Part shown: piece by piece, positions 1 to 41,257 of the stretch
Position numbering within the stretch: the first letter of the stretch is position 1
Layout: each line of letters opens with the position of its first letter
DNA from: Candidatus Peregrinibacteria bacterium
GTDB lineage: Bacteria; Patescibacteriota; Gracilibacteria; UBA1369; GCA-2718715
Assembly (NCBI GenBank): GCA_014240275.1
Contig: JAAZXH010000024.1
Coordinates: 1-41,257 of the forward strand
Length of the DNA stretch: 41,257 nt
Direction of reading: 5' to 3'
Made by a program: the position numbers and the translations under genes
Notes under the pieces: model-generated
The model's database searches: none
Seen by the model: the letters and a program-made list of their open reading frames with translations, nothing else
What the model was told of the DNA's origin: nothing

Positions 1-2351
1 AGATGCAGGGCGGAGAAGCCGTAAACATGCAAGGTGGTGAGATGCAAGGCGGAGAAGGCGTAAACATGCAAGGTGGTGAGATGCAGGGCGGAGAAGCCGT
101 AAACATGCAAGGTGGTGAGATGCAAGGCGGAGAAGGCGTAAACATGCAAGGTGGTGAGATGCAGGGCGGAGAAGAAGCAGGCATGGAAGGCGGAGAAGAA
201 GCAGGCGAAGAGCCTGAAAGAGAACCAGATTTTCCTGATTTTGTACCGAAGCCTCTAGCAACTAGTTGCCTTGAAGAAATAGTAAATTATGATCTTTTAT
301 CTAATATTTTCGGAAGTAGAGTTTTTAATTTCCCAGGCTTTAATAGAGCAAACAGCTTTATTTCACATTGTGCAGATATTTGTCTTCCTGTACTAGACGA
401 ATGGCAAGAAGATATTGACGAAATAATACTTTCAGAACTTTCATATTTCATAAATGATACTTTTAATTCAAGTCATACCTTCACAATTGCTGGGACTGGT
501 ATTTCTGGGCAGGCCCAAAGCCTTGAGTTTACATCTGATTCATATAATGCAAATTTCCTTTTTAACGGTGATTTAGCCTTTTCAATAAGAGACGGTCAGT
601 GTGTAAGAGTAATAGCTGAAACAAATGCTTCACAATCAGATCCAAGGTTTGAACCTTTAAATAAGTATGTAAGTTTATACCCTCAAAATATAAGTGCATT
701 TTTTACAGATTATATAGTTTTTGACCAAATTACAGCAGGAAGAATTCATTCAGACACAATCTCAGAAGTACGAGTAGTAGCTCCTCAAGAACACGAGCAT
801 GTTAAAAGTATTATTATTAATACCTACCCAAGTTCAACTCTTTCACTCCAAGGTGGGCAGTTAAGGTGTACTTACTCTGGTCAAAACCAAATCGGACTGA
901 GGGTTGATCTGTTTGATACAGTCACACAAACCGAAACCAGCCAATTTCTTGTAGCCTCTCAAAGTTCTGATTTACAAATAAGTTTAGACGCACTCACACC
1001 AGACATATCAAATTTAGGTGAATTAAGTATATATATAAGTATACCCTCAGACGAAGAATTAAGAGAGCAAGGTGTAAATTTACCTGGAGAAGGGACAGCT
1101 TTAAATTGTTCTATAAGTGGAATTAATGGGCCAATTTACACTGCACGTCGACTTTACCCAGACATTCAAAATGAATCACTTTTAAACCCTGATGGTAATA
1201 GTTTTGATATAGCTCCAATAACTTTTTCATTCGGGGATTTAGTATTAAGGGTTTACAATGAAACTCCAAATCAACACCCTGTTAATGGAGTTACTCGATA
1301 TCAGATCTTCAGCGATATAACCAATCAAATTTTTAAATTTATCATTAGTGCAGACGATACACTATTTCAAATGAATCAAATTAACTTTTCTTTAAACTCA
1401 GATATACCCTTTGCTGTACCTGGTAATCTTATAATTAAAACGTACGCTATTAATATTGATGAATTAGCAATACCTTACGTATTACAACCAGGCTTGAACC
1501 AACTTTCCCCTTTACTACAAAGTTATTTAACAACCCAAACACAGGTTTCTTTTGTGCCTGACCAAATGCCAGAGGCCCCAAGGTTTGAACAACCTTATAC
1601 TGTTGATTTAAGAATTGAGTCCATTGATGCAAACCCTATAAACAATGGAGTAGTACTAGAAGATCAACTAGAATCTCAGTATTATTTTTATGAAGGTTAC
1701 GGTTTACAAGAACTGCACGATTTACCTACGCGTATTTTTACAAGTGAATTGTTTAAATCTTTCTTTTATGTATCAAGCAATTCTACTCAAATTCAACGAC
1801 ATAGCCTTGAAGATTTACCAGACGAAATTGAAATTTTAAACACGACATTGAGCCAAGAGGGGTATACAATGTCTTGTATTAAAGATTTACAATTTCTTAC
1901 CAATAAAAAACCATATATTCAAGGTTATCAATTAGTCTTGCAAGTTGAATACAATTTTCAAGATGTGAGACATAACTATGAAGAATTCTTAATCGCACAC
2001 GATGCAATTGCGAGTGCAGGATTTTCTCAAAGTATTGATACATGTGCAGAAGCCTTAGGTGATACAACTATTTCACTTAAGTTTGTGCTTTCTCCAAATG
2101 CACCCCAAGACGAAGAACAAGAAATTCAAGCAGGTGAAACTTTTAGAATCTACTTAAATTATATAGATCTTGCTACACGTAATAATTATAACTTTCAACA
2201 AACTTCCCTAGAAGTTTTTGCTGGTTTTGATTTTCTAGGTGAGTTAATAGATTTTTTTGGTAGATTACCAGAAGGACAGGATGCAAATGGGGTTATCACT
2301 GACCCAGCAAACCAAACTAGAGTAGTTCCAGGTAAGATTATTCGTTTTTAA
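1..2351 (+). CDS. Large repeat-bearing probable surface protein, 5' end missing
   Basis: Open from the window edge, so the true start lies upstream and the first ATG (position 3) is probably an internal Met of the repeat. At least 782 residues are visible. Residues 1-52 are four 13-residue units of the form MQGGE(A/G)VNMQGGE, followed by degenerate EEAG copies and an acidic linker (about 53-77). The remaining 700 residues are rich in Ser, Thr, Asn and Ile with scattered Cys and no membrane segment, which looks like extracellular beta-sandwich material. I recognise no family. The C-terminus (VVPGKIIRF) carries no anchor. The stop overlaps the convergent flavoprotein gene by 14 bp. A surface location is inferred from composition only, because any signal peptide would lie outside the window. 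Confidence 0.75.
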   Translation, partial: MQGGEAVNMQGGEMQGGEGVNMQGGEMQGGEAVNMQGGEMQGGEGVNMQGGEMQGGEEAGMEGGEEAGEEPEREPDFPDFVPKPLATSCLEEIVNYDLLSNIFGSRVFNFPGFNRANSFISHCADICLPVLDEWQEDIDEIILSELSYFINDTFNSSHTFTIAGTGISGQAQSLEFTSDSYNANFLFNGDLAFSIRDGQCVRVIAETNASQSDPRFEPLNKYVSLYPQNISAFFTDYIVFDQITAGRIHSDTISEVRVVAPQEHEHVKSIIINTYPSSTLSLQGGQLRCTYSGQNQIGLRVDLFDTVTQTETSQFLVASQSSDLQISLDALTPDISNLGELSIYISIPSDEELREQGVNLPGEGTALNCSISGINGPIYTARRLYPDIQNESLLNPDGNSFDIAPITFSFGDLVLRVYNETPNQHPVNGVTRYQIFSDITNQIFKFIISADDTLFQMNQINFSLNSDIPFAVPGNLIIKTYAINIDELAIPYVLQPGLNQLSPLLQSYLTTQTQVSFVPDQMPEAPRFEQPYTVDLRIESIDANPINNGVVLEDQLESQYYFYEGYGLQELHDLPTRIFTSELFKSFFYVSSNSTQIQRHSLEDLPDEIEILNTTLSQEGYTMSCIKDLQFLTNKKPYIQGYQLVLQVEYNFQDVRHNYEEFLIAHDAIASAGFSQSIDTCAEALGDTTISLKFVLSPNAPQDEEQEIQAGETFRIYLNYIDLATRNNYNFQQTSLEVFAGFDFLGELIDFFGRLPEGQDANGVITDPANQTRVVPGKIIRF
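3..212 (+). repeat. 39-bp in-frame tandem repeat with 78-bp higher-order period
   Basis: Four full 39-bp units (3-41, 42-80, 81-119, 120-158) are followed by degenerate copies to about 212. Units alternate between CAGGGC...GCCGTA and CAAGGC...GGCGTA versions, encoding A/G at one residue, so the real duplication unit is 78 bp. Unit length is a multiple of three, so copy-number change keeps the frame. The array runs off the window edge. Confidence 0.95.
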
Positions 2352-3579
2352 GGCACGAATTCCCGGCAATATAGCCAGTAGCCCAGGAAGCCTGTAAGTT
2401 ATAGCCTCCAGTGAAGCCGTCGATATCCAGCACTTCACCGGCAAAATACAGGCCTTCACAAATTTTAGATTGCATGGTTTTGTGATCTACTTCTTTTAAA
2501 TTAATACCTCCAGCCGTTACAAATTCATCGCCTTTGCCTCGGCCAATAATTTTAATTTCGTAAGATTTTATTAAACTTACAAGTTTACGTAATTTTTTAT
2601 GCGAAACTTCATTGGCATTTTGTTCTAGATTCAAATCTGACTTATCAGCTAAAACGTTTAATAATCTGCGAGGAATAATTCCGCCAAATAAATTACCTAG
2701 GTTCTTTTTAGGGTTTTGAGCTACTCTTTCAAAAATTTGAGTTTCTAGTTCCATTAATTTTATATTTGGTAATAAATCTAAGTACACATGGTGAGGCGCA
2801 TCTTTGGTAAGCTTTTCAAAGGCCAACAAACTACTAACTGCAAAAACAGCCGGGCCACTGACTCCACGGTGGGTCCAGATAATAGGCCCTGCAAATTCAA
2901 TTTTAGAACCATCTGAAAGTTTACTTTTAAAGTGAACATCAATGTGGCTTAAGCCTGAGAGTTCTTCTCCTAAATGTTGATCTATCACAAAACTTGAAAG
3001 ACTAGGGCCAAGCTCTGTAATACTATGGCCTAGTTTAGCTGCCAGCATATAGCCGGTACCAGAGGAGCCGGTGTGTGCGTAAGCCTGCCCACCAGTTGTA
3101 ATTATCACCTTATCAAATTCCATACTTTCACCTTTGTGATTAGTCAAAACAAATTGATCTTGGTTTTTAGCAATCTCTACCACATTGCTACCAAACATGA
3201 TTTTCACGTTGGCTTTATTTTTTAAGTCTTCAAAGACACCAACAATTTCCGAGCCGTCGTTAGATACAGGGAAGACTCTTAAATCTTCTTCAGTTTTAAG
3301 TTTCACCCCAGCATCTTCAAAAAAATCATAAACTTTTTCAGGGGGGAATTCATGCATTGCAAAACGTAAAAATTTTGCACCTCGGGGGTAGTTTTTGAGG
3401 GTTTTTTTTAGGTCGTTATTGCCGGTTGTTACATTACATCTACCGCCACCTGAAATTAAAACTTTAGCACCAAGTTTTTGATTCTTTTCAAACAAATAAA
3501 CTTCTAATTCTGAGTTTAGCGAAGCTTGCCAAGCAGCCATCATACCGGCGGCACCTCCACCTATAATTGCAATTTTCAT
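2338..3579 (-). CDS. HI0933/BaiN-family NAD(P)/FAD-dependent oxidoreductase
   Basis: 413 residues, the usual length for the family. The N-terminus IIGGGAAGMMAA (residues 5-16) is the FAD-binding Rossmann glycine loop, and SGGGRCNVT (43-51) is the family signature. A second glycine-rich FAD-contact region, GLYFAGEVLDIDGFTGGYN, lies near the C-terminus. Members are cytosolic flavoproteins (E. coli YhiN, BaiN) whose physiological substrate is mostly unknown. The start overlaps the stop of the upstream beta-CASP gene as ATGA, implying translational coupling. The 3' end overlaps the convergent repeat protein by 14 bp. Confidence 0.9.
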   Translation of the reverse strand: MKIAIIGGGAAGMMAAWQASLNSELEVYLFEKNQKLGAKVLISGGGRCNVTTGNNDLKKTLKNYPRGAKFLRFAMHEFPPEKVYDFFEDAGVKLKTEEDLRVFPVSNDGSEIVGVFEDLKNKANVKIMFGSNVVEIAKNQDQFVLTNHKGESMEFDKVIITTGGQAYAHTGSSGTGYMLAAKLGHSITELGPSLSSFVIDQHLGEELSGLSHIDVHFKSKLSDGSKIEFAGPIIWTHRGVSGPAVFAVSSLLAFEKLTKDAPHHVYLDLLPNIKLMELETQIFERVAQNPKKNLGNLFGGIIPRRLLNVLADKSDLNLEQNANEVSHKKLRKLVSLIKSYEIKIIGRGKGDEFVTAGGINLKEVDHKTMQSKICEGLYFAGEVLDIDGFTGGYNLQASWATGYIAGNSCLKNE

Positions 3580-4970
3580 AATTGAATTTCAAATTCTTCT
3601 CCCAAATTTGGAATAGCAATATCTAAGTCATTATGATTTTGCTTTAAGATTTCTCCAAAAGTTAAACCCTGATTTTGCTCACCATGTACCAAGAAGGTTT
3701 TTTTAAGACCATCAATATGACCTACAAAGTCGATTAAGTCAGAACGGTCAGCGTGACCTGAAAAGGCATCAATTACCTCAATATCAGCAAGTACTGGATA
3801 TGTATCTCCAAAAATTTTCACACTTGGTTCTTTGTTCACAAGCTTTCTTCCTAAAGTATTTTCTGCCTGGTATCCAACAATTAAAACCATGTTGCGCGGG
3901 TCTGAAATATTATTTTTTAAGTGATGTAATATCCTCCCAAACTCACACATTCCAGAGGCAGAGATAATAATCATCGGTTCATCTTTATTATTCAACGATT
4001 TAGATTCTTCAACTGATTCTACGTATTTAAGCATCCCAAAACCAAACGGATTTTTAAAGTTTTCTATAAACTCCTGATTAATTTCTTTATCAAAACACTC
4101 TGGGTGCCTCGCAAACACATCGCATAAATTAACCGCTAGTGGAGAATCTACATAAATTGGCACATGCGGAATGTCTTTGTTTTTCATTAAATTATTCAAA
4201 TGAAACACTACCTCCTGGGTTCGCTCCAATGCAAAGGCGGGAATTATAATTTTACCACCTCGTTTAATAACTTTGTTAATTAACTCCTTAAAGTGCTTAT
4301 CGACATCTTTAATAAATTTATGAAAGCGATTACCATAAGTAGTTTCACAGATTAGGTAATCAGAGTAGGGGATGTATTCTGGATTTCTCAAAATTGGTAG
4401 GCCACGTCTTCCTAGATCACCAGTAAATGTAAGTACCACTGGGTGAGCCGCTCCCTTTTCCATAATTTGTAGGTGTACAATAGCTGAACCTAAAATATGT
4501 CCGGCATCGTAGTAAGTAAGTTTCACCCCTGGTACTATTTCTGTTTCGCGGTGATATCCAATCGTTACCATATTTTGCAGCACTGGAGGTATGTCATCTT
4601 CGGTATAAATTGGAGGTACAAAGGGTTTACCTTTTTTCATCATCCATTCTACTTCACGCATTTGAATAAAGGCAGAATCCATGAGCATGTAAGAACTCAA
4701 ATCCCGGGTAGCGTCAGTGCAGTATATCGGGCCATTAAAGCCGTGCTTAACATAATAAGGAATTAGCCCAATATGATCCATATGGGCGTGGGAAATAATC
4801 ATGGCATCTATTGTAGTCGGATCAACTAAAACCTGGCGATTCTTAACTTCGGCTTCTTTTCTGTGACCTTGAAAAAGACCACAATCTAACAAGATGCGTT
4901 TGCCATTGACGGTCAATAAGTGTTTTGAACCTGTAACCTCGCGAGCTGCACCCAAAAATTGTAATTTCAT
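3576..4970 (-). CDS. MBL-fold beta-CASP ribonuclease (CPSF/TTHA0252-like)
   Basis: 464 residues. The zinc motif HAHMDH (61-66) lies in an N-terminal metallo-beta-lactamase fold, FTGDLGRRG gives the next metal ligand near residue 188, ETTYGNR follows, then a beta-CASP insert with SASGMCEFGR and FSGHADRSD, and a C-terminal RNA-specificity segment with LVHGEQ. The family cleaves RNA as endo- and sometimes 5'-3' exonuclease in the cytosol, so a role in mRNA turnover or RNA maturation is likely. The length is typical for the TTHA0252/YSH1 group and shorter than RNase J. It is the first gene of a two-gene unit with the flavoprotein and has its own extended -10 promoter upstream. Confidence 0.92.
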   Translation of the reverse strand: MKLQFLGAAREVTGSKHLLTVNGKRILLDCGLFQGHRKEAEVKNRQVLVDPTTIDAMIISHAHMDHIGLIPYYVKHGFNGPIYCTDATRDLSSYMLMDSAFIQMREVEWMMKKGKPFVPPIYTEDDIPPVLQNMVTIGYHRETEIVPGVKLTYYDAGHILGSAIVHLQIMEKGAAHPVVLTFTGDLGRRGLPILRNPEYIPYSDYLICETTYGNRFHKFIKDVDKHFKELINKVIKRGGKIIIPAFALERTQEVVFHLNNLMKNKDIPHVPIYVDSPLAVNLCDVFARHPECFDKEINQEFIENFKNPFGFGMLKYVESVEESKSLNNKDEPMIIISASGMCEFGRILHHLKNNISDPRNMVLIVGYQAENTLGRKLVNKEPSVKIFGDTYPVLADIEVIDAFSGHADRSDLIDFVGHIDGLKKTFLVHGEQNQGLTFGEILKQNHNDLDIAIPNLGEEFEIQL

Positions 4971-4990
4971 AATAGGATTTAATCACTATT

Positions 4991-4996
4991 ATTATA
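4991..4996 (-). promoter_or_regulatory. Extended -10 promoter of the beta-CASP gene
   Basis: The minus strand reads TGATATAAT, a TGn extended -10 with consensus TATAAT. Predicted +1 is near 4984, giving a leader of about 14 nt to the ATG at 4970. No clear -35 (TTTATT at 17-bp spacing) and no Shine-Dalgarno sequence are seen. Confidence 0.6.
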
Positions 4997-5011
4997 TCAC
5001 AAAACAACTTG

Positions 5012-5611
5012 CTAATAAAGATCTAGAAAGGGTAAATTTTCGTAAGGATACAAACACATACCAGCTCCTAAATAAAACTCTCCTTTGTGTTTACATTCAA
5101 GTCCATTTTGACATTGTTTATATCCTAGGCCTTCGCAGAATTCTCCTCGGCCGACTTTATTATCAACTCGCGCAAAAACCTCAAAGCTGCGGCTCGGAGC
5201 TACCCGAAATCCATCTATCATCACTGCTAATTTGTATATGCCAGGAGCTAAGTTTTGAGTGTCGTATTCGAAGCGATAAGTTTGAAATTGCGATGGGCCC
5301 ATAAAAAACCTTTCATAACCAATGTTATTACAAGGGAACTCTTGTTTGTTGCGCGGGAATTCTTGCCCACTTTTATTCCAAATGACGTACGTAGCTTGGC
5401 AAGGACCAGGAAAGTTAATAAACATAGTATTTGTAGAGCTATTGCGCAGTATGCCAGCAATTGCCAAAGTGTCACCTTGGTACAACGCAGTACTTGAGAT
5501 AGTTGTGGCAGTTTTAAAACTTGCTTCAACCAAGGGTATAAAGCTTAATACAGCTACGCTAACACTCATTAATAGCAATACAGCATATGCAAACCAGTCC
5601 CGTTTTTTCAT
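5012..5611 (-). CDS. Membrane-anchored/secreted BsuPI-like protein with Cys-rich tail
   Basis: 199 residues. A hydrophobic N-terminal segment (about 7-29, after MKKRDW) is a signal peptide or anchor. Residues 40-145 look like a BsuPI/IPI-type immunoglobulin-like beta-sandwich: GDTLAIAGILRNSS, then GPSQFQTYRFEYDTQNLAPG and YKLAVMIDG. The C-terminal 45 residues hold five Cys (CEGLGYKQCQNGLEC...GMC), suggesting a disulfide-bonded extracellular module. BsuPI-like domains occur in secreted proteins and are not always protease inhibitors, so no activity is assigned. It sits alone between the beta-CASP gene and xer on the same strand. Confidence 0.7.
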   Translation of the reverse strand: MKKRDWFAYAVLLLMSVSVAVLSFIPLVEASFKTATTISSTALYQGDTLAIAGILRNSSTNTMFINFPGPCQATYVIWNKSGQEFPRNKQEFPCNNIGYERFFMGPSQFQTYRFEYDTQNLAPGIYKLAVMIDGFRVAPSRSFEVFARVDNKVGRGEFCEGLGYKQCQNGLECKHKGEFYLGAGMCLYPYENLPFLDLY

Positions 5612-5671
5612 GAATACTTAATTAACAGGCTTAAGCTTACAATGTGATTTGAAATTACGCAAGTATCTTTT

Positions 5672-6589
5672 TTAATTTAATCCTGAGAACTGTTCATGAT
5701 CTTGTCTGAGCTTTTGGTTGCTAACGTGAGTATAAATTTGAGTGGTAGAAATTGAGCTATGTCCAAGTAGCTCTTGGACTGATCGTAAATCAGCACCATT
5801 TTGCAAAAGGTTAGTCGCAAAGCAATGTCTTAAAATATGAGGGGTAACTTTTTTTGAAATTTTAGCTAAAATAGCCTGTTTACGAATCATTTCTTGTACT
5901 GAGTAAGCACTCAGACGTTGGTGATCTAGATGGCCACTTAAGTCAGCATTAAACTTTTTACTAGAAACAAACAGTGCTAAAAAAGGGTCGTCCCTACGTT
6001 GTAAGTAGTCTTGTAAATACTGCATAGCTCGAGCTGTAATAAAAACTGGACGTACCTTGCCACCCTTACCTCTAATTACTAGAGATTGCTCTTCATAATT
6101 TATATCTTTGCGATTAAGTTTAATCATTTCCGAAATTCGCAGGCCAGTTGCTACTAGAAATTCTGCAATTGCCTTATTCCGTTTTTCTACAATTGAAACC
6201 ATAGCAAAAGACTCTAAATACTTGATCAGTTCTTTTTGAGTTAAAAACTCAATTTGCCTGACATGTGACTTAGCTAATTCAATTTTTTCTGGAGTTAAAC
6301 AGGCTACATCATTTCTTTGTAAAAATTTCAATAAAGCTCGCAGGCTAATTAGGTGGTAATTGATAGTTTTAATACTTAAGTTTAGGCGTACTCCATTTTT
6401 AGTTAATCTTTTTAAAAAAAGCCTAAATTCTGTAATATCAGTCAAAGTAATTTCATGCATGGGTTTATCTCCCAAAAATTCTAGAAATCGGAGTAAGTAG
6501 TGTTGGTAATTTTCGATAGTTTTAGAGGATTGATTCTTAGTTACCTCACAATGTATCAAAAAATTTTTAATTGCCAGAGTAAGTTTCAT
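5672..6589 (-). CDS. Tyrosine recombinase, XerC/XerD type
   Basis: 305 residues from the ATG at 6589. A longer frame reaches 6637 but would run through the dgt promoter and into dgt, so I reject it. The N-terminal SAM-like core-binding domain is at about 1-90 (SSKTIENYQHYLLRFLEFLG). The catalytic domain shows the Arg of TGLRISEMIKL, HILRH, the GHSS histidine and the Tyr nucleophile in TQIYTHVS. It most likely resolves chromosome dimers at dif. It is the only Xer in the window and has no adjacent integrase partners or att repeats, so a housekeeping role fits better than a prophage integrase. It is divergent from dgt with 29 bp between starts. Confidence 0.9.
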   Translation of the reverse strand: MKLTLAIKNFLIHCEVTKNQSSKTIENYQHYLLRFLEFLGDKPMHEITLTDITEFRLFLKRLTKNGVRLNLSIKTINYHLISLRALLKFLQRNDVACLTPEKIELAKSHVRQIEFLTQKELIKYLESFAMVSIVEKRNKAIAEFLVATGLRISEMIKLNRKDINYEEQSLVIRGKGGKVRPVFITARAMQYLQDYLQRRDDPFLALFVSSKKFNADLSGHLDHQRLSAYSVQEMIRKQAILAKISKKVTPHILRHCFATNLLQNGADLRSVQELLGHSSISTTQIYTHVSNQKLRQDHEQFSGLN

Positions 6590-6599
6590 ATGCGATAAT
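6571..6599 (+). promoter_or_regulatory. Promoter of dgt-nrdR
   Basis: TTGCCA (6571-6576), a 17-bp spacer and GATAAT (6594-6599), with TGC just before the -10 (extended -10). Predicted +1 is near 6606, giving a leader of about 13 nt to the ATG at 6619. No Shine-Dalgarno sequence. It overlaps the first codons of the divergent xer gene. Confidence 0.7.
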
Positions 6600-6618
6600 A
6601 AAGCCAATAATATTCTAC

Positions 6619-7686
6619 ATGAAAGCCTACGCAACATCTACTCAATCTAAATACGGCAAACAGCTTCCGCTAAAAAACTCTAGTCACAATACTCTGAGTG
6701 ATTTTAAGTTAGATATTCATAAAATTTTATCGTCTAAGTCTTTTCGTAGGCTTAAAGGTAAAACGCAAGTAGTAATCGCCAATACTGGTGACCATTATCG
6801 AGACAGACTAACCCACACTATCCAGGTTGCAAATACCGCACAAATTTTAGCAGAGAGCCTTGGGTTAAACCAAGACCTGTGTAAGGCAATTGCTTTAGCC
6901 CATGACCTTGGTCATACCCCTTTTGGGCATTCTGGTGAAGATACCATGCATGCCATGATGCAGATGCACAACCAAAGTTTCGAACATAACTTGCAAAGTA
7001 TCAAGGTAGTTTCAACCCTAGAAAAAATCAGCCCCGCTTTTAATGGTTTAAACCTACATCATGAAACTTTATTAGGTCTGCAGAAACACAATCAAAGTGT
7101 GCAGAATCCAAGCGGCGAGCAAGTCTACCATAGTCTGGAGTCGCAAGTCGTCAACGAGGCTGATGAAATCACTTACCTATATCATGACCTAGATGATGCC
7201 TTTCGCGGAGGCCTTATTACTTTGGAAGATCTAAAACAATTAAAAGTTTATCACTTAATAGACAATCCTTCTCAGCAATTTGAAGAACTGATTCAATCTT
7301 TTTATTTCTATTTCATTCATAATTTGGTTCAGAACACTACTGCGCAAATCCAAAGTCAGAACATTCAAACTTATTTGGATGTGATATCTCATAAGCAAAA
7401 TCTAGTGATCTATTCTCAGGCAGCTTTTGAAGCGAAAGTAAACTTAAAACAATTCTTGTTAAAAAAATTTTGGACACATCCAAAGGTCACTAAGCAGAGA
7501 GCTCAGGGTGAAAAAATTATCCAGAAACTCTTTCATTTTTTTCTAAATGATCCTAAGAAATTGCCGGAAAAATACCAATTGCAAATTCAAAACGGTGAAA
7601 GTATAATTGAAGTGGTTAAAGATTACATTGCTGGTATGACCGATTTATATGCTAAAAATACTTATATAGAAAATGCTTTGTCCTAA
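6619..7686 (+). CDS. dgt: Deoxyguanosinetriphosphate triphosphohydrolase-like HD protein (dGTPase)
   Basis: 355 residues. It hydrolyses dNTPs to nucleoside plus triphosphate in the cytosol. Visible HD-superfamily metal ligands are H66 in RDRLTHTIQVA, H95-D96 in ALAHDLGHTPFGHSGED, and a later Asp in NEADEITYLYHDLDDAFRGG. SFRRLKGKTQVV is the conserved N-terminal signature. It is shorter than E. coli Dgt (about 505) and close to the roughly 350-residue dGTPase-like type. It overlaps nrdR by 14 bp, so both are probably translated from one mRNA; pairing a dNTPase with the RNR repressor points to dNTP pool control. Confidence 0.93.
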   Translation: MKAYATSTQSKYGKQLPLKNSSHNTLSDFKLDIHKILSSKSFRRLKGKTQVVIANTGDHYRDRLTHTIQVANTAQILAESLGLNQDLCKAIALAHDLGHTPFGHSGEDTMHAMMQMHNQSFEHNLQSIKVVSTLEKISPAFNGLNLHHETLLGLQKHNQSVQNPSGEQVYHSLESQVVNEADEITYLYHDLDDAFRGGLITLEDLKQLKVYHLIDNPSQQFEELIQSFYFYFIHNLVQNTTAQIQSQNIQTYLDVISHKQNLVIYSQAAFEAKVNLKQFLLKKFWTHPKVTKQRAQGEKIIQKLFHFFLNDPKKLPEKYQLQIQNGESIIEVVKDYIAGMTDLYAKNTYIENALS

Positions 7687-8119
7687 ATGTGCACACCAAG
7701 ATACCAAGGTTATCGATTCTCGCCTAACAAATAGTCAAAGAGAGATACGTCGCAGGCGGGTATGTTTAAAGTGTGAACACCGCTTTACTACCTTCGAACG
7801 CAACGAAGGGGTGTCTTTCACAGTAGCTAAAAAAGATTCCAGTATAGTTAACTACGACAGACAAAAAATTGAAAGGGGAGTCTTTCGTGCTCTAGAAAAA
7901 AGAAATATTAGCCCAGAACATGTTGCTAATATGATAGATTGTCTAGAAGAAAAATGGAGTCGCCAAAAAAAACAGGTGACCTCAAACACAATAGGCGAAG
8001 ATGTCATGCAAGCTCTATTGGGTCTGGATCAGGTGGCCTACATTCGCTTCGCCTCAGTTTACAAAGATTTCAAAGATATTCAAAGTTTCGAGCAAGAGCT
8101 TAGAAGTCTTAGTTCATAG
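7673..8119 (+). CDS. nrdR: Transcriptional repressor NrdR
   Basis: 148 residues, standard length. The N-terminal zinc ribbon uses C3, C6, C31 and C34 (MLCPKC...CLKC), followed by HRFTTFER, which is diagnostic. The ATP-cone (about 49-139) starts at VAKKDSSIVNYDRQKIERGV. NrdR senses ATP/dATP and represses ribonucleotide reductase genes by binding NrdR boxes. No RNR gene or obvious NrdR box pair lies nearby; the partner here is dgt, which it overlaps by 14 bp. Its 3' end overlaps the convergent malic enzyme gene by 11 bp. Confidence 0.96.
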   Translation: MLCPKCAHQDTKVIDSRLTNSQREIRRRRVCLKCEHRFTTFERNEGVSFTVAKKDSSIVNYDRQKIERGVFRALEKRNISPEHVANMIDCLEEKWSRQKKQVTSNTIGEDVMQALLGLDQVAYIRFASVYKDFKDIQSFEQELRSLSS

Positions 8120-9239
8120 CTTGTTTCACAGATTCTACTACCCCATCATCAAAAACTGATGGAATGATTTTTTCTGGTATTGGTTCAGAAATTAAGTTTG
8201 CTAGGTTATATGCAGCTTTTACGTACATATCTCGTGAAATTTTAGAGATATTGTTTTCTAAAGCGCCTGCAAATATACCAGGAAAGGCAACTACATTATT
8301 AACTTGATTAGGATAGTCTGCACGCCCAGTAGCTACCACCTTGGCTCCAGCTGCAATCGCATCCTCTGGCCAAATTTCTGGCTCAGGGTTGGCCAGTGCA
8401 AATATAATTGGATCTTTCGCCATCTTTTGTACATCTGATTTTTCTAAGACCTTGGCTACGGATAATCCCAAGAAAATATCGGCGTCTATAATTGCATCTT
8501 GTAAACCACCTTGGATATCTGAATTTATGTACTTTAAGGCTTCTTGCTTAATTGGATTTAAGTCACTGCGACCTTTGTGGATCACCCCCTTACTATCTAG
8601 CATATAAAGGTTTTGAAATCCAGCGGAGTGCAAAATTTCTAGGGTAGCAATACCTGCTGCCCCCGCCCCATTCATCACTATTTTTACCTCATTCTTACTT
8701 TTCCCAACCACTTTTAAGGCATTGATGAGTCCAGCTAATACAACTACTGCGGTACCATGCTGATCATCATGAAAAACTGGAATCTGTAATTTTTCTTCGA
8801 GTTCTCTTAAAACAAAGAAGCACTCGGGAGACTTAATATCTTCGAGATGAATACCAGCAAAACTCGGTTCTAATGCTAAACAGAAATTTACAATTTCTTG
8901 AACAGATTGAGACTTTATACACAATGGTACTGCATCTAGGTCGGTAAATTTTTTATAAACCGCAGCTTTACCTTCAAGAACCGGCAGGGCAGCTTCGGGC
9001 CCAATATTACCAAATCCTAATACAGCAGTTCCATCACAAACCATTGCTATTGATCTACCTTTACGTGTAGTTTCCATGGCTAAATTTTTGTTTTCAGAAA
9101 TAGCCTTTGAAACATAAGCCATACCTGGAGTGTAAAACATTCCAAGGTCCTTAGCTGTGTCAAGCTCTGAACAGAGTTCAAGACGTATTTTCCCTTTATT
9201 TTTCAAATGAAAATCAAGGGATTCCTTTTGAATATCCAT
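8109..9239 (-). CDS. NAD(P)-dependent malic enzyme (short bacterial type)
   Basis: 376 residues. It oxidatively decarboxylates malate to pyruvate with NAD(P)+ reduction. Seen are FYTPGMAYVSKA with the catalytic Tyr near residue 36, EGKAAVYKKFTDLDA with the catalytic Lys region, EDIKSPECF for metal binding, HDDQHGTAVVVLAGL, and the nucleotide-binding glycine loop MNGAGAAGIATLE (about 189-201). It corresponds to the N-terminal catalytic part of MaeB without the phosphotransacetylase domain. The ATG directly abuts the TAG of the lipoprotein gene (no gap), so it probably ends a surface-protein operon by position rather than by function. Confidence 0.94.
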   Translation of the reverse strand: MDIQKESLDFHLKNKGKIRLELCSELDTAKDLGMFYTPGMAYVSKAISENKNLAMETTRKGRSIAMVCDGTAVLGFGNIGPEAALPVLEGKAAVYKKFTDLDAVPLCIKSQSVQEIVNFCLALEPSFAGIHLEDIKSPECFFVLRELEEKLQIPVFHDDQHGTAVVVLAGLINALKVVGKSKNEVKIVMNGAGAAGIATLEILHSAGFQNLYMLDSKGVIHKGRSDLNPIKQEALKYINSDIQGGLQDAIIDADIFLGLSVAKVLEKSDVQKMAKDPIIFALANPEPEIWPEDAIAAGAKVVATGRADYPNQVNNVVAFPGIFAGALENNISKISRDMYVKAAYNLANLISEPIPEKIIPSVFDDGVVESVKQAMN

Positions 9240-9458
9240 CTAGTTAAAAGTTACATTTACAGGAACTTTTATAGCAGGAATTTCATTATTAGGCAATTGG
9301 TTTGGTCCCATGGCATATGGCTTGATTTCTGGTTTGTTGTAAGACTCCGGATTTTCACATCCGGTTAAGCAAGCTAGCAACATGACAAGTGTCAAAAATC
9401 TAAAAATCTTGACCCCTACCTTGCTGTATGTCCATGATGACATCGAAAGATCTTTCAT
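9240..9458 (-). CDS. Small predicted lipoprotein
   Basis: 72 residues. A hydrophobic N-terminal stretch (about 17-33) ends in the lipobox LTGC with Cys34, followed by a short Pro/Asn-rich mature part (NPESYNKPEIKPYAMGPNQ). It should be lipidated and displayed outside the membrane. The start is uncertain (Met1 or Met6); both lie inside the upstream SLH gene, overlapping it by 44-59 bp in another frame. Its stop touches the malic enzyme start. Function unknown; the SLH neighbour suggests a cell-envelope role. Confidence 0.65.
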   Translation of the reverse strand: MKDLSMSSWTYSKVGVKIFRFLTLVMLLACLTGCENPESYNKPEIKPYAMGPNQLPNNEIPAIKVPVNVTFN

Positions 9459-10683
9459 ACTTAAAAGTATGGTTAGTGGCTTTATCGTAGTAGTAGTCGA
9501 CAGGTCCAGTTCCTAGACCTACCGCATCGGTATAAAATAACTCCAGATCGGAAAACTTTTTAAGAGTTTCCGTTCCTTTATAAGATTTAAGGATATTTTG
9601 TCGTGCAATTTCTAATGTTCGATTCCGCGCTTGAGTTTCCGAAACTTTACCCACATCTACTGAATCTATTATGGCTTTTCTGATTTGGTTTAATTCATAT
9701 TCGCGAGTCTTGAGGGTTGGTTTAAAACTAATTTCTAGAGTGTTGTAATCTCTAATATAAAAAGCTTTATAAATGCCCTGAGGGTTAGTACCCGTTAAAA
9801 GGTAAAAGTTGTCAGCTTGTTTTTCATAAAGTTCAGTCAGTTGTTTTTTGGATTTTAAATTTGCAGCATTAGTAATTAATTCCATTTTTTCGTGTTGATG
9901 CATTTGGGCTTCCATAAGAAATCCATATCCATCTAGTAGATTTAGTCCTGAAAAGGCAGTTGCTATTAAGCCTTCTGAATAATTTCTCACATAAAAGTAT
10001 TCAGGTAGATAAAGTTTAAAACCAGAATCTAGGCGATATTCTTTAAAATCATTTTGATATTTATAACCACTGTCACTAGACTTAATTCGATATAAAAGTT
10101 CAGCTGTTTCAGAACGACTGATGGACTTTTCAAAAGTAGCCTGAGGTGAGGTAAATTCTAAACTTAAAAAATTTTTATCCAATGCAAAGTTGGCGTAGTC
10201 TTTATACCAGGCGTTTTCTGCCAAGCTTAAGGTGTTAGTAGAACTACCAATTTCAATCTTTTTTGCTTTCATAGCAATCTTTAGCATTTCTGCCACCTGT
10301 ATAGGTTCAGCTGGGCGGAATGTATTATCCGGGAATCCTTTAATTAAGTCGTGACTTAAGGCAATATCTACGTATTCATAAAACCATTGGTTCTTTGGTA
10401 CATCGGTAAAGGTTAGTTCATTTTGACGTTCAGAATTAACCTCTAAGTCTAAAGCTAAGCTTAAGATCTTAACTGCTTCAGCCCGAGTAACATTTTGATT
10501 AGGTTGAAAAGTCTTATCTTCAAATCCTTTTAAAATTCCAAGTGCAGCAAAATTAGAAACGCTTTTAAAGTATGGGGAGTATTCATCTAAATCAGAAAAA
10601 CCTTGAGCCATAACATTCAAAGGAGCTAACGTTAATGTAGCTATCAGTCCCAGATAGCTAATTTTTTGGAACTTATTCAGCAT
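9400..10683 (-). CDS. S-layer homology (SLH) domain protein
   Basis: 427 residues. A signal peptide (about 1-26, ending NVMAQ) is followed by three SLH repeats: FSDLDEYSPYFKSV...GFEDKTFQPNQNVTRAEA (about 28-75), FTDVPKNQWFYEYV...GFPDNTFRPAEPIQVAE (about 90-138) and a degenerate third (about 150-200). The C-terminal half, roughly 205-427, is an unrecognised domain with YLPEYFYVRNYSEGLIATAF. SLH domains normally bind pyruvylated wall polymers, tethering the protein to the surface. It overlaps the upstream thioredoxin-fold gene by 11 bp and the lipoprotein gene downstream, so all three appear co-translated. Confidence 0.88.
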   Translation of the reverse strand: MLNKFQKISYLGLIATLTLAPLNVMAQGFSDLDEYSPYFKSVSNFAALGILKGFEDKTFQPNQNVTRAEAVKILSLALDLEVNSERQNELTFTDVPKNQWFYEYVDIALSHDLIKGFPDNTFRPAEPIQVAEMLKIAMKAKKIEIGSSTNTLSLAENAWYKDYANFALDKNFLSLEFTSPQATFEKSISRSETAELLYRIKSSDSGYKYQNDFKEYRLDSGFKLYLPEYFYVRNYSEGLIATAFSGLNLLDGYGFLMEAQMHQHEKMELITNAANLKSKKQLTELYEKQADNFYLLTGTNPQGIYKAFYIRDYNTLEISFKPTLKTREYELNQIRKAIIDSVDVGKVSETQARNRTLEIARQNILKSYKGTETLKKFSDLELFYTDAVGLGTGPVDYYYDKATNHTFKYERSFDVIMDIQQGRGQDF

Positions 10684-11938
10684 CTGATTCAGGATTAGAT
10701 TCTAAAACTATCCCTTCATTTTTAGCAATTTCTGTAATCAACAATTCTAAATCTTCCAGGTTTGGGGAGCCCTGAACGATATTTCGATTAATCAATAGTG
10801 TCGGAACGGCAGTGATACCTAAGCTATTAGCTTCTTGTAAGTGATTCCTCACGGTTTGTTTAGTAGTAGTATCCTCATTATAACAATTTACAAAGCTGGC
10901 ACGATTAATACCAAGTTTTCTAGTATGATTTTGTAGACGCCTATCTAACTGCTTAGGACTATCTGCTAAAACACCTTCTATATCAGATGTAATCATATTA
11001 AATGCTTTAAGTGGGTCTACTTCTTGTTGCATGTAACAGTTGTAGGCAACTGCCAAGTTAAAATCTTTTTCTGAATTTGTATAGTGTTTTAAAACTACAG
11101 TTTGGCGATTAGGGTATTTCTCTATTAAGCTTGCAAGGTTGTTCACAGCATCTTTAGCAAAAGGGGAGGTGAAGTTGGCATATAGTACGATTTCAAGCGG
11201 ACTTGCTAGAAACTTATTAGTAGTGAAAAAAATAGCATCGGACAACTTCGGATTCAATAAGGTTTTATACGATTGATCAGTACTTAAAATATATTTACCA
11301 TTTTTAAAATCAAAAAACTTTTTAATTTTTTCAAAGTGTAAAGTTTGTTCAATAGTTTTATCAAAGACAAAAACAGGCAGAAGCTTTAAATCATAATCTT
11401 TAATTAGTTTCTTTGCGTATCTGTCTTGATAGTCATTACGAGAAATATTTATTAATGGTGTAATGTTAGATTTCACTTTATCTAAATGAGAGTCAAATAA
11501 GCATTCAGGACGCAAACAGCGCTGATCTTCAATTGCGTCTACCTTGATAAGCGGATGGTTATATACTACGTATGTTTTGCCACCACGTTCGTAAATTTGA
11601 GGTTCTTTACTATTATCGACTATTTTTGATTTAGGTACTATATTTAAAATAGTATCCACATTATTTTGAAATGTTGAATTATTTTGGTACAAATAATAGG
11701 CACTCAAAAACACAAGCAGAGCTAAAGTAATAAAAGCAGCTGTGATAGGCCTAAGTTTTATTTGGTATTTACGCCTGCGTACTGGGGTTTTGCGAGAAGG
11801 CTTTGAGGCTGACTTAGCCAAGTCACACAGTCTAATCAATTCTTCTTTAGTCTGCTCAGCAGAAGTTGAAATACCCTCAGCTTCTAATAGTTTACGCAAT
11901 TTATCTTTTCTAAAATTGCTCCAATTACTTTGTGACAT
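10673..11938 (-). CDS. SAP/HeH-like motif + TM helix + two thioredoxin-like domains
   Basis: 421 residues. Residues 7-40 (RKDKLRKLLEAEGI...TKEELIRL) resemble a SAP/HeH helical motif on the cytosolic side. A basic stretch (KPSRKTPVRRRKYQ) and one TM helix (about 66-86) follow. Outside, a first thioredoxin-like unit has CLRPEC and a later PVFVFD with the cis-Pro position. A second, DsbA-like unit has YANFTSPFAKDAV where CPYC is expected and AVPTLLINRNIVQGS with cis-Pro. The second domain has therefore lost its catalytic cysteines. Members of the DsbA fold oxidise or isomerise disulfides; here a chaperone or scaffold role is equally possible. It leads an envelope gene set with SLH and lipoprotein genes. 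Confidence 0.65.
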   Translation of the reverse strand: MSQSNWSNFRKDKLRKLLEAEGISTSAEQTKEELIRLCDLAKSASKPSRKTPVRRRKYQIKLRPITAAFITLALLVFLSAYYLYQNNSTFQNNVDTILNIVPKSKIVDNSKEPQIYERGGKTYVVYNHPLIKVDAIEDQRCLRPECLFDSHLDKVKSNITPLINISRNDYQDRYAKKLIKDYDLKLLPVFVFDKTIEQTLHFEKIKKFFDFKNGKYILSTDQSYKTLLNPKLSDAIFFTTNKFLASPLEIVLYANFTSPFAKDAVNNLASLIEKYPNRQTVVLKHYTNSEKDFNLAVAYNCYMQQEVDPLKAFNMITSDIEGVLADSPKQLDRRLQNHTRKLGINRASFVNCYNEDTTTKQTVRNHLQEANSLGITAVPTLLINRNIVQGSPNLEDLELLITEIAKNEGIVLESNPESDAE

Positions 11939-11948
11939 ATAGCCAATT

Positions 11949-11954
11949 AGTATA
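11949..11954 (-). promoter_or_regulatory. -10 box next to the thioredoxin-fold gene start
   Basis: Minus-strand TATACT, predicted +1 near 11942 and ATG at 11938, giving a leader of about 4 nt. No convincing -35. It is one of several -10 boxes placed so close to a start that the mRNA would be essentially leaderless. Confidence 0.4.
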
Positions 11955-11969
11955 GATTAAGACTAACAT

Positions 11970-11993
11970 TTTTTTTGCAAAACCGCAAAAAAA
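11970..11993 (-). terminator. A/T-rich hairpin after hisS
   Basis: A nine-base-pair inverted repeat, TTTTTTTGC / GCAAAAAAA with a six-base loop, starts next to the hisS stop. No U-tract follows on the minus strand, so it is at best a weak terminator. Confidence 0.35.
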
Positions 11994-13310
11994 TTAGACT
12001 ATTTCACCTGGAGAATACTTATCAAGCTGGTCTTCTCCTAGTAATTCAATGATTTTTTCAATAGCGTGCTCATACTTGACAGTCTGCTGAGTACCTCTGG
12101 TCATTTCCCTTATTATACAGGTTCCATCTCTAAATTCAGTCAGACCCATAAGTAACATAAAAGGAACTTTATTTTTTTCTGCCATAGCAATTTGTTCTTT
12201 CATACTACATTCTCCTATAGCACCAATTGCTTTAATGCCTTTATCATGCATCTGAGTCATCAGTTTTAAACACCTCTTTTTAGCTTGCACACTTAGCTGA
12301 GCTACAAAAATATGTAAGATGTCTTTAGAAGGTGCTTTAATTTTCTTGATTTTCATCTGAGTAACCATTCTTTCTAGTCCAGAAACGTAATTCACAGCCG
12401 GTGCAGATTTACCAGATAGCCTTTCAATCAAATTGTCGTAGCGGCCACCACCACCAACAGCTTTGGATCGACCTCGGTTTTTTTCCCAGAACTCAAAAAT
12501 AATTCCACTATAGTAAGGTAGTTTTCGAAACATTCTATGGTCTACTTCGTAGGGAACTTCTAGTTCATCTAAAAATTCACATAAGGTATCTAAGTATTCT
12601 TTAGCGTCTTTGTCATAAAAGTCCTCAATATTAGGCGCCATCTCGTTGATGATTTCTAGATCTTCATCTTTAATTAAAAACAACTGTAAAGGGTCTCGAT
12701 CAACCAATTCTTTATAATCAAAAGGAATAGAGCGTTCCTTTGATTTATAAAACTCTTTTAATTCCTCAATGTATTTTTCCTTAATTCCTTGATTTCCATA
12801 GCTGTTAATTTTGAAGCTTAGTCTATCGTCAATTTTTAGATCTTGATGCACCTTATGAGCCAAATAAATGATCTGTGCGTCTAAGGCTGGATCAGACCGA
12901 CCAATTACCTCCATTCCAAACTGAGTGAAGTTGCGGTAATAACCTGGTTTTAATTTAGTGTATCTAGCATGTTGTTCGACATAATATAAAGAAATCGGTT
13001 GGGGCATATTATCAAACTCGTGTTCTACGTAAGCTCTGGCTACTCCTATTGTACTGCCGGATCTTACTGTTAAGTCTTCACCATCAGGGTCACGCAAACT
13101 ATACATTCTTCTGTCAATTCGATCAGATTCTTCCGATAGAGCCATTTTTAAAACATCAGTTCTTTCAAACAGAGGAGTGGAGATGCGTCTTAAACCCGCT
13201 TGTCTACAGCGATGACGAATTACTTTTTTGATGTAGGTAAAATACTCGTGATCTTTAGGTAAAACATCTGACATTCCCTTAGGTGCATGAACTTTTGATT
13301 CCTGACTCAT
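11994..13310 (-). CDS. hisS: Histidyl-tRNA synthetase, divergent active-site motifs
   Basis: 438 residues from the ATG at 13310 (MSQESKVHAPKGMSDVLP). The frame stays open to 13349 but that extension is unlike the family. Class II core: KGMSDVLP, LTVRSGSTIGVARAYVEH (usual RPEGT replaced by RSGST, 83-87), a motif 2 region ARYTKLKPGYYRNFTQFG (usual RxERPQxGRxRxFxQ), then VGGGGRYDNL and VSGLERM. A C-terminal anticodon-binding domain (about 330-425) separates it from HisZ. It charges tRNA-His. The substitutions at histidine/ATP-binding positions are unusual, yet the catalytic GGRYD Arg and motif 3 Arg are kept, so I expect a working enzyme. Confidence 0.88.
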   Translation of the reverse strand: MSQESKVHAPKGMSDVLPKDHEYFTYIKKVIRHRCRQAGLRRISTPLFERTDVLKMALSEESDRIDRRMYSLRDPDGEDLTVRSGSTIGVARAYVEHEFDNMPQPISLYYVEQHARYTKLKPGYYRNFTQFGMEVIGRSDPALDAQIIYLAHKVHQDLKIDDRLSFKINSYGNQGIKEKYIEELKEFYKSKERSIPFDYKELVDRDPLQLFLIKDEDLEIINEMAPNIEDFYDKDAKEYLDTLCEFLDELEVPYEVDHRMFRKLPYYSGIIFEFWEKNRGRSKAVGGGGRYDNLIERLSGKSAPAVNYVSGLERMVTQMKIKKIKAPSKDILHIFVAQLSVQAKKRCLKLMTQMHDKGIKAIGAIGECSMKEQIAMAEKNKVPFMLLMGLTEFRDGTCIIREMTRGTQQTVKYEHAIEKIIELLGEDQLDKYSPGEIV

Positions 13311-13376
13311 AAAATAAAAACAATTAAATATATAGACAAATTCTATCAAACCTTTTTGAAAAAGGCAAATTTATTC

Positions 13377-14357
13377 CTAAACCTGAACCATATCACCAGC
13401 AGACAATTGATGCTTAGGAGCTAGTAATTCAGCTACGACACCTATCATTGCGGCATTGTCTGTACAAAAAGAAAATTCCTGAGGTGTCAAGACCTCAATT
13501 GGAGTACAAGCCAACTGCATTTTTTTGCGCAAATCCAGGTTGGCAGATACTCCTCCAACCAAATGCACCTGTTGAGCTTGGTGTGCTTGAACGGCCTTCA
13601 AGGTTTTTTTGACTAAATTGGTATTAATACAGTGTTGGAAACTAGCTGCAATATCTGAAACCTGCGGTGGATTCAGAGGCTTAGAAAGTTCTTGGATTTT
13701 ATATTTCACATTAGTTTTTAAGCCAGAAAAGCTAAAGTTGAATTTTTGGTGCGGTAAAGGGCATGGAAATGAAAATGCTTTTGGGTTACCTTCTAAGGCT
13801 ACTCTAGAAATTTCTGGACCACCTGGGTAATTCAGCCCTAGCATCTTGGCAACTTTGTCGTAAGCTTCGCCAGCGGCATCATCTAGGGTTGAGCCAAGCA
13901 TTGTATGCTTACCAACCGCTTCTACTAAATATAATTCATTATGCCCACCACTTACCGAAAGAGCTATAAATGGAAATTTGATTTCTTGCCGTTCTCGTTC
14001 TAAAAAACAACTATATACGTGTCCAAGCTTATGGTTAACTTCATAAATTGGCAAGTTTAAAAGGGCCGCGAGAGCCGAGGCAAAAGTACTACCAACTAGT
14101 AAGCAACCAGTCATCCCGGGTTGGTTGGCACAAGCAATGGCTGTGATGTCGGAGAGTTTCAACTTCGCATCTTTTAAGCAGGTTTCAAGTACGGTTTTAA
14201 TGTTTTTAGCATGTTCTCGGGCCGCCACTTCGGGAACAACTCCTTGTGTTTTTCGATGCACAAGAATTTGAGAGCCAATCGCATTGGCCAAAACCCGACC
14301 ATTCTTGACTATAGCAACGCAAGTATCATCACAGGAACTTTCAAATGCTAAAATCAT
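13377..14357 (-). CDS. tsaD: tRNA N6-threonylcarbamoyladenosine transferase TsaD
   Basis: 326 residues from the ATG at 14357 (MILAFESSCDDT). The longer frame to 14414 would overlap cca and its promoter. TsaD transfers threonylcarbamoyl to A37 of ANN-decoding tRNAs together with TsaB/TsaE, which are not in this window. Seen are the ASKHA fold start ESSCDDTCVAI, the metal-binding NHKLGHVYS (both His kept, the usual Glu of HxEGH is Leu), SVSGGHNELYLV, GSTLDDAAGEAYDKVAKMLGLNYPGG and the C-terminal CTDNAAMIG. It is divergent from cca with 36 bp between starts; both have TATAAT boxes in that gap. Confidence 0.94.
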   Translation of the reverse strand: MILAFESSCDDTCVAIVKNGRVLANAIGSQILVHRKTQGVVPEVAAREHAKNIKTVLETCLKDAKLKLSDITAIACANQPGMTGCLLVGSTFASALAALLNLPIYEVNHKLGHVYSCFLERERQEIKFPFIALSVSGGHNELYLVEAVGKHTMLGSTLDDAAGEAYDKVAKMLGLNYPGGPEISRVALEGNPKAFSFPCPLPHQKFNFSFSGLKTNVKYKIQELSKPLNPPQVSDIAASFQHCINTNLVKKTLKAVQAHQAQQVHLVGGVSANLDLRKKMQLACTPIEVLTPQEFSFCTDNAAMIGVVAELLAPKHQLSAGDMVQV

Positions 14358-14366
14358 GATGAAAAT

Positions 14367-14387
14367 ATTATAAAATTTTGTTATAAT
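14367..14387. promoter_or_regulatory. Back-to-back -10 boxes for tsaD and cca
   Basis: Minus-strand TATAAT (14367-14372) predicts +1 near 14360, 3 nt before tsaD. Plus-strand TATAAT (14382-14387) predicts +1 at 14394, the A of the cca ATG. The boxes are nine bases apart. Both transcripts would be leaderless or nearly so; -35 matches are poor. Confidence 0.55.
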
Positions 14388-14393
14388 TATAGT

Positions 14394-15713
14394 ATGAAAG
14401 TAAGCTCTATACAAATCGTTTCTAACTTACAGGCCAAAGGTTTCAATGCCCTTTGGGCAGGTGGCTGTGTACGCGACATATTGTTGGGCAAGGTCCCCAA
14501 AGATTTCGATATAGTAACCGATGCCACGCCAGACCAAGTAGAAGCAATGTTTGATAAAACAGTAGCGGTTGGTAAAGCTTTTGGGGTCATCGTCGTACAT
14601 CAAGACGGTCACGAGTTTGAAATTGCTACTTTTCGTAAAGAATCTGATTATCTAGACGGAAGAAGGCCTTCAAACGTGGAGTTTACTGATGACTATGACG
14701 ATGCCCACCGGCGAGACTTTACAATCAATGGCTTGTTTTTTGACCCTTTAAAAGATCAAATCATAGATCATATATCAGGTCAAAAAGATTTAGACCTAGG
14801 CCTAGTTCGCTTTATTGGAGATCCTCAGCAAAGAATTTTAGAAGATCATCTGCGCATCCTCCGAGCAGTACGTTTTAAAAACAGTTTAGATTTTCAGTAT
14901 CATCCAGACACCTACCAGGCTCTCAAAAAGCACGCTAGCTTGATCAGTAAGATCTCTAAAGAGCGGACTGCATCTGAAATTAACAAAATTTTACTATGTA
15001 AAAATCGCGTAAACGCCTTAAATGATTTAGAAGACCTAGGTTTATTAGAGTTGATTCTGCCCGAGGTGCAAGCTATGAAGGGGGTGGCCCAGCCTAGCCA
15101 GTACCACAAAGAAGGGAGCGTTTATGAACACACAATGTTAGCACTTTCTAAAATGCCAGAAGGCCTACCGCTTTCTTATTATTGGGGTATTTTGTATCAT
15201 GATTCTGGCAAACCCGAAACTTTTGGTATGAACGCAGACAGAATAACTTTAAATGGTCATGCTGAACGCTCTGGTGAATTAGCAGTTTTGCGTTTAAAAA
15301 ATTTAAATTATCCTAAAAACTTTATTAAACACGTGGAATTCCTTTGCGTATACCATATGAGTCTCTTTCAAATTTTAGACATGACTTACAAAAATCAGGT
15401 TAAATGGTTCCTAAAACCTTGGTTTTTAGACCTCTTGGAAATTCACAAGTATGATACTCTTGGAACCGAGCCAAGTGACACTTCGATGTATGACAAATTG
15501 AAAGATCTTTACCATGAGGTGGTATCTAATTTACCAGAAAGACTTCCAAAACTAGTTTCTGGCCAAGATGTAATGCGGATTTTTGAAATCCAGGCAGGAC
15601 CCAGAGTCGCAGAGATCTTAGAGTTAGCTTATGATGCACAAATCGAAGGACACATTAAAACAGAGCAGGAAGCATTAGACTTTCTACATACTTTAAAACA
15701 AGCAGATCAATAA
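14394..15713 (+). CDS. cca: CCA tRNA nucleotidyltransferase with HD domain
   Basis: 439 residues. It adds or repairs the 3' CCA of tRNAs. The nucleotidyltransferase head is GGCVRDILLGKVPKDFDIVTDATP (about 23-46) with the DxD metal pair. RRDFTINGLFFDP and GDPQQRILEDHLRILRAVRF are class II signatures. A C-terminal HD region begins at YHDSGKPETF with HAERSGELAVLRL. It is somewhat longer than the Bacillus enzyme and of the HD-containing type. The mRNA is probably leaderless. The 3' end overlaps rlmH by 7 bp on the opposite strand. With tsaD next door this is a tRNA-maturation spot. Confidence 0.95.
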   Translation: MKVSSIQIVSNLQAKGFNALWAGGCVRDILLGKVPKDFDIVTDATPDQVEAMFDKTVAVGKAFGVIVVHQDGHEFEIATFRKESDYLDGRRPSNVEFTDDYDDAHRRDFTINGLFFDPLKDQIIDHISGQKDLDLGLVRFIGDPQQRILEDHLRILRAVRFKNSLDFQYHPDTYQALKKHASLISKISKERTASEINKILLCKNRVNALNDLEDLGLLELILPEVQAMKGVAQPSQYHKEGSVYEHTMLALSKMPEGLPLSYYWGILYHDSGKPETFGMNADRITLNGHAERSGELAVLRLKNLNYPKNFIKHVEFLCVYHMSLFQILDMTYKNQVKWFLKPWFLDLLEIHKYDTLGTEPSDTSMYDKLKDLYHEVVSNLPERLPKLVSGQDVMRIFEIQAGPRVAEILELAYDAQIEGHIKTEQEALDFLHTLKQADQ

Positions 15714-16171
15714 TGGTAAGATTTATTATTAATTATACTAAAAGCGCGGTAAAGTTGCTCTAGTAAAATGATTTGAGCCATTTCGTGTGTAAAAGTCATT
15801 TTAGAGAGACCAATTTTTTCGTTAAAAATACTTTTATCTTCTTCTTGAAATCCAAACGTGGGCCCAATGATAAAGGCAGTTTTTTGCCCGGCAAAACTGG
15901 CTTCTTCTAAGGAATTTGCAAAGTTCTGACTAGTCATATTTTTTCCTCTTTCATCCAGCAAGATAGCTTTATAGTTTTTATCCAAATTTTTACTGAGGAT
16001 TTTAAAATCTTCAGTCTGTTTTTTAGGCACATCTTTGATTTTCGATTCTTTTAATTCAATCATATCTACATTCCAAGCTGAAAGAAGAATTAGGTATTTT
16101 TGCTTTAGTTCTTTTAATGATTGGTTTTTTAGTTTACCAAAGTAGTAAATTTTGATATACAATAGATACAA
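15707..16171 (-). CDS. rlmH: 23S rRNA (pseudouridine1915-N3)-methyltransferase RlmH
   Basis: 154 residues, the family length. It is a SPOUT methyltransferase acting on helix 69 of the 70S ribosome. The SAM-knot motif FIIGPTFGF (about 100-108) and the C-terminal signature LLEQLYRAFSIINNKSYHY match the family end (YRAxSIxxxxxYHx). There is no ATG: the likely starts are TTG at 16171 or TTG at 16162, the latter giving LYIKIYYFGKLKN. The stop is TGA exactly where the family ends, which supports the standard code. Divergent from the RlmD-type gene with 19 bp between starts. Confidence 0.9.
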   Translation of the reverse strand: MYLLYIKIYYFGKLKNQSLKELKQKYLILLSAWNVDMIELKESKIKDVPKKQTEDFKILSKNLDKNYKAILLDERGKNMTSQNFANSLEEASFAGQKTAFIIGPTFGFQEEDKSIFNEKIGLSKMTFTHEMAQIILLEQLYRAFSIINNKSYHY

Positions 16172-16179
16172 TTTATATT
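16152..16179 (+). promoter_or_regulatory. Promoter of the RlmD-type methyltransferase gene
   Basis: TTGATA (16152-16157), a 16-bp spacer and TATATT (16174-16179). Predicted +1 is near 16186, only 5 nt before the ATG at 16191. It overlaps the start of the divergent rlmH. Confidence 0.5.
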
Positions 16180-16190
16180 CTTAAAATAAC

Positions 16191-17570
16191 ATGAAACTCA
16201 AAAAGGGGCAAAAATTAATAGCAAACATTTCTAATTTAAATATCAAAGGTTTTGGTATTGCTAAGTTATATCAAGGTTCAAAAACGTATAACATAGCAGT
16301 TGATGGGGCTTTCCCTGGAGATTTAGTGGAGTGCCAAGTTTATAAATCAAAAAAACTATACGCCGAAGCTAGGGTATTGCATTTTTTAAAGTATTCTAGA
16401 GATAGAGTAGAGCCAAACAATGATTACGCAGGAATTTCAGGGGCAACGCCATTAGAAACTTTAGCTTATCCGAAGCAGCTAGTCTATAAGCAAGCTGAAG
16501 TAATAAGAATTTTAAACAACTTAAATTTAAAATCTGTCATAAATCCGATTATTGGTATGGAGGACCCATGGTTTTATAGAAATAAAATGCAATATTCCTT
16601 TGGGATAGAAGCTGATACTTTTGAGTTCACTCTTGGGTTACATCATAAAATGTACCGTAGTAAAATTGTATCAGTCCAAAATTGTAACTTATGTGATCCT
16701 CTTTGTAATAAGTTGATATCCTTTACCAAAGCTTACTTTCAGAAAACCAACCTGGTGCCCTATAATTTTTTTGATAATTCTGGCCTACTTCGTAATTTAA
16801 CTTTGCGTTTTTCTAAAAATACTACCGATAAAATGTTAATTTTAGAGCTGTCTAATTACTCCAATGACCCTGTAGTAGACCAGTATTTTCAAGCACTTCA
16901 AGCTACTTTTCCAGAAATTACCAGTGCATACCTTTTAAACATAATTGTCAAAAAGGGGACGAAGACTCAAAATGTACTAACTCATAAATTTGGCCAAACT
17001 ACCTTACAGGAAAATTTACATTTAAAAACACAAAACCTTGAATTTCAGGTCTTGCCTTTAGCTTTTTTTCAGCCCAATACCAAGCAGGCTCAAACAATTT
17101 ATCAGACTGTACTCGACTTAGTTGAGCCAGGTAAGTTAGCCTTAGACTTGTTTTGTGGAACTGGTACTATTGGCTTGTTTTTAAGTTCTTTGTTCTCAAA
17201 AGTAGTTGGGATAGAGCTTGAGCCCCAAGCTGTAGAGGTTGCTAAAAGTAACGCTTTGAATAATCAGCTTCAAAACATTGAGTTTTACTGTGGTGATGTT
17301 TATAAAATCTTAAATTCTAAACAATTTCAACAGCCTGATTTGGTAGTAGTGGACCCTCCAAGGTCGGGGCTCACACCAAAAGCTCTAGACTTAATTGTTA
17401 ATCTTGCACCTAAGCAGCTAGTTTATGTGAGTTGTAACCTAAAGAGTTTTGCAAACAACGCTGTTGAACTTACTGAAAAAGGTTACAAGCTAGAACTTGT
17501 AACCCCTGTCGATCAATTTCCACACACCCGTCACTTAGAAGTGATAGCTAAGTTTACTCGTCCAAAGTAA
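16191..17570 (+). CDS. RlmD/RumA-type uracil-C5 RNA methyltransferase
   Basis: 459 residues. An N-terminal TRAM domain (about 1-65) is followed by a linker with a small Cys cluster (CNLCDPLC, possible Fe-S ligands). The SAM-binding Rossmann core has LALDLFCGTGTIGLFLS and VVGIELEPQAVEVAKSNA, VVDPPRSGL is the family motif, and VSCNLKSF carries the nucleophilic Cys. The family makes m5U in 23S rRNA (747/1939) or tRNA (54); sequence alone does not choose between RlmC, RlmD, RlmCD and TrmA-like targets. The 3' end overlaps the convergent aminopeptidase gene by 17 bp. Confidence 0.92.
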   Translation: MKLKKGQKLIANISNLNIKGFGIAKLYQGSKTYNIAVDGAFPGDLVECQVYKSKKLYAEARVLHFLKYSRDRVEPNNDYAGISGATPLETLAYPKQLVYKQAEVIRILNNLNLKSVINPIIGMEDPWFYRNKMQYSFGIEADTFEFTLGLHHKMYRSKIVSVQNCNLCDPLCNKLISFTKAYFQKTNLVPYNFFDNSGLLRNLTLRFSKNTTDKMLILELSNYSNDPVVDQYFQALQATFPEITSAYLLNIIVKKGTKTQNVLTHKFGQTTLQENLHLKTQNLEFQVLPLAFFQPNTKQAQTIYQTVLDLVEPGKLALDLFCGTGTIGLFLSSLFSKVVGIELEPQAVEVAKSNALNNQLQNIEFYCGDVYKILNSKQFQQPDLVVVDPPRSGLTPKALDLIVNLAPKQLVYVSCNLKSFANNAVELTEKGYKLELVTPVDQFPHTRHLEVIAKFTRPK

Positions 17571-18747
17571 ATTCACCATTTTTATAAATTACTACTTTAC
17601 GGCCATCTTTTAGTGTAGCGGTTACTGTTCTATCTTTTGTTGAAACTATATCGATATGAATAATAGATTGATTAAAACCAAGCTCTAATTTTTGCTCTTC
17701 GCTCATAGGTCCATCCAGGGTGCAACTATCTGTATAGGCAGACCCAATTGCAATATGTGTATTTCCAAATTCACCACCTACGTTTTCATCGTATAGAGTT
17801 TGGGCCATGAATTTTTGAATTCGACTAAATTTTTTGTCGGTCAAAGAAAACTCTCCAACTTTATCTGCATTTTCTACAGCAAAGATCTCTGTCAGAATTT
17901 CTTGACCTTTGTCAGCTTTAAAGTTTGAAACTTTTCCATCCACAAACTCCAACTCAATACCAGTTAGAATTGAACCTTGATACAAAAGAGGTTCTGTAAA
18001 GGCGATTTTACCATTTAATGTTCTCCAGTCTGGTGATATAAATACTTCAAAAGAAGGTATGTTTCTACCAGATCCCCCGAGCCATTGACGATTTTCACCG
18101 AGGCCAACTGTTAAATCAATGTCTTCCGCCTGAATATGCATGTAATCTATATCTAAGGAATTTAGCCATTTTTTAACGTTTGCAATTTGGCTAAAGATGT
18201 CTTCAAAACAAGCCTTTGGGTCATCTTCATTCAAAAAACAGGCTTCTATAATTTGCTCCCAATACTCATCTAGACTCAAACCTGCAAGGTCTGCCATACC
18301 TTGAGTTCCAAACATGCCAAGCGTCCAAAAGTTCGGAGTGATATCCATTTTATTTTTGTAGGCTTGGCTATAAAAACCCGAAGCCTTTCTACGCAGCGCT
18401 AACTTTTTAGGATCCACATCAGATAATTCTGTTGGGTCAGAATCAGCAATAATTGAAATTAAATAGTCTGTTTCTTCTAAACGAGAAAGCATGGTTTTTT
18501 CTGGAAAAAATTCCAGCTGTTTATCATTAGCAATTGCAAAAAATTTATTACTTAATCCCTCAGGTCGGAAGTTCACAATAGGGTGTGCACCAGCCTTTAA
18601 AACGCTTTCATATAAAAATGGAAGCAGATCAGAAGCAGATTCTGGTACATTCAGTAATACGCTTTTATTTGGCTGTACATCCAGCGCGAAATTCACAAAC
18701 ACATCGGCGTATTTTTGCAAGTGAATGTCAGTGTAAGGTTTTTTCAT
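17554..18747 (-). CDS. M29-family aminopeptidase (AmpS/PepS-like)
   Basis: 397 residues, typical of M29 metallopeptidases, which remove N-terminal residues from peptides in the cytosol using two divalent metals. Recognisable parts are the N-terminal domain LLNVPESASDLLPFLYESVLKAGAHPIVNFRP, then GSGRNIPSFEVFISPDWRTLNGKIAFTEPLLYQG with a metal-ligand Glu, GGEFGNTHIAIGSAYTDS and SIIHIDIVS near the end. Peptide salvage suits an auxotrophic organism. The -10 box (minus-strand TATAAC, 18755-18760) predicts +1 at 18748, one base before the ATG. Confidence 0.92.
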   Translation of the reverse strand: MKKPYTDIHLQKYADVFVNFALDVQPNKSVLLNVPESASDLLPFLYESVLKAGAHPIVNFRPEGLSNKFFAIANDKQLEFFPEKTMLSRLEETDYLISIIADSDPTELSDVDPKKLALRRKASGFYSQAYKNKMDITPNFWTLGMFGTQGMADLAGLSLDEYWEQIIEACFLNEDDPKACFEDIFSQIANVKKWLNSLDIDYMHIQAEDIDLTVGLGENRQWLGGSGRNIPSFEVFISPDWRTLNGKIAFTEPLLYQGSILTGIELEFVDGKVSNFKADKGQEILTEIFAVENADKVGEFSLTDKKFSRIQKFMAQTLYDENVGGEFGNTHIAIGSAYTDSCTLDGPMSEEQKLELGFNQSIIHIDIVSTKDRTVTATLKDGRKVVIYKNGEFTLDE

Positions 18748-18790
18748 AGTTAAGGTTATATGCTATATTAATAATATCTAGAATGACTTT

Positions 18791-19429
18791 ATGATTCAAT
18801 TTGATTCTATTTTTTATTCCACCAAAGAACAATCTATTTTAGAAGATTTTAACTTGACGATCAAAGGCAAGGAGTTTGTAGTAGTTAATGGAGCCTCGGG
18901 AGTAGGGAAGTCCACGCTTTTGCAGTTATTGGTTGGTGCAATCAAACCCGATTCTGGCAATATCTACGTCGATGGAGTAGATATCCACGAGCTCACACCA
19001 GAACAACTCCAGGTTTATCGCCGCTCACTAGGTATGATTTGGCAAGATTTTAGGCTATTCCCTGAAAAGACAGTATTTGAAAATGTAGCGATGACACTTG
19101 AAATTTTAGGTCACGAACCACTGCAAATCTACCATGATGTCCCTGATATTCTAGACCGTCTAGGCCTGGGTAAAAAGCTTGATCATAAAGCCTCGAGACT
19201 ATCTGGAGGAGAAAAACAAAGAGTCGCTATTGCCCGCGCTTTGGTTCACAAGCCGAGCTTGATCATCGCCGACGAACCAACTGGCAATTTAGACCCAAAT
19301 TCTACTTCTGACATTTTAAAGATCTTAACCGAAATTAACGCCGTGCCATCTACCATCATCATGGTTACGCATGAGCAAAACCTTAAGCAACTCCCTGGTC
19401 ATCATAGAATTATCAATATACAGCATTAA
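18791..19429 (+). CDS. ftsE: Cell-division ABC ATPase FtsE
   Basis: 212 residues. Walker A GASGVGKST (34-42), Q-loop WQDFRLFPEKTVFENVA, signature LSGGEKQRVAIARAL and Walker B LIIADEPTGNLDP. The Q-loop text and the short length fit FtsE better than a LolD-type exporter. FtsE works with the membrane protein FtsX to activate septal peptidoglycan hydrolases, but no ftsX follows: the next gene is dprA. ftsX must lie elsewhere, or this ATPase has another partner. The extended -10 TGCTATATT (18761-18769) predicts a leader of about 15 nt. Confidence 0.82.
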   Translation: MIQFDSIFYSTKEQSILEDFNLTIKGKEFVVVNGASGVGKSTLLQLLVGAIKPDSGNIYVDGVDIHELTPEQLQVYRRSLGMIWQDFRLFPEKTVFENVAMTLEILGHEPLQIYHDVPDILDRLGLGKKLDHKASRLSGGEKQRVAIARALVHKPSLIIADEPTGNLDPNSTSDILKILTEINAVPSTIIMVTHEQNLKQLPGHHRIINIQH

Positions 19430-19489
19430 GTTCTCTTTAGGATTAGTTTTTTTATAAATATAAAATGCACTGCAGTTATTCTAAAACTG

Positions 19490-19495
19490 TATAAT
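19490..19495 (+). promoter_or_regulatory. -10 box of dprA
   Basis: TATAAT predicts +1 at 19502, one base before the dprA ATG (19503). A 5-bp inverted repeat CAGTT/AACTG lies just upstream of the box. No -35 match. Confidence 0.5.
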
Positions 19496-19502
19496 AAATT
19501 TT

Positions 19503-20138
19503 ATGGAATATATAGAAAAAGACAGTAAGTACGCGCGTTGGTTTAGTCTAACAAAACCTGAAGTTCAAAAATGTTACTTTCAAGGAAATATTAAGTACCT
19601 ATCCCAGAGCTACAAGCGGATTTGCATAGTAGGGTCTCGTAAAATGACCAATTATGGCAGGCAGGTCTTAGAGTATTTAATTCCTTATATCTTATCTCAA
19701 AACATGTTGGTAGTTTCAGGTGGAGCTTTTGGAGTAGATATATACGCTCATCAATTAGTAAGGCAGTTTCAATCTCCTGGAGTAGTAGTTCTACCCTCTT
19801 CTTTGGAGCATGTGTATCCAAAGCAAAATCAATCGACGATCCAATATTTTGCCTCTCAAGGATTAATCTTATCTGAAAACCAAAAAGTACGACCAAATAA
19901 ATATGATTTTATAGCACGCAATCGTATTATGGCAGCTATTTCAGACCTTGTAGTAATAATTGAAGCAGCTAAACAGTCGGGTTCATTACATACAGCTAAT
20001 TTTGCCTTAGAAAACGGAATCAATGTAGCGGCAATACCAGGAGAGATTTTTTCTCCTCAAAGTAAAGGCTGTAACCAGCTGATTAGTAATGGGGCTCATT
20101 TGATTTTGGAGCCTAAAGACATTTTAAATCTTATTTAG
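19503..20138 (+). CDS. dprA: DNA-processing protein DprA/Smf, core-only
   Basis: 211 residues, reduced to the Rossmann-like ssDNA-binding core without the usual N-terminal SAM-like or C-terminal winged domain (full-length proteins are about 280-370). Motifs: ICIVGSRKMTNYG, VVSGGAFGVDIYAHQ, ARNRIMAAISDLVVIIEA, SGSLHTANFALENG and AAIPGEIFSPQSKGCNQLI. DprA loads RecA on incoming single-stranded DNA during transformation. With pilB, pseudopilins and recA in the same window this supports natural DNA uptake. The mRNA is probably leaderless, and the stop overlaps the pilB stop by 8 bp. Confidence 0.92.
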   Translation: MEYIEKDSKYARWFSLTKPEVQKCYFQGNIKYLSQSYKRICIVGSRKMTNYGRQVLEYLIPYILSQNMLVVSGGAFGVDIYAHQLVRQFQSPGVVVLPSSLEHVYPKQNQSTIQYFASQGLILSENQKVRPNKYDFIARNRIMAAISDLVVIIEAAKQSGSLHTANFALENGINVAAIPGEIFSPQSKGCNQLISNGAHLILEPKDILNLI

Positions 20139-21810
20139 TCACCCGGTATACCTCACTTAAAGAAGTAGCTCCAGCTAGAACTTTCAAAATTCCATCTTGT
20201 TCCATAGTTAGGAAGCCTTTTTGCTTGAGATATTCAAGTAGAGTTTTATTGGTCGATTTTTTGATGATCAGTTCCGCAAAATCTGGATCCACCATAATCA
20301 TTTCGGCAATGACCAGTCGGCCTTTGTATCCTGTACCATTACACTCTGTACATCCTTTGGGCTCTTTGATTGCTTCAGGTAAAACATAATTTTTCTGTTG
20401 CGTTTCGTTGATTTCTGCTAGTTTATCTCGTAAGTCATCTTTCATAGAGCCTTCAAGCTTTAATTCGGTAGCACAGTTTGGGCAGATCTTACGTACTAAT
20501 CTTTGCGCAATAATACAGTTTAAGGAAGGACCAATTAAAAATGGTTCAATGCCCATGTTGTAGAGTCTTTGAATAGTTTCAACCGCATTGTTGGTATGCA
20601 GTGTCGAAAGTACCACGTGACCAGTTAAAGAAGCTTGCAAAGCGGTATTGGCAGTAGAGTATTCTCGAATTTCCCCAACCATCACAACGTCAGGATCCTG
20701 ACGTAAAACAGATTCCAATGCACTTTTGAAGGTGTAACCTTCTTCTTCTAAAATTTGACTCTGCACTATGTTTTCTAAGTGATATTCAATTGGATCTTCT
20801 AGTGTAATAATTTTACGACTTTCAGTATTGTAGCGCGTTAAAAGTGAGTAGAGTGAAGTTGTTTTACCACTACCAGTAGGTCCAGTTACCAAAATTAAAC
20901 CTTGAGACAGGTCGCTAATGTTTTCAAAATTATTTAAGTGTTGTTTGTTAAAACCCAAATCAGCTAAGTTTAGAAATTGTTTATTGGTATCAAGCAGACG
21001 CAGCACTACAGTTTCACCAAATTCTGTAGGGATCAAAGATACCCTGATGTCTACTTTCTGATTATTCACAGTGATAAACATTCTACCATCTTGAGGTATG
21101 TTCCGAACATTTAACTTCAAGTGGCTATCATATTTAATTTGGGTCAAAATGCTTTCATAAATAGCACTTTTTATATCCACAATATTACGCAGCATTCCAT
21201 CGACCCGAAAACGTAACAAAGAAGATTGCTCTTGCGGCTGAATGTGGATATCCGAAGCCCTCATAGAAATTGCTTTAAAGATGATACCGTTTAAACCCTC
21301 CCGAATGGTAGATGGAGTTATTTTTTCGATACTATCACGTAAGTCCGCAATATATTCAGCTAATTGAGTAGAGGAGTCACTATAGTCTAATTTATTTTCA
21401 ATTTTTTGAGTCAGGTTTTGGGTTTGAAAAGTTTGAATTTGATTGTGAATCAATTGCATATCTTCAAAAATACAAAGTCCTGGAGATATTTCAAAACCTT
21501 GCTGCTCAAGTTTACCAGTTAAAGCCTGAAACTGATTTGATTTCGAATCTTCAGTTACAACTTGTAATTTCTTACCATGTTTTAAGGTGATCACAGCTTT
21601 TGCTTCGAGTAGAATTTGATAGGGAATCAGGCGAAACAAATCTGGATTCACTGTAGTATTTCGTAAATCAACATATCTTACTCCTTCGCTAGCTGCCAAA
21701 GTTTTTAGTTTTTGTCTTTTTTGTTCAAGTACAATATCTTGAGTAAAACTCCCTTCGTGGGTTTGCTTTTTATGAGTTTTCCCAGTATTGAAATCTTTAA
21801 AGTCTTGCAT
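20131..21810 (-). CDS. pilB: Type IV pilus/type II secretion assembly ATPase PilB/GspE
   Basis: 559 residues. A degenerate N-terminal MshEN-like domain (about 30-130) and an N2 domain with MRASDIHIQPQ precede Walker A GPTGSGKTT (310-318), the Asp box (EDPIEY), Walker B DPDVVMVGEIRE, the His box LSTLHTNNAVETIQRL, and a C-terminal tetracysteine zinc finger (CPNC...CTECNGTGYKGR). This hexameric cytoplasmic motor drives pilin polymerisation. The matching pseudopilins lie at 37882-39918, so the system is dispersed. It begins right after the nusA terminator, with a promoter inside that hairpin. The C-terminal stop overlaps dprA. Confidence 0.93.
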   Translation of the reverse strand: MQDFKDFNTGKTHKKQTHEGSFTQDIVLEQKRQKLKTLAASEGVRYVDLRNTTVNPDLFRLIPYQILLEAKAVITLKHGKKLQVVTEDSKSNQFQALTGKLEQQGFEISPGLCIFEDMQLIHNQIQTFQTQNLTQKIENKLDYSDSSTQLAEYIADLRDSIEKITPSTIREGLNGIIFKAISMRASDIHIQPQEQSSLLRFRVDGMLRNIVDIKSAIYESILTQIKYDSHLKLNVRNIPQDGRMFITVNNQKVDIRVSLIPTEFGETVVLRLLDTNKQFLNLADLGFNKQHLNNFENISDLSQGLILVTGPTGSGKTTSLYSLLTRYNTESRKIITLEDPIEYHLENIVQSQILEEEGYTFKSALESVLRQDPDVVMVGEIREYSTANTALQASLTGHVVLSTLHTNNAVETIQRLYNMGIEPFLIGPSLNCIIAQRLVRKICPNCATELKLEGSMKDDLRDKLAEINETQQKNYVLPEAIKEPKGCTECNGTGYKGRLVIAEMIMVDPDFAELIIKKSTNKTLLEYLKQKGFLTMEQDGILKVLAGATSLSEVYRVTK

Positions 21811-21851
21811 AAATAAAAAGCTATCTATTTATTATACCACAAATAGATAGC
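21811..21851 (-). terminator. Intrinsic terminator after nusA
   Basis: On the minus strand a perfect 11-bp stem GCTATCTATTT / AAATAGATAGC with a 10-base loop is followed by TTTTTATTT, ending one base before the pilB ATG (21810). A second possible stem, CCACAAATA (21837-21845) with TATTTGTGG (21863-21871), shares bases with it and cannot form at the same time. Confidence 0.8.
21831..21839 (-). promoter_or_regulatory. pilB extended -10 inside the terminator loop
   Basis: The loop of the nusA terminator reads TGGTATAAT on the minus strand, a perfect TGn extended -10. Predicted +1 is near 21824, about 14 nt before the pilB ATG. The -35 position holds TTTCAT, a weak match. Confidence 0.6.
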
Positions 21852-21877
21852 ATATGAAACATTATTTGTGGCTTTTT

Positions 21878-23179
21878 TTACAGGTTATTCACTTTTTCAT
21901 GAATTTCTAATGCTGCGTCTTCATCTATCCCGTCAATTGTTTGTAAATCTGATACAGATAGGCCCTGTAATTGTATCGCTAGAGTAAGGTTTGCCTCTGT
22001 TAAGGCTTCTACGATATGTGACGATAAACCAGCTTCAGAAACAGTAATTTCACTTGGCTCCTTCTTACCAGCCGCTTCTTCTGTAGCTTCCTCACTTGGT
22101 GCTGCAGCCTTTTTAGTAACTTCTGCTTGAATATCTTCAGGCAACTCACTTGAATTCATAATGTCAATTTCACATTCTGTGAGTTTAGAAGCAAGCCTTA
22201 CATTTTGTCCCTTTTTCCCGATTGCAAGCGAACGTTGGTCTTCTTGCACAAATACTTGGGCGCTATTTTGCTCTTCATTTAAAATTATGTGATCAATAGT
22301 TGCAGGAGCCAAAGCACTTTTAATCATAGCCTCTTTATTATCTGTGTATAGTAAAATATCAATTCTTTCACCATTTAATTCATCCATAACACTTTGGATA
22401 CGAACCCCTTTTTGTCCTACACAAGAACCAATTGGGTCAATTTTTTCACTTTCTGCATTAGAGCTCACTGCAATCTTAGTTCGAAGTCCAGCATCACGTG
22501 CTATAGCTTTTACCACTACAGTGCCTTCAGATACTTCTGGAATTTCAATTTCTAATAGTTTAGCAACTAAATTTTTATGAGTTCGAGAAATTAAGAGCTT
22601 TGGACCTTTTGTGGTTTTAACAACCTTATCAAGATAAAGCTTTATTCTTTGACCTGCATAGTATTTTTCGCCAGGAATTTGATATTCTTTTGGCAACTCA
22701 ATAATTATCTTACCTAAGTCTACAAAAACGTGATGGTGTTGAACTCTATGTACTTGGGCGTTAATTAATTCGTTTTCACGATCTTTGAAATTTTCGTACA
22801 TAATAGATCTTTCAGCCTCTTGGATTTTTTGAATAATTACTTGTTTCGCTGATTGGGCTGCAATCCGACCATATTCAATTGGAGTAACATCTTTACGAAT
22901 TGATTCTCCAACCTTAACTTTTTTATTAAACTTTTTCGCTTCATCCAGGGTGGTTTGAGTGTGAACATTTTCAACAGTTTCAACTACTTCCAACACCTCA
23001 AAAATCGTTGCACTTTCACCACTTTCAGTTAGTTCCACCTCAATGTTTTGTTCTTTGTGTCCATAATCCTTTTTATAGGCTGCTTTAAAAGAATCTTCGA
23101 TAATAGTTAATACCAGATCTTTTGGTAGGCCTTTTTCGGTCGCTAACTGATTAATAGCTGCTTGAAACTGTGATTGCAT
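21878..23179 (-). CDS. nusA: Transcription termination/antitermination factor NusA
   Basis: 433 residues. The N-terminal RNA-polymerase-binding domain is about 1-125 (FQAAINQLATEKGLPKDLVLTIIEDSFKAAYKKDYG), the S1 domain is near 135-195, and two KH domains follow with GxxG loops in PIGSCVGQKGVRIQSV and SLAIGKKGQNVRLAS. An Ala/Glu-rich linker leads to a C-terminal helix-hairpin-helix unit (LSVSDLQTIDGIDEDAALEI), like the acidic-repeat tail of some NusA proteins. NusA binds the elongation complex and modulates pausing and hairpin-dependent termination. It has its own promoter in the 3' end of recX and an intrinsic terminator after it. Confidence 0.95.
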   Translation of the reverse strand: MQSQFQAAINQLATEKGLPKDLVLTIIEDSFKAAYKKDYGHKEQNIEVELTESGESATIFEVLEVVETVENVHTQTTLDEAKKFNKKVKVGESIRKDVTPIEYGRIAAQSAKQVIIQKIQEAERSIMYENFKDRENELINAQVHRVQHHHVFVDLGKIIIELPKEYQIPGEKYYAGQRIKLYLDKVVKTTKGPKLLISRTHKNLVAKLLEIEIPEVSEGTVVVKAIARDAGLRTKIAVSSNAESEKIDPIGSCVGQKGVRIQSVMDELNGERIDILLYTDNKEAMIKSALAPATIDHIILNEEQNSAQVFVQEDQRSLAIGKKGQNVRLASKLTECEIDIMNSSELPEDIQAEVTKKAAAPSEEATEEAAGKKEPSEITVSEAGLSSHIVEALTEANLTLAIQLQGLSVSDLQTIDGIDEDAALEIHEKVNNL

Positions 23180-23229
23180 AGGTGATTTTAAATTTTCAAA
23201 TTTGGCAAGCGGTTAGCTTACTTAACTCA

Positions 23230-23258
23230 ATTATAGAGTTTTTATTTGTTTTTTGCAA
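23230..23258 (-). promoter_or_regulatory. nusA promoter
   Basis: Minus-strand TTGCAA (23253-23258), 17-bp spacer, TATAAT (23230-23235). Predicted +1 near 23223 gives a leader of about 44 nt, longer than most here. Inverted repeat AACTC/GAGTT (23224-23228 and 23236-23240) brackets the -10 box. The -35 lies inside the recX coding end. Confidence 0.7.
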
Positions 23259-23682
23259 GTTTTTCTAAGGCTTTTTTGATCTGCCCAACATCAAAACCTC
23301 TCCGATATAAAACCTGTCTTGCATAAATATCGTCTTGGAGTCCTTTTTTTTCAGCACAAAGTAAACATAAGCGAGCAAAATCTATATTACTAGCTGTAAT
23401 GGTATCACTAATCATCTGTGGTTCAAAGCCTTTGGAGTAGAGGTGTTGATGGATCCTGTTAGGACCATATAATTTTTTGGTTTGGTTAATCACATACATT
23501 TCGCAGGCTCTTTGTTCCGATAAGTATTTCTTATGTACTAAATGATCCAAGACATCTATAATGTCTTGTTTACTAACTTGCTCTTTGAACTTTTTAGTAA
23601 GCTTGGTACTTAGCTCTTTATAACCATGTTCACGGCGTGCCAAATATTGGCACGCACTATTATAGATCTCTTTATTTAGCAT
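23242..23682 (-). CDS. recX: RecA regulator RecX
   Basis: 146 residues, helical, with the three-helix RecX repeats: [45 protein letters not shown] and a third at the C-terminus ([21 protein letters not shown]). RecX binds inside the RecA filament groove and usually inhibits it. It overlaps the recA 3' end by 11 bp on the same strand, the classical recA-recX arrangement with translational coupling. Confidence 0.9.
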
Positions 23683-24694
23683 TTTGAGGATTGGCCAACC
23701 TTAAGATAGTTTTTTCAATCTCAGCGGCTATTTTAGGATTTGCTTCTAAATATTTCTTTGCATTTTCTCTACCTTGACCAATGTTTTCATCTTTATATGA
23801 ATAGTAAGCCCCGCTCTTACGAGTCACGTTGTAGGCTTCAGAGAGATTTAAGATATCTCCCTCTCTTGATATGCCTTTGTTGTACATAATGTCAAATTCT
23901 GCAATTTTGAAAGGAGGAGCAATTTTATTTTTCACAACCTTAATTTTAGCTTTACTACCTACTAATGTTTTACCCATTTCTGTGTTAGCTTCAATTTTTC
24001 CTGCACTTCGAATTTCCATCCTAACTGATGAGTAGAATTTCAAAGCATTTCCACCAGTTGTAGTTTCTGGGTTACCAAACATTACGCCAATTTTCATACG
24101 AATCTGGTTGATGAAGATAATTGACACGTTAGATCTAGAAACAGCACCCGTTAGCTTTCTTAATGCTTGACTCATCAAACGAGCTTGGAGCCCCATGTGT
24201 GCATCTCCCATATCTCCGTCAATTTCTGCTTTTGGTGTAAGAGCTGCTACTGAATCAATCACTATTATGTCTACAGCGTTTGATCGAACTAATGTTTCTA
24301 CGATTTCTAAGGCTTGTTCACCACTATCTGGTTGCGATAGCAAGAGATTGTCTATATCTACGCCAATTTTTTTAGCATATTCAGGATCTAAAGCATGTTC
24401 AGCATCAATAAACGCAGCCTGACCACCCTTCTTTTGAGCTTCAGCGATCATGTGTAGTGTAACGGTTGTTTTCCCTGAACTTTCTGGGCCATATATTTCA
24501 ATGATTCTACCTTTCGGGATACCTCCACCTAAAGCTAAATCTAAGCTTAATGAACCAGTTGGGGTAGTTTCAATTTGAGCATTTTTGTCAGCGCCAAGCT
24601 TCATAATGGATCCTTTTCCAAAATTCTTTTCAATATGTGCAAGAGCCATATCTAGTGATTTTTGTTTTTCAGTATTAACATCTTTCTTCGTCAT
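23672..24694 (-). CDS. recA: Recombinase RecA
   Basis: 340 residues. N-terminal polymerisation helix, [12 protein letters not shown], Walker A GPESSGKT (69-76), the catalytic Glu in [12 protein letters not shown], Walker [16 protein letters not shown], loop 1 [30 protein letters not shown] and the loop 2 region [14 protein letters not shown]. It forms filaments on ssDNA for strand exchange and coactivates LexA cleavage where LexA exists. The C-terminal acidic tail is short (PQNAK). Transcribed with recX from a strong promoter that contains a palindrome. Confidence 0.98.
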
Positions 24695-24719
24695 GTTTAA
24701 TAAGTTATAAGTCTACTCA

Positions 24720-24748
24720 ATAGTAGGTGAGTGATAGCTCACCGTCAA
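24720..24748 (-). promoter_or_regulatory. recA promoter with palindromic operator in the spacer
   Basis: Minus-strand TTGACG (24743-24748), exactly 17 bp, TACTAT (24720-24725). The spacer is filled by an inverted repeat GGTGAG-N6-CTCACC (24726-24743) whose first base is the last base of the -35. Predicted +1 near 24713, about 18 nt before the ATG. A repressor bound here would block RNA polymerase. Confidence 0.75.
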
Positions 24749-24793
24749 TCCTTTTTGTAGAAATTTTACTTGCTTAAAGTTTTAATAAATTTT

Positions 24794-25222
24794 CTAATTT
24801 AGTTTGTCTGAAATCACCACTTTGGCAGCCATTAAAGACTTATATATCAAATATAATTCTAAAAAAAATGCAATCAATGCTATCCAATACCAGCCACCAA
24901 TTTGCAGGCTATTAGAGTTGGCATATTCTGGATGGGAGAGAATTGTGAAAATCAAAATTAAATTATACATTTTTAAAAACAATACAGGTAAAAGTAGTTC
25001 ATGACGTACCTTCTTTAGCCACAATGCTACAAAGCATACCTGGGCAATAATGCATATAAAAACCAAGATGCTTAAAGGAGAGTTTAAAAGTTGCACTACT
25101 GTAGTTTGAGTTAAAATATTCTCGCTATAAGACATTAGAATTAAGCTCGAAATTGATAAGCCAAATAATAAAGTTTGGATAATATGGTTTTGATAAGTTT
25201 TTAATATTTCACGAATGCGCAT
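24794..25222 (-). CDS. Small integral membrane protein, unknown
   Basis: 142 residues with four probable TM helices at about 16-33, 47-68, 76-95 and 105-127, a basic N-terminus (MRIREILKTYQNH) and a short charged C-terminus. No motif recognised. It lies upstream of recA on the same strand, separated by the recA promoter, and is divergent from a glycosyltransferase with 56 bp between starts. It could be a small bitopic/polytopic accessory protein of the envelope; no function is assigned. Confidence 0.65.
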   Translation of the reverse strand: MRIREILKTYQNHIIQTLLFGLSISSLILMSYSENILTQTTVVQLLNSPLSILVFICIIAQVCFVALWLKKVRHELLLPVLFLKMYNLILIFTILSHPEYANSNSLQIGGWYWIALIAFFLELYLIYKSLMAAKVVISDKLN

Positions 25223-25278
25223 AAGTTTGCAAAAATTGCTATAAAATTGTATCTTTAAAATAAAATTAAACTAGATGC

Positions 25279-26313
25279 ATGTCAAACCTAAAGCTCTATA
25301 TTGACGCCCGCAGTCTTTGTAATAATATTCAAGACGGAAAAAACATTTATGCTAGGGAGCTGATAAGATCGTTAAAAAATACAAAACCGCATGGCGTAGA
25401 GCTCGTACTAATTGGAGATTGCAAGAATCCTAAAATAGATTTTAGCTTTAATCGTCTGTGGCATTTTAAAGTAGCTAAAATAGTCAATAATGATCACGAT
25501 GCAATGTTTTTTAGTCCAACGAGCTTTTTGACAGCTTGTTTGATTCAAAGACCCAGTCTTGTTACGGTTCATGACCTAATCGCATTCATGCACCCAAGTC
25601 AGGTTGGTTTTAAAGCCGCTTTCATTGAAAATATATGTTTAAGACTATTGAATTATAGATCTAATGTTCAATATTTAACTGTATCAGATTCAACCAAGTG
25701 TGCCCTAAAAAGTTTTTTTACTCTACCTAAGAAGAAAATTCATAGTTCTTCTATTGGAACCCTTATTCAAGGCATTAAAACTCCTAAGAAGAATTATTTT
25801 TTGTGTCTACAGGCAATGATACCACGTAAGAATCAACTATTCTTATTAAAGGCATTTGCAGAAATTGCAGATCAAGTTAGCAATAATTTAATCTTGGCAG
25901 GTTATGGAGACCCAAAATACATTAAGCAACTGCATAAATTTTGTAAGGCAAATGGGTTAGAGCAAAGGGTGAAAATATTAGGAGCTGTAAGTGAAAAACA
26001 AAAAGTGGAGTTATATTCGCAAGCCCAATGTTGCATTTTTCCTAATTTATATGAAGGTTTTGGGATGCCCTTAATTGAGTCGTTAAAGTGCCATACTCCT
26101 ATTTTGACAGCACAGATTCCACCCTTTATAGAAGTAAATCCAAACTCGGAGGCTCAATTTGAACTCAAAAGTCCAAAACAATTGAGTCATATTATGCTGC
26201 ATTTTTTAAAACACCCGAAGGCTTTGGAGGATCTTTATGCCAAGCAAAAAACAGTCTTAGATCATTATGACTGGACTAAGATTGCTCAAAGTTTTTGGAA
26301 GATTTTAAAATAG
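25279..26313 (+). CDS. Family 4-type glycosyltransferase
   Basis: 344 residues, GT-B fold. The N-terminal acceptor domain is divergent (YIDARSLCNNIQDGKNIYARELI). The C-terminal donor domain has AMIPRKNQLFLLKAFAEIA, GYGDPKYIKQL, KILGAVSEKQKVELYSQAQ and the E-x7-E nucleotide-sugar motif in YEGFGMPLIESL. It transfers a sugar from a nucleotide donor to a lipid or polysaccharide acceptor at the inner membrane face; substrate unknown. The upstream extended -10 TGCTATAAA (25237-25245) predicts a leader of about 27 nt. It overlaps the convergent second glycosyltransferase by 28 bp. Confidence 0.88.
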   Translation: MSNLKLYIDARSLCNNIQDGKNIYARELIRSLKNTKPHGVELVLIGDCKNPKIDFSFNRLWHFKVAKIVNNDHDAMFFSPTSFLTACLIQRPSLVTVHDLIAFMHPSQVGFKAAFIENICLRLLNYRSNVQYLTVSDSTKCALKSFFTLPKKKIHSSSIGTLIQGIKTPKKNYFLCLQAMIPRKNQLFLLKAFAEIADQVSNNLILAGYGDPKYIKQLHKFCKANGLEQRVKILGAVSEKQKVELYSQAQCCIFPNLYEGFGMPLIESLKCHTPILTAQIPPFIEVNPNSEAQFELKSPKQLSHIMLHFLKHPKALEDLYAKQKTVLDHYDWTKIAQSFWKILK

Positions 26314-27341
26314 CTTGTCGCCATATATTGGTATCCGAAACTGCGATAGTGTTTTTCTAAATTATTTTTTACTTTATTGTAAATTTCCACCTCACTAAAG
26401 ACTTCAGCAATACTGTTAGTCAGATTATTTTTAATTATAAAGGTAGAGTCCTTATGCTTGAGATAGTCTTTTATACCTACTTTCGAGCTAATCAGGCTTG
26501 GAATTTCTCGGCTCATAGCTTCTAGTACAGTTAGGCCAAAAGGATCTTTTTTGCTAGATGGTAAAAGCAGCAAGTCAACTTTTTTTAAATATTCTAAAAT
26601 TTTTCTATGAGACATTTTTTGGTACAACTTGAATCCAGCATGTTTAATTTGTTTAGCAAGTGGACCGTTTCCGATAAAAACAAATTGGTACTGCTGCAGG
26701 TCTAACGCAGAGCGCACTATTTGATCTACGCCTTTATCAGGAGTAAGTCTACCGATATATAAGATTTTTTTAGGATTATTTCTGGGCTTAGAACTGATGA
26801 ATTTTTGGTTAATAGCGTTCGCAATTACAACCGGTTTAAACTCCTTCAAGTCAGCTGCCATTAAATGTGAAACAGTAATAAGTTTTGCTCTTTTATAGGC
26901 TAAGTTGCGCTTGTAGAAAGACAAAAGAGGGTTTTTATAAAGCCAGTTTCCAATCGTGGCATGTTCCACAAAAATATAGGGGATATTAAAAAAGCGCAGG
27001 CAGGGAGCCATAAAAATTTTTTCAAGCAAACTATGCATATAAACTAAGGTATTTTGTTTAGACAAACGCCAGGCTTTCCAAAAAAAACGCAACATAATAT
27101 ATGGACTAGCTAAAATTGCAATAATTAAGCTAAGTTTACTAACAGGTGAGCGTGGCATCCAAATAGTTTTACCCTTCAAGAGTTTCGCCATACATTTACA
27201 GGAGCCATAAAATTCAAAGTCTAAATTTTTATTTTTTTTTAAATAGTTAAAAAGATCATGGCTATGCCATTCTTCACCACCCAGTTGACTAACAAAAGGG
27301 AATCGGGTTATGATTACTTTAGTAATTTTATTTTTTTTCAT
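26286..27341 (-). CDS. Family 4-type glycosyltransferase
   Basis: 351 residues, GT-B fold. The N-terminus ITRFPFVSQLGGEEWHSHDLF is a typical acceptor-side glycine loop. The donor half has KILYIGRLTPDKGVDQIV, FIGNGPLAKQIK and E-x7-E in KDPFGLTVLEAMSREIPSLIS. It probably builds cell-surface glycans together with the neighbouring convergent glycosyltransferase. Its ATG shares bases with the nadK ATG on the other strand (CATG at 27339-27342), so each gene's regulatory DNA lies inside the other's coding sequence. Confidence 0.87.
   Translation of the reverse strand: MKKNKITKVIITRFPFVSQLGGEEWHSHDLFNYLKKNKNLDFEFYGSCKCMAKLLKGKTIWMPRSPVSKLSLIIAILASPYIMLRFFWKAWRLSKQNTLVYMHSLLEKIFMAPCLRFFNIPYIFVEHATIGNWLYKNPLLSFYKRNLAYKRAKLITVSHLMAADLKEFKPVVIANAINQKFISSKPRNNPKKILYIGRLTPDKGVDQIVRSALDLQQYQFVFIGNGPLAKQIKHAGFKLYQKMSHRKILEYLKKVDLLLLPSSKKDPFGLTVLEAMSREIPSLISSKVGIKDYLKHKDSTFIIKNNLTNSIAEVFSEVEIYNKVKNNLEKHYRSFGYQYMATSYFKIFQKL
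27285..27314 (+). promoter_or_regulatory. nadK promoter within the divergent glycosyltransferase gene
   Basis: TTGACT (27285-27290), an 18-bp spacer and TATGAT (27309-27314). Predicted +1 near 27321, a leader of about 19 nt to the ATG at 27340. It lies within the first 20 codons of the opposite-strand glycosyltransferase gene. Confidence 0.6.
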
Positions 27342-28200
27342 GAATCAGTTAACGTTTGGGCTTGTTAGCAATCGGAATGCTGCGGAAAATCAAAAAGTGA
27401 TATGCCAATTGTACCGCTACTTACAAGAAAAGTCTATTAATATTCATTTAGATAGACATACTGCTCCAATTTTGAATGCTGCAGAATCCAGCCTGCCAGA
27501 GCTTTTAAAATGTGATTTTATTTGTACCTTAGGCGGGGATGGAACTATTTTACGTATTGCAAGAAGTCTAGGTGGTTCCAATCCAAAAATTATTGGGGTG
27601 AACTTAGGCAAACTCGGATTTTTGACAGAGGTCAGGCCAGACCATTTATTTGCAGCAATCGATCAAGTTTTAGCTGGAGATTATTCTTTAGATCAAAGAA
27701 ATTTAATTTCAGTTAAAATTAAGCGTGATAATCGTCTAATCGAAGAATATAAAGCGTTAAATGAAGTTGCTATTAATCAGGGTTTAAAAGCTAGGATTTT
27801 ACGCCTAGAATTAAAAACTGGTCAAAAACTGATTCACAACTTTGAGGTAGATGGTCTCATAGTCTCTACCCCAACTGGGTCGACCGGCCACAGTCTTTCA
27901 GCCGGCGGATCTATAGTTTCTCCAGATTTAGATGCCTTTTTAATTACACCAATTTGCCCTTTATCATTAGCGAACCGACCTTTGATAATTGCCGACCATC
28001 ATAAATTAAAAATTAAAGTTAAAACTAAGCGTGACCCAGAAAGTCCAGTTGGTTTAACGATTGATGGTCAAGTCAGCTTCTGCCTTCAGCAAGAAGATAG
28101 TATCCACATTCGCAAATCTGCGCAGACCCTAAAATTAGTTCGCGTTGAAAATTACAATTTTTTTAAAAACCTAAGGTCTAAATTAAAATGGGGGAACTAG
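27340..28200 (+). CDS. nadK: NAD kinase
   Basis: 286 residues from the ATG at 27340 (MNQLTFGLVSNRN). A longer frame from 27310 adds a Phe-rich stretch unlike the family. It phosphorylates NAD+ to NADP+. The diagnostic GGDGTILR motif (about 63-70) is followed by GVNLGKLGFLTEV, NEVAINQG, VDGLIVSTPTGSTGHSLSAGGSIV and LIIADHHKLKI. Family length is 260-300. The start codon overlaps that of the divergent glycosyltransferase. It ends 11 bp before the alaS stop, the only convergent pair in the window that does not overlap. Confidence 0.96.
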   Translation: MNQLTFGLVSNRNAAENQKVICQLYRYLQEKSINIHLDRHTAPILNAAESSLPELLKCDFICTLGGDGTILRIARSLGGSNPKIIGVNLGKLGFLTEVRPDHLFAAIDQVLAGDYSLDQRNLISVKIKRDNRLIEEYKALNEVAINQGLKARILRLELKTGQKLIHNFEVDGLIVSTPTGSTGHSLSAGGSIVSPDLDAFLITPICPLSLANRPLIIADHHKLKIKVKTKRDPESPVGLTIDGQVSFCLQQEDSIHIRKSAQTLKLVRVENYNFFKNLRSKLKWGN

Positions 28201-28211
28201 TCCCCACAATT

Positions 28212-30032
28212 TTATTGTAATATAGCTTTAATCCTACGTACGCCTTTGCCACAGCTTTGTTCTTTTTTGATTTTAAAGTGTCCAAGTTCTTTAGTAGATT
28301 GCACATGGGGTCCACCACAAATTTCCATGGAGAAATTACCAATTTTGTAGACATTAATTTTTTCAGCGTATTTATCTTCAAATAAACCTATTGCACCTTG
28401 GCTTTTAGCCTCGTCAACAGACATCACGTCACAAGATATTTGTAAGTCACGTTCAATTTGGGCGTTCACTATTTCTTCCACCTGGGCAATTTGTTCTTTA
28501 GTCATAGCCTCTGAATGATTGAAATCAAACCGTAGGCGTTCTGGAGTAATGTTGGAGCCTTTTTGTCCAACGTGATCTCCTAATACATCTCTTAAGGCTT
28601 GGTGTAGTAGGTGAGTGGCAGTATGTAGTTTGGTAGATTCTTCTGAGTCATCAGCCAAACCTCCTTTAAACCTTCCAGCTGCTGCTGTACGTGATAAATC
28701 TTGATGGGCTTTATATGCTTTTTCAAAACCCTCAGAATCCACACTTAAATTGTTTTCAGTAGCCAGTTCCTCTGTCATTTCTAGTGGGAACCCGTAAGTA
28801 TCATAAAGTTTAAAAGCTAGCTCACCAGGTATAATTTGAATCGCTTTTTGGTCTAATTCATTTTTAATTTTCATAAACTCTTTACAACCTTTGTCTAAAG
28901 TTAGGCTAAATTGTTCTATTTCTTGTTTCAACTCAGTTAAAATCAGATCTTTCTTGCCGACAAGTTCGGTGTAGTGGTCACTATACATTCCAATAAAGAT
29001 GTCGGCTATTGCCACAGCCTCCATATAATCAACCCCAATTTTGTGTAGATGTCTGGCAGCTCGGCGAATGAGTTTACGTAGCACGTAACCCTGGTCTGTA
29101 TTAGAAGGAGTTACTCCAAATTGATCACCCATAATAAACACACTAGCTCTTAAGTGATCAGAAATGATACGAATTGAATTTTCAATCTCAGTTTTGCTGG
29201 AAAGTTCTCTTAGTCTATCTAGTACAGGTTTAAATAACGGAGTTTGGTAAGCGTTGTTCACACCATTTACAAAAGATAAAATACGCTCAAATCCCATCCC
29301 GGTATCGATGTTTTTGTTTGTTAATTCAGTTAAACTGCCGTCACTTTCTCGATTGTACATCATGAAAACATTGTTCCATATTTCGACATAAACATCAGTT
29401 TCGTCATTTGGAGCATATTTATTATTTTTAAATTTTGGATCCTCTAAGTCTCCATTGTAATAAAAGATTTCCGTATCTGGTCCGCAAGGTCCAGTTTCCG
29501 CTAGCTTCCACCAGTTATGTTCAGCAGGATAAGGATAAATACGATTTAAATCTCCAGGCTTAGCCTCCGAATTTAAAATAAACCCTAGCTCTTGCCAAAG
29601 TTGGATAGCTTTGTTGTCTCTTTCTACCGTTTCATCTCCTTCGTATACTGTTACACAGATTCTGCGTGGATCAAGTTCCAAGCACCCATCTTCACGTTTG
29701 CCAACTAGAAATTCATAACTCCATTTAATCGCTTCTTCTTTAAAGTAGTCACCTAAAGACCAGTTTCCAAGCATTTCAAAAAAAGTATGATGGGTATCGT
29801 CTCCAACTTCATCTAAATCATCAGTTCTTAAACATTTTTGGCTATTAACCAAGCGAGTTCCACAAGGGTGGGCCGCCCCTAAAAGATAGGGAACTAAAGG
29901 TTGCATACCAGCTGTATTGAACAAGCAGGTCGGGTCGTTTTCTGGTAAAAGTGGGCTGCTGCCAATTTCGGTATGTTTACATTTTTTAATAAAAAAATCA
30001 AGATATAGTCTACGTAATTGTGAAACTTCCAT
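28212..30032 (-). CDS. alaS: Alanyl-tRNA synthetase lacking the C-terminal region
   Basis: 606 residues against about 870 in E. coli. Present are the class II catalytic core (CLFNTAGMQPLVPYLLG, DVGDDTHHTFFEMLGNWSLGDYFKEEAI, NTDQGYVLRKLIRRAARHLH), a tRNA-recognition helical part, and the editing domain with HTATHLLHQ and CGGPHVQSTKELGHF zinc/editing ligands. The protein stops right after the editing module, at GKGVRRIKAILQ, so the C-Ala domain is absent. The stop is clean and there is no downstream remnant, so this looks natural rather than a frameshift. Short AlaRS forms are known from reduced genomes. Confidence 0.95.
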   Translation of the reverse strand: MEVSQLRRLYLDFFIKKCKHTEIGSSPLLPENDPTCLFNTAGMQPLVPYLLGAAHPCGTRLVNSQKCLRTDDLDEVGDDTHHTFFEMLGNWSLGDYFKEEAIKWSYEFLVGKREDGCLELDPRRICVTVYEGDETVERDNKAIQLWQELGFILNSEAKPGDLNRIYPYPAEHNWWKLAETGPCGPDTEIFYYNGDLEDPKFKNNKYAPNDETDVYVEIWNNVFMMYNRESDGSLTELTNKNIDTGMGFERILSFVNGVNNAYQTPLFKPVLDRLRELSSKTEIENSIRIISDHLRASVFIMGDQFGVTPSNTDQGYVLRKLIRRAARHLHKIGVDYMEAVAIADIFIGMYSDHYTELVGKKDLILTELKQEIEQFSLTLDKGCKEFMKIKNELDQKAIQIIPGELAFKLYDTYGFPLEMTEELATENNLSVDSEGFEKAYKAHQDLSRTAAAGRFKGGLADDSEESTKLHTATHLLHQALRDVLGDHVGQKGSNITPERLRFDFNHSEAMTKEQIAQVEEIVNAQIERDLQISCDVMSVDEAKSQGAIGLFEDKYAEKINVYKIGNFSMEICGGPHVQSTKELGHFKIKKEQSCGKGVRRIKAILQ

Positions 30033-30094
30033 AGGTTTACTTAAATGCTCATAAATCCTAACCTCATTTTAAAGTTTTTTCAAGTTAAAGCAGT

Positions 30095-30122
30095 TTGAAT
30101 GCCAAGCAATATTTGTTAAAAT
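30095..30122 (+). promoter_or_regulatory. Promoter of the 30141 gene pair
   Basis: TTGAAT (30095-30100), a 16-bp spacer and TAAAAT (30117-30122) preceded by TGT (extended -10). Predicted +1 near 30129, a leader of about 12 nt. Confidence 0.5.
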
Positions 30123-30140
30123 AGATCTGTAATATATATT

Positions 30141-31433
30141 ATGTCGAAATTTTTTAGAATCGGATTAGTTGTGATCTTTCTGGTAGTTGCCTGCCTAAGC
30201 TTCATGAAGTTTTATGAACAAAAGTATAGTTATCGACCAAGCCTATACAATCAAGATATTAACAACCTGGCTTTTGGAGTTAGTTTTTTCCCGCATGAAA
30301 TTTACACCAAGCTTAACGAACCAAACCTCAAGCCGCAGATTTTAAATTTAGTCAGTCAGCTCACAGACCAGCTATTATTTTATTATGAGAATCAAATTCA
30401 AAACATCCATCAGGTGACTTACTTATTATACAATGTCGATGGAGCCCTTTATCCAAAGTTAATTTTAGAGGGCCAGCTGCAAGGTGTCAAAATGGCAGAT
30501 GGGAATATTTCACAAAGTAATCAAATTGTTATAAGTTCTGTACCTCCCAAAAATGCCAATGTTGCAGTGCGGGTGCTAAAAAATCGCTTGCAGGATTCTA
30601 TCAACCATTTACCAAATTCCAAACTTGCGCATGCATTTATGAACCCAAAACACTTTGATATTGCCAGCCAAGATAATTTTTTACTAGCCAGTCTCAAGTA
30701 TACAAATCAAGCCTTTTATTTAAATACCTATACGCCAATTAATTATCCAAATTTACCTCACTTTCCCAAGCTTACTCCAAATAAAATTTGCCAAGCCTTT
30801 TACAGCACTATTTGCGTCCAAGGGAGTTCCTTAGCCAAAAGATTGCAGACTATTGATCCTAATATTCAAACACTCCTTAAAAATAGCTTTGCCTTTTTAG
30901 ATAGCCAAGATATTCAACAGATTTTAACTTTGTTAGACCAGCCTTATGAGTTTGCATATCATTCCAGTGGCAGTTTTGATTTGAATCTAAGCCACTTAAC
31001 CTTACCGGAGGCTGTCCCTTTATTTAAAAAAATCTTGGCGGGTTTTCGTTTAGAGGTGCAATCTCAAGTTTTAGAGGATGGTAGTCGGGTTCAAAGAGCT
31101 AGCCATACTTTGAAAGATCCAGAATTCAAAAATCAAAATTTAGCGATATTTAATTTGTCTAACAACTTAGGTACTCTCAGTTTAAAGTCCGAGTCTGCCA
31201 AAAAATTAAACGTAAGTTTTAAAAAGAAAAATCCTGATAATACCAAAAACAAATTCCCACTGAGGGCTGAAAAGCAGTTCTACAATTTAGCAGATGAAAT
31301 TATCTTAATTAATCCAAACGCTATTTGGCCAGATTTCTTTCGGATCTATCAATTAAACATACCATTTAGTCTGAGTTTGGTGAGTAATTTATTTGATGAT
31401 GGTTTACAGACAATAATTAAAATTGCATGGTAG
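30141..31433 (+). CDS. Membrane-anchored protein of unknown function upstream of DUF4012 gene
   Basis: 430 residues. A single N-terminal TM helix (about 5-22, IGLVVIFLVVACLSFMKF) with the rest predicted outside. The body is long, mixed alpha/beta with few Cys (QAFYSTICVQG) and recurrent SN/LN segments; I do not recognise a family. It overlaps the DUF4012 gene by 7 bp, so the two are probably co-translated and may act together at the cell surface. Confidence 0.7.
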   Translation: MSKFFRIGLVVIFLVVACLSFMKFYEQKYSYRPSLYNQDINNLAFGVSFFPHEIYTKLNEPNLKPQILNLVSQLTDQLLFYYENQIQNIHQVTYLLYNVDGALYPKLILEGQLQGVKMADGNISQSNQIVISSVPPKNANVAVRVLKNRLQDSINHLPNSKLAHAFMNPKHFDIASQDNFLLASLKYTNQAFYLNTYTPINYPNLPHFPKLTPNKICQAFYSTICVQGSSLAKRLQTIDPNIQTLLKNSFAFLDSQDIQQILTLLDQPYEFAYHSSGSFDLNLSHLTLPEAVPLFKKILAGFRLEVQSQVLEDGSRVQRASHTLKDPEFKNQNLAIFNLSNNLGTLSLKSESAKKLNVSFKKKNPDNTKNKFPLRAEKQFYNLADEIILINPNAIWPDFFRIYQLNIPFSLSLVSNLFDDGLQTIIKIAW

Positions 31434-33313
31434 AATATTTTAAAAACTTAATCCAAAATTATAAGCGAATGCGCTATATAAAAACTGAAATTCACATTTT
31501 TGAAATAGTTTTATTGATCATTGTAGTTTTAAACTTTAGTATTTATCAATTCTTCCAATTTCAAGACGTTGCAGGCCGACTACAATCCATTAAGCAGCAA
31601 ATTATCAGTACAGATAAAATGTCTTTAGCTAATCAAGAAGTTTTACAAGGTTTACTTTCCGATAGTTTTACAGTTTATACCCAGCTTAAACCACTATTAC
31701 CTAGCAGTTTAGAGTTCCAACGTTTAAAAAATAATTTAGAACTAAGCCACCAAAGCCTACAAAACCTACTACCAAAACTGACATCTTTAAAGGCTAGCGA
31801 TTTTGTTGACATGGTTGCATTTAAAGATTTACATTTAACTTTATCTGCGGTTAATGAATTAGATTTTCAGTTAAAAAACCTTAATCAAAGTTTTCAAGAC
31901 ATACCTAAATCTCAGGTACCAGGTTTGGCTCGGGATCAGTTCTTAGATTTACAAACCCAGTTTGCGCAACTGACAACTAAGGTTAATTTTATGATTGCAA
32001 ATTTAAATATGTTAGCTGATTTCAGTGGGTTAAAATCAACACATCGTTATTTAATTGCCATTCAAAATAACGCAGAAATTCGTCCTCTTGGTGGTTTTTC
32101 AGGCTTATTTGCCCTAGTTAACGTATCGGCTGGTCGCATTCAAGACATTGATGTAATAGATGTTTACCAGTTAGACGGACAGTATTTACCTCATATTAGT
32201 CCACCACCTAATCTGGCAGGATTGAATTCGAAAGTTTTTATTCGAGATCTAAATTACACATCAGATCCCAAAGTATATTTACAACTTTTGAAAAAAGAAT
32301 TAGAAACGCTAAAGTTCCCAAGCTTTGATACTGCCATTATTGTGAACCAGTCAGTTTTTCAAGATATACTAGAAATTCTTGGTGATCAAAAAATACCAGG
32401 TCGTAATTTTACCTTAACCCCGCAAAACTACTTCTATGCTTTAACCTTAATGATAGAATCCGAAAAAGCCTATATGTCTGATGATAAAATTGTGATTAAA
32501 AAAACCCTGGCTAACATTGTACCTGCCTTGCAGAACGTAGATAATTTAAACAGATTTATTAAGTTGGGTTTAAGAGAAATCCAGTCTAGTGACTTGCATA
32601 TCATAACAAGTAATTCAGATCATCAATCGATTCTACAAGAAATTAATGTAGCCTCTGATTTCAACTTTTATTCTAAAAAAAATCAGGAATCCTTTTTAGT
32701 TAGTTTAACTTCTGTGGGTGGCAATAAAACTGATCTAGACATGCAAACTGACATTTCACATAGTACCACATTAGCTAAAAATCAAACTCCTGCACACCAT
32801 CTTAAGTTAACGCGGACACATGGGTATAGTCTAAACCAAGAAGTTATAATCGACTCGATCGCAAGAAGAGTAGGTCTCTACCCGGTTTCAAATTCAGTTA
32901 AACATATTTTAATTAAAGGGGATAATAAAGTAGTTGCTAAAGTTCACCTTCCACTTGGGTCTAGTATTGAAAAAGTCTTAGTAGACTCAAGTCCCGTTAA
33001 GTTTGAAGCCGAAATTGAAGCAGAAACAAAATCAAAAGTTATTTACGTACCAATGACAACTAAGCCTTATCAAACCAATACTTTAGAGATCAAATATAAA
33101 TCTGGCTATAAGTTAAAAGGGTCAAAGGTTTTTGATTACAAGTTTCAGCACATCAAGACTCCAGGGCTTTTAAATGCCAATTATCAGAAGTCATTTCAAT
33201 TTGATGGACTTAGCAAAGAACGTTTATTTGTAGACGATCAAAGCTATTTTCAAAACATAGAAAATATAAGTCATGACGGCAATACAGAGTTTAATTTGAT
33301 CTTAAGTCACTAG
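31427..33313 (+). CDS. DUF4012 domain membrane protein
   Basis: 628 residues. A short cytosolic N-terminus with basic residues, a TM helix (about 25-44, FEIVLLIIVVLNFSIYQF), a coiled-coil-prone segment (50-190), and the DUF4012 core starting at HRYLIAIQNNAEIRPLGGFSGLFALVNVSAGRIQDIDV (about 205-242), where NNAE-RP-GGF is the family hallmark. Later beta-rich parts (600s) are extracellular. DUF4012 proteins occur in Actinobacteria and CPR bacteria, often near polysaccharide genes, and their activity is unknown. The stop overlaps convergent miaB by 12 bp. Confidence 0.85.
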   Translation: MVEYFKNLIQNYKRMRYIKTEIHIFEIVLLIIVVLNFSIYQFFQFQDVAGRLQSIKQQIISTDKMSLANQEVLQGLLSDSFTVYTQLKPLLPSSLEFQRLKNNLELSHQSLQNLLPKLTSLKASDFVDMVAFKDLHLTLSAVNELDFQLKNLNQSFQDIPKSQVPGLARDQFLDLQTQFAQLTTKVNFMIANLNMLADFSGLKSTHRYLIAIQNNAEIRPLGGFSGLFALVNVSAGRIQDIDVIDVYQLDGQYLPHISPPPNLAGLNSKVFIRDLNYTSDPKVYLQLLKKELETLKFPSFDTAIIVNQSVFQDILEILGDQKIPGRNFTLTPQNYFYALTLMIESEKAYMSDDKIVIKKTLANIVPALQNVDNLNRFIKLGLREIQSSDLHIITSNSDHQSILQEINVASDFNFYSKKNQESFLVSLTSVGGNKTDLDMQTDISHSTTLAKNQTPAHHLKLTRTHGYSLNQEVIIDSIARRVGLYPVSNSVKHILIKGDNKVVAKVHLPLGSSIEKVLVDSSPVKFEAEIEAETKSKVIYVPMTTKPYQTNTLEIKYKSGYKLKGSKVFDYKFQHIKTPGLLNANYQKSFQFDGLSKERLFVDDQSYFQNIENISHDGNTEFNLILSH

Positions 33314-34672
33314 CTCTCCTAGCAGTCGCCATTCTTGGCTCTCGGCTATTTTTACTGGCACAATTTGGCCAATTAAAGTTTCTGGGCCTTCTAAAATTAC
33401 CTCTTTGCCGTATTCGGTGCGTCCTTTCAGAATACCTGCTTTGCGCGATTTTCTTTCAAACAGGACTTGGACTGTTTTGCCTTCAAAATATTTATTTTTA
33501 ATTAGACTTGTTTCACGTAGTAGATCATTTAAACGGTGCCATCTTTGCTTTTTTACCTCAGCTGGTACGTCGTCTTTTTTCAATAAACCAGCTACCGTAC
33601 CTTTACGAGTAGAGTATTGGCTAATAAAGGCCAGGTCAAAGCAAACCTCCTTAAAAAGATCGTAAGTTTCTTGAAAATGTTCTTCGGTTTCTCCACAAAA
33701 CCCTACAATTATATCTGTTGATATAGCGCAGTTAGGCATACGGCTACGTATATAATGCACTATTTCCATAAATTTTTTGCTATCATAATTCCGGTTCATC
33801 TTTTTTAGTATATAGTCTGATCCTGATTGCAAAGGTAGGTGGATATAAGGCATTAAAGATTCTAAATCTGCAATTGCATCAACCACCTTATTGCACATAT
33901 CTTGCGGATGGGGAGATGTGAATCTTAAGCGTTTGAGACCTTCTATAGTATCAAGTTTCTTAAGTAGTTGTACAAAAGGGGGGGAGTCATAAGTGAATTT
34001 GTCAGACTTTTTATCGGCCCAACTTAAGCCGTAGCTATTTACATTTTGACCTAATAGTGTGATTTCTAAACCTCCATTGTCTACAATTTTTAAGGCTTCT
34101 TGGTAAATTTCATCAATTGGTCGGGATGTTTCACGGCCTCTAGAATAAGGTACTATGCAGTAAGTACAAAATTTGTCGCAACCCGTCATAATAGGCAGGT
34201 AGGCTTGAAATGGAGTTTTATATTTAGGTGCGATTTTAAAATAATTCCCTAAATCAGCTTCTTCTTGTTCTAAATCTGCAAAATCTGGATCTATATCCTT
34301 TAATAAACTTCCAATTTTAGGCAAGTCTTTAATAGGGAAGCAAATATCTAAATCAGGAATCTGTTTAAATAACTCATCTTTAGTTCGGCTCTTAGCAGAG
34401 CTTGTGATTCTTGTCATACAGCCTGTAATGCCGAGTTTAACCTTCGAGTTTCTAGCCTTCATCTTTGTAACTTTTTTCATATGCCCTAGAACTTTGTCTT
34501 CTGCCTTTTGTTTAATAGAGCATGTATTAAAAATTACCAATTCGGCCTCCTCTAAAGTATCTGTGTTTTGAAAACCATAATTTTCAAGTGCACTGGCTAA
34601 TCTTTCTGAGTCACTGTGGTTCATTTGACAACCAAATGTTAAGACATGGTATTTACCTTTAGTTCTAGACAT
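33302..34672 (-). CDS. miaB: tRNA-2-methylthio-N6-dimethylallyladenosine synthase MiaB
   Basis: 456 residues. The N-terminal UPF0004 domain supplies three Cys for one 4Fe-4S cluster (FGCQMN, FNTCSI, TGCMTR). The radical-SAM cluster motif is CDKFCTYC in MTGCDKFCTYCIVPYSRGRE. The C-terminal TRAM domain spans about 385-450. The YSRGRETSRP text favours MiaB over MtaB or RimO. It adds methylthio to i6A37 of tRNAs reading UNN codons, complementing TsaD's A37 modification of ANN readers. Confidence 0.94.
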   Translation of the reverse strand: MSRTKGKYHVLTFGCQMNHSDSERLASALENYGFQNTDTLEEAELVIFNTCSIKQKAEDKVLGHMKKVTKMKARNSKVKLGITGCMTRITSSAKSRTKDELFKQIPDLDICFPIKDLPKIGSLLKDIDPDFADLEQEEADLGNYFKIAPKYKTPFQAYLPIMTGCDKFCTYCIVPYSRGRETSRPIDEIYQEALKIVDNGGLEITLLGQNVNSYGLSWADKKSDKFTYDSPPFVQLLKKLDTIEGLKRLRFTSPHPQDMCNKVVDAIADLESLMPYIHLPLQSGSDYILKKMNRNYDSKKFMEIVHYIRSRMPNCAISTDIIVGFCGETEEHFQETYDLFKEVCFDLAFISQYSTRKGTVAGLLKKDDVPAEVKKQRWHRLNDLLRETSLIKNKYFEGKTVQVLFERKSRKAGILKGRTEYGKEVILEGPETLIGQIVPVKIAESQEWRLLGELVT

Positions 34673-34775
34673 TAAATAGCTTTAAAATACTGTAGAAACT
34701 CTAACATATATAACTTCAGATATCAAGCTTAATCGCAGTTAGTCGTCAATTTAAGGTTGTGGCAAGAAGTAGTGT
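34673..34775. other. Gap between miaB and the candidate RNA
   Basis: About 100 bp upstream of miaB with no open frame, no tRNA signature and no strong repeat. A miaB promoter should be here on the minus strand, but I see only AT-rich, ambiguous -10 candidates. Confidence 0.4.
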
Positions 34776-34804
34776 TTGTATAAAGTAAAATAAGGGTGTA
34801 TAGT
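34776..34804 (+). promoter_or_regulatory. Candidate promoter of the structured RNA
   Basis: TTGTAT (34776-34781), exactly 17 bp, TATAGT (34799-34804); predicted +1 near 34811. An alternative is TTGTGG (34757-34762), 16 bp, TATAAA (34779-34784). Confidence 0.45.
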
Positions 34805-34810
34805 AATATG

Positions 34811-35269
34811 AAGATCAAAGATAAAGAAAGTTCATTAACATAACATTTGTAAGAAACTTATTTTTCAAACAAAGCCAAAGGATTGGCAGAAAAGTGATCA
34901 GGTGCTAAGGCCTACCTTAAATGGCCCCCTCTAAGGCTAAAGCCAAAGAGCCGAGGGAAAAATGAAATAGTGTTTTCCCTTCCTCTTTTGCTTTATGATG
35001 AAGCTAAGCCTAACTAACTTAGTTTCGAAACCCAAATTGTCAATATTTAGTTCGCGCTAAATGACACAGCTTGGTGTACCACTTCTATTGACCACCATAT
35101 CATAGCAGATGATGCACATTTTATCAAGCGGTCCGAGGTAAGACTAAAAACTCACCAAAGTACAGCAAAAGATAGGTAAGTAGTTACTACCCTCGACAGT
35201 CTTTCTAAGATAACTTATTCACGGAAAATCATACTTCCGTCGAATGATCTCAGAAAGATTGTCTTTTTT
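34811..35269 (+). ncRNA. Unidentified structured non-coding RNA, about 460 nt
   Basis: A non-coding stretch in a genome that otherwise leaves almost no gaps. Visible plus-strand hairpins: GCCAA/TTGGC (34874-34887), TAAGG/CCTTA (34906-34919), GGC/GCC (34935-34944), AGGGAAAA/TTTTCCCT (34954-34980), CTAAG/CTTAG (35004-35022), ATTTAG/CTAAAT (35045-35062), TGGTG/CACCA (35072-35097), ATCAT/ATGAT (35099-35113), and a longer-range CGAGG/CCTCG pairing (35134-35138 with 35191-35195). It ends in a 12-bp hairpin plus U-tract and is preceded by a promoter-like pair. I do not see RNase P, tmRNA, SRP, 6S or group I/II intron signatures. The strand is set by the terminator. Confidence 0.5.
35195..35269 (+). 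terminator. Intrinsic terminator of the structured RNA
   Basis: Outer stem GACAGTCTTTCT (35195-35206) with AGAAAGATTGTC (35252-35263), 12 bp including one G-U, enclosing an inner hairpin ACGGAA/TTCCGT (35221-35240), followed directly by TTTTTT (35264-35269). Confidence 0.75.
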
Positions 35270-35293
35270 ATTTACATTTTTATTTTATTATGT

Positions 35294-35299
35294 TATAAT
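35294..35299 (+). promoter_or_regulatory. -10 box of the 48-residue membrane peptide gene
   Basis: TATAAT after the upstream terminator; predicted +1 near 35306, a leader of about 14 nt to the ATG at 35320. The region upstream is nearly pure A/T and no -35 stands out. Confidence 0.5.
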
Positions 35300-35319
35300 T
35301 TATAAATATAAAAGAAACT

Positions 35320-35466
35320 ATGTCAGGTTTAAACCGAGAAAAAAAACGAATTATTGTGGCAATTGCGCTTGTTTTATGTTTGTCTTCAGCAAGTTTGATT
35401 GTCTTCCAAAACCAAGCATCTAGTGTAACTAAGGCCTCTTCTATTCACGCCCCGATTATCCCTTAA
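35320..35466 (+). CDS. 48-residue membrane peptide
   Basis: Starts MSGLNREKKR, then a hydrophobic helix (about 11-29, IIVAIALVLCLSSASLIVF) and a short polar tail ending in SIHAPIIP. It reads as a signal anchor with a 19-residue extracytoplasmic tail. It follows a terminator and its own TATAAT box, and the stop overlaps the leuS stop on the other strand by 11 bp. The orderly basic-hydrophobic-polar pattern argues for a real gene, but no homologue is recognised. Confidence 0.5.
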   Translation: MSGLNREKKRIIVAIALVLCLSSASLIVFQNQASSVTKASSIHAPIIP

Positions 35467-37840
35467 CAACAAAACTTACAATTTTTCCTGGTACAAAGAT
35501 AGTTTTTACTACTTCTTTGCCTTCTAGGTATTTTGCAATTTCAGGTCTTTGGCTCACATTAGCTATAATAGACTCTTTTTCGGCGGCAGTATCAAATTCT
35601 AAACTGGCACGCATTTTACCATTCACCTGAATAGCGTATACACAAGTATTAGAAACTAAGGCCGATTTGTCGACTTCTTGGAATTGACTCAAAAAGATAG
35701 ATTCGGTTTTACCTAGTAGTTCATGCCATGCATGTTCTGCTAGGTGAGGGGCTAGGGGAGCCAAGATTTGGATTAAACTTTCTAGTCCGTTTTGCTCAGC
35801 GCCATGCTTTGCGATAAAGTTATAAAACTCCATACAAGCCGCCATTACAGTATTAAATTGAAAGTTCTCATAGTCTTTTATAGACTTTTCAAGCAAACTA
35901 TTGAGCTCTCGCTTATAATCTGATTCTTTTGTAGCATCTAGCTCTTTTGGGTTTTCGTAAAACCGCAGTAGTTTGTCTCTAAATCTTAAGACTCCAATGA
36001 TACCTTCATCTGAAAAGTCTCCACCTTCTGTAAAAGGGCCTTGGAACATCATATACATTCTAAAAACATCAGCTCCAAATTTATTCACATAATCATCGGG
36101 GTTTACCACGTTACCTTTAGATTTACTCATTTTAGCACCATCTTTGGTAATTATACCTTGGTGAATTAAACGTTTTACTGGTTCATTGCATGTAAATAAG
36201 CCTTGGTCACGTAAAAATTTATGAATAAAACGCACATATAAAAGGTGCATACAGGCGTGCTCTGCACCCCCCATATAAAGATCAACTGGAATTAATTTTT
36301 GCATTTGTTCTTCAGTTGCAAGCTGTGAAGGATCCGCATGGTTTGCATATCGGTTAAGGTAAAAGCTAGAACACACAAATGCATCAAGCGTATCGAATTC
36401 TGCTCTATAGCCGGGTCCAAAAATCTTTTCTACATTAGCTTGCAGTTGTTTTGAGCTTCCAAGTGGAGGAACTCCAGTTGGCTTGTAGTCAACATCAGTC
36501 GGTAGTTCCCAAGGAAGATGTTCTTCTGGAATTGGAACCACTTGGCCTTCCGGATCATACACTATCGGAATCGGGCAGCCCCAGTATCTTTGGCGACCCA
36601 CACTCCAGTCTCGCAAACGATAGGTAGTTTGTAGCTCACCTTTATTCATAGCTTTCAGATCTGCAGAAATTGCAGTTATGGCCTCACTAGTATTCAAACC
36701 ATTATATTTGTCGGAATTAATTAGAGTTCCATGTTCTAATACTGGCAAATCTGAGTCAGACTGAATAACTTGAGAAATTGCTAATTTATATTTATTCGCA
36801 AAAATAAAATCTCTTGCGTCGTGAGCGGGTACTCCCATTACCGCACCAGTTCCATAGGTATAGATTACGTAGTCGGCTGTCCATACTGGAACTTTTTTGC
36901 CATTTAAGGGATTGGTCACATAGGCACCTGTAAATAAACCAGTTTTTTCTAATTCAGTGCTAGATCTATCAATTTCTGATTTTAAGGCCGTTTGATTTTG
37001 GTATTCACTGACTTGATCCATATGACTTTCAGGCACGATAGTTTTTAAAAGCGGATGTTCAGGGGCTAGTACAACGTATTCCACACCAAAAACAGTATCT
37101 ATGCGAGTTGTAAAACATTCAATTTCAAAGTTTTCACCTGCAAAGTTTATAACAGTACCCTGGCTTTTGCCGATCCAGTTTTTTTGCATAGTAATAGTTT
37201 TGGCAGGCCAGTTCAATTCTGAAAAATCTAATAAGTCTTCAGCGTAGTCAGTGATTTTGAAAAACCATTGTTTCATCATTTTCTTTTCTACCATTGCTCC
37301 TGAGCGTTCCGCGGTACCATCAGGTAAAATTTGCTCATTCGCAATTACAGTTTGGTCAACTGGATCCCAGTTTACCAAAGCTTCTTTTTGAAAGGCTAAA
37401 CCAGCTTTATGCAATTTTAAAAATAGCCACTGTGTCCATTTATAGTATTCTGGGCTAGAAGTGATCATCCGATATTTATCTTCAAACATACCACCAATAC
37501 CATCAATTTGTTCATTCATGATTTTAATGTTTTTGGCAGTACTATCTTGCGGTGCTATATTAGTTTTAATTGCAAAATTTTCAGCAGGTAAGCCAAAACT
37601 ATCGTAACCTAAGGGTTGAAAAACATTGAACCCCTGCATTTTTTTAAACCTACCAAATATATCAATTCCTGAGTAATTAAACCAGTGCCCAATGTGCAAT
37701 CGACTCCCAGAAGGGTAAGGGAACATTACCAAATTGTAAAAAGCATTATCTAAGTTTTGAGGATCAAAAGCCAGTTTTGGGTTTGATCGCCAGGCAGCTT
37801 GCCACTTAGACTCAATACCCTGAAAATCATAAGATTGCAT
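35456..37840 (-). CDS. leuS: Leucyl-tRNA synthetase
   Basis: 794 residues. HIGH motif in FPYPSGSRLHIGHWFNYSGI (about 41-60), GYDSFGLPAENFA, the CP1 editing domain with FTTRIDTVFGVEYVVLAPEHP and the Asp-rich GVPAHDARDFIFA, YWGCPIPIVY, and KMSKSKGNVVNPDDY. The anticodon-binding helical domain and short C-terminal extension follow (ending KTIFVPGKIVSFVVKG). Somewhat shorter than E. coli (860). It comes last in an operon-like run after rsmI and three pseudopilins, 41 bp downstream of the last pilin gene. Confidence 0.96.
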   Translation of the reverse strand: MQSYDFQGIESKWQAAWRSNPKLAFDPQNLDNAFYNLVMFPYPSGSRLHIGHWFNYSGIDIFGRFKKMQGFNVFQPLGYDSFGLPAENFAIKTNIAPQDSTAKNIKIMNEQIDGIGGMFEDKYRMITSSPEYYKWTQWLFLKLHKAGLAFQKEALVNWDPVDQTVIANEQILPDGTAERSGAMVEKKMMKQWFFKITDYAEDLLDFSELNWPAKTITMQKNWIGKSQGTVINFAGENFEIECFTTRIDTVFGVEYVVLAPEHPLLKTIVPESHMDQVSEYQNQTALKSEIDRSSTELEKTGLFTGAYVTNPLNGKKVPVWTADYVIYTYGTGAVMGVPAHDARDFIFANKYKLAISQVIQSDSDLPVLEHGTLINSDKYNGLNTSEAITAISADLKAMNKGELQTTYRLRDWSVGRQRYWGCPIPIVYDPEGQVVPIPEEHLPWELPTDVDYKPTGVPPLGSSKQLQANVEKIFGPGYRAEFDTLDAFVCSSFYLNRYANHADPSQLATEEQMQKLIPVDLYMGGAEHACMHLLYVRFIHKFLRDQGLFTCNEPVKRLIHQGIITKDGAKMSKSKGNVVNPDDYVNKFGADVFRMYMMFQGPFTEGGDFSDEGIIGVLRFRDKLLRFYENPKELDATKESDYKRELNSLLEKSIKDYENFQFNTVMAACMEFYNFIAKHGAEQNGLESLIQILAPLAPHLAEHAWHELLGKTESIFLSQFQEVDKSALVSNTCVYAIQVNGKMRASLEFDTAAEKESIIANVSQRPEIAKYLEGKEVVKTIFVPGKIVSFVVKG

Positions 37841-37881
37841 ACGAAAGATTTAAAACGCAATCATATTAGCATGTTTCGCAT

Positions 37882-38907
37882 CTAAATATCAAATACATGG
37901 TAAATTTCCACCGGAATGCGTGAAGCCTGACCCTGAAAAGGAATCACAAACTTATTCTTTGGTTCTACAAAAAATTTTATATGCACAAAAGGAGCTTGTT
38001 GCACCTCAGCTGTTAACTGGTTTGGTGCTAGATCCAAAGATTGGTGAGGTCCAAATTCCACCTCAAAGTCTGATATATTTAAATTTAAAGAAGAAATAGG
38101 CACAGCCCCTTTATATAATTCCGAAGTATTATTAGCAACAAAAGAATTATTCGTTAAAACCTTGCCTGCTCCACAATTAAAGGACTTCGCACACTTGTAG
38201 TTCGTATAAGGGTTAGGTATATCTAGTTCTACTTCGGGGTTTGGATTCAAAATCGCTAAACTTAATAATTTTTGGTCATCAAAGTCTTTAATTCCAAAAA
38301 TAAATTTATTTCCACTGGCATCTTTTAAAAATAGTTTATTCATGGTATTACCTCCCGGCTGACACGCTCTATTAGAAATAGGGGAGTTAGCCTCGCCTTT
38401 TAAATGGGCTTCAGTATATTTATCATCTGCACAAATAGAGCTCAATACTGGGTTCTCTCCTTTAGGGCTATCCTCGCTACCAGCAAAAATTACATTGCAT
38501 CGTTCGGTTGGCATTTCATAATATTCACCGTCGTTATCAATACATCCATTGCCAAGATTATCAGGTGTTCCGTCTGGTTTGGTTCCAAAATCTAAAAATT
38601 GCAAAGCATATAGTCCGTCTTTTTCTCCGTATTCAATATCATTATGTGGGACAAGGCCATCTAAAACTGGGCAATTAGTTTTAGTTACACATTGTTCAAA
38701 ATACTCTGAGTAATCTATTTGCATGGTTGCTAGTTTTTCACTGATAAAGTTACGTAAAAAGCGAGCTTCGTTCAAAAAAACATTGAATTGTTTTGTTTGC
38801 TCAGACTGCTTGATATTATTAATGTAAATGTTTAGCGAGACAACCGAAACCACAGAAAAAATTGCAATACTCACCATTACCTCTACCAAAGAAAGTGCTT
38901 TTTTCAT
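37882..38907 (-). CDS. Large Cys-rich minor pseudopilin
   Basis: 341 residues. N-terminus MKKA followed by LSLVEVMVSIAIFSVVSV: a class III prepilin site with Ala in place of Gly before the cut and Glu5 kept, then the hydrophobic alpha-1 helix. The long C-terminal domain holds eight Cys (QCVTKTNC, NGC, TERC, SSIC, RAC, KC, NC) and an acidic NGCIDNDGEYYE loop that could bind Ca2+. Size and placement third in the cluster suggest a tip minor pilin (PilX/GspK-like). The start overlaps the previous gene as ATGA. Confidence 0.8.
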   Translation of the reverse strand: MKKALSLVEVMVSIAIFSVVSVVSLNIYINNIKQSEQTKQFNVFLNEARFLRNFISEKLATMQIDYSEYFEQCVTKTNCPVLDGLVPHNDIEYGEKDGLYALQFLDFGTKPDGTPDNLGNGCIDNDGEYYEMPTERCNVIFAGSEDSPKGENPVLSSICADDKYTEAHLKGEANSPISNRACQPGGNTMNKLFLKDASGNKFIFGIKDFDDQKLLSLAILNPNPEVELDIPNPYTNYKCAKSFNCGAGKVLTNNSFVANNTSELYKGAVPISSLNLNISDFEVEFGPHQSLDLAPNQLTAEVQQAPFVHIKFFVEPKNKFVIPFQGQASRIPVEIYHVFDI

Positions 38908-39368
38908 GATTCTGGATTAAATAAGAATTCTTTTGTTAGTAATTTTTCGGAACCGTCTTCTAAAAATTTAACTTCAACTAGTGCTTTTACAGAGTTGTCA
39001 GTTTTAGTAAGTGATGAGCGAACTTTTAAACCATCAATTTCTTGAAAATTATCTGCGTTACCTACTATATTAATGCCATCTTCTGGAGCAGTACATTCAG
39101 CTTCATTTGGGTAATTTTCTTGTAGAAAGCAATTTAAAAATTGGCGTTTTCCATAACGTATCAAATTAGTTTTGAGTTTGTAGTACAGTTTAATAGACTC
39201 TACTTGTAAAGCTTGATTTGCTATGAATCTATCTTTATTACTTGATGTTGTAGACAATGATAAATCTGTAATATTGAGACTCAGTGTGAACAAAAATCCA
39301 ATTAAGCTAATGGCGATCACCACTTCTATCATCGACATGGCATTACTGAGCTGCATTTTGTCCGGCAT
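38904..39368 (-). CDS. Pseudopilin (minor pilin)
   Basis: 154 residues. A short leader (MPDKMQLSNA) precedes MSMIEVVIAISLIGFLFTLSL, the conserved prepilin N-terminus with Glu5. The globular part carries two Cys (NCFLQENYPNEAEC) likely to form a disulfide loop. It overlaps its upstream neighbour by 26 bp and the downstream pilin by 4 bp. An accessory pilin of a DNA-uptake/type IV pilus system, GspI/PilV-like in position. Confidence 0.8.
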   Translation of the reverse strand: MPDKMQLSNAMSMIEVVIAISLIGFLFTLSLNITDLSLSTTSSNKDRFIANQALQVESIKLYYKLKTNLIRYGKRQFLNCFLQENYPNEAECTAPEDGINIVGNADNFQEIDGLKVRSSLTKTDNSVKALVEVKFLEDGSEKLLTKEFLFNPES

Positions 39369-39918
39369 CGGTACTTGGGGTTAGTAAATCTATTTTACAG
39401 GCTAGGGAATTGAGCCAAATTTCTGCACCAGCAACTGAAAAGCTAGCCAACATAATTTCATCATTTCCTTTTTTTAGTACGCAGTCTTTTTGACTGCCAG
39501 ATCTAAAGGCAAAACTTAATTTTTCGGTTTGGTTCAATAGCACTTTCTCACCATTATCATTTACCCAAAAGCGTTGTATGTCTTGGCCGCAAAAATAGCT
39601 ACGGTTTAAATTTTGAGTTAAATCAGTTGTTTGATTCTCTTCTGGGCAAACTGCTGGCAAATTCTCTTGGTTAAGAGGTCTAACACTAGAGCCGATACCA
39701 TTATTTGCTAAAGTAAGGGTTGTAAAATTGACTTGCTGCTCAGTAGCAGCAATTGCGTTGAGTTGTAGATTAAACTGCAGACTTCGAAAGTCTTTTTCAA
39801 TTATTGTTGAGTCGGTATTTTGAAAACTTATAAAATCAGTTTGCAACATTGCAACTGACAAGACTCCAACAATTACTATTACCACAATTAGTTCTAGTAA
39901 TGTAAAAGCCTTATTCAT
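39343..39918 (-). CDS. Pseudopilin, FimT/GspH-like
   Basis: 191 residues from the ATG at 39918 (MNKA then FTLLELIVVIVIVGVLS). The longer frame to 39978 adds residues that would spoil the prepilin leader. Cleavage before Phe with Glu5 kept is typical, and the helix is followed by a beta-rich domain with four Cys. First pilin of the set; it overlaps the rsmI stop by 8 bp. PilB at 20131-21810 is the probable motor. Confidence 0.82.
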   Translation of the reverse strand: MNKAFTLLELIVVIVIVGVLSVAMLQTDFISFQNTDSTIIEKDFRSLQFNLQLNAIAATEQQVNFTTLTLANNGIGSSVRPLNQENLPAVCPEENQTTDLTQNLNRSYFCGQDIQRFWVNDNGEKVLLNQTEKLSFAFRSGSQKDCVLKKGNDEIMLASFSVAGAEIWLNSLACKIDLLTPSTDAGQNAAQ

Positions 39919-40585
39919 ATTTATAGTTTTTAGGTGCCAAAACCATAACAAATTCACCTTTGGGTTTGGATGCTTCAAATTTTTCTATCGCCATAGATAT
40001 TGTACCGGTAAATACTTCTTCATGCAATTTTGAAATCTCTCGAGATATTGAAATATATCTTTCGCCGAGTAGTTCTTGAAACTGATTTAAGGTTTTAAGA
40101 ACTCGATAAGGTGACTCATAAATAACCACGGAGTAGGTAGTATCTGCAAAGGATTTAATTAAAGTCTGTCGACCTTTTTTTTGGGGCATAAAGCCAAGAT
40201 ACAAAAACTTATCACTTGGCAACCCAGAAGCTGTCACCGCTGCAATTGCAGCACAAGGGCCAGGTAAAACACTAACTTGAATATTATTTTGGGTAGCTAA
40301 TTTTACTATTTTATATCCAGGATCTGAAATACAAGGAGATCCAGCATCAGTTATCAGTGCAACTTTTTTACCTTCTTGCAAATATTTTAAAATCTCTTCC
40401 AATCTTTGCGGTTTACTATGACTGTGAAAACTCAAAAGAGGTTTTTTTATTTCGTATGTGTTTAAGAGTTTCAGGCTATGTCGGGTATCTTCGCATAATA
40501 TCAAATCAACTTCTTTCAAAGTTTCAATGGCTCGCAAAGTTATATCTTTTAAATTCCCAATTGGGGTTGCAACTAAATAAAGCAT
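39911..40585 (-). CDS. rsmI: 16S rRNA (cytidine1402-2'-O)-methyltransferase RsmI
   Basis: 224 residues. SAM-dependent methyltransferase of the tetrapyrrole-methylase fold. Motifs: YLVATPIGNLKDITLRAIETL, ILCEDTRHSLKLL, LLSFHSHS, ALITDAGSPCISDPGYKIV and VLPGPCAAIAAVTASGLPSDKFLYLGF. The usual C-terminal helical domain of about 50 residues is missing (family about 275-290), leaving the catalytic core. It methylates C1402 in the decoding centre. The start follows directly after the stop of a 49-residue membrane peptide gene (TAAATG). Confidence 0.94.
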   Translation of the reverse strand: MLYLVATPIGNLKDITLRAIETLKEVDLILCEDTRHSLKLLNTYEIKKPLLSFHSHSKPQRLEEILKYLQEGKKVALITDAGSPCISDPGYKIVKLATQNNIQVSVLPGPCAAIAAVTASGLPSDKFLYLGFMPQKKGRQTLIKSFADTTYSVVIYESPYRVLKTLNQFQELLGERYISISREISKLHEEVFTGTISMAIEKFEASKPKGEFVMVLAPKNYKYE

Positions 40586-40735
40586 TTATAATTTTTTTAG
40601 ACGCCAATAACATACACCTGCTAGAATAATGAAAATCCAAAAAGTCAAAACTGGCACAAAATACAAGATCAGTGCCAGTAATATTAAGTTGATCGCTAGA
40701 AGTTCTAATAAGGTTTTAAAGCTTTCTTTTTGCAT
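40586..40735 (-). CDS. 49-residue membrane peptide preceding rsmI
   Basis: Sequence begins MQKESFKTLLELLAIN and ends CYWRLKKL. It is almost wholly hydrophobic from residue 9 to 44, enough for two short TM helices with a VP turn near the middle (FVPVLTFW). The TAA is immediately followed by the rsmI ATG, and a TATAAA box predicts +1 one base before its own ATG. Gene-tight spacing and a clean start/stop support a real gene. Function unknown. Confidence 0.6.
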   Translation of the reverse strand: MQKESFKTLLELLAINLILLALILYFVPVLTFWIFIILAGVCYWRLKKL

Positions 40736-40738
40736 GAA

Positions 40739-40762
40739 GTATTTTATACCACTATAAAATAC
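40739..40762. promoter_or_regulatory. 24-bp perfect palindrome over the promoter of the 49-residue peptide gene
   Basis: Arms GTATTTTATA and TATAAAATAC flank CCAC. The minus-strand reading gives TGG-TATAAA, an extended -10 (40743-40748) with +1 near 40736. A dimeric repressor site or a hairpin after the upstream repeat gene are both possible; there is no U-tract on either side. Confidence 0.55.
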
Positions 40763-40771
40763 CTAATTTCC

Positions 40772-41257
40772 TTATTTTTTCCAAGTAAATTTTCTTCGTA
40801 CAGTAGCTCCCATCAAACCTAGTAGTACGAAAGCCGGAGGCAATGATTGATTTGAAGATTGGTTACATCCATTATCATTTGTGTTTTTATCAAGAGTTGA
40901 GCCACTTGGATCCGACTTTGGATTGTCGCTATCATCAATCACAACTGCATGTTGATCGTTATAATGTTGACTCATCATATCTGCACTATCAGATGGATCT
41001 TGCATTTCACCGGCATCTTGCATACCAGCCATAGAGTTATCACCAGCCATTTCACCGGCATCTTCTACGCCACCCGTAGAGTTATCGCCAGCCATTTCAC
41101 CGGCGTCTTGCATACCACCCGTAGAGTTATCGCCAGCCATTTCACCGGCGCCTTGCATACCACCCGTATAGTTATCACCAGCCATTTCACCGGCATCTTC
41201 TACGCCACCCATAGAGTTATCGCCAGCCATTTCACCGGCGTCTTGCATACCACCCAT
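40772..41257 (-). CDS. Repeat-rich surface protein with C-terminal sorting-like tail, 5' end missing
   Basis: At least 161 residues; the true N-terminus lies beyond the right edge. Five 15-residue units of the type (M/T)GG(M/V)(Q/E)DAGEMAGDNS and one degenerate copy are followed by a Ser/Asp/Asn linker (SDNPKSDPSGS). The last 32 residues are tripartite: GCNQSSNQ, a hydrophobic stretch LPPAFVLLGLMGAT, and a basic end VRRKFTWKK. This resembles MYXO-CTERM/JDVT-type sorting tails, which begin with a Cys and end in an Arg cluster, but no sortase-like enzyme gene is near. Function is probably a surface stalk or adhesin. Confidence 0.75.
   Translation of the reverse strand: MGGMQDAGEMAGDNSMGGVEDAGEMAGDNYTGGMQGAGEMAGDNSTGGMQDAGEMAGDNSTGGVEDAGEMAGDNSMAGMQDAGEMQDPSDSADMMSQHYNDQHAVVIDDSDNPKSDPSGSTLDKNTNDNGCNQSSNQSLPPAFVLLGLMGATVRRKFTWKK
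41033..41257 (-). repeat. 45-bp in-frame tandem repeat
   Basis: Five 45-bp units encoding 15 residues each, with a sixth degenerate copy to about 40997. Units alternate MQ(D/G)A and VEDA versions. The array reaches the window edge. Confidence 0.95.

Follow-up and report, generated by a model that had tools for sequence, protein, structure and literature searches.

The gap between miaB and leuS in the window, as the whole 41,257-nucleotide stretch of DNA analysed is called here, carries a gene that can be assigned, at roughly three chances in four, to a new family of structured RNAs, trans-acting and of the housekeeping type, in Peribacteria and related Patescibacteria, with a proposed ribonucleoprotein (RNP) role and rRNA-like transcription. 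The evidence for the RNA is comparative throughout, and on that basis the existence of the family is almost certain. An earlier note, written from the sequence of the window, had put forward a candidate novel structured RNA at this place, a proposal now supported by negative Rfam searches and by covariation in homologues. The spread through the order and beyond, the pseudoknot, the kissing loop and the usual boxA-like element had been unseen from the sequence alone.

The miaB–leuS gap of 783 bp is bounded by the start of miaB (33302-34672, minus strand) at 34672 and by the stop of leuS (35456-37840, minus strand) at 35456, and contains no long frames. The RNA gene, including promoter and terminator, occupies window positions 34776-35269 of the plus strand, the strand of all the RNA features described below, between the divergent miaB and the convergent leuS. 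The 647 bp described earlier as lacking coding potential correspond to 34673-35319, ahead of a 48-aa ORF. No open stretch across the predicted transcript exceeds 42 codons, each frame being broken by 6-16 stops, and the homologues show no eroded protein gene. The plus strand is strongly structured over a stretch of about 455 nt (MFE -117.3 kcal/mol, z -5.69), with none of 100 shuffles as strong, which agrees with the structured plus strand of the earlier note; folding of the minus strand is weaker (z -3.87). The genome assembly that contains the window (G000) is 79% complete and lacks a 16S rRNA gene.

The predicted core of about 210 nt is closed by P1, contains P2, P3/P3b and an H-type pseudoknot, and is locked by a kiss between the loops of P2 and P5. 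P1 pairs 34986-34996 with 35160-35170 and includes a conserved internal loop (UGUGAUGG/CCRAAGC); among 68 homologues, 86.9% and 99.0% of cells are paired in its two helix parts, with two-sided change at 8 of 10 pairs. The loop of the P2 hairpin (35000-35026; loop 35011-35015, UAACU) kisses 35182-35186 (AGUUA) of the P5 hairpin (35175-35191, GGUA/UACC), and across homologues the P2 loop consensus UGACYA is complementary to the P5 loop, URGUCA. Two-sided change at the two modelled pairs of P5 is seen in 26 and 28 sequences. The P3/P3b element spans 35069-35129 and has a variable tip; P3 (35069-35073/35125-35129) is paired in 96.1% of cells and P3b (35074-35076/35117-35119) in 99.0%, each with two-sided change at every pair. 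The H-type pseudoknot (35130-35157) consists of S1 (35130-35133/35142-35145), where two-sided change affects four of four pairs, and S2 (35137-35139/35154-35156), with an A-rich crossing loop and the consensus GGUCN-UGGC-NGACU-AAAAC-GCCA. The features by which members of the family are recognised, namely the P1-P2-P3-S1 core, S2 and the P2–P5 kiss, are all found in the window. A longer-range CGAGG/CCTCG pairing proposed in the earlier note does exist as letters (35134-35138 with 35191-35195), but it is unconserved in homologues and would clash with the conserved pseudoknot, and it was dropped; the long-range helix actually conserved is P1.

Alignment of the 68 homologues (A6) showed 92.0% of pair cells to be standard and two-sided change at 30 of 38 pairs. 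Cells with two-sided change number 433 against 120.4 +/- 13.3 after shuffling (0/500), and the covariation score is 0.499 against 0.209 +/- 0.007 shuffled and at most 0.104 with partners slid, although the fitting of A6 to the nested helices biases their counts upward, and the kinship of the sequences inflates the shuffle statistics. S2 and the kiss both lie outside the search model. The last pair of S2 is CG in 24, UA in 20 and AU in 7 sequences, and the last pair of the kiss is CG in 19 and UA in 19 of the aligned homologues. A plain MAFFT alignment (A5) shows such pair swaps as well. Since S2 and the kiss covary though unmodelled, and the same swaps occur in the plain alignment, the comparison puts it beyond doubt that selection acts on the RNA fold. 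The covariation in homologues is massive, and none of the outcomes by which the earlier note would have been refuted (a significant Rfam match to a known RNA, homologues devoid of covariation, or an eroded protein gene) was observed.

Relatives of miaB yielded three loci with common conserved blocks upstream of miaB (L010, L011 and L012). The closest relative among the genomes searched is G001 (contig CALQZM010000008.1, 'Candidatus Peribacteria'), identified as a true homologue in a BLAST search of the locus. Model R1, of 77 positions, was found at one place each in many genomes of the order; plain MAFFT alignment of 14 genomes from R1 (A5), with the structure assigned by eye, gave model R2, and model R3 was built from 50 sequences. 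At E <= 0.01, R2 matched 85 of the 353 genomes in the class. R3 matched 100 of the 353, about 3-4 being expected by chance at this limit, and these include 73 of the 89 genomes of the order. The remaining 27 comprise 15 genomes in family f24 and 12 others, among which matches weaker than about E 1e-4 are doubtful. In the phylum sample beyond the class no more than three matches appeared, all of them marginal (E 6.7e-4 to 3e-3). The conserved core of the window (34981-35191) scores 99.1 bits with R2 (E 1.4e-22) and 89.9 bits with R3 (E 6.1e-22), but it is the homologues and not these scores that constitute the evidence, because the window is in both training sets. Short BLAST matches in G012, G126 and G132:C2, which appear inside coding sequence, were attributed to chance, and the weak R1 matches in G117 and L129 were left out of account.

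R3 has no match in any of the eight genomes of family f13 (G015, G026, G033, G040, G046, G051, G057 and G060), and the RNA therefore falls short of strict universality in the order. Some of these genomes are at 100% completeness yet without a match, and G015 has no RNase P match with RF00010 either. Many genomes hold two paralogues, in different neighbourhoods; in family f7 the second copies form a group separate from the first. Duplicate copies near each other occur in G145, G016:C2, G027:C1, G031:C7, G037:C13 and G086:C11. The two copies in G145:C35 (21469-21650 and 27143-27324) are identical in the aligned core columns, with equal scores, and look like a recent duplication.

The promoter at 34776-34804 consists of a -35 element TTGTAT (34776-34781), a 17-nt spacer and a -10 element TATAGT (34799-34804), as described in the earlier note, and places the predicted transcript start at about 34811. 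Taken alone it is at chance level, 6 of 20 shuffles scoring as high; across homologues, however, promoters at the matching place score a mean of 15.8 against 13.5 +/- 1.3 shuffled. The 12-bp terminator hairpin with U6 is likewise present: in P6, the intrinsic terminator (35195-35269), GACAGTCTTTCT (35195-35206) pairs with AGAAAGATTGTC (35252-35263) around an inner hairpin and is followed by U6 at 35264-35269. In most homologues a stem and a T-run of at least 5 lie 3' of the core. An own promoter and terminator, claimed for the window, are thus true of the family, with promoter scores above shuffles and terminators in most loci, and the length of about 460 nt predicted at the outset agrees with the 455-460 nt or so given by these ends.

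Near the 5' end of the transcript lies a boxA-like element, GTTCATTAACATA (34830-34842), of the same position and type as in homologues. The window copy is a weak match, equalled by 2 of 20 shuffles, while in many loci such an element stands between promoter and core, with a mean best score of 16.1 against 13.2 +/- 1.7 shuffled. The elements near the 5' end of the RNA read CYTTRAAAA/CYTTTAACA, as in the 16S leaders of the same lineage, and the 16S leaders of relatives have a similar boxA, for example TGTCCTTTAACATTTAG. In gammaproteobacteria the boxA consensus is GYTCTTTAANA, from a study whose own boxA survey left non-coding RNAs out of consideration (PMC5725501). The arrangement resembles the boxA system of rRNA leaders (NusB/S10 antitermination) in these elements and differs from it in that the RNA behind boxA is here non-ribosomal and stands alone. 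A boxA-like element also accompanies several of the order's tmRNA genes, among the tmRNA loci of relatives (L095, L096, L098 and L099), and is located in three loci 15-16 nt upstream of the tmRNA match (for example GGTTCTTTGAAAA and GGCTCTTTGAAAA); in having boxA just upstream, the tmRNA genes of some relatives are like the new RNA. These tmRNA loci suggest that boxA marks non-ribosomal stable RNA genes in the Peribacteria lineage, and the boxA link suggests Nus antitermination serving such RNAs there.

Neighbouring genes at 44 loci include Formyl_trans_N, F420_ligase, MscS, a DinG-like helicase, CarA, enolase, serine dehydratase, miaB and leuS, and their identity differs between families. As a rule the gene upstream is divergent, and in many cases the one downstream is convergent; no downstream gene is common to the 44 loci examined as an operon. 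Because the neighbours vary and no operon is shared, the RNA very probably acts in trans. Combined with the promoter, terminator and boxA signals, the varied neighbours point to a trans-acting RNA with rRNA-like transcription signals.

In the mechanism proposed for this RNA, NusB/S10 would bind boxA, and RNA polymerase would in consequence escape Rho termination, as it does on rRNA, while reading through the long, untranslated and highly folded transcript. A 5' hairpin, P0, would form first and shelter the 5' strand of P1; as the 3' strand of P1 emerges, P1 would displace P0, and the pseudoknot and kiss would lock the core. The folded core would then be the RNA part of a stable RNP, a ribozyme being less likely. 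By analogy, the features match those of RNAs that serve as RNP cores or ribozymes, and the odds of a stable RNP role are put at about even. A more ambitious composite is tentative and less likely than not. In it, one RNA with two conserved, mutually exclusive folds (P0, or the P1 core with its kiss) and Nus-modified transcription would act in trans across the lineage, either as a regulated RNP or as a ribozyme, and would join tmRNA and RNase P among the large housekeeping RNAs of Patescibacteria.

The P0 hairpin (34937-34996) pairs 34937-34962 with 34972-34996 and overlaps the 5' strand of P1, so that the two are mutually exclusive. This geometry raises the possibility of a trans-acting RNA switch, in which a ligand, protein or partner RNA would pick P0 or P1 and turn the core on or off. 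In most homologues the sequence immediately 5' of the core can fold into a long P0 hairpin that takes in the P1 5' strand, and P0 is strong relative to shuffled upstreams (mean z -3.67), as a switch would have it. A stricter control is less favourable, with 10.0 P1-strand bases paired against 9.7 in shuffled upstreams, and for the 14-nt P1 strand alone the signal is modest (mean z -1.16, with 12 of 44 loci beyond -2). An anchored permutation of the P0 extension between own and other loci indicated that the complement of the P1 strand is locus-specific (z -5.2, p < 2e-4, related loci not being independent), which gave back moderate support for P0/P1 competition, although several loci are without such a complement. 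In the window RNA a mere 0.9 kcal/mol separates the P0 state from the P1 state with pseudoknots uncounted, and in the computed folding of the nascent RNA P0 folds first; on these models an exchange from P0 to P1 is likely to take place. A simple folding intermediate or processing stem fits the same data, however, and a switch is regarded as doubtful.

Two mutually exclusive helices could also be the alternative states of a cis-regulatory, riboswitch-like leader of a neighbouring gene, and a small ORF does lie downstream on the same strand in G000 and G001. Against such a leader, the upstream gene is usually divergent and the downstream gene often convergent, with identities that vary by family, a terminator lies 3' of the core in most loci, and the small ORF occurs only in these two close relatives and has its own promoter. 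A leader function is considered highly unlikely.

In its size, its pseudoknots, its A-rich crossing loop and its near-ubiquity across the order, the RNA resembles known housekeeping RNAs, and the gene could in principle be a diverged tmRNA, RNase P RNA, 6S RNA or SRP RNA overlooked by standard models. The Rfam 15 scan covered the whole window, the gap and about 30 homologous loci. No family reached the gathering threshold in the whole window or in any homologous locus scanned, and nothing in the gap was better than E 0.3, in accordance with the failure of the earlier note to place the RNA among standard housekeeping RNAs by eye. Sub-threshold matches (E 0.01-10: mir-3167, csRNA, RsmY, anti-hemB, Ysr49 and Phe_leader) were judged to be chance, and a sub-threshold match of the tmRNA model in L152 (45 bits) falls at 1095-1164, away from the core, which occupies 1501-1694. 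The locus has no match to tmRNA (RF00023) or RNase P RNA (RF00010), and ARAGORN found no tRNA-like domain in the window. A full-length tmRNA (G000:C4:13510-13944) and an RNase P RNA (G000:C6:62006-62346, 202 bits) are encoded elsewhere in G000, and these separate genes refute both identities. For 6S RNA (RF00013) there was no match at the locus or homologues, nor in G000-G003, an absence that would favour a disguised 6S RNA; the 6S-like matches of G004 and G006, however, are at other places than the new RNA. No bacterial SRP model matched the locus or homologues in the scan of these loci. A diverged known RNA is accordingly judged very improbable.

tmRNA is of similar length and has H-type pseudoknots with A-rich loops. 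The new RNA is like it in length and in its H-type pseudoknot and differs in that ARAGORN found no tRNA-like domain. Closest in kind, though not in kin, is raiA/ModT, a stand-alone bacterial RNA that acts in trans, is widely conserved and has two pseudoknots (PMC11706538), all traits that the new RNA appears to echo. That RNA is known from Bacillota and Actinobacteriota, whereas the new RNA comes from Patescibacteria, has no RF03072 match at the locus or homologues, and possesses a loop–loop kiss and usually a boxA. OLE, GOLLD and ROOL are large, ornate bacterial RNAs (PMC12286853); the new RNA is smaller, has no match to their models and is absent from the phage, plasmid and viral records searched. 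No such RNA was found in the literature on Patescibacteria, Gracilibacteria, Peribacteria and Peregrinibacteria, in a search that lay outside most subscription papers and preprints. The RNA is new at the level of the family, and its broad kind, the large structured bacterial RNA, already has company.

Membership of a mobile element (intron, transposon guide RNA, retron or phage RNA) might account for the presence, in many species, of two or three copies in one genome, the nearby copies in G016, G027, G031 and G037 and the two equal-scoring copies in G145, but is most improbable with housekeeping neighbours conserved by family, no match to the core pattern in viral contigs or to the locus in phage and plasmid records, and no partner protein gene that keeps company with the RNA.

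Order-wide large structured RNAs are rare, and most of them have proved to act as ribozymes, as RNP cores or as global regulators. The genomes of Patescibacteria are very small, and hardly any member has been cultured. That most genomes of such an order retain this RNA, often in duplicate, points to a basic process unseen in model bacteria, and the new RNA probably does a basic job in the cell. The coordinates, model and pairings given here define the family well enough for its expression, partner and fold to be tested directly.

The 48-aa ORF (35320-35466, plus strand) lies between the RNA and leuS and encodes an N-terminal hydrophobic stretch (MSGLNREKK...TKASSIHAPIIP). Its promoter, at 35271-35299, reads TTTACA-N17-TATAAT (11/12). 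At the matching place in G001 (L011) there is a 36%-identical peptide, and the two have the common ending TKASSIHA..IP.
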